Program-made: the position numbers and the translations under genes | Source of the DNA: Dysidea avara | Lineage: Eukaryota; Porifera; Demospongiae; Dictyoceratida; Dysideidae | Assembly (NCBI RefSeq): GCF_963678975.1 | Contig: NC_089272.1 | Location: 22,767,399-22,831,398, forward strand | Length of the DNA: 64,000 nucleotides | Reading direction: 5' to 3' | Part shown: piece by piece, positions 1 through 64,000 of the stretch | How positions within the stretch are numbered: the stretch's first letter is position 1 | How the letters are laid out: each line of letters opens with the position of its first letter | Notes under the pieces: generated by a model | Seen by the model: the letters and a program-made list of their open reading frames with translations, nothing else | What the model was told of the DNA's origin: nothing | Database searches by the model: none

Positions 1-1000
1 GGTCTTGTATAGAAGAAGTAAGTAGCAATGTGTTGTGATTGTTTTATAAAACTATAATATAGAATAGCTATAGCAGTGGCAGGTTTAAAATATTAGTAGC
101 GCACCCTCAAATAATACCACAGTGCAGCGCTATTCGAAGGGTTTTATCCTTATTTTTGGGCAAAAAAATAATAGTACCCCTAGGGCACAAATCAAGTAAA
201 TACGGTATGTGTTTGTCTGCATGCATGTGAGTAAAAGAACTTGGGGTTAAAAAGCAACCAGTATCTGCAATGACCATGCTTAAAATAGTACTTGTATGAA
301 TAATCACAATCCATTCTTATAATAGAGTAACTGCAGAGAAATTGCTGATGGGGTTCTCAGTGAGATGAAGAATCACAATCAAGATGCCGTTGCTGCACTT
401 CACCCACTACTGAACATTTATTACTACCACTGTCCCCCGTTTTGATGTAACTTCTTGAGAAAATACACTTCACCTTTGCCGCATTTGTAGCTACATGTAT
501 TTGCCATGTTTTGTGTATTTACTACTATATACCATTGCTTGTACCTGATATACTGTATTGACTATTTAACTGTTATACAACCTATTATGCCATGCACATA
601 CTTATATAGATACCTTACAGTACATGATATGCAACATGAATTTATAACTGCCATGCAAGCTGCCATGCTTGTTGTAATTAGTATTAGTATTATTAATTAC
701 CGGTAAAGGCACTGCCTGTATACCGGGTCAACACAAAATTAGTACAATCATAAGATGGCTATACAAAAATAAATCTAGAATTAGCTAAATGAGAATCTAA
801 CAATGATTTAAAACAATTAATTGAAATAGTAATGTATTCTGGTGAATGGTGAAAATTTTTGCTACAGTGTGATCATTTGATAAACAGTTGATTAGGCTGT
901 GCAGTTATGAGTTTCTGGTCCTGCCAATTGCAACTCCACAGGGTACTTTTTTTATATTATTTGATGTCTTGCATTACATTTGACATAGCATACAGTACAT
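1..1000. other. Intergenic, no gene seen
   Basis: AT-rich sequence with only short chance reading frames. I see no splice-compatible coding signal and no repeat that I can bound. Confidence 0.5.
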
Positions 1001-1288
1001 CATAGGCGATTCTAAGGGGGGCCAAGACCCCCCCTGTTAAAAAATAACTTTTAAAAAATCTTGGGGGAAAGTTGCTGTATAGATTGGCATTGTTATTTTT
1101 AGCATTTTTCATGTTTTAGAACAAATTTTAGGCTGTTATCAAGCCTTTAAATTGCAAAAATCCTGCAGCTTCTGGGGGTTGCACCCCCAGACCCCCTGAA
1201 AATTCTACTTTATACTATAGCCAAACAACAATAGTTATGTTGTTCCCTACTGGGCCCCCCCTGTAGGTCAGGTCTAGAATCGCCACTG
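1001..1288. mobile_element. hAT-like non-autonomous element (MITE)
   Basis: The ends are imperfect inverted repeats (CATAGGCGATTCTAAGG at the left, TAGAATCGCCACTG at the right). The element is flanked by an exact 8-bp direct repeat CAGTACAT at 993-1000 and 1289-1296. An 8-bp target duplication is the hallmark of the hAT superfamily. The interior is non-coding and contains runs of G and C next to each end. Related elements with the same style of end occur at 24353, 59258 and 63136. Confidence 0.8.
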
Positions 1289-1921
1289 CAGTACATGGAA
1301 TTATAGGGACAAACATAGCTGAAGTATTTAGTTAGAAAAGAGCAACTAATGAGCTAGTGTACATAACTTAATAGTGAATGTCCATAATTCATTATGGGCT
1401 TTTGGTAATACTTATAAGTTAAAATATGTAAATGTCATGGTTCCAATACTGGAACTAGAACTGTAATAACTAACTGATACTTACACTAATTTGTATTAAA
1501 AATTCAGAAAGTGGGTTGCTAGACTTATCACTAGGTCCTGGCATTATCATCTTCACTAAAGTGGCATCATGAACTATCTAAGCTACTCATGTTACACTGC
1601 ACACGAATTATTACAGTCACAATTATATAGTGACTATCGACAGTTGTAGCTGCGTTTGTATGTTTTCTTATTATAGAACATGCACTTATCCTTTGGACTT
1701 CTAGTAGAACACTAATGTATTGATTAGGTAAATTTCCATATTGGTGCACCTCTACTATTATTATTATAAGTTTATATAACATAATTATTGCAGTTCATAT
1801 ACTCAACAGTGTCAACCTACATTATCAGCTTTTTGATTATGCTACATATTTGAGATGACTATTTGTATAAAAAGTACATGGTGTAATATGCTGTTATTTT
1901 TCGAGACTGAATCTAGTTTGA

Positions 1922-3839
1922 TTACTTTGCACATCTTCCTATCATGTTTGTAGTAAAGGTAATTACTATAGCACAAAACAGGAAACCACACAATACTCCA
2001 GTTCTGTCCAGCTGAAGTTGATCTGGTGCATCTCCATCACTACAGTACTTGTCACCAAACATACACACCCAAGCATAAGTGCTCAAGAACTGAAGAAATA
2101 ATAATGGTAGCACTGCTAGGTGAGCTGGTAAGGACAATAGCTCCAGTAGTCCTTGAGCACACTCACAAAATGTAACATCTTCATCATGTTGATAGTCACT
2201 GTCAAGCATGCCAAATGCAATAATTAATTAAGTGATTAAAGGAACATCATAACTATCTTAGGTACAAATAGACATGCACAAACTGCTGGCTGCATGCAGG
2301 AATACCAGCAGATCTGAGCTAAACTAGGTGGCTAAGCGTGCTCTGTGAGTAGAGAACAAAGTAACAACTTCATTGCTGTTTTATGCAGAGGCACTTCAAC
2401 TTGCTTTGTTTCACGGGTAAAAAATCTATAGAGATTATATTTTTTTCAATTTCAAGGGTGGGTTGGTCAGGCCTGTGAAACAATTAATTAGTTAAGTTGA
2501 CATGGTCAGAGCAGAATTGAGGTAAATACCATGCATGTTGACCATCATGCTAGCTATAGCTCTATTCTAATTATGCATGTGCATGATCTTGCTCCTAGTT
2601 TCGGAATTGAAAATTAGCTACGGTGATTTCCATTGCCTTTCTTGAGCAATTGAAATCAAGTGTATGTAGCTAACTAATCAAAGGTGAATCATTGCATGGT
2701 GTTTTAACTAATGACATATGCTCGGTGACATGCAGCTGGTTAGTTGCACTAGCTATACCTATAGTCTTGCGTGGCCAGACCGCTTATCGGTTGGAAATTA
2801 TAAGTGCCTTTTTGAGCAGGAGCTTATATTTTCCAATCGATAAGTGTCGTAGGATAAAATCGGTCTGGCCACGCAAGACAAAAAAGGCTGTTGCTATTAT
2901 TCCAGCAGTCACATGAATAAAAATGAAACTTGAGACAAAATAAACCAAAAACCCTTGGTTGGCTAGAACCTGGGACTGGAGCCCAAGGTTGTAGCCACTG
3001 CCATGTGGCTACCCATGCACCTATGTTAGTTTCTATCTTATATGTCTCTGCATGAGTGGAGTAACCTAAGTACATAGTACATCATCACAAAGGTGAGGAA
3101 GAAACCAAAGCTGAACCCGCAACCCTATCAAATCGTTACATTCATTATGTGATCACCGTGTATGTTTAAATAATGCCACAAATTCTCCGTTAAAGCTCAT
3201 CACGAAGTATCTTATTTTACCATAGTAAACATTTTGATGCTCATTTAGCTACCTAGTGTAATTGTAGCAAAATTATAAAGCTGCTGTTTTATTTCTATAC
3301 CATATTTGCACTGGGATGAGTCCCGCTGATGGATACGCTCAGAACTTGGTCGAATACTCGGGGCAACTACTAGACAAAGTTGAATGCTCGGGGCATACAA
3401 CTAGAGTGAGAGAAATCTAGTGGACTGCCGGAACAATAGCTGACAAATATTTCCGGCTGCCGGAACAATAGCAACTTGGAAATCCAGACAAAACTAACAG
3501 TAGCATACTGTATGATAGCTATAGCTAAGATTTATCAACTTACGAGCACATGTTGCAGCTGGTTATGAATCCATGGTCTAGTAGAAAGCTGAACAAACGT
3601 ATGCCAAACCAAAAGAGGACAACAATCCCCCACAGTGCAGTTAAGATACTGAAAATGGCTGTGTAGAACGCTTCGTCGTTATGGCGACAAGTGCAGTCGA
3701 TTAAGTCCTCATACCTGATATTATTGTCAGTATACGCATGATAATTCGTGAGCAGCAACATGTAAATAATTGTGAAGACAACAGCAAACGACGACAAAGG
3801 CTCTCTAACGTTTCCAATGTCCACGTCTTCAGTAGCCAT
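1922..3839 (-). CDS. Small four-span membrane protein, copy 1 (two exons)
   Basis: I infer two exons: 3839-3544 (98 codons plus 2 nt) and 2198-1922. The donor is GTAAGTTG and the acceptor follows TTGACAG, and the phases match (2 nt + 1 nt), giving a 190-residue protein. Exon 1 encodes a hydrophobic span (about residues 17-35), a polar loop with a CTCR motif, then a second span. Exon 2 encodes two more spans separated by a loop with two cysteines (WVCMFGDKYC). The start chosen is the ATG at 3839, because it aligns with copy 2 (12167-16207) and a minus-strand TATA-like box lies about 67 bp upstream of it. An upstream ATG-free extension to 3899 is unlikely. I do not recognise the family. It is transcribed divergently from the gene at 4010. 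Compared with copy 2, exon 1 is about 14 codons longer at its 3' end, which may reflect a shifted donor site. Confidence 0.72.
2764..2879. repeat. Palindromic MITE-like repeat in intron
   Basis: The ends form an exact 19-bp inverted repeat beginning GTCTTGCGTGGCCAGACCG, with weaker pairing further in. It lies inside the intron of the minus-strand membrane protein gene. A decayed relative with the words GGTCTGGCCACA and TTGATAAGTGG lies near 18670-18715. Confidence 0.65.
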
Positions 3840-4009
3840 GTTGATCCTTGGGTCGAGATATGCAAAAACTGAATGCTGGCTTAGCAGCTTACGCTGCACT
3901 GCGCATATTTATACACGTTTGATTATAATTACGTAATCGTTTCAGTGCACGTGAACGCATCTATAAAATCCCGGTTCTGCTTTGCTAGCTATCGTCTTGG
4001 CGAATAGCA
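3840..4009. promoter_or_regulatory. Bidirectional promoter, gene pair 1
   Basis: Only 170 bp separate the two divergent start codons. A TATA-like box on the minus strand (TATAAATA, 3906-3913) faces the small protein. A plus-strand TATA-like box (TATAAAAT, 3962-3969) lies about 40 bp before the ATG at 4010. Between them are two palindromes: ATTACGTAAT (3928-3937, bZIP/PAR-type) and an E-box CACGTG (3948-3953). Transcription factor binding is inferred from motif shape only. Confidence 0.55.
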
Positions 4010-4882
4010 ATGAGTAAAGATACGCTCTCCTATGCTATAAAAGGCGGTCTAGTGACTTACTTTCTACCAAGTGTAATAGTTGCTGAGACGTTTACATTTA
4101 TTCTTAGCGTATTCATCTCAGTGTTGGCGTTTTTGAGCAATTTGGCTCTTGACGATGCTCAGGACAATTTGAACAATGCCACACTCTTCCAGCAACCGGG
4201 ATTTGATGAATATTACTCCTACGTTGTTGATAACTACACGGACTTCGAGGATAACTATACAGTAACCGTATCCAATGCAGTCCTATGGGTATGTCGCGAA
4301 GGATCTACCGATGGTGACTTCTATCGAACGTGTTACAAATGGGCAATTGCTATTCTAATCATCTTCCATATATTGACCACTTTTAGTCGGTTTTTCACTG
4401 CACAGTTTTGGAAGAATCATGAAGTAGAGGACATAGATGATCTATGCACAGCAATCAACCTCACCATTAAATCATTTTTCTGGAAGGATGCTAGTGATGA
4501 TGATGACAAGTTGAGGATAGCAATCAGGATGATTATTGGAGCATTTCTATTCAATCTAGCTTTTCTTATGCTGCTTCTCTCATTCGACATCAGCCCGTGG
4601 TCCTGCATACAAAAGCCATCAACTATTTCTGTCGACTACATTCCACAAACGAACAGATTTGACATACAAATTGATCCCGATCCTGGTGCTATTAGATTCC
4701 AAAAGGGAGCACCCATTATAGCTGTAATACTGATTGCTGTTTGGGTGGCAGCACATGTATTCTTCATAGTTCATGATTGCTGCAAAGGAGTTGGTGATAT
4801 AGATGAAACTGATCATGTTCCTCTTGAGTTGTCTCAGATTGAAGCTGCTGAGGGTAATGATGATAACGATGATGATGACTGA
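4010..4882 (+). CDS. Acidic-tailed four-span membrane protein, copy 1
   Basis: This is an intronless 290-residue frame starting at ATG 4010. It has four hydrophobic segments at about residues 26-47, 111-130, 174-195 and 235-260. The first loop is long and carries three N-glycosylation sequons (N56, N75, N82) and a conserved VLWVCREGS stretch, so it is probably extracellular. The loop after span 3 begins DISPWSC. The C-terminus ends in a run of aspartates (residues 283-290). Two paralogues lie at 16352 and 23074, which share the TLFQQPG, VLWVCREGS and SFDI.PWSC words. I do not recognise the family. The topology resembles tetraspanin- or claudin-size proteins, but no diagnostic motif of either is present. 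It forms a head-to-head pair with the gene at 1922-3839. Confidence 0.85.
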   Translation: MSKDTLSYAIKGGLVTYFLPSVIVAETFTFILSVFISVLAFLSNLALDDAQDNLNNATLFQQPGFDEYYSYVVDNYTDFEDNYTVTVSNAVLWVCREGSTDGDFYRTCYKWAIAILIIFHILTTFSRFFTAQFWKNHEVEDIDDLCTAINLTIKSFFWKDASDDDDKLRIAIRMIIGAFLFNLAFLMLLLSFDISPWSCIQKPSTISVDYIPQTNRFDIQIDPDPGAIRFQKGAPIIAVILIAVWVAAHVFFIVHDCCKGVGDIDETDHVPLELSQIEAAEGNDDNDDDD

Positions 4883-6436
4883 CTCTAGTAATGATTCACT
4901 GTACTCTTACTGTATGCACATTCTCTGTGCTTACAGCATCATATATAATGTTATACTATGTTAAAAAGATTTAAATCTGTTGGTGCAAAATATTATATGC
5001 AACATGATGTACACCAGTGACCAGCCTTATCATGTGCAGTAGTGCATATATGAAGGCAGTCAGATGTCTCCATCAATCCTCACATGCATGCACATGTTCA
5101 CACTCATCATACAGTGGTATTTAGTTGACATTTTAAGCTACATCTACCAATTCAAAATGGGACACATGTACAGGCTGTAGGTACAGACCCTATAGGATAG
5201 CTATATGGTCTCCCATAGGAGGCGGGTGATGGATACAAGAAATGGAATGAAGAGTATACTAAATATTGGGAAACAGTCTAGTAGAAGTAGTGAAGTGGAA
5301 GCAAAACTTTATATATGCCGCACACCTCACCATGCGGCCATTAGTCCCAAACATAGCTGTACTTTAATTTGTGACCTCAATACAATAGTTCCCAGGTATC
5401 AAGAAATCTATGCTACACTTCATCAATTGTTTTGGTCCACACTTCACTCAAGTCATGAGGTATATGCATGGGTGATGTTACATAGAAATTAGTACACTGC
5501 CATAAAAATTCAGTGGACGATTGGAGCTTTGTCCATGTAACTGATGTACAGTGTACAGTATAACTTCCCTTCCTCATTAAATTGAGCCATATACCTAAGA
5601 GAACTGAAGTTCAGTCCCAATAGACCTTAAATACACTATGGCTTTTTTGGAACCTACTGGTCATGGTCATTATAATGAAGTATGGTATTTACTTCAATAG
5701 TAGCTGCACTCAAGTGGTGCAACGATCAATTTTGGCTTAAACATTTTTGACCATCAAGTAGTAGTCAAATTCAAAGTTATCACATTGCTTTTAAGGACTA
5801 AGGTAATAAGTGTCACAGCGTTTAACCATATACAGTGTAAACACGGTGCTCTTATTAATGAGGTATGAAGTGTATCTACATGTGTTCACTATTATAATCT
5901 GGTCTTTGCAAAGAGATTACCACTTATGAAACTTTTCACCATTTTCTTTTGTATACTTTGGATTTTCACTTCAACTGTTTCCAACTAGCCTAGAAAGGTT
6001 GTGTCACTAAGAACAATCACTATTGTGTAAGTTGAGACACTGTATTTTCTGTAAGTTGTCAGCAATATAAAGTTGTTGAATAGGTTATTTTGTAAATAAA
6101 TACAGTCAGCAGTGGGAAATACCCTGGGAATACCCACAATCAAAAGGCAATTAGGTACACAGTAATTACCCATGGGATAAAGCAATAATAAAATTCTATT
6201 TAGCAGCCCAGCTTTTCAAATCCTGGAGACTGAGATTGAGTTCTGACTGGCCCAGGCCTAGCCTCCTCATACGTACATGTAGCTACATTGTAAGAAACTG
6301 TATTTATGGAGGCAGTTATCCTATGACCAGAAAAACTTTACCTGGTTATACTTTTGTATACTACATATTGTACATTTCTAGAGTTTGACCAATCAACGAA
6401 GGTAATGTAGATTGTAGAAGCGTAATGTACATGTAG
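4883..6436. repeat. Intergenic; dispersed repeat copy (about 5340-5990)
   Basis: No gene is visible. The stretch from about 5340 to 5990 is clearly homologous, with small indels, to 9403-9890 in the same orientation. Shared words include CCCAAACATAGCTGTACTT, ATCAAGAAATCTATGCTACA and CTTTGCAAAGAGATT. It is an interspersed repeat of unknown class. Confidence 0.6.
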
Positions 6437-7640
6437 AACAAGTACACAAATTTTTTTGGAATTTTCAACTAGAATAGGGACCATAGCACATCGATAAAAG
6501 TACAGTGCTAGGGATATAACACTTCTTATTGTTTTACTGTGATATTTAATATCATGGACTACTCCAACTTGTTTCAGTACTTTTTATTGATGTGCTATGG
6601 TCCATACTCTAGATGAAAATTCCTTGTTTACTTGTTTGTTAACTATTTTTTTTTGCAAACAATATTATTATGACTGGTGAACCCATGCATACCGCGAAAG
6701 AAATGGTGCCGCACTCCCCATGACCAGCTATAACAATTATCATCTGAAAAGTGAAGTATTCATTATACTTCGTTGTCAGCTATGTTAGACCTGTTACACA
6801 GCATTACGAATCAAGAACTGTTCAAAAAGCTCCCCTGCAATCCACGCATACATTGTATCACATCAAAAGAAAGAAATGGGCGCGCCCCAGCTATATCAAT
6901 AATAATTATCGTCTGAAAAGTGAAGTATCCATTACACTTTTGTTCAACCCGTTACACAGCAGTACGAATCAAGAAGTGTTCCAAAAGTACCTATGCAATC
7001 AAAGTAGCCGCTATGAAAAATACAGACGATTTCTGTTATGAAGGGAAGCCATCACGTGCTACCACCAAATCGACACTTTTCGTTGTCAGCAAAGATGAAT
7101 GGGACACAAAGGAGGACACTGGTAAGTTCATGAAGAATGCATTGTATGTACTGCAGTATGCCAAAAGGCACCTCTCAGGCCAAAGCAATGTCGAACAGCG
7201 AAAATATCAAACCCGTATATAGCCTTAGCCATTATCGAGTTATACTTGTCTGAAGGCTTCAGTCAGTCAGTCAGTCAGTCAGTCAGTCAGTCAGTCAGTC
7301 AGACAGTCAGTCAGTCAGTCAGTCAGTCAGTCAGTCACAGTCAGTCACTACTAATTTCCATTTAATAATTAAAAAAAAAAATTCATAGCAAACTTGTTGA
7401 AAGCATTTCGGGTCAATCTGAGGGCTTGTTTGGGCTTAACTTTACCTAACCAATACTGCTTCATTGTCATTAGGGAAAAGTGAGGCTGGTTTTTGGGTGA
7501 TATTTTTTCATGGGCCACACCTACTTCTTTGTGGTCCCTACTATATAGTACTATCGTACTGTATGATATACATAATATCAGATCCCAGCTGCACAATAGC
7601 TCTAAATTCCTTCTGTTAAAAATCACTGATTTTTTTCAGG
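6437..7640. repeat. Dispersed composite repeat with foldback head and (CAGT)n tract
   Basis: The first part (6437-6637) is a foldback. Its arms contain GACCATAGCACATC and its complement. The following sequence (about 6700-7050) recurs in reverse orientation at 33840-34210. The part at 7020-7640 recurs at 55730-56400, sharing GGGACATAAAGGAGGACA-like and CTGGTTTTTGGGTGATATTTT words. Short frames cross it but contain no recognisable domain. It is an old transposable element of uncertain class. Confidence 0.6.
7260..7347. repeat. (CAGT)n microsatellite
   Basis: About twenty near-perfect tandem copies of AGTC/CAGT, with single-base interruptions near 7302 and 7338. Confidence 0.95.
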
Positions 7641-8204
7641 TCTAAAGTGACCAGGTTTCTATGTGGACTATGAGGTGTACTACATTAAAGACAAATAAAC
7701 TAGGATAATGCCAACAAGCATACAGTTTTGACAATCAGTGATAACCAGAAACCTGTAATTCATTTTTTGCCTAGATACCTATTTCACATTGACTGGCTAG
7801 GCATGGAAGTGAACAGCCATATGAAAAGCTACACAATATAAAAGGGTAACAATGAATCAAAATATCTCCCTAAGAAAGTCCCAAACAATTGACGTGTGCC
7901 AAATCACACACACATACTAGTGATGTGCGATATGTAGAATCTTTATAATCGTGATATAAGCCTAGGTATAGATTTTAGCTATAATTAGAGAAAAACGTAC
8001 CCAAGATGTCATTGTACATTGTACTTTTTTGGATAAAAGAGCTTGCAATGTTTCATGTACCATGTTATTTTGTACTTCAAGTACATCAGTGCTACAAGTG
8101 TCATCATTGTAAATGAGTGATAAGTTTGTATATCGCAATATATATCGTATTATGATATATTGTGTGCAATAATCATGATAGGAAATATCCTAATCACACA
8201 CACA

Positions 8205-9080
8205 CACACACACAAAGCAAAGGGGTGGTCCCTTGGTATCACCCTCAAGTCTTTTAATACTCAAGCAACTTGCCTACGTACAGAATCTGATTCGTGTGCT
8301 TAGACTGTACCATGCAAGTAGACTAACTTGGTCAATATTTTTTTCTAGAAACTGTTGTCTTCTAGTAATTTAGTTTTGATGGTAATAATTGTGGGGCTTT
8401 CCAAGGGTATTCCCTTTTTGTTGATAACTTGTGTATGGTATGGTACAATAATGTTCATACTATTGTGAAGGGTATTTTTGTACAGTATGTGGTACATCAC
8501 ATTGCTCCAGTCAATCATGGGGACCTGGTGTCAACTAAATGTCCAACTGTCATCTTCCTTAGCAGTGTTGAGATTGTCAGAGAACACTGAAGCCTTTACA
8601 TGAAAGTTGGACAGTCCTCCTATTAGTAACTAGTTCTAGGATTTGCCTGCACAGGTACACAAGCATCCCAGTGCTGGTTCAATGGGCAGCAATAGTTGTG
8701 TTTTGCATGGCTGTTGGAAGCTTACTTTATGAGGCAGTATAACAAAGTGGTTAGAGCACTGTTCTGAGTTCAAAGCTCTGTGATGCCCATTTGCTGTTTC
8801 TGAAAGTTTCACTCACAGTCTTACCTGCTTTGTAATGGGGACCTGGTGGAATGGTGTCGACTGGGAAAGCAATTGCACACCTGTTCTTTTAGCGGTATTA
8901 GGGTAGTTATGGAACTTTGGGTTCTGCAGCATTTATTTTTATTTATCCATGACACTTGGACAGCCATCTTGTGGGTTACTAGTCCTGCCTCAAGATGATT
9001 CAGATTTGATTGCCTGATTAGCACACAGGTATCCCACTGTTTGCTGCTGAGTTTCACGTGGCTGCCAGAGCCAAAATGCA
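8205..9080 (+). repeat. SINE-containing arm of a large inverted duplication
   Basis: This block is homologous in reverse complement to about 10690-11622. Around 8731-8800 it carries a tRNA-like head, GAGGCAGTATAACAAAGTGG followed by TTAGAGCACTG. This resembles an RNA polymerase III A box, and a degraded B-box-like stretch follows. Body sequence lies on both sides of the head (8517-8722 and 8820-9075, each containing GGGGACCTGGTG). I interpret it as a tRNA-derived SINE, possibly a dimer. It is not a functional tRNA gene. Confidence 0.6.
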
Positions 9081-9402
9081 CTGTTCAAATGTTGGGTGCT
9101 ACATCAAGGAGGGATTTCTCCACTCTACTAAATGCAGGCATAGTAAAATCACTTACTGGGTGCATGGGAGCCCAAGCTCTGACACTGTGAAACATTATTG
9201 TCAAGTCTGAAGCAGTGCACATAGATTTATGGAGACAGTCAAATTTCTTTGAAGCTCACATTTTACAATGATCCCATAAGAGATTATACTATGGACACCA
9301 TGTGTAGAAGGAATAGCATGAAGGGTATATACCAGTAGTAAAAAGCAAGATGGACTACGTTGTTGCATAGTGATCATGTCAAGTAGCTACATACAGTGTA
9401 GG

Positions 9403-9890
9403 TCCCAAACATAGCTGTACTTCATGACCTCAAAATAGTGATCACATTAAATAGGTATCAAGAAATCTATGCTACACTTCATGACCACATAGTTTTGGTC
9501 CATACTTAACTCAAATCATGAGGTATATGCATAGGTGTTGTAAAAAAATCAGTGGATAATTGGAGCTTTGCCCGTGTAACTGATGTACAGTATACAGTAT
9601 GAACATTAAATTGAGCCATGTACTGTACCTAGGAGACCAAAAGTAAAGTCTTAGTAATGAGATGGTGACATCAAATGCACTATGGCTTTCTTGTAACTAC
9701 TGGGCATGGTCACTATAATGAGTAATCTTATTAATGAGGTCACACACGAAGTACACTCTGGGACCTATATACTATACATGTTCACTATTACAATCTTGTC
9801 TTTGCAAAGAGATTGCCACTTATGAACCTTTCACTATTTTCTTTTGTATATTTTGGACTTTCACTTCAACCATTTTCAATAGTCTACCGA
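9403..9890 (+). repeat. Second copy of the 5.3-6.0 kb repeat
   Basis: Shares long stretches with 5340-5990 in the same order and orientation, including ATCAAGAAATCTATGCTACA, AACTGATGTACAGT and TTTGCAAAGAGATT. No gene is seen between it and the flanking SINE blocks. Confidence 0.7.
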
Positions 9891-10480
9891 CATACATAAC
9901 CATAACACTCTGTAGTCAAAAGTTATAAATGGGTGACAATGATCCAAAATATCTCTCTAAGAAAGTCCCAAAACTACAAATTGCTTCATCACAAATTGTC
10001 CCAACCACAAAGTAGCCAAACCCACAGATTTACTGTGAGAACACTGCTGAATACTATACACAGTGGGGGATACCCTGGGAATGACAGTAATCTCTAAACA
10101 CACAACAATGAAGGAGTCACCACTATACTTTTGTAGACAACAAACTACAAAGATGAAAATGCTAATACAGTACACGAAATCAACACAATTATAAGTGCAA
10201 AGAAAAACTTTGATGAATACTACAGTAGCTACATGAGAGCACTTCAATACAGTAATCATAAACACTGTATTACCTGGATAAGTAAATGCCACACCTTTAA
10301 TATAGCACGCATCCACCTTAAATTAAAGCTATGGTTATCCTTCATGATGGATTAATATTAACTGCAAAAGAACAAAGCAATCAGTCAGAACTTATGGTAT
10401 CTGGTATATAAGTTTTACTGTATTTAGCAATGCTAGTATAGGGCTATAATTTTAACAGCCTATATTTGATATATGTACAG

Positions 10481-10590
10481 AGGTGGCCACTATTTGAGGG
10501 TTGCTTCTTTTTTTTTTCCATTCATATTTTCATATAGAGCAGCTTTAAACTGTGGTAAGTAATCAGCACTGGTATAAGCCACCTCTGTCA
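10481..10590. repeat. Small inverted-repeat element
   Basis: Ends are ACAGAGGTGGC at the left and GCCACCTCTGT at the right, about 90 bp apart, with a poly-T stretch inside. It looks like a short MITE. I could not define a target duplication. Confidence 0.45.
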
Positions 10591-10689
10591 GACAGTGAAG
10601 ATTTCTACATGAACATACAGTAGCCAATAAGGTTTATTGTGCTAAACTTCACACGCATGCACATATACTCGCGCGTACACACGCGCACA

Positions 10690-11622
10690 CACATGCTGAA
10701 TGCAAAGGCTCTGGCAGCCATTGAAACTCAGCTATTGCCAACCAGTAAACCAACACTGGGATGCCAGTGCAGGAGGAATGTCCAAGCTTCATGGATAAAT
10801 AATAAAAAAATACCCCAAAGTCCCAACTAGCACAGTTGGGCAATTGCTTCCCCGGGCCACCAGGTCCCATTATATAGCTGGGAGGACTACAACTGAAATT
10901 TCTTGCTTAAGGAAACAGCAAATGGGCATCATAGAGCATCAAACCCCAACCTTGCAATTACAAGAACAGTGCTCTAACCACTTTGCTATACTGCCTCACT
11001 AATACAAAGCAAAGTAAAAGCAAAGCCTCTGGTACCCATGCAACACACAGATATTGCCGCCCAGTGAACCAGCACTGGGATGCACTGTTAAGGAACATGA
11101 TAACAGTTGGGCATTTGCTTCCCCAGTTGACACCAAGCCACCAGGTCTCCGTTAGAGTTGGGTAGACTGGAGAAATGTAAGTAGTTTCTTGCTCAAGAAA
11201 ACAACAGCAACTGGGCAACAGACACACACACACACACACACACACACAGCACATACACGTGTACTTATGCACATGTGCGCATGCAAGCTCACACATGTAC
11301 ATGCATACTATGCAAAAATACCCTTCACATAAAATGAACATTATTGTTACACAAGCAGTGAATAATGGGAAATACCCTTGGAAAGCCCCATAATGTTTTC
11401 CATCAAAACTTAATTACTAGAACAAGATAATAATTTCTAGCAAATATTTTCTAAGTTGTAGTCACAGTTATTTATACACTACTCAGTTTACATGCTGCAG
11501 CTTGCATGGTATAGCCTATAAGCACATGAATCAGATACTGCAATATACATGTACGTAGACAAGTTGTCTAGACAAAACCTTGAACAATAAAAGACTTGAG
11601 GGTGATATTAAGGGACCACCAA
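10690..11622 (-). repeat. SINE-containing arm of a large inverted duplication
   Basis: This is the reverse-complement partner of 8205-9080. The minus-strand tRNA-like head (GAGGCAGTATAGCAAAGTGG then TTAGAGCACTG) lies at about 10999-10960. It is followed by a B-box-like GGTTGGGGTTTGATGCTC and body sequence to about 10700. A second body copy lies at 11005-11220. Homology to the other arm continues outward to the GGTGGTCCCTT/AAGGGACCACC words near 8222 and 11612. A (CA)n tract interrupts it at 11222-11248. Confidence 0.6.
11222..11248. repeat. (CA)n microsatellite
   Basis: A perfect CA dinucleotide run. Confidence 0.95.
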
Positions 11623-12166
11623 CCAACAAATTGCACTGTTCAAATGTTACCGGGATTTTCCAGTCCATTGTCCTATTAGGTGCTAAAAACTTATTAGCCG
11701 AAGAGCCATTCACTGGTGACAAAGGAGTCACAACACAGTGAGTAACAGTTACACCACATTTACAATTATCCAGCACAATAGGACACACACGGTTACTTGA
11801 ATCTCGCTTGATTCTGCCATTTCCTCTACACCACCAAGTGCATGCACCAAAATACATAGGACAACGGATTGGAAATTCCCAGCAACTCAGATTGTATAAT
11901 CTTGATAATTAATTAATAATACATCTGTCTGAATGGGTGTGTTGCAATAAGATCATGAGTATGTAAGTATGCTTTCAGTTTTAATAAACAAATATTTATT
12001 CCAGTTTGTAGAAAATACTGTACTTTATGTAGTACATTTTAATGGATGTGCTAAGAGTGGGGTTTATTGTGTAACTACACACATACAGACATACATATAT
12101 GCACTGTCCACTAGCTTTATAAAGTATTATAAACAAATAAATAAATAACTTAACAATGTCATGATT

Positions 12167-15100
12167 CTATGCAGATTTGTTAGCACTTGTCACTCTAGCA
12201 GCAAACCCAATTATTCCAGCACAAATAAAGAAACCAAACAATACTCCAGTTCTGTCTATCTGAAGCTGATTGGGTGCTTCTCCCTCACGACAATACTTGT
12301 CACCAAACACACACACCCAAGCATAAGTGCTTAGGAACTGAAGGAACAATAATGGTAGTATTCCCAGGTGTGCTAGAAAGGAGAATGGCTCCAGCAGCAT
12401 TGTTGCAATTAACTTGAATAGTTTAGTATCACCTTCTTCAAACAACCTGTTACAATTACACATGTACTTTTCAATAAAGTGATCAAGACACACTACACAT
12501 ACAGACTACACAGTGGGGCCCATTGATACCAGACACATCTTGGGACAATCCTACAGTGCAAGAGGTGTCTCGGTTCCTTTAGTCATATGGAATAAAGAGA
12601 AAAGATTATTACCAAGGCATCCATATCAGATGTCGATTTCAAGAGGTTTCACTGCTTATCAAAATACAGTACTACAGTGAATAGGCTCCTAACATATATT
12701 CATACTAAGGCTGGCAAAATTTAACTGATAAAGCTTCTTGTAATAAAGCTAATGAAAGTCACATAGTACATGTACAGACAAAGCATTGAAAATGTGGTAA
12801 AGGATGTGCAATATACACTATATAGTTGTCTCCAAGGGTACTGAACAGTTTTGCTGATTCTCACTAGCATGCCATCATGAATTTAGACAAATGTGTAGGC
12901 TTTCTTGAAGTCCATTTGTAAATACAGCTTTCCTGATCTTTGCAAGTGTAGTACAACGGTAATAATTTTGCACTTTCATGGCTTACATCACAACACTTTG
13001 TTGCTGCATCATAACTTCATGATACACCTTCATATAAGAGAGTAGGATACTCTCCTCAGTATATATATCATGAACTCTTGGTTATACATGTACTGTGACT
13101 CAATGAGCTTATTTCATCATTATAAATAATCACTGGCTAAAGTGACATTCCTAAGTTTTATCCTATGTATCAAACAGTATAGTAGTACAATTAAGTAGGG
13201 ATCACCCCAAAAATGATGCCTTTAAAAACCATCCTAGAACATCTTATGCGATGAAAATCAGGAATAATATTACATCAAATACAGCATTAAAAAAAGAAAA
13301 ACACACTTACAGGCGGCTGGATATAGAAATTTTTTTTTAAATCGCCATTACACTGTACTTGAAATTTTGTCTGACTGCCTGATCACAGTCGCAGGGCTAG
13401 AGGCCAAACAAAGCAGCGCACGGCCATCATTTTACACCACAATAACAGACTCACCAATAGGATGTGCCTTTTGAGGGTCCGATGAGTGTGTGCCCTCTGT
13501 GCCTTGTCTTTTCTTTAATCTCTAGTCTCGTTCTTCATCCAATGAAACCATATTACCGAGACCACGCCTATTTACTCTATCTCTGACACACACCCTTATT
13601 TTGGTCTAGCTGTATAGCACATTGAAAATATGAAATACCCCCCTGGTGGTGAAAGGCTGACTCACAATACCCTAATACAGCAGTCACCCTAATAGAACAG
13701 TCACATGTGTACAGCTGTATGCTACAGTATAACAAACAAACAAACAAACAAACTGTATATCAATTTTAAAATGAAATAAGGATCCAAGCAATAAAAAATA
13801 GTGAATGAATGATGGTATATTACAGCATAACTCGGTGGGAAAATCCCTATTTTGGCAATATGCTATGTTGAACATATGAAGCTTAATCAGTCAGTTGAAA
13901 ATTCACTGTTTCTATAGAGACTTATTGGAGATACTTCCAAGCTGTTTAAACAGCATACTTGGGCTTCTGTTGTACAAGAATTTGTGATGGACACTTTGTG
14001 GTATAAATTTAAAGTACAGAATTTGTACAAAGAAGTTGGACATGACTAAAACACGGAACAGACTGGGAAAACGGACTAACAAATGGACTGGGAAGAACTT
14101 GCCTGAAAACGTTTTTTGACCATAGAAATTCACTGTATAGCTGCTAGAAAGAACATAACATGCAACAACGACCTGAAACAAACCTCTGAACCATTCTGAA
14201 CACGATGTCGCAGTGTGCTCAAGCCGATACTAAGCCCTGCGCTTAAAGATAGTATGAAATTAAATCCATTTTGTGTTTAATTAAAAGCACACTTTCTGTT
14301 GCGCATTTGTAAACAAGACGCTTTAAGCCTGTTAAGACACTATGTTACTTGGATTTAGTGGTCTGGTTAATTGCTGCAATTAGTTTGACGGCTGATCTTC
14401 CGTTTTACAGGTGACAGCTCGTGTGATAGGTAGGCTTCATGGTGGGTATTTAATCAGCTGGCAAGGTACTGGCTACTACAAATATACGTAGTCTGTGTTA
14501 TTTTGTTTGTTGAACTTGTTTAGAACATTAACTGACAACTTCGCTGTCACAGGCGCTCACACTGGCGCTTTGTAAGTTATCCCAGGGTTTAATGGTGGCT
14601 CCACGCGTTCAGAGGTTTGTTTAAGGCTGTTGTTACGTGCTATATTCTTTGTAGCAGCAATATAGTGAGTTTCTATGGCAAAAAAACATTTTCAGGGAAG
14701 TTCCTTCCAGTCCGTTTGTGAGTCCGTTTTCCCAGTCTGTTCCGTGTTTTAGTCATGTCCAAAGAAGTTTAGTAGGAGGAATTCCCAAAACATGTAAATC
14801 CGAAAGAATATTTATTTGCATATTATGGCTTACAAGCACAGAATGTATGCTAAGCATCACTACATAATAATTATACAAAATGTCAGGCATATTAATATAT
14901 TAATATATACAACCTTTTCTCTATCTTACACTTGATTCATGTCCTTTAATAATACAAATAACATTTTAGATTTGGGCTGCACACACAATACAAGCCCAGA
15001 CAATACATACATGCATGCATACACAAACTAACACATGCATAACGCTAACAGACTGCCACATGTATGATTGTGAAAATGTCCCGAAGGGTCCTTCACTTGT

Positions 15101-16207
15101 AAAAATATCATCTGGAAATTACCTTGACAGAAATTTGGCAAATTAGCTTCAAATTGACAAGTAAAGTTTGTGGTACTGTATACTAGTGAATCACAATAAA
15201 CTAGCTAACTATAGAGGTGAAAGCGATTGAGCTCAGTTTATGGCCAGCAGGTTTGTCATAGCTTGGCATGTTCACATGCCCATGGGGACCTGTGGGTACT
15301 GTTTGTGGAAAGGACAAATGCTGTTAACAAGCATTTCGGCTGGCAAACCATTCAATCCTTGTTCCCTAACTAACCAGTAAAAAGCCACTTTGACTGGACT
15401 TGAAGACTACATCCACCTAGAATTGACAAAAAACATCCTATACCTGTGTTTCAATTGCTGCATTAAAAACTTTTAAGTTAGCGCTTTACTGAAATTCACA
15501 AAATACCAAAATTATCACATACAGTAAGTCCAAAAATACTAAATGTGTCTGATTTTTTATCACGCTACTACCTCTGGGGAAAAAGGGCTATCTACAATAC
15601 CAGTTAACAAAAATCTAATCTGCTTATATCCTGGGGTAGCTCAAGGTTAGCCATTACCACACAATAGCAAGAGAAGGGTGCAGAGGGTAGCGTTCAAGTG
15701 CGTCGTTGTCCGAGCATTGACATTTTTGGATAGTGGCTTTCCAAGGTCACTGCAGCCACACGATATAACCAAATCCTTTCATATTTATATGTGAAGGGTA
15801 TAGTCATAAGTCTTTACAATAGAGTAATAATTAATTGAGTCAATAATGCGTCTGAAAATACAAGGTGGAGAGCTGCTTTACTATTCACAGAACAGTATTA
15901 AACTCAATAAATTCCCAATACTGCACAACACCAGTACACATGTTGGCACTTACCAGCTCACAAAACGTACACTAAACCAAAAGATAACAATAAGTCCCCA
16001 TATCACAGTGAACAGTATGAATATAGTTGTGTAGAATGACTTGTCACTATCACGACACGTGCAGCCGATAAAGTCCTCATCCTTATCATTATTGTCAGTG
16101 AAGGCACGGAAGAAGGTAAACACTAACATGTACAGGAACAAGACCACCACAGAAAAGGACGACAACGGCTCCCCCACTGGACCAATATGTACATTTTCTC
16201 CAGCCAT
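12167..16207 (-). CDS. Small four-span membrane protein, copy 2 (two exons)
   Basis: Exon 1 is 16207-15954 (84 codons plus 2 nt) and ends at a strong GTAAGTGCC donor. Exon 2 is 12446-12167 and starts after TTGTAACAG. The split codon reads TG+G, so both phase and product fit, giving 177 residues. Residues near the start read MAGENVHIGPVGEPLSSF, matching MATEDVDIGNVREPLSSF in copy 1. Other conserved words are AFTDNN, CTCR, FYT.IF, LPLLFLQFLSTYAWVC and FGDKYC. Predicted spans are two in exon 1 and two in exon 2. An AATAAA-type signal lies on the minus strand about 100 nt after the stop (near 12062). The 3.5-kb intron holds two transposon relics. The gene is divergent from 16352. Family unknown. 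Confidence 0.75.
13155..13875. repeat. Interspersed repeat, copy A (intron of membrane gene)
   Basis: Colinear with about 35110-36250. Both contain an AAACAGTATRGTAGTAC-like start, a TTAAAAACCA..CTTAGAA segment, a CACAGTCGCA segment, a GGATGTGCCTTTTG segment, the dispersed ACTCTAAT..CAGTCAC motif and an ending CTCRGTGGGAAAATCCCTA. The ends carry AAGTAGGGAT and ATCCCTACTT, an inverted pair that suggests a DNA transposon. Confidence 0.65.
14038..14760. mobile_element. Mutator-like foldback element with 9-bp target duplication
   Basis: The element begins GGACATGACTAAAACACGG and ends with its complement. The inverted arms are about 170 bp long with scattered differences. An exact 9-bp direct repeat AAAGAAGTT flanks it (14029-14037 and 14761-14769). 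Long terminal inverted repeats with a 9-bp target duplication are typical of Mutator-like elements. The interior (about 14210-14590) is non-coding, so it is non-autonomous. It sits inside the intron of the small membrane protein gene copy 2. Confidence 0.85.
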
Positions 16208-16351
16208 AGTCTTTAGAAATCACTCTTTAAATTCCTGTCCAAAGTACACTTCAATTTTCAGAGAACGCTTTTGCAATACACTACAGTGTGTATTATTTGG
16301 AGTTACGAGTGGGCGGGGAACAGTACGGAGAGTCATAGAGAGTATATGGGA
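16208..16351. promoter_or_regulatory. Bidirectional promoter, gene pair 2
   Basis: A 144-bp gap separates the two divergent start codons. Unlike pair 1 it has no clear TATA box. It contains a GC-box-like GGGCGGGG near 16312 and a short palindromic CACTACAGTGTG near 16280. Promoter function is inferred from position alone. Confidence 0.45.
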
Positions 16352-17230
16352 ATGATGCATCAAAATCGAGATCAAAAGACCATCGCGAATAGAATTAAAA
16401 AGTTCCTGCTTGTATACTTACTACCCAGTGAGGCAGTAACTGAGACTTTCCCGGTCATTCTGAGCGCATTTGTCACTATTTTAGCATTCTTGAGGAACAT
16501 AGCTATCAGTGACTCACAGGACGATCTTACCAATGCGACACTGTTCCAGCAACCTGGATTTGCGGAGGATTATGCATACGTGGATGATAACTATTCTGAG
16601 TTCGAGCGTAACTACACAGTAGCAGTGTCAAATGCTGTTTTGTGGGTGTGTCGTGAAGGATCCCCCAATGCCGGATTCTATCGGATATTCTACGCAGGGA
16701 CTCTTATATGTCTGGTACTTTTTCACCTACTGACAGCCTTCAGTCGATTCTTCACCCCAAAATTTTGGCATATACGTAAACAATTGGATGATAGTTATCT
16801 TAACACTGGTGATGGTGAACGACGTATTACTGTTGTCATATTAAAGAAGGATACCAGAACAGCCATCCAAACTATCATTGGTTCACTGGTATTTAACTTA
16901 TCCGTCCTAATGCTGCTTATTTCATTTGATATCAGTCCGTGGTCCTGTATACATGTACCATCAGCCATTTCTGTCAGTTACATTCCCATTACAAACAGGT
17001 TTGACATACATATAGACCACGATCCCAGTGCTGTATTATTCCAACAAGGTGCAGTTATTGCTAGTGCTGTACTGATGTGTGTTTGGATAACATTTCATGT
17101 TATGTTTCTTTGCCATGATTACCTTAAGGGAAATGTTAACCGAACTGTTAATCTATCAGACTCCTTGATCCCATTACGAACACCAGTTGCTGATGAAGAA
17201 GATGATGATGATGACAATTACATTACATAG
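16352..17230 (+). CDS. Acidic-tailed four-span membrane protein, copy 2
   Basis: Intronless frame. In-frame ATGs occur at 16346, 16352 and 16355, and I chose 16352 because it has a G at -3. The upstream extension of the open frame begins with TTG and is not needed. The protein is about 292 residues with four hydrophobic spans in the same places as the copies at 4010 and 23074. It keeps the NATLFQQPG, VLWVCREGSP and SFDISPWSC words and the sequons in the first loop. The tail is D/E-rich (EEDDDDD) and ends NYIT. It is closer to the 23074 copy (LPSEAV.ETFP.ILSAF and AFLRNIAISDSQ are shared) than to the 4010 copy. It is divergently paired with 12167-16207. Function unknown; a plasma-membrane role is inferred. 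Confidence 0.85.
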   Translation: MMHQNRDQKTIANRIKKFLLVYLLPSEAVTETFPVILSAFVTILAFLRNIAISDSQDDLTNATLFQQPGFAEDYAYVDDNYSEFERNYTVAVSNAVLWVCREGSPNAGFYRIFYAGTLICLVLFHLLTAFSRFFTPKFWHIRKQLDDSYLNTGDGERRITVVILKKDTRTAIQTIIGSLVFNLSVLMLLISFDISPWSCIHVPSAISVSYIPITNRFDIHIDHDPSAVLFQQGAVIASAVLMCVWITFHVMFLCHDYLKGNVNRTVNLSDSLIPLRTPVADEEDDDDDNYIT

Positions 17231-19429
17231 TATATGTAAATACAGTATTTCTGCACAAGTTTATGATTTATTGAAAGAGATTAACAATTGACATTGAACA
17301 TACCCACTCTCATCGTCACAACTACATGTACAAGGTTTTTTATTTCTGAATTTTGCTTATGTGTAATGGTGATCCGTTCTGGTTAGATATTAAGTAGTGT
17401 CTAGAGTTGCTCCTACATGCATACTATTTTAGTTTTGTAAAAGTTTACCATGGAAGTTTCTGTAAGAGATACTTTACAATAGTGCCATCCTACACTTGTA
17501 CAGTACAACATTCAGAAAGCAAACAAAACTCCCTGGTTTTCCCATGCATTTTATTACCATAAGCATGGTTGCATAGGTTTACACGTCATGTACTGTACAT
17601 TGAACAGTCACCCATGATTGCTCAATCAGAGAGTATTGTGAACTTTACAGTACATGAGCATTAATTTACTATGTAAGGTTATAGCCAATGTGGGAGCAGT
17701 AACTAATTCTTCCCCAATATACAACACTGTACGTGAAGTGCACAAAAATGTGAAAGCTTGAACTTGTAAATACTCTAATAAAACAATCATGTACAGTTAC
17801 ACCACTTGGATGAATTTCTTGTTTATTGCAGTTACACAAGGATAATTGAAGCACTAAAAAGTAATTGTAATCAAATGATGGATTTTACATTGTACCACTT
17901 AACAGAACACAGCCAAACTTTTATCATGATACAATAGCTACAGCGTAAATCACCTCTCTTGCTCAGGGGTTTGATAGCAGCTGCCCTTAAACTGTTGTCA
18001 GCATTGTGAAACAAAATGGTGTAGAAACATTTGTATCAGTTGACAAAATTTCTTAACAGAGCAGTCAACATAACAAAATCAGTAAAAGGTTACAACCCGC
18101 AAATATTGTTTTATGTAATGAACACAGCAGTAATCAGTGCCCTTATCTCAAGCTGGCCTGGGTCAGCTATATATACACAGAGTTATATGTCACTAAAGAT
18201 ATGTACAACTGAACCATTTCATACCTTCCCCAAATTCTGAGCCTTATCCCTTTCTTGCATCTTATTGTTCCCTGTGGTAAGTAAGAGAAGCAGCTGCTCG
18301 CTCCAATGTGTCTCCTTTGTTGATAAAATTTTGCACAGTATGTTGTATGAGTTAACTTTGCAACTGGCAAGCACAATAGGCTGCCACATAGTGTATGAGA
18401 AAACCACATTTACAGTAATCAATGTCTTCCAGCTTTTCCAATGGGACTTGCCTAGAATTTTAGAGTCATACACAGGGTTGGTAAAAGCTGGTCAGGCCAA
18501 GTAATGGCTAGAGTAACAACTAATGGTTCAGCATGCTTCTCTAGGGGGATCTCCTCCAAGAAAATGGTAGATCTGAGATTGTGTCTGGGAGTGTTCAGAC
18601 AACAACACTCCATTTATTGCCAGCACTCTATTAGTCATGAACTATTCCAGGGCGGTGCTCATAATTTCTAATTGATAAGTGGTTACATGGAAAGGGTCTG
18701 GCCACAGGAGACTAGGTAAAACGCTGGGAATATTTTAAAAAAAGTTGCTGCTGTTACGTTGAGCAAGAACGCACACAATCTGGGGTGAATCTACTACTCG
18801 ATCTTTTATGTAAATGTGGACATGAAATAGATTAACAAGACACTCATCCCTTAGCATACTTGGTATGTATATAGTTTGTACAGCAGAGTATGTGCTGGTA
18901 TTGCGAGACAGTACAAATTATGGGTTCATTGACTCCAACTTCAATGGAATTAATCCTGCAGATTTAGGAAGGGGCAATGTCACCTTGCAAAATCATTAAT
19001 AATGGTGATTATAAGTCAACCACACATAGCCAGTTGGATGATAATTTACGAGTCTAAATATTTAATGGGAACAGTTTTGCCGATTGTCTTACTCAGACTC
19101 TAAAACCATTAGGAACACAAAGATATAAAATATATGTACTGAGTCAACTATTCACCATTTTGACTGTCTGCCATGCCTTTCTACCATTCTTGAAGCAATT
19201 ATCAAAACTGTACCAAAATAATTACATGGTGTCTCATAATTCCAATTTGCATGTGCTACAATGAATACATCAGAGTCTACTGCATGCTACACATTTTTTG
19301 TTGTTGAAAATTTAGCACCTTTACCTACAAGTAGTACGAGATAACAGACTGTCAGTCTCAAGTCACAGGAATATCTCATATATCCCATGAGTACTCTACA
19401 CCCGAGCGGATCTCAGTTTCTTGAAGCCT
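17231..19429. other. Intergenic, no gene seen
   Basis: AT-rich. It holds a decayed relative of the 2764 palindromic repeat (about 18655-18715) and otherwise only short chance frames. Confidence 0.5.
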
Positions 19430-20990
19430 GGATTTTATTAATGAAATTATTTTATCAATTTTAGTCAAATGAGAAGGGTTGCACAAAAGGCTGAGCCTGC
19501 AAACGTGCTCCCCAAAAGGACAAAACAGTACAAGATACAAGGACAATATACAAATACAAAAACAACAAATAAAACAGTACAATAGTGCATAAATACAAAG
19601 CAACATTTAGTTTAAAAAGAAAGTGCCGGAGGGCAACACGGAATAGTTTGGGGTCAGTTATCTGTAAGATATTGGAAGGTACGCTGTTCCAAAAGAAAGG
19701 TGAGTTGATGAAAAAGGAAAACCGATAAGCATTGATGGTGGATATAGAGGTGTCTATGGCTAATGGATTTGAATGTCTATTAACTGCAGAGAAATACCGT
19801 GAAGAAGTTGCTGATTGGTGGTGCAAGATGTTATGTACTTGACAGATAGTGAAGTAGTTTTGTCTCTGGTGTAATGATGGCCACTCCAATTGATCTAAGC
19901 AACAGTCAGATGATCTGGACCATTGCTTGCAGGCAGGATTCCAACTACTTCCGCAAACCCATCTGGCTGCCCTGTACTGAACTTTTTCCAGCTGTTTTGA
20001 TGTCACCAGATGAGTGCAGGTACCATACTGGAGAAGCATACTCCAGTATAGGACGGACAATACATTTATAGACTGCAGCTTTAACAGACGATGGACATGT
20101 ATAAAGAGAATGCCGAAGAATATTTAAGAATCTAGTTGCCTTTGCAGCAGTATACTTGACATGGTCCGACCACTTAAGGTGGGAATTGATGAATACACCA
20201 AGGTATCGTACAACAGATTTGGTGGATTATTTAATCTGTAGCTTGCAGGAGGAGGTGAACGTTTATAAGAAATGCAGATTGTCTCACATTTAGAAGAATT
20301 TAAATTTAGTTGCCATTTACGAGACCATTCAAAAACTTTTGACAAATCAGCTTGAAGCATATCTTGGTCTGACGAAGATACAATTTCCTTGTAGAGGGCT
20401 ATGTCATCTGCAAACATTAGAACTGAAGTATGAGAAATAGATTGGTAGATGTCATCAATGTACAATAAAAACAATATAGAGGCCCAAGAACAGATCCCTG
20501 GGGCACTCCAGATAATACAGGTGCCAATTTGAAAATGATCCATTAATAATCACCCTCTGAGACCTCTTGGTAAGGAAATACTTTAGCTATTGCAGAAGAT
20601 CACCTTTGATTCCTAAACATTCAAGTTTTAATAATATACGGGAGTGAGGCACAGAGTCAAAGGCTTTAGTTAGGTCAAGAAAAATACAGTGTACTGAGTG
20701 ACGCCTTTCCAGACAAGCTGCCCAATCATGAATTGCTGTCAGTAACAGACTGACAGTGGAATGACGACCACGGAAACCATGCTGATAGTTATTGATAAGA
20801 TTGTGAGACTCCAATGCTTTGACAAGTTGACAATGAATTATTCTCTCCATTACAATTGATGTTAAACTAATTGGGCGGTAGTTGGATGAAAGATGATTAT
20901 CACCTTTTTTTATAAACTGGTACAATGTTAGCTGTAACCCAATCCCTGGGTAAAGACCCTGTCGAGAAATGTACTGCACAGCTTTAACCA
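19430..20990 (-). pseudogene. Non-LTR retrotransposon remnant (reverse transcriptase)
   Basis: Read on the minus strand, fragments in different frames spell the order of a LINE-type reverse transcriptase. These are KKGD...NYRPISLTS and FLDLTKAFDSVPH (about 20900-20650), then a segment with YIDDI and the catalytic MFADDIALY (about 20460-20400), then the thumb and C-terminal region with RAARWV and FFWNSVPS (about 19980-19660). Several frameshifts and stops break it. The 5' part is absent, because the sequence is interrupted at 20999 by the element at 21000-22827. The 3' end is somewhere near 19430. CR1/Jockey-like affinity is likely from the motif style. Confidence 0.85.
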
Positions 20991-21175
20991 TAATAATTAC
21001 GGAGTGGCTATTCGCACGGTCACGTACTAATAACTTCGTGCTATTCGCACGGCAGTCACGTGATGTTATTATTTTATGGATAGTACACGGTTCATTCATC
21101 TCCGAAAACTACACGTGGCTTTGAGCGGGATTTTTCTTTCAGGACCTTTCTCTGTGGTCTTTTGTCACATGTCCG

Positions 21176-21445
21176 ATGTTTTGTATAGGAGACGAGTTTG
21201 ATAGTTACGATGATCTTAAAGAGACAGTCTCTGCCTTTGAAAGAGCGGAATTCGTCCGATTAAACGTTCATAGATCAAGATCTGGCAATAGATTCAACAG
21301 CAAAGCGTGCACCATCGAAGGTATACAATGAAAATTTGAGGTATAGAGAAATAGATTTTGTTTGCACACACGGAGGAAAATGTTCGGACTGCATATTTAG
21401 GGTGAACGGCCGTGGGGGATACAGGAAGGGGCTCGGGAAGTGGGC
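21176..21445 (+). pseudogene. Transposase N-terminal relic (MULE/ZSWIM3-like)
   Basis: From ATG 21176 the frame reads GDEFDSYDDLKETVSAFER and continues to about 21310. After a one-base frame change it continues as VYNENLRYREIDFVCTHGGK and a Lys/Gly-rich stretch to about 21445. The pattern (sandwich of acidic/aromatic residues, then a FxCxHGG word) resembles the N-terminal domain of MULE-derived transposases and ZSWIM3-like proteins. The catalytic domain is missing. It lies within the element at 21000-22827. Confidence 0.55.
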
Positions 21446-22224
21446 CAAGGTAGTATACTAAGATCGAGATACTCTAATAGAGCAGTCACTCAATAAAGTC
21501 CTAGTATTAGAACAGTGTGTAGTGAGCTTCTCTCCTTCTTGAGGATTTTTATGTTCTTTTTCAGGCAGTGATAAATGTATAGTTGCATGGTAGAGTGGGC
21601 AGCTATTGTCAGCAGGTTGTGACCTTTTTCAGTGGTCTCACCTTACCAATTGCAACCAGACAATGTAGCATGCCATTTTGACACTCTTTCCAAAAGTCTA
21701 CATGGATTAGCCCCTGGTATGTGTCACTTTTGTTATCACACATAGGCTCAATTGTCTTGACATTGTGATTTGACAATTAATGCCCATTGAATCCTGGTGC
21801 TGACTCTTGCTTGTCAGGTATTATAGAAAAATTTTCCAATTTTAGAATCGAATTATGTCCATTGTCATGATTCCTCGGAGTTGTAGCCACAGTTCAATAA
21901 CTAAACAAGGGGATGCTACTTGTTCTACTGGAGAAACAAACAATAAAAGTGATGTATGTGATGGAGTTAAGGTAAAATTTAGCCTTGTCTATGTACGCTA
22001 ATGATAAATTTCTTTGTTTACTGTAGGATGGCATCACTCTTGTGTTCGTATCAGTTTGGAAGAGACCAAGAGAATGAATGATGTTGGAGAAATGTGGTTT
22101 TGTAACTATAAGGGATACGAGGATGCATTTGGCAATGTTTTTGACTCAGACTGCATGACTCCTATTGGATTATTTTGATCTAATTACTCTGCTGCTTTAC
22201 AATGTGTGCACTGTAAAAAATAAA

Positions 22225-22357
22225 CACTACTAATTTCTGTCACAATACTCACTATTTTTGTGTAGTCATCTTCACTACTCTTTTGTAGTGACCCTCGCTA
22301 CATAGTAGTGAACATCACTACACAAAAATGTGAGTATTGTGGCAGACATTAGTAGTG
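22225..22357. repeat. Hairpin MITE nested in the Mutator-like element
   Basis: The arms CACTACTAATTTCTGTCACA and its near-complement fold over a short loop. Pairing extends a little outward through ACTGTAAAAA/TTTTTACTGT words. No coding potential. Confidence 0.6.
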
Positions 22358-23073
22358 ACGTTCACCGGTTTGTTTTTACTGTGTGCTGTTTTGTAAATCT
22401 CTATACTTATTATTTTTACCATATCAGTTTATAAACTGATTATGAACTTCATGACTGCGTACATTTTACCATTCGTGCAGTTGGGTCTAACATAGAGACA
22501 TGCTTGCATGTTTTACAACGATGGCTATAGTGTAAGTACACAACCCACAGCCATAGTAGAGAAAACGCATTAATCGTGTGCATGCATGGTGTATCCTTGG
22601 ACTCGCATGATCAAATTTGGTGACGTATCCATTATACTTCCCTCATGCACGTACACACCCCGAAGATGTATGCCATAGTAAAGGATATATGTGTACACAC
22701 ATGCCAACTGCATCTGTCTTTTTTAGTAACCGTGCGAATAACTCTGAGCGAGGCTCTGTGCTATTCGCACGGTCACGTGCGAATAGCTCTATGCTATTCG
22801 TACGTGACCGTGCGAATAGCAACTGCCTAATAATTATACTATGCTTACATTATCTATGCTTTTAACGCCTCCATTTTGTCACACTCAGTCTGACCAGTCA
22901 GTGTCGATGGTACATCCTAGACCTCACAGCTACCATATGCAGCTACATCCCCTCTCGCGATGACAACAAGGTGATCATTAAAAGGAATTGTTGATAGTGG
23001 GTGTTAAAAAGAACTAGCTTTCGTCAGAGGCCATATCAGAGGAGGTAGAGTACTTAGCTATTAAGGAACAAAA

Positions 23074-23925
23074 ATGGCAGAGAAATCACCAGCTCACGCA
23101 TTAAAGAACTTTCTAATTATATATATTCTACCCAGCGAAGCAGTTGCTGAAACTTTCCCAATAATTCTGAGTGCGTTCATCACCGTTTTAGCATTCTTGA
23201 GGAACATAGCTATCAGTGACTCACAGAACGATATTACCAACGCGACACTTTTCCAGCAACCTGGAGTTGCGGAGGATTATGCTTATGTGGATGATAACTT
23301 TACAGAGTTCGAGCCCAACTACACCATTGCAGTATCAAATGCAGTTTTGTGGGTTTGTCGTGAAGGATCTCCTCATGCTGAATTCTACACGACGTTCTAT
23401 ACTGGTGCCATTGTGTTCCTCATATTCTTCCACCTGCTGACTGCATTCAGTCGGTTCTTCACCTCACAATTTTGGCACACCTATAGGCTTAGTAGCAGGA
23501 GCACCAGTAGTCAAACAATCATTGATATAGAGGAAAAGGATTTCAAGGTGGCAGTGAAGACTATTATTACAGCAATTATATTTAATTTAGCTTTTCTTAT
23601 GCTACTTCTTTCATTTGACATTACCCCCTGGTCTTGCCTACAGAGGCCATCAACCACTCATGTTGACTATAGTCCTGTTACAAACCAGTTTGTCATACAA
23701 ATTGACCATGATCCTAGTGCTATAAGATTCCAACAAGGAGCAGTAATTATCAGTGCAATATTGATATGTGCTTGGGTAGCAGTACATGTGGTTTTCTTCA
23801 TCCACGACTATAAAAAGGGTGAAATAGATAATGCTGTTGATCAGTTTGATGCTCCGATCCCATTATCAACATTTACATCAACACATCAAGATAAGGATGA
23901 TGATGATGATGATAGTAGTAGTTAG
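23074..23925 (+). CDS. Acidic-tailed four-span membrane protein, copy 3 (unpaired)
   Basis: Intronless 283-residue frame from ATG 23074, with A at -3. It has four hydrophobic spans and a sequon-bearing first loop (NATLFQQPG, DNFTEF and PNYT words). It shares VLWVCREGSP and SFDITPWSC with its paralogues and has an aspartate-rich tail ending SSS. Upstream (22837-23073) I find no divergent small membrane protein exon, so this copy is solitary, unlike those at 4010 and 16352. It is most similar to the 16352 copy. Function unknown. Confidence 0.85.
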   Translation: MAEKSPAHALKNFLIIYILPSEAVAETFPIILSAFITVLAFLRNIAISDSQNDITNATLFQQPGVAEDYAYVDDNFTEFEPNYTIAVSNAVLWVCREGSPHAEFYTTFYTGAIVFLIFFHLLTAFSRFFTSQFWHTYRLSSRSTSSQTIIDIEEKDFKVAVKTIITAIIFNLAFLMLLLSFDITPWSCLQRPSTTHVDYSPVTNQFVIQIDHDPSAIRFQQGAVIISAILICAWVAVHVVFFIHDYKKGEIDNAVDQFDAPIPLSTFTSTHQDKDDDDDDSSS

Positions 23926-24352
23926 CCAATATAGACTTGTATATGTGATTTTGCATGTTATATAGAGTAATTGCAAGAAGTCAACTAAATTAAAAATAAC
24001 AAAGCAGTAGGCTGGAAATGCTAGACATGTACAGATGCATAACAATGGTGTTTCTAATAACTAGTAGCACTATAAGTGCGCATATTAATCATAATCACTT
24101 GATTTGTAGCTAGTCTGTCCGATTGCAGGTGTATTTGGAGTTCTTGGTCTTTGTTGACTAAAGGACATTTAGTATTGTACATGTGTAGAGTTCAGTATTG
24201 TGTCAATGGTAATACCAAACAGCTAAATACACAATAATGGTAATAAAGAATTACACTTCATTGCCACATATTTACATTCATCAGTCACCATGTTAGAATC
24301 TTGCAACATAGTACAGTGTACTTTACTATAGGATGCGAATATACTTACTATG

Positions 24353-24683
24353 CAGTGGTGTAGCTAGCCCTGTAGGATTGGTTGGGCACCTACAGCAATC
24401 ATGATGTGCAAAGTTACACAGTATGCATTGCATGCTAATGCTAGGAAGATCTGGGGGCATGCCCCCAGGAAAATTTTTGAGGTTAGATCCTCTAAAGTTG
24501 TATTTTAGACAATTTAAGCAGTTAATCATTTACCATCACACTAATATACGTATATGCTGGGTGACTGCTCTATTAGGGTATTTTGATCTAGCTTGACCAG
24601 TTTCTGCAAACTGAGTTGGTAGGGCACTGAAACTGATTGGTCGGGCCTGTGCCCTACCAGTCCCCACCATAGCTACGCCTCTG
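24353..24683. mobile_element. hAT-like non-autonomous element
   Basis: Begins CAGTGGTGTAGCTAGCC and ends CATAGCTACGCCTCTG, imperfect inverted ends. Flanked by an exact 8-bp repeat TTACTATG at 24345-24352 and 24684-24691. It contains one copy of the dispersed TGACTGCTCTATTAG motif. Non-coding. Confidence 0.85.
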
Positions 24684-24954
24684 TTACTATGCTATCAAAT
24701 GTGTGTATATTGTACTGCATGAAAGTGTACCTTGTACAGTATGTAAATTTATAACTGGTTATACAGCAATTGACATTTTTAAAACAGAGCAGCTATGGCT
24801 GTACAGAAACAATGTTAGCAATCATAGAATGAACTAATAAAAAATCCATTTGATACCTCAGTGTAGATCCTTAATTAGTGCACATACGTGAGCAGGAAAT
24901 AGCATCTGGTTATTTTTGAACACACTCGACTTTTCAAATGTTCTTTTCTATTTG

Positions 24955-25185
24955 ATATGAGCCTCTGGTCTTCAGATGCTGTCAACTACTTCTGTTGATA
25001 TCAACCACTTCTGACAAACTGGTCCTGTTACAGACCAGTTTGTCATACAAATTGATCACAGTCTTGCATGCTAATATTCCAACAAGGAGCAGTAATTGTC
25101 AACTATGACAAGTGCAATATTGATATATGCTTGCATGGATAGCAGTACATGTGTTGTTCTTCATCCATGACTATAATAAGTTGTT
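24955..25185 (+). pseudogene. Decayed fragment of the acidic-tailed membrane protein gene
   Basis: The DNA matches the 3' half of the gene at 23074 (about 23605-23815), with substitutions and small indels. Shared stretches include ACAGACCAGTTTGTCATACA-like, TTCCAACAAGGAGCAGTAAT and CTTCATCCA.GACTATAA. No open frame spans it. It is a partial, non-functional fourth copy lying 1 kb downstream of copy 3. Confidence 0.8.
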
Positions 25186-25639
25186 GTACGCAGACTTCGA
25201 ATCTTAGTACTTGTAGAGCCAATCAGATCACTGTGTTCCCATGAGAAAGTATTAAATTTCCATATCTCAGTACAGACCTATTGTACCTTTGTCTTTGTGC
25301 AATTTACATGACGTTGAACAATTTTGCAGGAGAAAATCATACAGTTATATAGTGCATGGCCTATAGCATACTAATTTCCCAACAAAACAAAAACAACAAC
25401 AACAGAATTAATTTTAAGAAAGTCTTTGCCTTGCTCAAACAGTGGGCAGAGAGGTAAACTCTGCCCATCCTGTGGTTGCCATTACCAATACAGCATTGCC
25501 ACGTTGAACATCAATAGCAACCTTCTGAATCAAAAATTGGGTGGCTTATCTCCAGACTGCTCCATTACCTGGGAACCTATCCGCCACACCAAGGAACATG
25601 CACATTATCCCCAAGCGCCCAGGGTCTCAACACACAGAG

Positions 25640-25900
25640 GGGAGAAGTAAAAGGATGGAGTTAAAGAAGAAATACTTCCTGATCTTAGCTGACTCTGCAG
25701 AGTTTGTATGGTTTGTCTTGCAGGCATAGTGGAGGCTGTATTCCACGGCATGCTGCTGTGAATGAATTGTCGTGCTCTTGTGTCTGGAGGTGTTTTGGAG
25801 CGGCCAAATGGCATGGGCTTACCCTTGCTCTGGGACTTTACCCTGTTCAGACACCCTTGCCCCATCTAATTTGTCTACTTGCACAAGTGGTGTCTAGGTA
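25640..25900 (+). pseudogene. Retrotransposon C-terminal nuclease-like fragment
   Basis: Plus-strand frames contain YGLSCRHSGGCIPRHAAVNEL. A frameshift follows, then RPNG...LLWDFT, then DTLAPSNLST. This is the order I know from the C-terminal (zinc/PD-(D/E)XK-like) part of a metazoan non-LTR retrotransposon family. It lies head to head with reverse-transcriptase sequence on the other strand, so an inversion has occurred. Identification is by remembered family pattern. Confidence 0.5.
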
Positions 25901-25904
25901 ACAA

Positions 25905-27098
25905 AAACATTAACTTTTTTACCACAAACATGCATGTTTGACAACGATGGAAACACCAAGAAGTAGACCAAGAGCAATCCTCAAAAGACTCATTATCATT
26001 ATCCAAAGGAAGGTATAGGGAGAGCAGCACCAGACTTAGAGGAGGAAACTGATAGTAAACAAGCCATTGTTTTAGCATCATAGACAGAGTCCAAAAGAGA
26101 TGAACGTAAAGTAGATCATCCCAACCATGTTAGGGGGGAATAGGATACTCAGAGCTAATCTTGTAACAGTGTCAGCAATGCTATCAAGTCGGCACAAATT
26201 CATGTTTACGGTGGGCCATTGGTCAAGAGGAGAGAAGATTCAGCAGGATGTACTATGGATGGAAGAAAGATACTGGGCAGGCTTAAATCAATAACACTAC
26301 AAATTCCCAAACCTCCTTTAGCAGCAGGAAGAATAGACTGAGCCCACACAGAGGAATTGATGTTAATGTTGGTAACAGTCTGGAGGGAAGTGTATCAAAA
26401 ATTCAGAAACCCTCAAGGATGGAGAAGTGTGCAGGAGATAAAGGAGCTTTGGGATGGCCAAACAGTGACGCAAAAGATAAAAGGTATCACAAGCAAACAA
26501 AGTCTGCAGATGTGATATAAGAATTTGAATACATCCAAGCTTGAACTCAAAACTAGTCACCGCTGAAGACCGTTCATCAGCAAAGGGATACACCTGCAAC
26601 GTATGCTTCACATTTGGAAAGGTTGAAGGAGAGCCCCAGGGAAGAAGATTGGTCCAGAATAGTTGTAAAATATGCTAAAACAGACTGTAGTAAGCCGCCG
26701 AGAGTGCCATCATTAAGATACCAAACATTAAATACTGATACAAGTTTACTGGCCTAGGAATAGATGGCTAGACTGAAAAGAACTGGATCCAGGGGATCAC
26801 CTTGCTGCACACCAGTAGCAGATGGAATGATGGAGTCACCAAAAAACAGGTGAATTGCAAAGTGCGATAAGCAAGCCAGACAAAGGGAAATAAACAACTA
26901 AACTGACATGAAGGAAGCGGTCACCCCTGACTATTGAAAGCATTGTGGTAGTCTACCTTGAGTAGAATTAGTGGGTGACCATGAGAACTTGATGACAAAA
27001 ACTGTTGAGCAGCATGAACCGCTGCCTCACAGCCACCTGAGGTTTCTGTTACTGAAATGAAGTGATTCGGAAGCATATGATTATGCAGATTCTGCAAG
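25905..27098 (-). pseudogene. Reverse transcriptase remnant (WYLxDGTLGG type)
   Basis: Read on the minus strand, broken frames spell LLKVDYHNAFN (about 26960), GVQQGDPLDP-like (about 26815) and the catalytic-site word WYLNDGTLGG (about 26720-26690). They continue with a thumb region containing WAQSILPAAKGGLGI-like and LLSVSSSKSGA words to about 26010. Multiple stops and frameshifts are present. The N-terminus is missing. Confidence 0.7.
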
Positions 27099-27718
27099 CA
27101 ATTGCATGTAGCTAATTCCTTAATATATATAGCTACACCCTGTATATCTAGGAACAGTGTTGGTTTTCAGATTTTATTAGCTGGATAGCTGAATTAGCTA
27201 GCTAAAATGACATTCTCTATGTCAAAAGCTGTTGGCAGCTACCAGTACTAGTGGTACAAAAAATCCTTAAAATGTGCATGGTCTCGAGAAAGTGTGCATG
27301 AGTTTATGTGGCCATTGCCAAATCCAGGGTTTATCAATGGGGGGTGCACCAAGGTAGTAGACATATAGAGTAGGGGGTCTTGGGGATGCAGCTCCCCAGA
27401 AGCTAAGCTATTTCATATGTTTCAGGGATTAAATTTTGATGTAGAGTGGTTTTATACACAAATAGCTATACAGCTTTCTAAGTGAATTACATGCATTGAG
27501 TTGTATAGGGATAAGTGACAGACATGAGTAGTTGAGCTAGCTACGTATATAGCTAATAGTTTTGCTAAAGAATGGCATACACAAGACCAAGTGCATTTCA
27601 TTTGCAAACTATACTTAGCTTACTAAGTGTGCCCATGAATGGGAAGTACTGCAGATGTATGCTAGCTAGTTTTTTTATATTATACTCATGATCAGCAGCT
27701 ATGAAGGTGGCATTGTGT

Positions 27719-27777
27719 GGTGACTGTTCTATTACAGTATTTAACTGACTGCTCTATTAGAGTATCTCGATCCGTAG
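27719..27777. repeat. Dispersed tandem motif (TGACTGYTCTATTAGAGTAT)
   Basis: Two adjacent copies of the short motif, which also occurs around 13675, 21470, 24568, 36035, 38418, 52718, 59487, 60664 and 63367, in both orientations. The core is ACTCTAATAGAGCAGTCAC or its complement, often preceded by ATCGAGAT. Confidence 0.7.
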
Positions 27778-27965
27778 AGTTATAAACGCATGTGCTATTA
27801 AATGATCTTAATTATATTCTTAAATACGCGCATGTGCTGAAAACTGAAACAAAGGTTTAAAACCACCATTGTAGCGGGGTCTTATCGATGGCAGGAAGAT
27901 AGCCTCGACAATCAGGCCACAGACTAAACACAGGATTGTCACATGTGAGTGCACTAGATATACTG

Positions 27966-29276
27966 ATGATTTCAGCAGCTAATGTACGACTATTTCAATC
28001 GATCAAATTTTTCGCCATCACAATAGTGTTTACACTGCTAGCACTGTTTAGCTACCACTATTACTATTCTAGTAACTTGAGCGTCAATGTTGCGGATCAA
28101 AGAGTGATACAGCGTACGGCAAATGCTGTGCAATCACGTTTGGTCTCACACAAAGTATCTAATCATGATGAGGTGCCTGAGTACTTAACTGTGAAGGGCT
28201 TACAATGTAATCTGCCATCATACTACACTCCAGATATAGTTGAACATTTAGATGTCTTGTGGAAATACCTAGAGGGATATGCGGCATTTCATAACAAAGG
28301 TGTGAGGCTACTAAAGGACGGACAGTCAGACAGAGTGCGTACTCTCACTTGGTATTGTGGTTTAGATTTCTGTAGTGGTTTAGGTTGGAGATTCCGAGGG
28401 TTTATGGTCAACCTGATCTATGCTGCACTTACTGACAGAGTACTCCTGCTAAAGTGGAACAAACCATCAGCAGAAAGTGTGTACTTGGAGCCTAATATGA
28501 TTAGCTGGCAGTTCAGTGACTATTTACTTTCTGGCTCTTTTGTTGATCTTGGAATATTTAAGAGAGCAGATATTGCCAATGTAACTACTTCCAATCACAT
28601 CATTGAGACCCTAGTGGGAGGCACTAATCATGTACAAATGTTATATAACAGTGTAATTCGGCAGGATGCCCTCCTAGAAATTTTAGCTGCTAAGCTAAGT
28701 GATCAACACAAATTGAAAGTGATCACAGAGTTTAGGGGGGTTTTACAAAACAATGGATATGAAATATTACAGTCCTTTGCTTTTTCATTTTTGTTTAAAC
28801 TTAGCAATAATTTACAAACATTTGCAAGTAGTATAAGAAATAAACTAAACCTTGACAAAATAAAATATGTTGCCTTGCACATAAGAACTGGAGAAGTTGA
28901 TAATTTACGTAAAGCAGTGAAACGTTTTCAAGAGAAAGATTCCATGCAACTTTCTGCTGCAAGATGTGCGATCAAACAAGCTGATAAATACATAGGACCT
29001 AACGGTATTGTAGTTGTAGTATCAGACTCTACAGATGTCAAGCGAACGTTAGCTAAAGAGTTCCCTCGAATAAGATTCCTTGATAATGTGATAGTCCATG
29101 TAGATCTAGTGAAGGATTTGAGTGAAGATGCAATGCTTGGAATATGGCAGGATATTATCTTATTAGCTGAGTCGTACATTCTAGTGCAACAACGTTCATC
29201 CTTTGCTGAGCTTGCAGCTAACATTTGTCAAATACCTGAAAGTAGAATCAAGTCATCCAGTAAATGTAAACTTTAA
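27966..29276 (+). CDS. Fucosyltransferase-like type II membrane glycosyltransferase, copy 1
   Basis: Intronless, 436 residues. The ATG at 27966 is the first in-frame Met; the open frame upstream starts at a TTG. One N-terminal hydrophobic anchor (about residues 12-34) with a short cytosolic side suggests a type II Golgi protein. Around residue 137 is SGLGWRFRGF and around residue 304 is LHIRTG. Near the C-terminus come VVVSDS and an ILLAES...SSFAELA motif. This order matches GT-B fucosyltransferases (alpha-1,2/1,6 and protein O-fucosyltransferase groups, NodZ and plant xyloglucan type), where GLGxR and HxRxG bind GDP-fucose. Paralogues lie at 42226 and 56491. Donor and acceptor are inferred from family resemblance only. 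Confidence 0.7.
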   Translation: MISAANVRLFQSIKFFAITIVFTLLALFSYHYYYSSNLSVNVADQRVIQRTANAVQSRLVSHKVSNHDEVPEYLTVKGLQCNLPSYYTPDIVEHLDVLWKYLEGYAAFHNKGVRLLKDGQSDRVRTLTWYCGLDFCSGLGWRFRGFMVNLIYAALTDRVLLLKWNKPSAESVYLEPNMISWQFSDYLLSGSFVDLGIFKRADIANVTTSNHIIETLVGGTNHVQMLYNSVIRQDALLEILAAKLSDQHKLKVITEFRGVLQNNGYEILQSFAFSFLFKLSNNLQTFASSIRNKLNLDKIKYVALHIRTGEVDNLRKAVKRFQEKDSMQLSAARCAIKQADKYIGPNGIVVVVSDSTDVKRTLAKEFPRIRFLDNVIVHVDLVKDLSEDAMLGIWQDIILLAESYILVQQRSSFAELAANICQIPESRIKSSSKCKL

Positions 29277-30313
29277 ATCTGTACATATTGTACGTTACAT
29301 AATGCTTGTTTGCAGGTGTTTTATATCACTTTCATATTTATTTTTAAACTTAAAGCAATCATTCATTAGATCAAGCACACTGTTGCAGGTAGCTGATATG
29401 CAACTGCATAAAGATTGCATGACGTGATGAACATAATATTATGATATACATGAAACTTGAAAACAATAGCTATTCAGTAGACTTTTAACTATAGCCCACA
29501 GGATGGATTGAGCTGCACCTTGCAATTGGCATTGCCGTAGATCCTGCCTTTACAATGGCATTGCCTATTTTACAGCTAAATTTGCATTAAAGGGTTGCCT
29601 GTGTACCTCTGAAGTTGCATCCCTTAGCTATGCTTGTTGAAAGTGCACGCATGGAGTTAGTGTGATTTATGCCACATTACTCTGTTTGAGAGTCTAATGC
29701 CAAGAGTTCATTATTAAGAAGTGCCTCAGTCTATACAAATTAAAGATTTGTCTGTAGCTACATTTCAGTTCTGATTTATGCCTGCCTCAGTGTAAATTTA
29801 ATAAGTCAAAGAATCCTGGACACCCTTCCGGAGGTATACAGCTACTAGTTACGCAATTCTAATAAATTTTAGATACTGCATCCATGATATCATAGATGAT
29901 ACGATAACTTGAAGGGGTAAAATCTTTGTTCTAACTACCATTCCAAGTATGGATGCCATTTAACAAGACTCGGAGTTCATGGGTAGTTCATATTACTCTT
30001 TGCCTTTTAGTTACACAGCGATTTTGCCTGATTCAGAAGTGTCCTATAATACTCTCCCTACTATCTTTTGTGAACTCTTGACAGTTAGCTACAGTAGCTA
30101 TAGCTGGTTATGTGCAGTTTCTCTGTTGCAAAAGAATGTCTACCAATATCCCGAGAATTACAGAGGTGTTTAGACTACGACACAACGTCTTTTTGTTGTC
30201 TACAAATCCTTTGTATAAAGCTCCCATGCTGTAGCAACGTAATGACGTCACATCATTGTCTATGTTATAACACGTGCTACACGTTTTTGCTGCTCGAATT
30301 TATTAGAAGCGAC

Positions 30314-32947
30314 ATGTCTGGTGCGGAGCAAAGTGCTGATTCGTCAGCTGTGATGAACTTTGGCCGACAACTGGCTGCCAGTGAGAAGGAAACTAGAGAC
30401 AAAGCGTTAAGGAAAGTACGGAAATGGCTGTCCAGCGCTCCTAGCGGTACGTTTTTACATCGGCCACGTGCCAGCATTAGAATTGACCGATTTAATTTGC
30501 CGCCTAATCACATAGCAATCTCAGAGAACGAGATGCTGAAGCTGTGGATGGGCCTTTACATGACCATGTGGATGGCAGATAAACCACTAATTCAGGTAAT
30601 TGTATAATGTGTACTTTTGAATTGATGAATTGCAAGGGGTAGTCACTTCAATACTGTCTCTTGAAACAAGACTGGGATCAAGATTCAATCAAGTGATCAA
30701 AGGGTTTTTGTACAGTGAATCAAGCGATCAAGATGTCCGCAAAAGTGACGATCAAGCACCTTTGAAAGCTAACTTTTATAGCAAGTACAAAAATTTGCTA
30801 CGATTTTATGGTAGATGATCAAGAATCAAGGGTCTTTTATAGGTGAAATCAAGTGATAAAGGCAAAATTTCAACAATCATAATTCTTGATCCTGATCGCA
30901 TGTATCAACTGGCAGTGACTACACCTTGTGATGTATTAGGGGTTCACAATATGTGTGACTAAACTATTAATTAATAAGTTTTGACCATCTTGTTGAATTT
31001 TGACATTGTCTTGTGAGTTGCATTTGATTCTGGTTTTATAAGTTTCTAATTGTGGGTTTTGAACTCTTTATCTCATCTTGACTCACTGTAGAATGATTTT
31101 GTCCATTTATAGTTAACAAGTTTGACCGTGGTCAAAGATCTACCTACAGTAAGAACCAGACCTGTGCCCCAACATTGGTGCAAGCATCTTTATGGCCACA
31201 TGACCAAGAGCATGCCTAAAGGAGTAGTGCAAACTGTCCAGTAGCCAAGAGGTGTTGGAAGTATCTTTTCCCTAGCATGGCAAAATCCAACACATCTGGG
31301 ACAGAGGACTAGGTGTGATCACCTTGTGAATTGTTTGTGCCAAGCCATAGCACAGCAAGTTTATATATGTCAAGTTCACTCAGAGAATGTTTACCCTGCA
31401 AGAAGCTTTATTTTTGTAGTTAGGTAATTCTCTCTACTATCAATCCAAAGTAGTTACCTGGCCATACAGGACCAAGTCCTGTGTTCCAGGATATATGTAC
31501 TAGTTAAAGCACTGCTGCGAGTGCAATATGGAAAAACTAGCACGAGGGCGTGGTCTTGAGTCGAATACAGCCCTTGGCTTTGCCTCATGCTCTGTCTCTT
31601 GCCCACGCCAGATTGCTATTTTTTCATATTGCACTTACAGTAATGCTTTAACTGGTTTCAAGTGCTTTCTTTATTCGGAGCATTCATTTTGTAGACTCGA
31701 ACTGCATTGGTTTTCAGCTATCAGACAAATGGTATAAGTGTCTATAGTACAAGTTTTGTCATAAAACGAACAGATAGCATCATTCTGGCTACTTCTGGCG
31801 ATTTAAAATGTTACAAACTTGACCAACAGTGCTATATTTTACTTTCAGTGCTGTGTGGAAATAATAGCACTCGATCTTCACCCATGCAAGTACTTTAAAT
31901 TAGGCTGATAACACATAGTGACTTCCTAATCTGTCTAGGTGACTCTAGCAATTACTTATGTGAGGTTGGCAATTATTCCATTGGGCCTGCAGACCAGAGA
32001 CTTGCAAAATGGAAGTGGGCAACAAGCTTGTACAGTAGCAAGCTTTCTTTAGTGTATCCTGAGATTTTTACAAGTAGTAGGACAGCATCACAACATGGAA
32101 TTGTAGAAGCAAGAGTTCATAATATTATAGGGGCCCCTATAATATTATGAACTCTTGGTAGAAGTGTTTAATATTGACAATACCCCAGCCTCCCACTTGG
32201 TAAGGTAGATAAAGCTGCTCAGTGGCAGCTTGAAGATGGTGACTGTTAGCAGCAGTGATGATTTTGCATACCATCACATCAGAAACAGGTTGATGTTGTG
32301 CTACAGGTGCCATGTAGCAAGCTAGCTAACTCATCTGTAATTAATCAACTATATGTATTGCTAATTTAGCTTATAGGTTTTTGGCTTTGCAATAATGCAT
32401 CAAGTAATTAAGATTTTGTAATTCATGAAATTTTTGTAATTCTTCAATTACGTTGCTATGCATTGCTAAGGAAGCGCTTGTTAAACAAACCGCTTTTTAA
32501 GCAACATATTATGCACAAAAATAACTGTTTTATAGTTTTTTTTCTGGCAAATTCTCTCAACAACAGGTATGCTCGACAAAACCTCAAAGCTGCTGTTCAT
32601 TTTTGTTCGAGTAAGTAGGGGATGTGCCCCCATTCCAACTAGAAGGGATAGGGTATTCCTGATACTCTACAAGGCGTGCACCATTGTTTTTCAGTTGTTA
32701 AATGCCTGTAAAACACAAAGGGAAGGTAATTCACAAAGTCTGAGGAGAGTCGCTGCACCTGTATTTCAGACCGCCAGAAAGAAACCACCTCAAAGCAACG
32801 TTCACCTGTTCGGAAGTTTAATACAGACTTCATTTTGCTTTTACTTTTTATGTGCAAGCTGCTTTAATCATTAACGGTTTTGCTCATGTGGGCACGTGGG
32901 TACATACGGACAAACATAGATAGGTAGGTGCACACATACACACACAC

Positions 32948-32987
<40 letters not shown>

Positions 32988-35900
32988 ACACTTTATGAAA
33001 ACCATCTCCGTAAACCAGGTGCGTGCCCACAGAAGACCAGCTGTGGGTATGTGCTTTAAAAAGTTAAAGTAGCGGCCAACAAATGGCTACAGTGATGTTG
33101 TTAATGCTAATAAATTTTTTTAACATTGCAGCCATTTGTTGTACGCCACCCAGGCTGCCACCTTTTGATTTCACAACTTTTCACCCAGGTTTTTTTTTTT
33201 TTAAGGCCACACCTTTTTCACAACTTGGCTGTTTTGACTAATCACAAACTAGTGTAAGGAATGTTCCAATTAATGCTTCTGTTTTTTGGTAGATAATTTT
33301 ATAGTGTAGTAGCAGTTGCAAGAATTCTGTGTTGTTGTAAATATGACTCTGTACTTATTTTAAAGAAATCTTATCAATTATAGGTCAGGTTTCGCTCCTG
33401 TGAGATCAGTTTAGTCTAGTTGTTAGAAGGTGTTTGTGTATGCTCTTAAATTCTGTTTTTCTAAGAACATACAAGGCCAAAACTTTGGTAATTTAATTTA
33501 GATAACAGAAAGAAAAAATATGTAAATTAACTTTTGGTGGATCCTTAAATCGGCCACTCATGTTAAAACTATTGAGTCCTACAATACTGTTATGCCTTTA
33601 GTCTATTGTGTAATATTAGTGTATGCAAGAGTTCATAATATTATGAACTCTTGTTGTATGTATGCCATACTGAATTGCATATACTCCTACTGTGTTGTTG
33701 TTTGTACATTAAATGTTTGTGTTTCTTCTTAGGAAGAACTGGCATCAAACTTAGCTAGCCTAGTGCAGTGTTTTTCAGATACCGATCAAGGTACTGTATT
33801 TAATTGTATTGAAGATTATTTTGTGTGAATTTCCTACTTTAGTATATCTGCTCTTGTAGATCCAGTTCTTTTGTTGTATTCATTCTATAAACTAAGCAAA
33901 CGATGTGCTTGCAACCCCGTATTTTTATAGTGGCTACTTTGATTGCAGAGGTGCTTTCAAACAGTTCTTGATTCATAATGCTGTGTAATGGGTTGAACAT
34001 AGCTGACAATGAAGTGTAATGACATACTTCACTTTTCAGATGATAATTGATAGCTGGGGCGTGGGGCGCCATTTATTTTGATGCGGTATGCGCGAGTTCA
34101 CCAGTCATAATAATTTTATTTTACAAAAAAAGTTGACAAACAAGTACACAAAAAATTTGGAAATTTCAACTAGAATAGGAACCATAGCACATCAATAAAA
34201 AGTACTGAAACAAGCTGGAATAGTGCACGATATTATAAACCACATTAAAACAATAAGAAGTGTTATATTCCCACTATGCTCAAAATGCCATAATGAAATT
34301 AGCCCATGAAGAGATGATTGCATAATGTACACTGACCCTACATTTGATGTAGACTTGGGTAGGATTGATCACCCAGAGTTGGATATATAGAGACAGATTT
34401 TTTCATTGTCAACCCTACCTGTGAGTCGAAAAATGTTTGGATAAGGTAAGAACTAGCTAGTGCTATAGCTTATTCACTGATTGTTTCCACACTTTTTCAA
34501 ATACAGACATGCCTCCATCATGAAACTACCACTCTGCACGGAGTAACCACTCTACAAGCAAGCTTACCTATGTAGGCCTTTAGTGAACTCTGCATAGACA
34601 ATTCAACAGCGCCGATTAAAACATTAAACTCGTGTAACCGAAATTCTCCATGATATCTCTAGGATATGTCCGTTCATTGTAACCAAACATAGCCAGAACA
34701 TACTGGCTGCTGACCCATAATCAAATATTTTAGGTGTGCATGTGAAATATATAACACATCCAGTGGCTGCACTCGTGTGTGTTGGCTTGGGTGATTGATC
34801 ACCCTGTACAGGCTGTCAGCCTGATAAGTGTTAACTGTAACTCGGTGGCTTTCTGGCTTTGCCTGACATGTATGCCCTCTGCCCTCGGGTTAGGCAGTCA
34901 GGCATACATATCAGGCAAAGCCCTCATGCCCATGTTACAACTATTACATGTCTTCTGCTACGACTTTCTTAGTGAGCTATCTCAGGTCCTTACTACTCGT
35001 TATGTGTACGGTAGCTGTTGAATACTTGGTTGAATAACATTCACTGTCCAAAATCATTTTCCATTTGCTATGCTGTAATACTACATTGTATACTCTTGGT
35101 TACTATTATCAAACAGTATGGTAGTACTGTTTAAGTAGGGTTTGCATCAAAAGTGACGCGCGCCGCCAAAAATACCGTCCTTAAAAACCAGCTTAGAAAC
35201 TTCTTACGCGATGAAAATCACCTTAATGGAATAATATTAGTCCATCTAACATCAAATGTAGCATTAAAAACAAGAAAACACTTACTGGCGGCCAGATATA
35301 GAATTTTTTAAAAATCGTCTAAACTCGAAATTTGGTCTCACTCACTCACTCACTCACTCACTCACTCACTCACTCACTCACTCACTCACTCACTCACTCA
35401 CTCACTCACTCACTCACTCACTCACTCACTCACTCACTCACTCACTCACTCACTCACTCACTCACTCACTCACTCACTCACTCACTCACTCACTCACTCA
35501 CTCACTCACTCACTCACTCACTCACCACAGTCGCAAGCCTAGAGCCCAAATGAAGCAGCGCATGCATATGCTCACCATTTTACGCCACAACAACAAACTC
35601 ACCGGTGGGATGTGCCTTTTGGGGTTCCGACGAGTGTGCGCCTTTTCTTTTATCTTCAATCAGGCTGCTTGTTTTCTTCATCCAACGAAACCATATCGAG
35701 GCGTCAATTTTCCATATCAACACTTTCTTTAAGCGCAGCATAATGGATGCCACAAAATTATTTAAGGTGCTTAGACTGCGCTACTGTACGGCCTCCGACT
35801 GTATGGAGGTACCAGTACTCCACGATAGGTCACAAGGTCACACCCATTCTTTATTCTACGTATTATCGATCTATCGATCGAGACCACAATGACCACGCCC

Positions 35901-38900
35901 CTTTTACGCTAGCTGTATTTATGACCACACACCTTCAAGTTGGTAGGCTGATTCGAGATACTCTAGTCTAATAATCAATCGAAACCACGATGACCACACC
36001 CCTTTTTGGGCAAGCACATCTTTGCAGGCTGACTAGAGATACTCTAATACAGCAGTCACCCTATTAAAACAGTCACATGTTTATAGCTAGCTGTATGCTT
36101 TAACAAAAAAACTAAACAAACTAGTATATTAAAAATTATAAATTTAAAAATGAAGTAGGGTTTCAAGCTATAAAAAGTAGTGAAACAAGAGGTGAACAGT
36201 GGTAGCTATTACAGCATAGCTCAGTGGGAAATCCCTACTTTGGCATTGAACAATTGTTATACCATGCCAAAGTAGGGATTTAACACTGAGCTATGCTGTA
36301 ATAGCTACCATTGTTCATCTCTTGTTTCACTACTTTTTATAGCTTGAAACCCTACTTCATTTTTAAATTTATAATTTTTAATATATTACTCTAGATATTA
36401 TAGTACCCCTGTACAGTGAAACCTACGAATGTACTAAATGTTCAGATGTTACTGGGTCATTATTCTATTATCATATGACTTGTGTGTTATTTTTGTTAAC
36501 CTTGTTATTACAGGTTTGTGTATATGCATATATGTTGTTAACTCTGTTGTATTTTTAGTATTCCTGTTTATTCATTCCTTCTTCAAGACCATCAGGAGAG
36601 AATGGAGTAACCTAGATCGATTGAGGATGGACAAGTTTTACATGGTGAGTATTAATTAGAAGTGTTAGTTCTACCTTCTTTATCTATATGGTATCGTATT
36701 TAATTACATTTTTTTTGATGAAAATTTAAAAAATAAATATACTTTTTAAAATTCTTAATTGTTGGAAATATCATTCGTTTGAGTAGTTTGTATGCCTGCC
36801 TGTCTTGAACCTATGTTACTGTAGCTTGGCATACTGTACATGTAGAACCTATTCGATTACTGGGAAAGTACTGCTTTTGATATCACTGTCCAACATAATT
36901 AGCATGTAAATTACAGTATGCAGTCGTAAGCATAAATTATGTTAACTGACCTGTTTCTAGCACTGAATTTGCAATGTTTGTTACAGCTTATACGGAAAAT
37001 GTTACGACAAACATTTGAATACTTGCAACAAAACGGATGGGAGAAAAGGTGAGTTGTTGTACAGATGTTATTATATGATCATTGGTGATTATGTCCCTGT
37101 GTTTATTGTAGTCTGTTAAACCACTACCTGGAACTGATGAAACAAGCACTAAACATTCCATCCACGTACGTGGTAAGTGTATCATTCATGCTACCAAACA
37201 TTTCTGGTGAAGCAAGTTCCTGAGGCCTTTCACAATGGGCTATACAACTGAAGAACAGTGTATCTGGCCTCATCGGCTACTAGGAATAATGAATGCTTTT
37301 GAGGTATGCCCTGAAGAACAGCCTCAAATTGCCTCTAGGAAATTTACATGTACATAAGAAAACACGAGTAAGATGTACTTTTGTGTAATTTATGGTTTAA
37401 AGTTGAGTTACACTTCCTTAGCAGTACATGGCAACGTAATTACTGAATTACAAATTAATTCATGAATCATGAAATACACTGAATTACAGGTCACTTTATA
37501 TACTAAGGGATAAAATTAACTGCGTGCCAAGTGCCTGGCTTGTTACAATGTCACAGTGGTTTTAATTCTCTCTATGCCATTACTATATTTAATTTAAATC
37601 ATGATTTAGTAAAGTACAGCTGTGAAATTTCATACCTCCAGTTAGCTGATGGCATCACATTTCACCTTGTGGATGTGTTCCTGACTGAACTGAAGAAAGT
37701 ATTGTCCACTGATCAAGTTAGTTATTAATGTACTTGTTGTTCCCTAACCATACTCATGTAGTTAAGTGAAGATCTAATTATAAAACTGGTGAAGCCATTC
37801 TGTCACCACTTGGCGGTGACCCCAGACCCTTCCTTGAGAGAAGCTATCACTGATTCTGTGTTTGAACCACTTGCAGTTGCTATGGAGACTTCTACTAAGC
37901 GAAAATTTCCTTTTACTCTTACAAACATGTCAAATGAGTTTCTCGAGTTAGCGAAGGATCCGAATGGAGCCAGGTCTTCTGTTAATAGAAAATGTCTTTA
38001 TCGACTTCGCCAGAGGTATTGTCTGGGTTCGTGTTCTGTATGCACATGCATAGTTGATTTATTTCAGGTTTGCTAACCTGTCTGTTGTTGAAGTTCCTAG
38101 TGTTCGTGAATTAAAACAAGATGTTGCAGATGGTGGAAAGCTGACAAAGCACAAGAAAAGAAAAAGTAAGTGTATGTCTGGTTATTCAATAGATAAGTAT
38201 GTAGTTTTAAATACAGTAATAATTGGCATTATTTCCAAATGACTCAGACCTGTAACCACATGGTCACATGTTGACTTTTGAAGTGAACACATAATGGGAC
38301 CAACTGTCCAGCCACCCCCTGTATGTGTCCCTTTTTGCACTGCTTCTCAGTGGTATATGCGTCTGAGATTGACACCAACTAACATAGTGCAGTGGCTAGG
38401 ACTCAAATTATAAGTGACTGTTTTATTAGAGTGTTTTAGAGTAAGTGTATGTTCTATTAGAGTAGTTGAATTAAAACTATATAAGCAAATGGGGACTCAC
38501 TCATCACTTATATGAACACTTTTGTGATTGAACTGGCCCACAGATGTTCAGGGAATGGAGGTGCCACTGTAAATATCTCCTGAAAAACACTAGTGATGTG
38601 CAATAATATTGATAGTGTGATAATCATATCGCAGTGGTTCATTATCGTGATATGATAATAGCTTGTGATTATCATGAACATCAATATTAGACCTTCTTAC
38701 CTCGCTGGAATTACTCGAACAATTAAAACATTCATTTGTTTATTCAATTATGTATTCTAATTGTTTTCTGAGATTGAACTTTGCGGTATTTAGGCAGGAC
38801 ATATATGCATTCAGGTATACAGGATGTGCCTTTACCTGTATTCACAGAAAATAAACAAAATAAGTGCTACATTATGCATCTTATCATTTGGATTTACTAT

Positions 38901-39998
38901 TGTGATAACTATTGTATCATGATGCAATTATCGTGATCAATCGATATAGTTGCAAACTTATTATCGCACATCACTACAAAACACTGATGTGGTGTATTTG
39001 CTTGTACAGATGTTTACCTGTGTATATGTACTGTATGTTTGTAGGTAGCCATAGACAGAGTATTGGTGAGGATCGTTCAGGAAAAAGACGTAAACACAGT
39101 CACATTAACAGTGAATATTCACAAGAAGAAAACTCATTAGAGAATAATGAAACAATTACCCCTAGTGTAGATATTTTACCCACCCATAACCATGACACTG
39201 AAAATGATATACTTAGTGAGTGTATCACAAAGGACATGATTGTTACACCAGTTAGTAGAGACAAGGTTAAAAAGAGACGCAGTTTACCTGCTACCAGCAC
39301 ACCACGGCATACAGAGGAAGATGATATTCCTAAAAAGAAATGCCGGTCACTTGTGGATCATCAGGACAGCTTATTATTTTATTCAAAACCTAAGGTTGTA
39401 TATTTCATGTATACAAGTGACTGGTAGTTTTAATATACTTTTCCAGGCCAAAGAGAAGAAGCAGACTTTACCTACTGTTAATCCAGAAGATGTCCTGCTA
39501 TTAGAAGAAAGTGAACCGAAGCCAGTAAAGAGTTCTAAAATTGAGGTCTCAGTCAGAGAGGTAATTGTGTGTGTGTGTGTGTGTGTGTGTGTATGCTGAC
39601 ATATAAATATTGAATTATTCCTATTGTCATAGAAGACACCCAAGCAGGTTGTCAAGATATCACCACTGGCTACAAGGTCTGGGAAGCAAGTACGGAGATT
39701 GTCAGACTTATCTCCACAACCAGTAAAAAAGAGTGCTGGCTCTAAAAAATTAAAGTTAGCTCTGCAGAAGAACAAGTCATATGGTATGTACATCAGAATA
39801 TAGCATCCCCCACTTCATGGTCACCAACTCATCCTACTTACTGTAAATTATCAATGTGTTTCTTCCCCAGCATATCAAGATACTGTGAATACAACATTTG
39901 ATAGTAGTAAACAACCAACCAAGAGTATACTGAAAGTGTCCAAGCCTACACCTCATCTTACAAGAAGAAAATCATCACGATTCTCTAAACATTCATAG
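30314..39998 (+). CDS. RRP1: RRP1 / Nop52 ribosomal RNA processing protein, 12 exons
   Basis: Exons: 30314-30595, 33733-33790, 36559-36644, 36987-37048, 37112-37172, 37642-37716, 37762-38015, 38068-38165, 39045-39394, 39447-39560, 39633-39783, 39871-39998. All introns are GT-AG and every phase matches. The total is 1719 nt (572 residues plus stop). The N-terminal RRP1 domain is plain: FGRQLAASEKETRDKALRKV, LKLWMGLYMTMWMADKPL, REWSNLDRLRMDKFYM, then FHLVDVFL and VKPFCHHLA. The C-terminal third is Lys/Arg/Ser-rich and low in complexity, as in RRP1A/B, and probably nucleolar. In yeast and animals the family acts in 60S subunit maturation (27S/ITS1-ITS2 processing). Intron 1 (3.1 kb) and intron 2 (2.8 kb) are filled with repeats. 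Exon boundaries are inferred by reading and not supported by transcripts. Confidence 0.9.
31502..31653. repeat. Inverted-repeat element in RRP1 intron 1
   Basis: Arms AGTTAAAGCACTGC...AGTGCAATATGGAAAAA and their near-complement (TTTTTTCATATTGCACT...AATGCTTTAACT) enclose a GC-richer centre with GGGCGTGG/CCACGCC pairing. A MITE-like foldback. Confidence 0.65.
32110..32157. repeat. Perfect 48-bp palindrome
   Basis: CAAGAGTTCATAATATTATA followed by a GGGGCCCC centre and the exact complement. Related palindromes are at 33626, 48549 and 58477. Confidence 0.9.
32931..32990. repeat. (CA)n microsatellite
   Basis: Nearly pure CA dinucleotide run with two interruptions, in RRP1 intron 1. Confidence 0.95.
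33626..33653. repeat. Perfect 28-bp palindrome
   Basis: CAAGAGTTCATAAT followed by its complement; same family as 32110, 48549 and 58477. It lies in RRP1 intron 1, about 80 bp before exon 2. Confidence 0.9.
33840..34210 (-). repeat. Inverted copy of the 6.4-7.0 kb dispersed repeat
   Basis: Reverse-complement homology to about 6440-7000, including the GACCATAGCACATC foldback word and a shared segment that reads through TATCATCTGAAAAGTGAAGTA on the minus strand. Lies in RRP1 intron 2. Confidence 0.6.
34858..34932. repeat. Short hairpin element
   Basis: Arms GGCTTTGCCTGACATGTATGCC-type (left) and GGCATACATATCAGGCAAAGCC-type (right), with about 25 bp between. In RRP1 intron 2. Confidence 0.7.
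35110..36250. repeat. Interspersed repeat, copy B (RRP1 intron 2)
   Basis: Colinear with 13155-13875, but enlarged by a (CTCA)n expansion at 35337-35524 and by extra sequence at about 35740-36030. It contains the dispersed ACTCTAATACAGCAGTCAC motif near 36033 and ends in the left arm of the hairpin at 36125-36386. Confidence 0.65.
35337..35524. repeat. (CTCA)n microsatellite, 188 bp
   Basis: Forty-seven uninterrupted CTCA units. A chance frame across it would encode only repeats of Leu-Thr-His-Ser. Confidence 0.97.
36125..36386. repeat. Long near-perfect hairpin, about 120-bp arms
   Basis: The sequence from 36125 to about 36250 is repeated almost exactly in reverse complement at about 36262-36386, around a spacer of about a dozen bases. 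Words such as GAAGTAGGGTTTCAAGCTA and CAGCATAGCTCAGTG occur with their complements. The left arm is the end of interspersed repeat B. It lies in RRP1 intron 2, about 170 bp before exon 3. Confidence 0.9.
38591..38976. mobile_element. hAT-like non-autonomous element in RRP1 intron 8
   Basis: Begins TAGTGATGTGCAATAAT and ends TTATCGCACATCACTA. Flanked by AAAAACAC and CAAAACAC, an 8-bp target duplication with one mismatch. A related decayed copy begins near 7918 (TAGTGATGTGCGATA). Confidence 0.7.
39566..39592. repeat. (GT)n microsatellite
   Basis: Pure GT run directly after the RRP1 exon 10 donor site. Confidence 0.95.
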
Positions 39999-40261
39999 TA
40001 ACAAACCTGTACAAAGTTTTATACATAAATAGGATTGTGATACAGATGATTTCTAGTTTTAATCAAATTAAATATCTGAAAATATAGTTAGAGACCTCCC
40101 ACAGAGATTTAAAAAACCCTATATAGGCAAACCAAGGGTTTTTAAAGCATGAAGATCTCTCAGTTGACAGTGACTTAGAAAATAGTGGATAGAAAGGTTG
40201 ATTGTGGGTTGAGTATACTAACATTATGTCATTGCATTCATTTGTATTAGTTGGTTTTCAA

Positions 40262-40401
40262 GTACCGTATTGCCTTGAATTATGGCCCAGGCGTTTATTT
40301 CTTTAAAGTACAAACTGGCATTCACGGTGGTCATGTTGTTATCAACCCCAACGACTAAGGCGTTTATACAAGACCGGCCATAATTTGAGGCAATACGGTA
40401 C
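40262..40401. repeat. MITE with about 26-bp inverted ends
   Basis: GTACCGTATTGCCTTGAATT at the left and its near-complement at the right (AATTTGAGGCAATACGGTAC). Lies about 260 bp downstream of the RRP1 stop codon. No coding potential. Confidence 0.8.
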
Positions 40402-42225
40402 CTAAATAATCTGACTTATCACTGAACAACAATGTTCACCAGATCCTACTTACAAAGCTGAACATAAATGATCAGGTCTTTATAATTATTTCACTGTGAT
40501 GCTGAGGTAATTAATTTTAGTGACTAATGTATATACATCTACATTTTAGTGACTATGTTTGACTACTTGTTAGATTTTCCGTTAAGCCTCAGCCATTTCA
40601 GTGGTGACCATAAAGTTGATTTTTACATGACCAGAATATCAACAAAGTACGTACCATGAGGCAGGTGATTCAGGAGAAGCATAGTAATGTGCCTGCATCT
40701 TTGTCTGGTTGTATCCCTTCTCTGGCAAGTTCCTAGATTTGGCTCTCAATGGCATCAGTATTTCTCTGTCTAAATCATGAAACTTATTCAATACTAAGTG
40801 TTATGCATATTGTCAAAATAGAAGTGGTGTTTCACTGGTGTACAATTTCAGTGAAATGTACATGTCGTGTTTGTTTCTGGATTAGGGGACCTGGCTATAT
40901 ACTTATCAATGGATTCAAGTTCATCTTCTAGTTGGGCCAGATTTTGTCACAACCATATCTTCAAGAAACGCGACTAACCTCATACCTGATGGTTACATTG
41001 CACTACTGTAATGTTTGTGATCAAATTGCTTGCATGTATCAGCTGCAGTACATGGAACATTCTTTTGTTCTATGTGACCATAACTCAGTTCACTACTAGC
41101 AATACATGGCCTATGTTTTTATCCGTGTTGTCTGTAATCTGTATCATTCCTTTCAAATGATGTACCATGTTTAAAGGAGAACTAAAGGGATTGAAGTTGG
41201 CGCTCTTCAGAGCAAAACTAAACAAGAACATAAAGCCAATCATCATAAATACATACAGCCTATATAATATTATATAGAATGACAATAACTGATAAACCTG
41301 TGAATGACATTAAGGTGTGAACAAAAAAAATCTCAATGATTAGAGTTGACTGGACATGCATTACTTCATGTAGCTAATTTAGAAATTGCATTGGGCACAA
41401 TTATTATGTCAATATAATTATTCACCCATACATACAGTACATTCATAGTGCACACAATCACATAGTCAACATAATTACAATAAAAGTACATGCAAAATAC
41501 ACATAGAATAATTGCCCACCAAATTGTTGATGATATCAGATGCTGTTTAACACTGTGCCTTCAGTACTAGCTAGGTGTGTATGTGAGTTAAATCTCTCCA
41601 ATCTCAATCTACTTGGATATTGATTAGATTATGGATAGCAACATGAACACAAATATATGGAACAAAACATTTGATAAGTACATTTAGGAAGGGTCAACAA
41701 CTCTGGTTCCTGTTGCTATCACATGTGGTGCACCTCGGCAGAGTCAGAGTTGTTCAGTCTTTCAAAAATTTCTCCAACATAAAACATTCCATTATTGCAT
41801 ACACAAATCCAAAGTCTCTTTAAATTCAACCAATCCTTGGATGGAGCATGTCTCTTAGACTGTTAAAGTTTATAAGTGCAGAAGTGGGTGAGAACACATA
41901 CAGTTGTAGGAAGGTCCAACACATCTAACCCTGGCATGTTTGGCTATAGCCTGCATGGAGACAGTACTGCTGTGTAAAAGAGGAGAATGTATGGCAGGAT
42001 TGTTGAAGAGGGACACACTTAAAAATTTTACTCATTAATTTTGTTATGACATCAGTAGCACCAGACACTCTAAACATACGCACACATCTTCTGCCCTTAA
42101 ATCAATGAGAGCAATAAATTAATGGATATAAATTATATGTTACACACTATACAATACTAGCAACACACATATACGTTCCCTGTATTAAATGAACAAAACT
42201 ATTAGCCACATATAAAATGGTACAA
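40402..42225. other. Intergenic, no gene seen
   Basis: AT-rich. The last about 85 bp before 42226 are shared with 56410-56490 as part of the fucosyltransferase-like segmental duplication. Confidence 0.5.
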
Positions 42226-43635
42226 TTAAGGTCTACATTTACTTGTGGCAGTTATTATTTTGGTACGGGACCGTGTTATTCCACACATGGCAACAGAGAT
42301 CAGTGGGAATGATGATGGTTGCATTACTACAATATGCGATTCTGCCATTATGATAATATCTTGCCATGTTCCCAGCATTCCTTCCTTACTAATGTTCTTT
42401 GATTTATCCACATGTACTAATACATTGTTCTCCAATATAACTACACGAGAATATCCTTTAGACACTGTTTGTTTCATTTCAGAAGAATCCGATACAACAA
42501 CAACTGGGGCATCAGGTCCTATATACTTGTCAGCTTGTTTAATGGCACACTCGACAGCAAATCTGACACCAGATAATGAATTCTGAACTCGAGCCGCTTT
42601 TTCTTTAATATCACTACCACTGAATTGTCCTGTTCTTAAATGTACAGCAACATATTTCTTACCATACAGATTTAAATTGTTCCGCACCTCATTGGCAAAC
42701 ACCTGTAGTTCCCTGGTGAACTTGAACAGGAACTTATAAGATAGTGATTCCACTATGGGATAGTTGCGTACATCAAACATGTTAGTGACATTAAATGTAC
42801 TTAATTTTGGGTTGTGTAGATTATCTATTATTCTACAAAGTGTGGATACTAATTTTTCAATTGGGTTATAGTGCACTTGTACATGTGAAGTAGTTCCAAC
42901 CAGTGTGTCAATAAAATCATCAATTAAGTATTTGTATCTCTCGTCTACTAAATGAAGTCTTTTAATGAGGCCAAGATCTTTAAAAGATTCAGTCAATTTT
43001 AAGGAGTAGTCGCGATATTGCCAGTCAACTTTATTTGGTAATAAATACACATTTTCAGCTGAGGGGTGATCCCATCTAAATAACAATACTCGGTTAGTGA
43101 GGATTGCAAATGTCAGGGTTGCCATAAAGCCTCGGAATCGAGTACCTAGTCCCCCACATTCGTAAGTCTCAGCACAGTACCAAGTTAGTGTTCGGACATT
43201 GTTTAACTGTCCACTTTGTAATAGCTGTATCCCTTCATTATGAAATAAAGCATACTCTGGCAAAAGAGCATTAAATGTATTCACAACTTTCTGATCTTTC
43301 ACATCATACTTAGGTTCTTCACAATTCAGATCACCACCAGGCAAGGGTTCCAGGTTACTTGGGGATGGTAGAAAATTTTTATCATCAGATTTATCCAAGG
43401 ATTTATCAGAAGACAACAGTTTCTGCTGATCAACTGGTAGTAAGCCAAGTATCTGTTTTAATCTCTCTTGTGATCTATTAGCTCTGCCAATTAGTCCTTG
43501 TGTACGGGCATGTGTCAATACCCCACTGGTGATCATGTACCTACAGTACCAGTAAAGTGTTGCCAGCACCACAACTATCAGTGTCAACTGACCAACTAGT
43601 GTTAACACTCGGAGAATCTCGCGGAGAATACTCAT
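42226..43635 (-). CDS. Fucosyltransferase-like type II membrane glycosyltransferase, copy 2
   Basis: Intronless, 469 residues, ATG at 43635. One hydrophobic anchor at about residues 9-32 predicts a type II Golgi protein, followed by a Ser/Asp/Lys-rich stem. Donor-site-like motifs are CGGLGTRFRGF (about residue 160) and VHLRTGQFSG (about residue 330). C-terminal words are VVVVSDSSE and MAESHIVVMQPSSF. The segment LLFRWDHPSAENVYLLPNKVDW corresponds to the acceptor-side region also seen in copy 1. The copy at 56491 is nearly identical over residues about 15-315, with most replacements in the last 140 residues. Relative to copy 3, three residues are added at the N-terminus and four in the stem. 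The upstream region is interrupted by the insertion at about 43800. Confidence 0.72.
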   Translation of the reverse strand: MSILREILRVLTLVGQLTLIVVVLATLYWYCRYMITSGVLTHARTQGLIGRANRSQERLKQILGLLPVDQQKLLSSDKSLDKSDDKNFLPSPSNLEPLPGGDLNCEEPKYDVKDQKVVNTFNALLPEYALFHNEGIQLLQSGQLNNVRTLTWYCAETYECGGLGTRFRGFMATLTFAILTNRVLLFRWDHPSAENVYLLPNKVDWQYRDYSLKLTESFKDLGLIKRLHLVDERYKYLIDDFIDTLVGTTSHVQVHYNPIEKLVSTLCRIIDNLHNPKLSTFNVTNMFDVRNYPIVESLSYKFLFKFTRELQVFANEVRNNLNLYGKKYVAVHLRTGQFSGSDIKEKAARVQNSLSGVRFAVECAIKQADKYIGPDAPVVVVSDSSEMKQTVSKGYSRVVILENNVLVHVDKSKNISKEGMLGTWQDIIIMAESHIVVMQPSSFPLISVAMCGITRSRTKIITATSKCRP

Positions 43636-44078
43636 TGTCTTGACGAAACAATGGACAGGGTGTACTTCATAAATAGAAAACGTCTTGTGTATGCAGTAAA
43701 GACATTATAATAGATAATCGTAGCAGTACCAGAAAAACACGTACGAATCTTTGGGTCCACTCGGTCTTATCTCATAGTCTACGAGATAAGGTAAGTAAGG
43801 GGGTTTCCGGACAGCTGCGTATTCCGGACACTTCGTTTATAATCCGCTACTGAAGGATGGAATGGAAACCAATCAGGCTATGGTTTGAGTACCTAAGTAC
43901 TCCACTTGTGCGCTATAAAATACCAAAGTTTTATCTCGATAGCTTCAAGGATTACTGAGATTCGTCACGATTTGCTTGCGCATGTAGAATATTTTGTGTA
44001 AAAAACTTTCTATACGCGTGTTAATGTTCTATACCATAATTTTTATGCGTAATTTTTATGCGTATTTTGTACCGTACG

Positions 44079-44180
44079 CGGGATGCAATTTATTCACATC
44101 ATCTGATGCCCCGTATACGGAAACTCGTGTATTTATCGTGCTATAGCGCCTGCGATTTTATTTCTCATTGTGGTTTTGCA
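44079..44180. repeat. Left terminal inverted repeat of the Mutator-like element
   Basis: About 100 bp starting GCGGGATGCAATTTATTCAC, matched in reverse complement with few differences by 49373-49472. Outward (44019-44078) lie TGTTAATGTTCTATACCA and two TTTTTATGCGTA units. Confidence 0.85.
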
Positions 44181-44210
44181 CCTGGTTTCTGGGCTGCCCG
44201 CTGTTTTGAT

Positions 44211-47200
44211 ATGGAGTTGTCAGTTGAAACAGAGAAACCACCCTGGGCTAGGCAATTGAAAAGACGCGGTTTTTATTTTGAAGGACTAGTGGACAGTGAT
44301 GATGTGGAGACCCTACTTGAAGGACACAGAAGAGACACTGTGACCTCGTACGGGACAAGAACAAGCAGCAAGGTGACAGCTGATGATGGGACTGGTGATA
44401 AACAAGTAGCCCAAAACCTGCAGGTACTATTACATTAGTCACTTATCTGTGGCCTAAGTTATAAGCAATCTGTGTTTTAGGGAAAAGTTGTAAAGTTGTT
44501 TTGGAGTCACACTGTTGGTCATTACACTGTTAATTGGGACAGTACACCATTTAGCATAGGTGAAAAGCGCTTGTTGCACTGTCAGTATGGAAAGCAGTAC
44601 TTTAAGCCTCACCAGCCAACAACTGATCGCATTAAGCTGCAGAGCACAAGAAAGATAGGGTGCAGTGCCAGTTTACATATTAGAAAGTTTATCTTTTATC
44701 CAGAATACAGTGTGCACTCTGAACTGTCTTCTAAAAGCTAAGAAACAGGAGCGAAAAGTCAAGGAAGCTGCCCTCCAACAGTTGAAAGATAAGCTAACTA
44801 ACTCAGCTTCAGAAGTGCGTACAATTGACAAATACTTTGTTAGTTTACCTGCAAGTGAAGCCCACCATGACACACACCCCACAGGTGCATCTGTTGCATT
44901 TTCTCAGAAAGTTAATCCTTTGTTGATTCAGAAGATTCATGAACTTGTGTTGGCTGGTGTCTCAGAGCCAATTGAAATGAAGCGCCACTTAAAGCATCAT
45001 GTTTTACACTACTTGAGCAAAAGTGGAACCCCAGATCCCAATGACCGTGCGTATTACCCTACTCTTGATGACATAAGGAATCATATGAATCAAGCGCAAA
45101 AGACCCTGAAACTGTCTTTAGTTGATCAAGAAAATGTTTCCATGAAAACTGCACCTGAAACGAAAATACATTTTCAACCATTCACCAAACCTATCGACAA
45201 TGAGAATTCAAATGGGACTGAACTACTGTGGGTTCACCAAGAACCGTGGCAACAGGACTTATTGATAAAGTATGGCAATACAGTTAGCATGATCGATGCC
45301 ACATACAAGTCTACCAAATATGATTTACCTTTGTTCTTTATAACAGTGCATACAAACACTGGCTACTGTGTTGTAGCAGAGTTTATTGTCCAAGGTGAAA
45401 CAAAAGAAAGCATACAGAATGCTCTTTCTATCATCAAATCCTGGAATCCTCGGTGGGCTCCAAAGTGCTTCATGACAGATTACAGTGAAGCTGAAATTTC
45501 CGCCTTAGAAGCTGCATTTCCAGATACTGTTGTGTATCTATGTGATTTTCATAGGGAGCAAGCCTGGGAAAGATGGGTCAAAGCCAGTAAGCATGGACTA
45601 AGCAATTCTGAAGCAGACATCCTATTGGACCATTTCAGGGCAATAGCTTGGGCACCTTCTGTTAACCCTGAAGAATTTGAAGAAGGGAACAATTTCTCAA
45701 GGTATCATCACTATGACTCAGCCGTAGCAGTTTTAAAAGCTACAAATTTGTGGAATCGCAATAGCAATGTCCATCAGTGGTTGACTACGACATGGCTGAA
45801 TATCTCTGAGGTATGTCACATATATGTAGTCACCATTTCCGTTTCATATAGCTGCATGACTTTCACATCTATATAGTCACAATATGCTGACGTATTGTTA
45901 AGTATGTTTTGTGATTTTTAGAAATGGGCACTAGCGTACAGAGATGACACCTATCATGCTGCTGTTAACCCAAATAATGGAGCAGAGGCAATGAATAAGT
46001 TGCTGAAATACAAGTTTCTTCCAAGACAGAAAACCCTGACTTTGTCGTTTTTGGTCATTAAGCTAATTGAGGAGTTTATACCTGCACTGCATTACAAATA
46101 TGTGTTTCAGAACTTTAAGCAAACAACTTTGTACAGAGCATATAATCCGGCTGTAGTTCCACCATACCTTCAATCCAAGCCAAAGTCAACCATCTTGCAC
46201 TGCCTCCATCGCAAATCAAAGAGTCTGAAGTACAGTGATTCTGATGTAAAGGAAGTTGATATGGTTAGAGGAATATTTGAAGTAAAGGGAAAGAACACAG
46301 ATCACACAATAGAATTTTCAGTACCATCAAGTACGTGCAAAGATTGGATAGCTTACCATATTCCTTGGAAACATTTCTTTGCTATATTCAATGTGAAAGA
46401 AAGCTGGAACTGGGACAGGTTGCCTCAATCATATCTGGAATCTGCATACTTGAAGATTGATACCGATGCTATAGCTTCACATCTAAACTCCACAGGCACC
46501 ACACCCTTGGATTCTGAAATACCACCACAAGAACCAGATGAATCAGATTTAGTTGGATACACAGATGGTGGGGCTGATGACTCTATACCTAATACTACCA
46601 CTACTGAAGTGTTTGAAGCATTGCCCTCTGCTAAGGTATTGCATATGATTGGGAGAAAAGTGCTTGGGTTTAGTCAAAATGTATAAGAAAAATTTGCATG
46701 GCTTACTAAAGCCATGAAAGTTTTCAAGTCGGGCTTTGTCATTTACAGAATATACTCATTACCATTTTAGTGTTCTTTTGTATTAAGTTATTTGGTAGTG
46801 TTTGTCTCTAATCATGGTATTTTTATTTTCCACAGAAAAGTAGGCATTTGAAACAAATGGTTACAAACATGAGAGTTACCCTGGAATGCTTTAAAACTGT
46901 AACCTACAATATCGATAGCAATGTTAGCTTTGACGTCCTGGAAGGTATCCAACATAAGTTATCCAGTCTATTGCAAGAGTTTCAAGAACAACTACCACAA
47001 TCCCATGGACTGTTAATAAGACCACAAATAAGGAAGCAGATGAAAAAATCCTTTAGGAGAAAAGTTTCATTGAAGAGACTAACCCAGCTGCCTAAGTGTA
47101 CTACAAAAAGGAAAAAGAATGATTCAAGGTTTCGTGGCAGAGTTGGCAGGAAAGCAAGCATGTTAAGAAAGGTATGTGTGTGTGACATTTGTATAATTGT

Positions 47201-48294
47201 ATTAGATACGTACATTTAATAGGCTTTTAATCAAGATAAAGATCATCATACTGCTACTAGGACAGCTCAAAACAAGAACGGCTCAGGTATCGTGCATGCT
47301 ATCTTGCACGTATGTAGTAAAGGATTTACATGATTCTGTATATAGGCAAGAGAAAGAGAAAACAACGTTGTGGAACATGTGGTGCGTGCTCTAAAGATGA
47401 CTGTGCAGAGTGTGTCAACTGCAAAGACATGGTGGTACTGGTAAAAAGAAGAAGTGTTGTGTGCAACGACAGTGTAAAAACATACAGACAAAGGGAGAAA
47501 AATCCAGGCCTCAGGTGCTTCATGTTTCTGATGTTGGATGTGTGGTAACAGTGTTCACAATTGTAGATCCCACCCAGTAGTGATACCACAGTTGCTCAAT
47601 GTCAGACAGTGTCAGTGGATGAGATGCAGCAGGTAATTTTGCACATCAGCAAATTTGCCTTCATGTGGTGTATCTGTGACAGGGGCTTCAGCAGATGTGT
47701 CCCAAGTACTTGGCACCACCTGGAGTTTCTATTCCTGCTAAGTATGTTCAAGTATTTCCAGAGTATCAGCAAATGGCTGTGACAGTCAATCAGTACAATC
47801 GTACAATACATTGTGTTGCCCCAGACGGTAATTGTTTGTTTAGAGCATTGGCTCATCAGGCTTTTGGTGATCAGATCTACCATGCTCAAATGCGTAAGGC
47901 ACTGGTCACACTGATCAGTGACAATTTGGAGATATACAAGCCCCTGTATATGGGAAGAAGAAATGGATTTGAGGAGCATGTTGACAGGATGTCTAAGGAT
48001 GGAATATGGGGTACACAGTTGGAAATACAAGCGGCGTCTGATTGTCTAGGTGTACCCGTGTATGAGTTAATGTACTGCTCTGCCACAAGTAGCCACAAAT
48101 GGATCACCTTTAAGCCGTGTCATGTGTTGATTACCCATGACGTGATACCACAGCCACATTTTCCATTTAAAGTACATCACATTGAACTGCTTCATAATGG
48201 ATATCACTATGACAGTATCACATCCAGTAATCATTGCAAGTTACAAGCACCCCATCTGAGTCGTGTAGAGGATCAACAAATAATATGCATTTAG
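44211..48294 (+). pseudogene. Mutator-like transposase with CXXC finger and OTU protease, frame-damaged
   Basis: I infer eight exons: 44211-44423, 44481-45810, 45922-46635, 46836-47171, 47223-47286, 47346-47514, 47567-47632, 47683-48294. All are GT-AG and phase-consistent, about 1,170 residues in total. Exon 2 carries the MULE DDE core: SMIDATYKSTKYDLPLFF (first Asp) and CFMTDYSEAEISAL (second Asp), followed by LCDFHREQAW. Exon 3 ends with a SWIM-like stretch in which key cysteines are replaced (STCKDW..., IPWKH). Exon 6 encodes a CXXC zinc finger (RCGTCGACSKDDCAECVNCKDM). The last exon is an OTU cysteine protease (DGNCLFRALAHQAF, WGTQLEIQAASDCLGVPVYEL, HNGYHYDSI). Two lesions break the frame: an extra A in the run at 44733-44736 and a frame change after CKDM near 47431, best explained by a loss of about 10 bases. 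Inverted repeats at 44079 and 49373 bound it. Confidence 0.8.
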
Positions 48295-48548
48295 GTGTAC
48301 TTGTTTTATTGTGGTGTTACCCACAAGCTGCCATTCATGATTGTTGTGTGGTTAATTACAGTGGTCATAGCAATGTGAAGTGGTTTGAACTTTGAATGCT
48401 GTATTATTCATGAAGTGGGTGGGAGGCTTTTTGGAGGACTACACTAAAAATAAGTTAATCCATATTTGCAAAAGTTCAAGTGGTAGCTATGGGCAAGTAG
48501 TATATTTAATGTGTGCTCTAATTGGACTTTTGGTTCTATTAGTAACAT

Positions 48549-48595
48549 CAAGAGTTCATAATATATATAAGGAACTCTTCCTTATATATATTATG
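48549..48595. repeat. Palindrome of the CAAGAGTTCATAAT family
   Basis: Starts CAAGAGTTCATAATATATAT and folds on itself through ATAAGGAACTCTTCCTTAT. An imperfect member of the same palindrome family as 32110. Confidence 0.75.
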
Positions 48596-48698
48596 CGCAC
48601 GGTTCATACGACTCGGAAGCTTTAGTGATGGGTAACATTTGGAACGAACGACTGATTATTGTTAATCCTTTCCTTTTGCTTTACTTGGTGGAGTGTCA

Positions 48699-49192
48699 AG
48701 GGGGTGTCACGTCGGCTTACGCTGTAGGTAGATCTGCGACCGCGGTCAAAGTCTTGACCGGGGATAATTTCACCTTGACCCTTGACTTGCAGCGTTTATC
48801 GTCTTTGACCTGTGACTTGAGCGTTTCTTGTCGAACTTTTTACCTCCACTTATTTCTCTATTTTCCTATACGCACCTGCGCTTGTAACCTAGTATAATAT
48901 TTTCTTAGTGCGTGCTACCAGCAGCTGTGAGAGAAAAATCATTATAATTACGGCGAAATGCCTGTTGGAGCTTTAAAACATCTTCTTGGAGATCCTTACT
49001 TCTTGTAAGTTACGTATAATTCCGTAAACTTGATAATAGCTACTTATAGTTTTCGATTGTGTGTTTCGAACCTTCTGTATCGTCTTGACCCTTGACCCAC
49101 TGTAAGAGCTATTTTGTGGCCTTGACCGTTGACTTAGAGTTTGACCGCGGTCGCAGATCTACCTACAGCAAGAGCCTGAGTGACACCCCCTT
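48699..49192. mobile_element. 494-bp inverted-repeat element with 8-bp target duplication
   Basis: Begins AGGGGGTGTCAC and ends GTGACACCCCCTT. Flanked by exact GAGTGTCA at 48691-48698 and 49193-49200. The inner parts of the arms share GTAGGTAGATCTGCGACCGC and its complement. The interior has TTGACC..GACCTTGACC repeats. A decayed relative of the right half lies at about 31040-31155 in RRP1 intron 1. It lies inside the Mutator-like element. hAT-like or related, by target length. Confidence 0.8.
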
Positions 49193-49372
49193 GAGTGTCA
49201 TGTAGTGTGGAAGGATTTGTGGGGAACCCTCAGCTGTCGTTATTGAAGAAATCTGATCTGGTTCAATTAGTAAACCATTATAAATTAGAAATTGCCACCG
49301 ACGCTCGGAAGGCAGATATTAAACCATAGATACTCCGCAAAACCATAGATCTTATGTATATAATATCTATGA

Positions 49373-49472
49373 CAAAACCAACAACGAGAAATAAAATCGC
49401 AGGCGCTATAGCACGATAAATATCCGAGTTTCCGTATACGGGGCATCAGATGATGTGAATAAATTGCATCCC
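49373..49472. repeat. Right terminal inverted repeat of the Mutator-like element
   Basis: Reverse complement of 44079-44180. Outward to 49560 it continues into several copies of a palindromic word, TACCATACGCGTATGGTA, and variants. Confidence 0.85.
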
Positions 49473-49560
49473 CATACCATACGCGTACGGTACGATTTTC
49501 CGTACCATACGCGTACGGTATAGACATACGCGTATGGTACGTACCATATGCGTATTATGC

Positions 49561-52479
49561 CTTTTCTCAGTATCTTCTAGCCTTGCCATCACCTAGCTAC
49601 AATGGGCTGTCTTTACAAGTATTTCTAGCTGAGCAAACTTAGAACACAACACAATAATCTGCTTACTACTGAGCTGTAACTATAAATTTATTCATCAGCA
49701 CACACATGCATTTTATCCTAGCTTGCCATGCCCATGCAATACTCACTATAGTCCTATACTAATGTACCTAAATCTTATGTACATGATCTCACTCTGTCTG
49801 CAGAACTTCACATAAATGGTACTGTGCATGTATACTACTTTATACATTAGCTATCAGAAGCATGCAGATGGTCTTATATAATATACTCAATTATAAGTTT
49901 GGATAACTGACAATTTACAACAGAATTGGGTAAATAAGCAAGGAGAGCAATTACAACATGTATGGTAGGTAGCTAGTAAGTTCTAACTGAATTATACATA
50001 ATTATACTGCTTGTGCAAAGCTAATAACTGGAAAAATGAACTTCGTAAGTGTCATCAGTTGTGCAACATGGCTCCTCACTGTATTTGCATTTTTATATAC
50101 TATATGTACACTCTTCTTCTTTTGAGGATCCAATTTCTTGTTTACTTACTTTTCTTGTTTATATATAGCAAAAAGATATAACTGTAGAGAAAGTAATGTT
50201 TTTAGTTTGCAAATCTGCATGGCTGTAGCTTATAGCAATATTAGACATGCTATACTATAAGACCGATGTATACCTCCCTCAATGTTATTGTATCAGCATT
50301 CTCCAGGTCTTCCTCTGTTTGAGCAATCATTATACATTGTACTTCTCGAGCTCATCTGATTAAAATTGTCTGCTCAACTGTGACACACCTTTAGTGCCAC
50401 CAGGCATAAATATCCATTTTTAAGTGGAAGCTAGTGTACTAACAAATTAAAGGTAAACAATAGATTATATGTAGCAACAATAGAATAAAATATTTAATAA
50501 AATAATATATATATGCCTGAAAAAATTGGCTCCATTTGCCAATGGATGCAAATCATTTAATATGGTTGCTATGTTGTAACCAATCAGAATGTAGTATATA
50601 GATAATTATATCAAAATCTTATGTTTATATTTAGCTACAATGCTACCTCTACTGGCTTAGCGTTTATATCACTATGCATTCCAGTTATATTCATTGAAAA
50701 ATCGTGAATATCAATATGCTGGCACAATTCTACAGCCTAAAAGAAATCAATGTCTTTTGCCCTAAATAATGCTTTAGAAGATCAAACTTCAATTTCAGTT
50801 TCTGAGTAAGACAAGGAGCATACTGCTCTTGTTTTATGTTGAAGGGATAATTGGGCACCTTTAAACCCAAACACATGCATTTTTACAAAGTATATACAAG
50901 TATAGAGAAACCCCTAGTAGAGTTTTGGGTAATATCGCTCTATATAGCTTTTAATTATTGTACTAATCTTTGACTATCTTCAGGAGTATTTGTAAACACA
51001 TAAATATTATGTATGGGTATTGTTCTAATTGTAGGGAAGTGTAGGCAGACCATTTATAGGCAAAACAGACTACTGTATATAATATTATTAATCAATAACT
51101 GAAAGTACACAATAACAACTAACTCTTACAACGACAGTACACAATATTAATGTTACAGGTATGCATAAATTACATTATATTACATCATGTCACATCATTA
51201 CATTACATCATTAACTCTATTATAGATATGAAGGAGGATTAGCATTTGTAATAATGGCCTATAGTTTTTGAATTTTCATTGTATCAACAATGGATCATGA
51301 ATCCAATAAGAAGCAATATATGTGTAGCAATTGCAGCCACAATGTACTGTGTGGAAGAAAAAACAAAAATTAAAATTTACCATATGTTGTCAGTGTGTGC
51401 AGTTGCTATGCAACAACTAGATAATTTGTGACCAGATTTGCAAAAAGGTACCTTTTTCACAGACAAAATTTGACCCATGCATATTTTGAAATTTGGGGTT
51501 TCGTAAGTTTTAGAACATATACCTTATAATTGCCTGCATGCAATTATCCATGAGTGTACAACTGTACAGTAGCTACTAGCATCTATCTGCATTTTGATAC
51601 TAAGAGCAAGTTTATCAGTGTAAGGAGTCAAGTGTTACACCATTTTGTTTGCTGGTATGTAAAATGTGTGGAAAAAGTACCTTTTCACAAATCTGGTCAT
51701 TTTAACTCAACTATTCTAAAGAACATATACATGCAGTATACCAGCTTGTGTACTTTCAAATCGATTACACTGTGGATAAATGAAGTCATTTATTATAAAA
51801 ATGCAAGATGGAAATCCATGACAAATAAGGCAGTAGACAGCGGGACGAGGCAATAAATCAATATGTACAAAAGTCAGAAGACATCAAGAAAATAATCCAC
51901 AGGTGCTTATACATGCATAAACCATCATAATTATATGAGTGATGGCTCTATTGCATGTATTTTGTGGAACTGTCAGATACTTTGATGAAATGAAATGTTA
52001 AACAGACGAGATACATTGTTATAGCTAGATATACACCAATGACTACGTATAAATTAAGACATATTATATTTAATCCCCTTCCTTTGATTTATACTTTTTC
52101 AGACTTATACTGTATGCAGCTAGGTGTTATCATGTTTTTCGTAAAGCTTCCAACCCAGATGATTGACCTTTATTAGTTTTGACAATGTAGAATTTCATCA
52201 GATCCTACCAGATCAGCAGGACTTAACGCAATTCAAGACTGGATCTGCCAACAGTGTGATGAATTCATGATTGTTTTTATCATATATTGTCCTAAATCAA
52301 GATGTCAGTTTCATCACTTATATATAGTCATGCGAGATATCATGTTATTCTTTTATTTTAAGGAATGCTTTATTTTAAATAGGTTTGCATCATGCAGTAA
52401 AGTAAATTATATCTTAATCGCAGTAAAGCTAAATTGATCTTAGCTCTAGAGAATAGAATAGCTATAATCAGATCAACTT
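49561..52479. other. AT-rich stretch, no gene seen
   Basis: Very AT-rich with only short chance frames. I see no domain, splice-compatible exon set or boundable repeat. Confidence 0.5.
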
Positions 52480-52614
52480 ACCCTGCCATTCACTAGAATT
52501 GACACATATAAATTCAGCTTTTTTCCTTCCACTGCTATATGGAACAACTTGCAACCAGAGACTTTTGAAGCTTCATCTATCACCGTGTTTAACAACCTTA
52601 TAAATGAACTGTAA
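52480..52614 (+). pseudogene. 3' end of a non-LTR retrotransposon ORF
   Basis: A 44-residue frame plus stop reads TRIDTYKFSFFPSTAIWNNL and continues to FNNLINEL. This is the standard extreme C-terminus of CR1/L2-type reverse transcriptase ORFs, comparable with YRFSFFINSPFFWNSVPS at about 19700. Everything 5' of it is missing. Confidence 0.65.
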
Positions 52615-52884
52615 AATTGTAATTAGTTAGCTGTAGCTATATATTTTGATTTGTATATTGCATTTATACTCGCTGTGCGAGGTCTTGCAATTATATAATA
52701 ATAATAAAATATATGATTGCTCTATTAGAGTATCTCGATCTTCACTGAACAGAAAGACTAGCTCCTCCCCCCTCCCTGGCTTCCCCGAACAGAAATGAAA
52801 GCAGAGTGCCATCAGGCGTAGTCAATAGGTACGGCAGTGCAAAAACCTTCTGCTTGATATTATACGCATACCAGCTAGGTTAGC

Positions 52885-53004
52885 TATACTCAGATGGTAC
52901 GATTTTCCGTACCATATATATACGCGTATGGTTGTACCGTACGCGTATACGCATATGGTACCATACGCGAATGGTACAAAATACGCATATGGTATAGAAC
53001 ATTA
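52885..53004. repeat. Solo end sequence related to the Mutator-like element
   Basis: On the minus strand it starts TGTTAATGTTCTATACCATA and contains ATGCGTATTTTGTACC, the same words as at 44019-44075. It then has copies of the ACGCGTATGGTAC word and GTACGGAAAATCGTACC, as at 49480-49540. It is an extra, inverted element end 3.4 kb beyond the right repeat. Confidence 0.7.
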
Positions 53005-54099
53005 ACAGTAGATTGAGGACATCGTTCGTAATTCTAAGCGACCATATGCACCACAAATTGTCAATCACACTATACAGTGAACGGATATACGGTTTAGAGA
53101 TAGTACAACTGGATTCCAAGCCCATTACCTGCGTCGTGTCAACTTGAATGCGAAATCAACACAACCAGCAGCCCGGAGAAGCCTGCAGCAAGGATCCGCT
53201 GGACCACATTGCTAAAGTATGCTGTTTGAGTGTTCAGATAAGGGCTGGTACAGATTTCCAGGCAGTAGATCAAACGTCGCATCTTTGAAAGCGTTGTAAG
53301 ACAACTGCAAGGTCCGGAGCAGCATAACACAATTCTGCTGCTAAAAAAAATCGCTGCCATAAACAAAGTAACCAGCCAAACAGAACGCTATCAGCCTCTG
53401 CTGGGCCACGGCACTCAGTGGAGTGCAGCAATTCCCATAGCAATGCCAGGTACGCCTACTTTTACCGGTGTCCGGAAACCCCAGCCACATAAATTTTTAG
53501 CATTTTCTCAAATTGCAAGTTTAGACCGTTCTTTCTCCTAGCACCCTATACTTTACCACTTACAATTTATACCACTGATAGCCTAGTTCATTGGCTACAA
53601 TTCGGCATCAAGCATGTTAGAATCCGTTCTTCTCTCAAGGAGAAATAAACGATTTTCTAATACATGTACAAACTTTGTCCGGAAACGCCCGCCCCTACCT
53701 TAGTCTATGTAACAGCATACACAATTTTCCTCCTGAACCAATTGCACTTTAATATTCAGTATTAAGTATAAGTCCAATATTTACTACCAAGGGATTTGGG
53801 AAGAGACCACCTGTCCGTATCGTCGCTAAAACTTTTCGCGAAAATTAATTATGATCCTGCATGGCTATGCAGTAGCTATAGCTAGCCTTGTTGTAAGCTA
53901 ATGGAGCATGTTTTGTACTCAGTGACACTTCAATAACGAATCACCTTATACTCAATGCCAATCCTGAGTGATCAGCAGTATGGAAGGACATTAATGTGAA
54001 ATGCAGCTAATTGTGTGTAGCTAGTAGAGGATGTTCAGAGAGCACTTGACCATAGACTTGACCAACAAAAACAGGTAGCTATATAGACCTTAATTATTA

Positions 54100-54500
54100 A
54101 GGCTTGACTTCCAAAAAGCGTTTAACACAGTTCCTCATCAAAGATTACTATATAAACTAAAGATTTATGGTATTGGTGGCCAATTGCAGGTGCTTGAAGA
54201 TATCACTCTGGTTAACAAACAGATTACAACGTGTTATACTGTTGATGGCACTGCATCTAAGTAAGTGGGAGTCTGGAGTTCCTCAGTCCTCTGCTTACAT
54301 GAATGGCATTGGATTTGGTGTTTCTTCAACATTGAGATTGTTTGCAGATGACTGTATTCTGTACTGTGTGACTGATTCCCCAAGAGGTACCAAGATATTA
54401 CAGCAAGGCCTTAATCTAATTATAGAATGGTGCAAACGCTGACAAAGGAGATTGAATGTAGACAAATGCACTTTTTGTGCTAGCTATACTGGGTTCCAAT
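54100..54500 (+). pseudogene. Reverse transcriptase fragment (non-LTR)
   Basis: Plus-strand frames read LDFQKAFNTVPHQRLLYKLK (about 54105-54165). After breaks follow WESGVPQSSAY and the catalytic LRLFADDCILY (about 54330-54365), then a stop in the IIEWCKR.QRRLNVDKC region. An internal deletion removed part of the palm. Another LINE relic, different from the one at 19430. Confidence 0.8.
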
Positions 54501-55159
54501 ACTGATGTACTGACATGGTTAATAAATTAGGCAGCATTGGCATTATGCTTTTGTTACGAAGATAGATGGATGACCTTTTATTACCTTCCATTTACAGCAT
54601 CAGCACAACTCTCGACTGTATAGAGCTATGGGCCTGGGGCCAACTGAATTTTTAAAGAAAGTTAAAGGTCTCTAAAATTCAATTCTACCATCAAAACATG
54701 TTAGCCAGAGGATGGTCACGAAATTGAGGTTTATGACCCTTGATCATAGGCCCAGAAAAAGAATGTGAAAATGTGTAGATTTCCAGTGGACCACCATTAT
54801 TGACTGATCAATACTGTGTATAGCATTTAGAGTAGAGATACACATGAAAATTTAATCAGTCTTCACTGCAAAAAAATGAAGTGTGCTTTGCACACAAAAA
54901 TGGGGCACATTTTGGTTAAAATTGAACAATAAATATTAATATTGAATATCAAATAGCTATCAAATAGTAAATATCAAATAACAAATTGTTCAACATCACA
55001 TATTAAATGTAGTACAAAATCAAACATATATTATTTTTGAAACAAATGGCCTACCATACGGTGTCACAGGGCACACGTTATCTTTTAGAGTGTTAATAAT
55101 AGATAGCTACCAGTAGTACAAAAATCCCAGGAAATGGGTTTAATAAAATTTCACTTATG
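54501..55159. other. AT-rich, no gene seen
   Basis: No coding or repeat structure that I can bound. Confidence 0.45.
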
Positions 55160-55260
55160 TGATTCTGCCATTATGACATCTTGCCGTGTTCCCAGCATTC
55201 CTTACTGACATTCTTTGATAATTCACATGACTGTACTAATACATTGTTCTCCAATATAAC
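55160..55260 (-). pseudogene. Decayed fragment of the fucosyltransferase-like gene
   Basis: About 100 bp match the C-terminal coding region of the genes at 42226 and 56491 (42330-42440 and 56600-56705), with substitutions and small deletions. Shared stretches include GATTCTGCCATTATGA and ACATTGTTCTCCAATATAAC. It lies 1.2 kb beyond the 3' end of copy 3. Confidence 0.8.
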
Positions 55261-55729
55261 ACCACAATATAACAGTGTATAATACAGACAGTGTATATAC
55301 CTTCACATATACATGTGGTAACCAGAGTAGCTATCCTGTGTTTACCAATGTGTATACCATGTATCCTTTTAGAAAAAAGATGCTATGTTCATTGGTTTGG
55401 TGTCTCCAGTGCACTGGCACTCAGCTCTGTTCATATCAATGCAGCACTGCAATAGATATACGCGTATACCTGTATACCCTGGATACATGGAAGTACTCAA
55501 GGACACTTGGTCCTATATCATGCCACTACTGATCCAGTCACCATGAAAAATATGGACAAGTCGTGCATTCCAACTGTCAGACTTGAAAGTGAATTGGCCA
55601 TCAAGCTCACTTTCACCTATTTTCAGCACGTTACAGTGTTACAAATGAAGAGCAGTATAAGAAGCGCCTCTACAATCAATCCAGTCATAATGTACATATA
55701 AAATGGATGATTCCCGTTTACAAATGTAG

Positions 55730-56400
55730 GGAAGCCATGCATTGCACTACCACAAGTTGACATCTTGGGCTAAAAGTAATGGGACATAAAGGAGGACAAA
55801 GGTAAGTCCATGATGCGTGCATTGTACATACTGTGGTATGCCAAAAGGCACATCTTGGGATAAAGCAACGTTGAACAGTGAAAAAATCAAGCCTGTAGCT
55901 TTAGTTGTTATCTTGCCTGAAGAAATCAGTTTGGATACGATTTTTGTAAAATTTCATATTGGAAACATTTCACTTCACAAAAAGATATGTTTCCATTATG
56001 TTTCTGTAATGAAAATTTTCAGAAAATGTATAAGTTCATCACAAAATTGTCATAATTCATGCACATTTCCTGAAAGGAATTAGGCACATACGTGTATATA
56101 ATTACCGAAAAATTTATTAATTGTTACAATTCCTTACAAATTTCCTTTAATTCAGGAATTACGCACATTCGGGTATTTCTGACTCAAGGAATTGTCATAA
56201 TTCATTATGCACGAAATGTCAGGAAACATAATTTTTTGCGCAGTAATTTAGGGTTGTACTGGAGGCACTCTTGGACTTGGTATTACCTAACCAATACTCC
56301 CAAGACACCAGGATAGTATTATGAAGCTGGTTTTTGGGTGATATTTTGGCCAGACCTCCAATCAATATACAGTACTACCATGCTGTATGATATGAACCAT
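55730..56400. repeat. Copy of the 7.0-7.6 kb dispersed repeat
   Basis: Colinear with 7020-7600: GGGAAGCCAT, GGGACA.AAAGGAGGACA, TATGCCAAAAGGCAC and CTGGTTTTTGGGTGATATTTT occur in the same order. It lacks the (CAGT)n tract. Confidence 0.65.
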
Positions 56401-56490
56401 CAATTCATACTATACAATACTAGCAACACACATATACGTTCCCTGTATTAAATGAACAAAACTATTAGCCACAAATAAAATGGTATATAA

Positions 56491-57876
56491 TTAAGATTTA
56501 CATTTACTTGTGGCAGTCATCTTTTTAGTACGGAACCGTGTTATTTCACACATGGCAACAGAGATCAGTGAGAATGACGATGGTCGCATTACTAGAAAAT
56601 GTGATTCTGCCATTATGATAATATCTTGCCACGTTCCCAGCATTCCTTCCTTACTAATGTTCTTTGATTTATCAACATGTACTAGTACATTATTCTCCAA
56701 TATAACTACACGAGAATATTCTTTAGACACTGTTCGTTTTATTTCAGAAGAATCCGATACAACAACAACTGGGCCATCAGGTCCTATATACTTGTCAGCT
56801 TGTTTAATGGCACACTCCACACTAAACCTGGCATCAGATAATGAGTTTTGAACACGAGGTGCATTTTCTTTAATATCACTACCACTGAATTGTCCTGTTC
56901 TTAAATGCAAAGCAATGTATTTCTTACCATGCAGATTTAAACTGTTCCGCACCTCATTGGCAAACACCTGTAGCTCCCTGGTGAACTTGAACAGGAACTT
57001 ATAAGATAGTGATTCCACTATGGGATAGTTGCGTACATCAAACATGTTAGTGACATTAAATGTACTTAATTTTGGGTTGTGTAGGTTATCTATTATTCTA
57101 CAAAGTATGGGTACTAATTTTTCAACTGGGTTATAGTGTACTTGTACATGTGAAGTAGTTCCAACCAGTGAGTCAATAAAATCATCAATTAAGTATTTGT
57201 ATCTCTCGTCTACTAAATGAAGTCTTTTAATGAGGCCAAGATCTTTAAAAGATTCAGTCAATTTTAAGGAGTAGTCGCGATATTGCCAGTCAACTTTATT
57301 TGGTAATAAATACACATTTTCAGCTGAGGGGTGATCCCATCTAAATAACAATACTCGGTTAGTAAGGATTGCAAATGTCAGGGTTGCCATAAAGCCTCGG
57401 AATCGAGTACCTAGTCCCCCACATTCATAAGTCTCAGCACAGTACCAAGTTAGTGTTCGGACATTGTTTAACTGTCCATTTTGTAATAGCCGTATCCCTT
57501 CATTATGAAATAAAGCATACTCTGGCAAAAGAGCATTAAATGTATTCACAACTTTCTGATCTTTCACATCATACTTAGATTCTTCACAATTCAGGTCACC
57601 ACCAGGCAAGGGTTCCAGGTTACTTGGGGACGGTACAAAATGTTTACCATCAGATTTATCAGAAGACAACAGTTTCTGCTGATCAACTGGTAGTAAGCCG
57701 AGGATCTGTTTTAATCTCTCTTGTGATCTATTAGCTCTGCCAATTAGTCCTTGTGTACGGGCATGTGTCAGTACCCCACTGGTGATCATGTACCTGCAGT
57801 ACCAGTAAAGTGTTGCCAGCACCACAACTAACAGTGTCAACTGACCAGCTAGCGTTAACACTCGGAGAATATTCAT
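56491..57876 (-). CDS. Fucosyltransferase-like type II membrane glycosyltransferase, copy 3
   Basis: Intronless, 461 residues, ATG at 57876. The layout is the same as copy 2: anchor at about residues 6-29, charged stem, CGGLGTRFRGF near residue 152, LHLRTGQFSG near residue 322, VVVVSDSSE, and MAESHFLVMRPSSF near the end. All motifs expected for GDP-fucose binding in this fold are intact, so it should be functional if the assignment is right. The duplication shared with copy 2 covers the gene, about 80 bp downstream and at least 100-300 bp upstream. Confidence 0.72.
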   Translation of the reverse strand: MNILRVLTLAGQLTLLVVVLATLYWYCRYMITSGVLTHARTQGLIGRANRSQERLKQILGLLPVDQQKLLSSDKSDGKHFVPSPSNLEPLPGGDLNCEESKYDVKDQKVVNTFNALLPEYALFHNEGIRLLQNGQLNNVRTLTWYCAETYECGGLGTRFRGFMATLTFAILTNRVLLFRWDHPSAENVYLLPNKVDWQYRDYSLKLTESFKDLGLIKRLHLVDERYKYLIDDFIDSLVGTTSHVQVHYNPVEKLVPILCRIIDNLHNPKLSTFNVTNMFDVRNYPIVESLSYKFLFKFTRELQVFANEVRNSLNLHGKKYIALHLRTGQFSGSDIKENAPRVQNSLSDARFSVECAIKQADKYIGPDGPVVVVSDSSEIKRTVSKEYSRVVILENNVLVHVDKSKNISKEGMLGTWQDIIIMAESHFLVMRPSSFSLISVAMCEITRFRTKKMTATSKCKS

Positions 57877-58300
57877 TGTCTTGACTAAACAATGGACAGG
57901 GTTACGTCCTATAAAAATAGTAATCGTCTTGTGTATAAGACATTGTAATATCGAGAGAAATATTATCAGTAAAATGCAGCCTTGAATGCAGCACTGAACA
58001 GGTACGAATCACTCAGCTTGGGCTCTCTCGATAATCTATGGCTTGGGGTCGGGACTTGGGGTTCACTAGTATATCCGAGAGTATATCTAGTCTTGATAAC
58101 AGCGTACGTAAATTTCCTCCTGATCAACCGATTACACTTTAATCAAGGTTCTATTTCTAAGAGCTTAGGAAAGAGATTCACCTGCTTGTCCACCTGTCCT
58201 CAGTCTGTGTTCGCGTCGAGGTCAGTGAATGGTCGTACGAATTTATATGAAGCTTTCCGCAAAATTATGAATCTTGCGCACGTGACCCAAACGTGAGGGC
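57877..58300. other. Upstream region shared with glycosyltransferase copy 2
   Basis: The first about 130 bp resemble 43636-43770 (AAACAATGGACAGGG, CGTCTTGTGTAT, GTACGAATC). The part at 58085-58200 resembles 53702-53830. This is the uninterrupted version of the sequence split by the insertion at 43800. Confidence 0.6.
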
Positions 58301-58476
58301 TGGGAACTTCTGCTTACACTTGAAGGTGAGACTTTTAATGAGTATAGAGCTAGTGTAGATATCTCTACTATTATGATGCTTATGCAGCCAACGTAGTCGT
58401 CTGGGGCCGGATTCTGCATGGTCTGGGGAGTCAGTTCTCTCAGCAACTGAGTAGCTATGTAGCTATTGCCAAGGCC

Positions 58477-58509
58477 CAAGAGTTCATAATACAATTTTAT
58501 GAACTCTTG
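58477..58509. repeat. Palindrome of the CAAGAGTTCATAAT family
   Basis: CAAGAGTTCATAAT, short spacer, TTATGAACTCTTG. Same family as 32110, 33626 and 48549. Confidence 0.85.
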
Positions 58510-59257
58510 CTATTGCTAGTCTCAGTTCTTATGCATGTGCCTGTGCGTAATGCATTATAAAACTATTGAGAAAGTACAGTGTTATGTTTCTGTTGTCATG
58601 TGTGTAACCTCAGTACGGTGATCTTTTCCCTATGAACTTCTGTGTTTGCATGTCCTCCATGGCCAGTTCCTAACCGGTAAAGCCAATAAATAAAACAAAT
58701 GAAGACATTTGTTACAGTAATGGACATCAATTTGGAATTTTATAAACTAACCTGTGCAACTAAGTCAAATTGTCTATCAGTGGTGGGGATAATGGGTGTC
58801 AAGACATTGGTACACAATTAGAACATTCACCCTTCAAATCTGCCATTTAATTATCAATACAACTGCATGGAAAGTGATTTTCAGCCTGTATCTAAATTCC
58901 TGATTTCTATTGCTGAGTGCTATAGGTCTTTTGAATCGTTCTTCCATGCACTTTTCAAATCTGGTCCAAAATCCAGCTGAGGTAGTTATAGCTATATCTA
59001 TCACGTGTCATGGGTAATTATAATTAATTACACTTGGCCCCAACATGAATACATGGGCTGGGTTGGTTTAGGCTATTTTAATGCATCAAAGTTTTCATTC
59101 TTCTAGCATCATTGTACTTGCCACACCTCAGAATACAACCTAACAAACATGAGGTATGCAGTACACAATGAATAGCTATAGTGTCATTTTTATCATTTTT
59201 CAATAGCAAATATAATGGACATGCCTGGCAATTTTATGATGAACAAAGTATAGTAAA

Positions 59258-60352
59258 TGCAGTGGCAAATCTAGATGGGTTTCTGGGGTTTCGACAGAAA
59301 CCCCCTTTTAAATTTAGAAGTCTAAATACATAAACATTGTTGTACTGACAATTTGTCATATCAAACAACTATATACCACTGTATTTCAGTAGCATGCATG
59401 CAGCTGCACTTAACTGACACCGTTCATAGCTATTAAATACTCAGCAACACTTCACTCTTCTTCCTCCACTACATTAAAAACGATTGAGATACTCTAATAG
59501 AGCAACTACTCTAATAGAGCAATCAAAGCTGCAGCTTATAGTCACCATCTTTTCCCTATAGATAGTAGGGCTGAAACAGATATCCGTATTATCCGGATAT
59601 CCGGATAATAATTTACTATCCGGATAGTACTTTGAAGCCAAGCGGATAGTAATAACTTAAAGCCATTTATCTGTCCAACTTTCTCATCACTAGATGAATC
59701 AATTTTCATCATGGAGAGTTAGCTAAGCTAGATTATGTGAAGTTAACAGCAGCCTGGTAAGTTAATCAGCTTGCTCGCGACCACGCCCATCGCTAAATTA
59801 CGAAGCGAGGCTGTGAATGTTGCTGAAGAAGTTGTAACAGAATAGTTATTGCCTTATAAAGAGTTCTTTACTAACTAGTTGTACCTGGAAAAGGTCTTGT
59901 AGCAACTGCTACATCTTGTATTCATGTTTTCTCCAGCTGCCAATCTTGTTACAGACGGTGCAAAGTAACAGTGTAACATTACCACAAACCTTTTGCTATC
60001 ATGTTAACGTTTGTTTGCTTCTAGTACTAGTAAAACAAGGATGCTTACAATAAACTATAAAATGTTTCTATAGCAAGTGATGATGTCACTATCCGTAGGA
60101 TATCCGGATAGGTTTTGTTCAGGATATCCGGATAGTAAAAGTTGCTATCCGTTTCAGCCCTAATAGATAGCTATAGTATTTACAGTTTAAAGCATTGGAT
60201 TTATTGTAATTGCTAACTAAAAGTAGCCTAAAATCCAATCTCAGAGTTTCCAAAATCTCAAAATTTTCTGGAGACATGTTATCAGATGCCTTATTCAGCT
60301 ATACCAACTTTCAGAAACCCCCTTTTAAAAATCCTGGATCTGCCACTGAAAT
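59258..60352. mobile_element. Non-autonomous element with CAGTGGCAAATCT ends
   Basis: Begins near CAGTGGCAAATCTAGA and ends GGATCTGCCACTG. Both ends also carry AGAAACCCCCTTTT. The flanks share only AAATG, so the target duplication is uncertain. It contains the complete hAT-like element at 59566-60162. Confidence 0.6.
59566..60162. mobile_element. hAT-like non-autonomous element, nested
   Basis: Begins TAGGGCTGAAACAGATATCCG-type and ends CCGTTTCAGCCCTA. Flanked by an exact 8-bp repeat ATAGATAG at 59558-59565 and 60163-60170. Near each end are several copies of TATCCGGATA, typical subterminal transposase sites in hAT elements. Non-coding interior. Confidence 0.9.
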
Positions 60353-60925
60353 GTGACAAAAATGTCTGCAGACTTCTTCATATGAATATATAGTGGTGCT
60401 ATAGCCACTATTCCTATGTGGAGCAATATGGTTTTGCATTCCATACCTATAGCCATTGTGCATTTGGTGGTTGCCTAAGTACTGCATTGTGTGAAGGTTT
60501 GTCATACGTGGTGATTGAGTAGGGGTCCGGGAATTATGCCTGGATAATTTTGAGCATAATGATAGGGTAAAAGAATTGGGAATTATTTCAACATTTTGAA
60601 GTAATTTAGGGCATATTTGGCATAATTTTTGATTCACGTATATTGAGATCAATGTACCCTTGATAGAGCAGTCATCTACTCTAATAGAACAGTCAGTGGA
60701 ATAATTTTTACTCTATTGCAACAGTGAAAAGCATCTTGCTAACTAAAATCTAGCCTTCCTGTCTAATAGAATAGAATTTCTACTGCTCCAAAATCTTGCT
60801 AAACTTTACAAATTGCAAAAGTCAAAAAAAAATTCAAAACTGGCATAATTTTGAGAATAATAAATACATTTTGGGAATAATAAGAACAAAATGATAACCT
60901 TTTTGGAGAAATTCAGAATACCATA

Positions 60926-62080
60926 ATGATGGAAAGTTTTGAGCATAACTCCCTGAGGCCTATGATTGAACAACCCCTATCTGGTGAGTCTTTTCATTAT
61001 GCCACAACCAATGTGGAGGACGAGGCATGCCTGGATGTTAGTGTGCAAGGATTCTGGCATCTGAGAGCTTCCTTTGATGTAAGAGTCTTCAAACTGACTG
61101 CTCCTAATTATCGTAACACAGCAGCAGGTTTGAGTGTGACAAACAGCAAATGTATGAACAGTGTATCATGGGATGGGCTCCTTTCATCCCATTGGTGTTC
61201 TCTACTTATGGGTGGTGCAGCCCAGCGTTGAAACCGGGTCGGGTCAACCGGGTCAACCGGGTCACATTTTCTCCGGGTCATCCGGGTCTGACCCGGTTTA
61301 CAAATTATCCGGGTCTGACCCGGATTGGATCACGTGAGAAACGAAATTGATCGTTTAACCATAGATGGTTTAACGACGTGGAACCTATAAACGCTAGTCG
61401 CGTAGCTCTTTCGTGAGCCACGCCCACTTATCGCGTTACAAACATACGCTCAGCCACGCCCATTTATTAGTAAGTGCAGTCTGTAGCATGAAACTGTGTC
61501 CGTTTCTGTCTGCAAGCTTACGTGGAGCCACGCCCACTAATCGATTAATGTATGAGTTGTATATAGTCTAGGTCTAGTCTTGCAGCAGGATAAGTGTTTT
61601 GTGAGCCACACCCATAATATATTGGGAAATTGCAATACTAAGTATGTATGAAGCCACACCCAATTGCTGTCTGTAAACTCACAGTAGCTACGTGGAACCA
61701 AACCCACTGACTGATTTTTAAATTATAAACTTACCGGCTTAGTTATCACATAACTACTCGTTTACTCAACACGAATCGAACGCTCAAAACGTAGTCTCGA
61801 TCGCTCGAGAATACCCGAAACATAGCTCTTATCGAGCGCCTCGGCTTAATTTAATCCGGGTCAATCCGGGTCACATCCGGGTCAAATCCGGGTCAGTGGG
61901 TCATCCGGGTCAGCAGTAGTGACCCGGTTTCAACGCTGGTGCAGCCACAACAGTTTACAAATGGTTGGAATCTCAGCTTGCTTCTCAGAGAGACCAGAGT
62001 TACATGTACGGTAACGTGTTGTCTTGGATTAGATGCTCTGCCAACTTTTCTTTACTCAAATGACCTGCTTGCATGGAGCA
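60926..62080 (+). pseudogene. Retrotransposon-type ORF fragment split by a hAT insertion
   Basis: Frames before 61222 read LSGESFHYATTNVEDEACLD and FDVRVFKLTAPNYRNT, then frame-shift to a PLVFST word. After the hAT-like insertion, the frame resumes at 61939 as GAATTVYKWLESQLAS and WIRCSANFSLL. I recognise this order as the conserved C-terminal part of a widespread invertebrate retroelement protein family (FFDVRVFNP...TPLVFS.SGG...RC.LSFSLLR). Its exact name is uncertain. Confidence 0.55.
61223..61938. mobile_element. hAT-like element with CCGGGT subterminal repeats
   Basis: Begins CAGCGTTGAAACCGGGTC and ends with its exact complement. Flanked by an 8-bp repeat GTGCAGCC at 61215-61222 and 61939-61946. 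Both ends are packed with (A)CCGGGTCA repeats: about six near the left end and about six near the right end. Interior non-coding with CACGCCCA repeats. It interrupts the retroelement fragment at 60926-62080. Confidence 0.92.
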
Positions 62081-63127
62081 AGGTCTCATCATGGCACCCC
62101 CCGTGACTACTTGACGTTGCAATACCTGAGGTTCAAGTACTTTCATCCCATTGATCCCTTATGATCACAGTCTTGTTTTGTCAAACACTTTACTATCTAG
62201 TGCTGGGACCCCTATAATAATGGTAATTACATGTAACAGAATCAAGGTCACAGATGGAAAGAACAAGACTGGAAGCTGTCTCCATCAATATTCCACAAAT
62301 ACAGGAAAGTTTGGTTCACTGGAAATGGGTCCCATCTGTCCCAAAAACCCCATTCCCATGGTATTAACAAACCTGGGATTTTCAGAAAGTATCAAATTAT
62401 AGCATCTTGACATAGTAGGAGACAATCAGGTGCTGTCTCTGAAGCATCTATCATGGAAAGTGACAATGTTGCTCTCCCATATAAATCAGCTGATCTGTCA
62501 CACTATTACCCGTATTACTGCTGTTATGTACATTACCACTATATATCCTATTACCCATACCAAACCACCAGTATTACCTGTATTACTACTAGTCCAGGGA
62601 GGTGTTAAGCTGCGATGTGTATGTTTCACTCCAAGCACCAATTTGAAAATATTCCAATAACTGGAAATAAGGCTTGCATGAATTATGGAAATATTTTTAA
62701 GTGGTGAAATTAAGAAAAATACGAAGAAAATAAGGCAAACTTTGAAGGGATATATCTCAAAGATGGCTGAACCAATGCAGTTCAAATTCGGAACATAAGT
62801 TGTCCCACCCTGAGGAATTTTTCAAAACTGGGATATTTCCATTTAGCTGATACCAAGGTATGCAAAAGCATGAAAATAGTATTTTCTTGGTTCCTATAAA
62901 ACGCCACTTGTTCGTTGCACACCCAAATGCATTGGCTTCTTTGGCTGCATGACACACTATCGTGTGTCCTGATGATCATAAAGGTTTTACCACAACAAAT
63001 ATCAACTTGCCTCTGGTTTAGCACCTTCAGTTTAGTAACAGTAGGATTAGATCTATTGTCTATTAATTATAAGGTGATCACCATAGCTATAATGCAGATA
63101 ATAAAGTGCAATGACTACATCATAGCT
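62081..63127. other. Intergenic, no gene seen
   Basis: Only short chance frames. No domain or repeat that I can bound. Confidence 0.45.
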
Positions 63128-63135
63128 ATACTGAG

Positions 63136-63790
63136 CATAGGCGGATCTGAGGGGGGGCCAAGGGGTGCTGTGCCCCCCCTGGCCTTTCTCTTGCCCCCCT
63201 TGGGCTCACAGTTGATACCAGAAACTGGAATCATGTATTCATACTGTATTCAGAAGTATAGAAAGCAAATGGGCAAATAGAAGACAACAATTGTAAATGT
63301 ACTTTACAGTTATACTGTACATTGTAAAGAAAGTGAGACATATAAGTTTGAATTTTTGTGCCAAGATCGAGATACTCTAATAGAGCAGTCACTACTCTAA
63401 TAGAACAGTCACAATTGTAATGTCATTACAACAATACTAGCTATAGCTACACCTTATCTCTATTTAGCACACTTTACCATCAAATAGGCTTTATCTCAAT
63501 TAGGCTAACTAATCTTTATATTATGCATTGTAAGCATACACTTTGTTAGCTAAATGCTATCAAAAATGCTCCCAGATTCAAACCTAGGAAGTCTAATTTT
63601 AAAATTTTTTTTGCCAACTACAGTCTTACAACCGTATGTCTATCATTCATCCAACTATACTGAATGGAGTTATGTAACTGAATATAACTTGCGTACTAGA
63701 ATTCCTCTTAGTGGAATAAACACTTTTGTACACTAAAACTTTTTGCCCCCCCTTAGCCCCCCCTGACAATGCCTCCTAGATCCGCCTATG
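63136..63790. mobile_element. hAT-like non-autonomous element
   Basis: Begins CATAGGCGGATCTGAGG and ends TAGATCCGCCTATG. Flanked by an exact 8-bp repeat ATACTGAG at 63128-63135 and 63791-63798. Runs of G and C lie next to each end, as at 1001-1288. It contains two tandem copies of the dispersed ACTCTAATAGAGCAGTCAC motif (63374-63412). Confidence 0.9.
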
Positions 63791-64000
63791 ATACTGAGTA
63801 CATGATATAATACATGCAGATGGCATATTGATGTATACCAGTTGCATAGCAACAACATAATATATGTACGTACATACATATAGTGTAATGTTATGACATG
63901 CTCTGTAGTTTGTTACACACAATGAAATAGTGTAATATGTGAAGTTGTGTGGAAGTGCCAAATCCATCAGTAGACACAGTACAGTCTTATGTGAGTAGTT

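Follow-up and report, generated by a model that had tools for sequence, protein, structure and literature searches.

The element described here is probably a dead copy of a Mutator-type cut-and-paste transposon, whose full-length relatives in the genome of the sponge Dysidea avara encode a single CARF-DDE-SWIM-CXXC-OTU protein that would be guided by its CXXC finger into CpG-rich DNA. It lies in a window of 64,000 nucleotides, by which we mean the whole stretch of DNA that was analyzed, and its parts are collected in Table 1. We offer with less assurance, as a reading just short of probable, the more far-reaching proposal that a DNMT1-like CXXC finger steers the transposon into unmethylated CpG-rich promoters, that the OTU domain acts there as a deubiquitinase, and that this lineage supplies most of the CXXC fingers of the genome.

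With its inverted ends of 98 nt, which are 95% complementary, the element in the window spans 44080-49472. The coordinates given in the preliminary description (44211..48294) cover only its coding part, and neither the CARF domain nor the inverted ends were named there. The coding part can be modeled as eight exons joined at GT-AG splice sites, and Pfam searches of the window frames recovered the ALS2CR8 domain on two sides of a frame break (6.4e-11 and 8.5e-15), MULE in one exon (8.9e-14) and OTU with its DGNC and HYDSI motifs present (1.2e-13). The MULE and OTU domains claimed earlier are thus borne out in the window itself, but the zf-CXXC match is only partial (3.3e-5; 24.2 bits, under the 26.5-bit cut-off) and two of the three SWIM cysteines are changed. 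Alignment and blast comparison with four sister copies (L021-L024) revealed an in-frame deletion and at least two deletions that shift the frame, of which one lies in the CARF region and another inside the CXXC exon. The break in exon 2 is a single frame-shifting deletion in an exon that is open in L022 and L021; a mini-intron at this point was considered and ruled out by the open frame of the sister copies. The copy in the window is a dead, damaged member of a larger family and cannot encode the five-domain protein. The separate element inserted in its 3' part has 59-nt inverted ends (88%) and a CpG o/e of 1.03, and is bordered by an 8-bp repeat, GAGTGTCA, if a few bases of shift are allowed.

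Table 1. Parts of the Mutator-like element in the window, numbered from the first letter of the window
Feature	Positions	Strand	Remarks
Left terminal inverted repeat	44080..44177	+	Starts GGGATGCAATTTATTCAC; 6 CpG in its 100 bp; same end in L021-L024
Exon 1	44211..44423	+	71 codons; start codon at 44211; open in L022
Exon 2	44481..45810	+	CARF/ALS2CR8 domain; DDE core of MULE with two catalytic Asp
Exon 3	45922..46635	+	C-terminal part of MULE with the third acidic residue (NNGAE); SWIM position
Exon 4	46836..47171	+	Basic linker; no Pfam family above cut-off
Exon 5	47223..47286	+	Linker, 64 nt
Exon 6	47346..47514	+	zf-CXXC finger; window copy broken by frame-shifting deletion; open in L021, L022 and L023
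Exon 7	47567..47632	+	Linker, 66 nt
Exon 8	47683..48294	+	OTU protease-like domain and stop codon; open in window copy
Separate 0.5-kb element inserted in 3' part	48698..49196	.	Inverted ends; absent from L022 and L023
Right terminal inverted repeat	49375..49472	-	

The proposal that one spliced gene joins MULE, SWIM, CXXC and OTU fails for the broken frame of the window copy and is upheld by L022, an apparently complete copy elsewhere in the genome with both ends and a perfect 10-bp target duplication. Its frame is open across eight GT-AG exons (213, 1359, 714, 336, 64, 179, 66 and 612 nt) and predicts a protein of 1180 aa; exons 5 and 6 are a multiple of three jointly and neither is so singly, which supports a single frame. 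All five domains of the predicted protein score above their Pfam cut-offs (ALS2CR8 96.7 bits, OTU 48.9, MULE 44.8 against a cut-off of 27.6, zf-CXXC 39.6, and SWIM 22.2 against 19.6), so that at the level of the conceptual translation the full CARF-MULE-SWIM-CXXC-OTU architecture is confirmed in an intact copy. The other sister copies are damaged or incomplete: in L021, exon 1 contains a stop and the 3' end of the copy is truncated; in L023, a deletion immediately precedes the first acceptor, the OTU frame is shifted and the right end is damaged; and L024 is a partial copy.

By its MULE DDE domain, terminal inverted repeats and 10-bp duplications the element belongs to the Mutator/MULE superfamily, whose target duplications range from 8 to 11 bp. 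Inverted ends were also found at L022, L031 and L026, and among eight elements with both ends seen, three (L022, L026, L031) have a perfect 10-bp duplication, two (L028, L039) an imperfect one detected by eye, and three (L023, L030 and the window copy, whose flanks hold no matching 10-bp repeat) none. The element shares the MULE DDE domain, SWIM finger, ~100-bp inverted ends and 10-bp duplication with Mutator transposons at large, and differs from them in adding CARF, CXXC and OTU within one protein. CpG-rich palindromic repeats around CATACGCGTACGG adjoin it, most clearly on the right (49472-49555), with related pieces on the left (44030-44080), elsewhere in the window (52920-52976) and in the left flank of L030; they could represent a target or a small element of greater age. 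A short element at 14036-14762, with 156-nt inverted ends (88%) and the 10-bp direct repeat CAAAGAAGTT (few bases of shift allowed), is possibly a non-autonomous MULE. The window also contains long ORFs with weak fucosyltransferase matches under the Pfam cut-offs (27903-29273 +, 42229-43704 -, 56494-58008 -), with the transposon ~445 bp upstream from the probable start codon of the second, pieces of a retroelement reverse transcriptase (20127-21108 -, with RVT_1 above cut-off in two ORFs) and a long run of coding LTHS tandem repeats (35268-35729 +).

The best solved relative of the CXXC finger is that of DNMT1 (5.7e-12; PDB 3pt6), with which it shares an identical CKDMVKFGGTG stretch and an equal cysteine pattern, although DNMT1 is a host methyltransferase and the finger here resides within a transposase. 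PMC3032784 states that KFGG is present in every CXXC domain with reported selectivity for unmethylated CpG, and that mutation of KFGG lowers binding. By analogy, the element's finger would be expected to bind unmethylated CpG, and if it guided integration, the flanks of inserted copies are predicted to be CpG-rich.

The genomic background is CpG-poor, with a CpG o/e of 0.426 and a TpG/CpA ratio of 1.33 in the window and a pooled CpG o/e of 0.412 across 20 loci of the family (L021-L040), a depletion as expected of heavy CpG methylation (for the invertebrate background see PMC8857917, available in part). Against this we set the mean CpG o/e of 250-bp flanks at 13 insertion sites (19 flanks) from five subfamilies, a non-random sample of the family. 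The median was 1.11 versus 0.33 for the window background (90th percentile 0.82); all 13 sites lay above the background median and 11 of them above the 90th percentile, and the observed median was reached by none of 20,000 random draws, all from one 64-kb window. Pooled flank CpG o/e is 1.35 over the first 100 bp and has dropped to 0.51 at 500-1200 bp, stretches of the same loci more than 1 kb from the elements have a median of 0.29, and the flank GpC o/e is 1.03 versus 1.10 for the window. Eight other inverted-repeat pairs, weak as controls in that only one has a direct repeat of at least 6 bp, gave a median of 0.41 (Mann-Whitney p 0.0002 versus the 13 sites). Nine inverted-repeat pairs in or near elements, including the 0.5-kb element of the window (flanks 0.86 and 1.23), were left out of the controls, and L027 and L033, with ends unlike the GGG termini, were left out of the site test. 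So was what looked like the right end of L032 (o/e 0.53 in a 300-bp flank), an end not borne out by alignment with L031. Adding L020 (107 bp only), the right end of L026 and the second end of L030 gave 15 sites with a median of 1.11. The left flank of L026 is CpG-poor (0.20); with it the L026 mean becomes 0.75, the median of the 15 sites (by hand) 1.09, and 11 of 15 lie above the 90th percentile. The earlier suggestion that CXXC may influence integration sites is favored by most of the measured sites, and this one flank speaks against it. CXXC and CpG-rich sites are correlated, in keeping with what is known of the finger's chemistry, and from this we infer a possible causal role.

The foremost alternative, which we consider rather unlikely, is that the CpG richness of these sites arises because MULEs in general favor open promoter chromatin or because copies that landed in unmethylated DNA survived, with the CXXC finger serving to keep the element's own ends unmethylated in the manner of VANC of the plant Vandal MULEs. 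A general promoter preference gains weight from the make-up of the insertion-site comparison, whose MULEs were all CXXC-bearing. The anti-silencing role has a precedent in the VANC-directed hypomethylation of MULEs, as summarized in the accessible portion of the review PMC13317346, and would agree with the CpG o/e of 1.4-1.6 in the inverted ends of the window copy and L022 versus 0.34 in the L022 coding part. However, this end richness is weaker in the L031 lineage, with 1 CpG in its 40-nt inverted repeat and an o/e of 0.84 over the first 150 bp, and the CpG richness of the sites reaches ~300 bp outside the element ends and is not seen at the eight other inverted-repeat pairs.

The extent of the family was examined in a genome of 550.8 Mb in 108 contigs. 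Protein searches returned at least 126 OTU matches and, with a single exon as query and only the best candidates scored, at least 122 MULE-exon matches; with the zf-CXXC model the best 150 of 193 candidates were scored. Among the matches listed, a same-strand OTU follows within 15 kb in 40 of 91 MULE clusters, and in no cluster does one lie upstream or on the opposite strand. Of the best 150 of 193 CXXC candidates, 94 are followed on their strand by an OTU no more than 3 kb away, and none has one upstream or opposite; within 10 kb the figures are 96 downstream, one upstream and none opposite. A MULE match lies upstream of the CXXC finger in 35 of these 150 within 3 kb and in 53 within 10 kb, and in none downstream or opposite. 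In the same sample, 112 have OTU or MULE in the expected place and 38 have neither at 10 kb. Conversely, a CXXC finger stands within 3 kb upstream of 95 of the 126 OTU matches listed and is absent in 31, among which the window's own OTU is counted because its finger is broken. Six CXXC matches of equal score (C2:10093462, C3:36509541, C9:7352927, C9:23292448, C10:1169860 and C12:1329493) have no MULE or OTU in the expected place and perhaps belong to a second CXXC-bearing repeat. With one 210-aa query, tblastn confirmed no relatives in viral and prokaryote contigs.

These counts would overstate the number of transposons if many CXXC-OTU loci were domesticated host genes or defective remnants, and 59 of the scored 150 of 193 CXXC candidates do have an OTU with no MULE upstream within 10 kb, beside the 38 with neither. 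We regard this as improbable on the whole: the MULE query was one exon with only the best candidates scored, and a terminal motif is present at one or both ends of 13 of the 20 loci L021-L040, including L025, in which no MULE was seen in the stretch examined. The loci L025-L040, whose local matches to L022 range from 25 to 76% identity, all have CXXC (16/16), which was not used as a criterion in picking them; OTU is found in 13 of 16, a count biased because most were picked for MULE and OTU matches. The five domains occur in the same order in 12 of the 16, and L025 has CXXC and OTU only.

The pairing of CXXC with OTU claimed in the preliminary description does not hold throughout the family. 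OTU is not universal, because L026, a bounded element of ~9.1 kb between inverted ends with a perfect 10-bp duplication, keeps CXXC and has no OTU that we could find. Nor was OTU found in the L030 element (both ends seen, CXXC present) or in the stretches examined of L029 and L045, the latter with CXXC; the stretch examined of L044 has neither domain. ORFs downstream of CXXC at L026 6607-7517 look Ulp1-like by eye. A Ulp1-like replacement in the OTU-less lineage was rejected, as six ORFs downstream of CXXC in L026 and L030 matched no Pfam family at E up to 1.

The predicted active-site and metal-binding residues are largely conserved across the family, in a comparison with one row per close subfamily where possible and rows covering less than 85% of a domain dropped. 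The transposase residues D353 and D414 (6 rows) and E546 (9 rows) are invariant, as are the SWIM residues C661, C663, C673 and H675 (9 rows). In OTU, all 11 rows have D1025, C1028 and D1154, and 10 of them have H1152. None of the eight CXXC cysteines is missing from more than one of 14 rows, and the tip of the finger reads exactly KFGG in 11 of 19 rows, KYGG, RFGG or IFGG in seven, and is damaged in one. All seven CXXC stretches and all three OTU stretches from divergent loci score above the Pfam cut-offs. Between L022 and L025, dN/dS is 0.20 for CXXC (45 codons, dS 0.86) and 0.13 for OTU (147 codons, dS 1.44); within subfamilies the ratio is noisy, with few changes and scatter up to 2.35. L025 itself has two CXXC fingers in tandem and an OTU with tyrosine at the catalytic histidine position (5843-7071). 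That CXXC and OTU play no part in the element, being adjacent host genes or captured fragments of pseudogenes, as the window copy alone might suggest by its broken CXXC and exons in different frames, is very unlikely and close to refuted by these conserved residues and dN/dS values, together with the joined open frame of L022 and the same order in dozens of loci, which rule out a chance neighborhood of separate genes.

Transposase and OTU distances are uncorrelated (r -0.33, 8 lineages), and co-inheritance of transposase and CXXC is likewise not supported by their distances (11 lineages); OTU and CXXC distances correlate with r 0.47, reached in 0.0132 of shuffles (9 lineages). The first result leaves the inheritance of one intact fusion unsupported, unless the distances are saturated; saturation or an exchange of modules may lie behind it.

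Several known systems resemble the element in part. The closest solved relatives of its OTU domain are OTUD1 (1.7e-11), to which PDGNCL aligns, and OTUD5 (7e-10); they share the OTU core but are free host enzymes, whereas here it is a domain of a transposase. Precedents for such proteases in transposons, as given in the available text of PMC2836005, include Ginger1 with OTU or Ulp1, Mutators with Ulp1 and Helitrons with OTU. Ginger1, found in animals, resembles the element in that its transposase ends in an OTU or Ulp1 protease domain, but it has a Gypsy-like integrase core, and CXXC is not mentioned for it in that portion of the source; in the window frames and L022, Pfam detected no integrase family, and MULE instead. 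Ulp1-bearing Mutators, including Kaonashi/KIU, similarly combine MULE with a ubiquitin-family cysteine protease (PMC2836005 and PMC13317346, each as available in part), with Ulp1 there in contrast to OTU here; OTU and CXXC are absent from the accessible text of PMC13317346, and Pfam found no Ulp1/Peptidase_C48 in L022. By term search, OTU and CXXC are also absent from the main text of a 2026 survey of arthropod MULEs (PMC13359780), and among the open-access matches listed no title or abstract opening joins MULE, CXXC and OTU.

Under the favored reading of a CXXC-guided Mutator transposon, the mobility of the full-length relatives can be pictured in four steps. The CARF/SWIM part would recognize the ~98-bp inverted ends, after which the DDE core would cut and join, leaving the 10-bp duplication whose footprint is seen at three copies. 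The KFGG-type CXXC finger may hold the complex on unmethylated CpG and thereby direct it to CpG-rich, presumably promoter, DNA. Finally, it is conceivable that the OTU domain deubiquitinates the transposase or, at the target, chromatin or repair proteins.

If this proposal is correct, a eukaryotic DNA transposon would pick its landing sites by reading DNA methylation, through a domain found otherwise in chromatin proteins of the host. This would account for the large expansion of CXXC fingers and provide a natural CpG-island-seeking transposase, and the acquisition of OTU and Ulp1 proteases by unrelated transposases would become testable.
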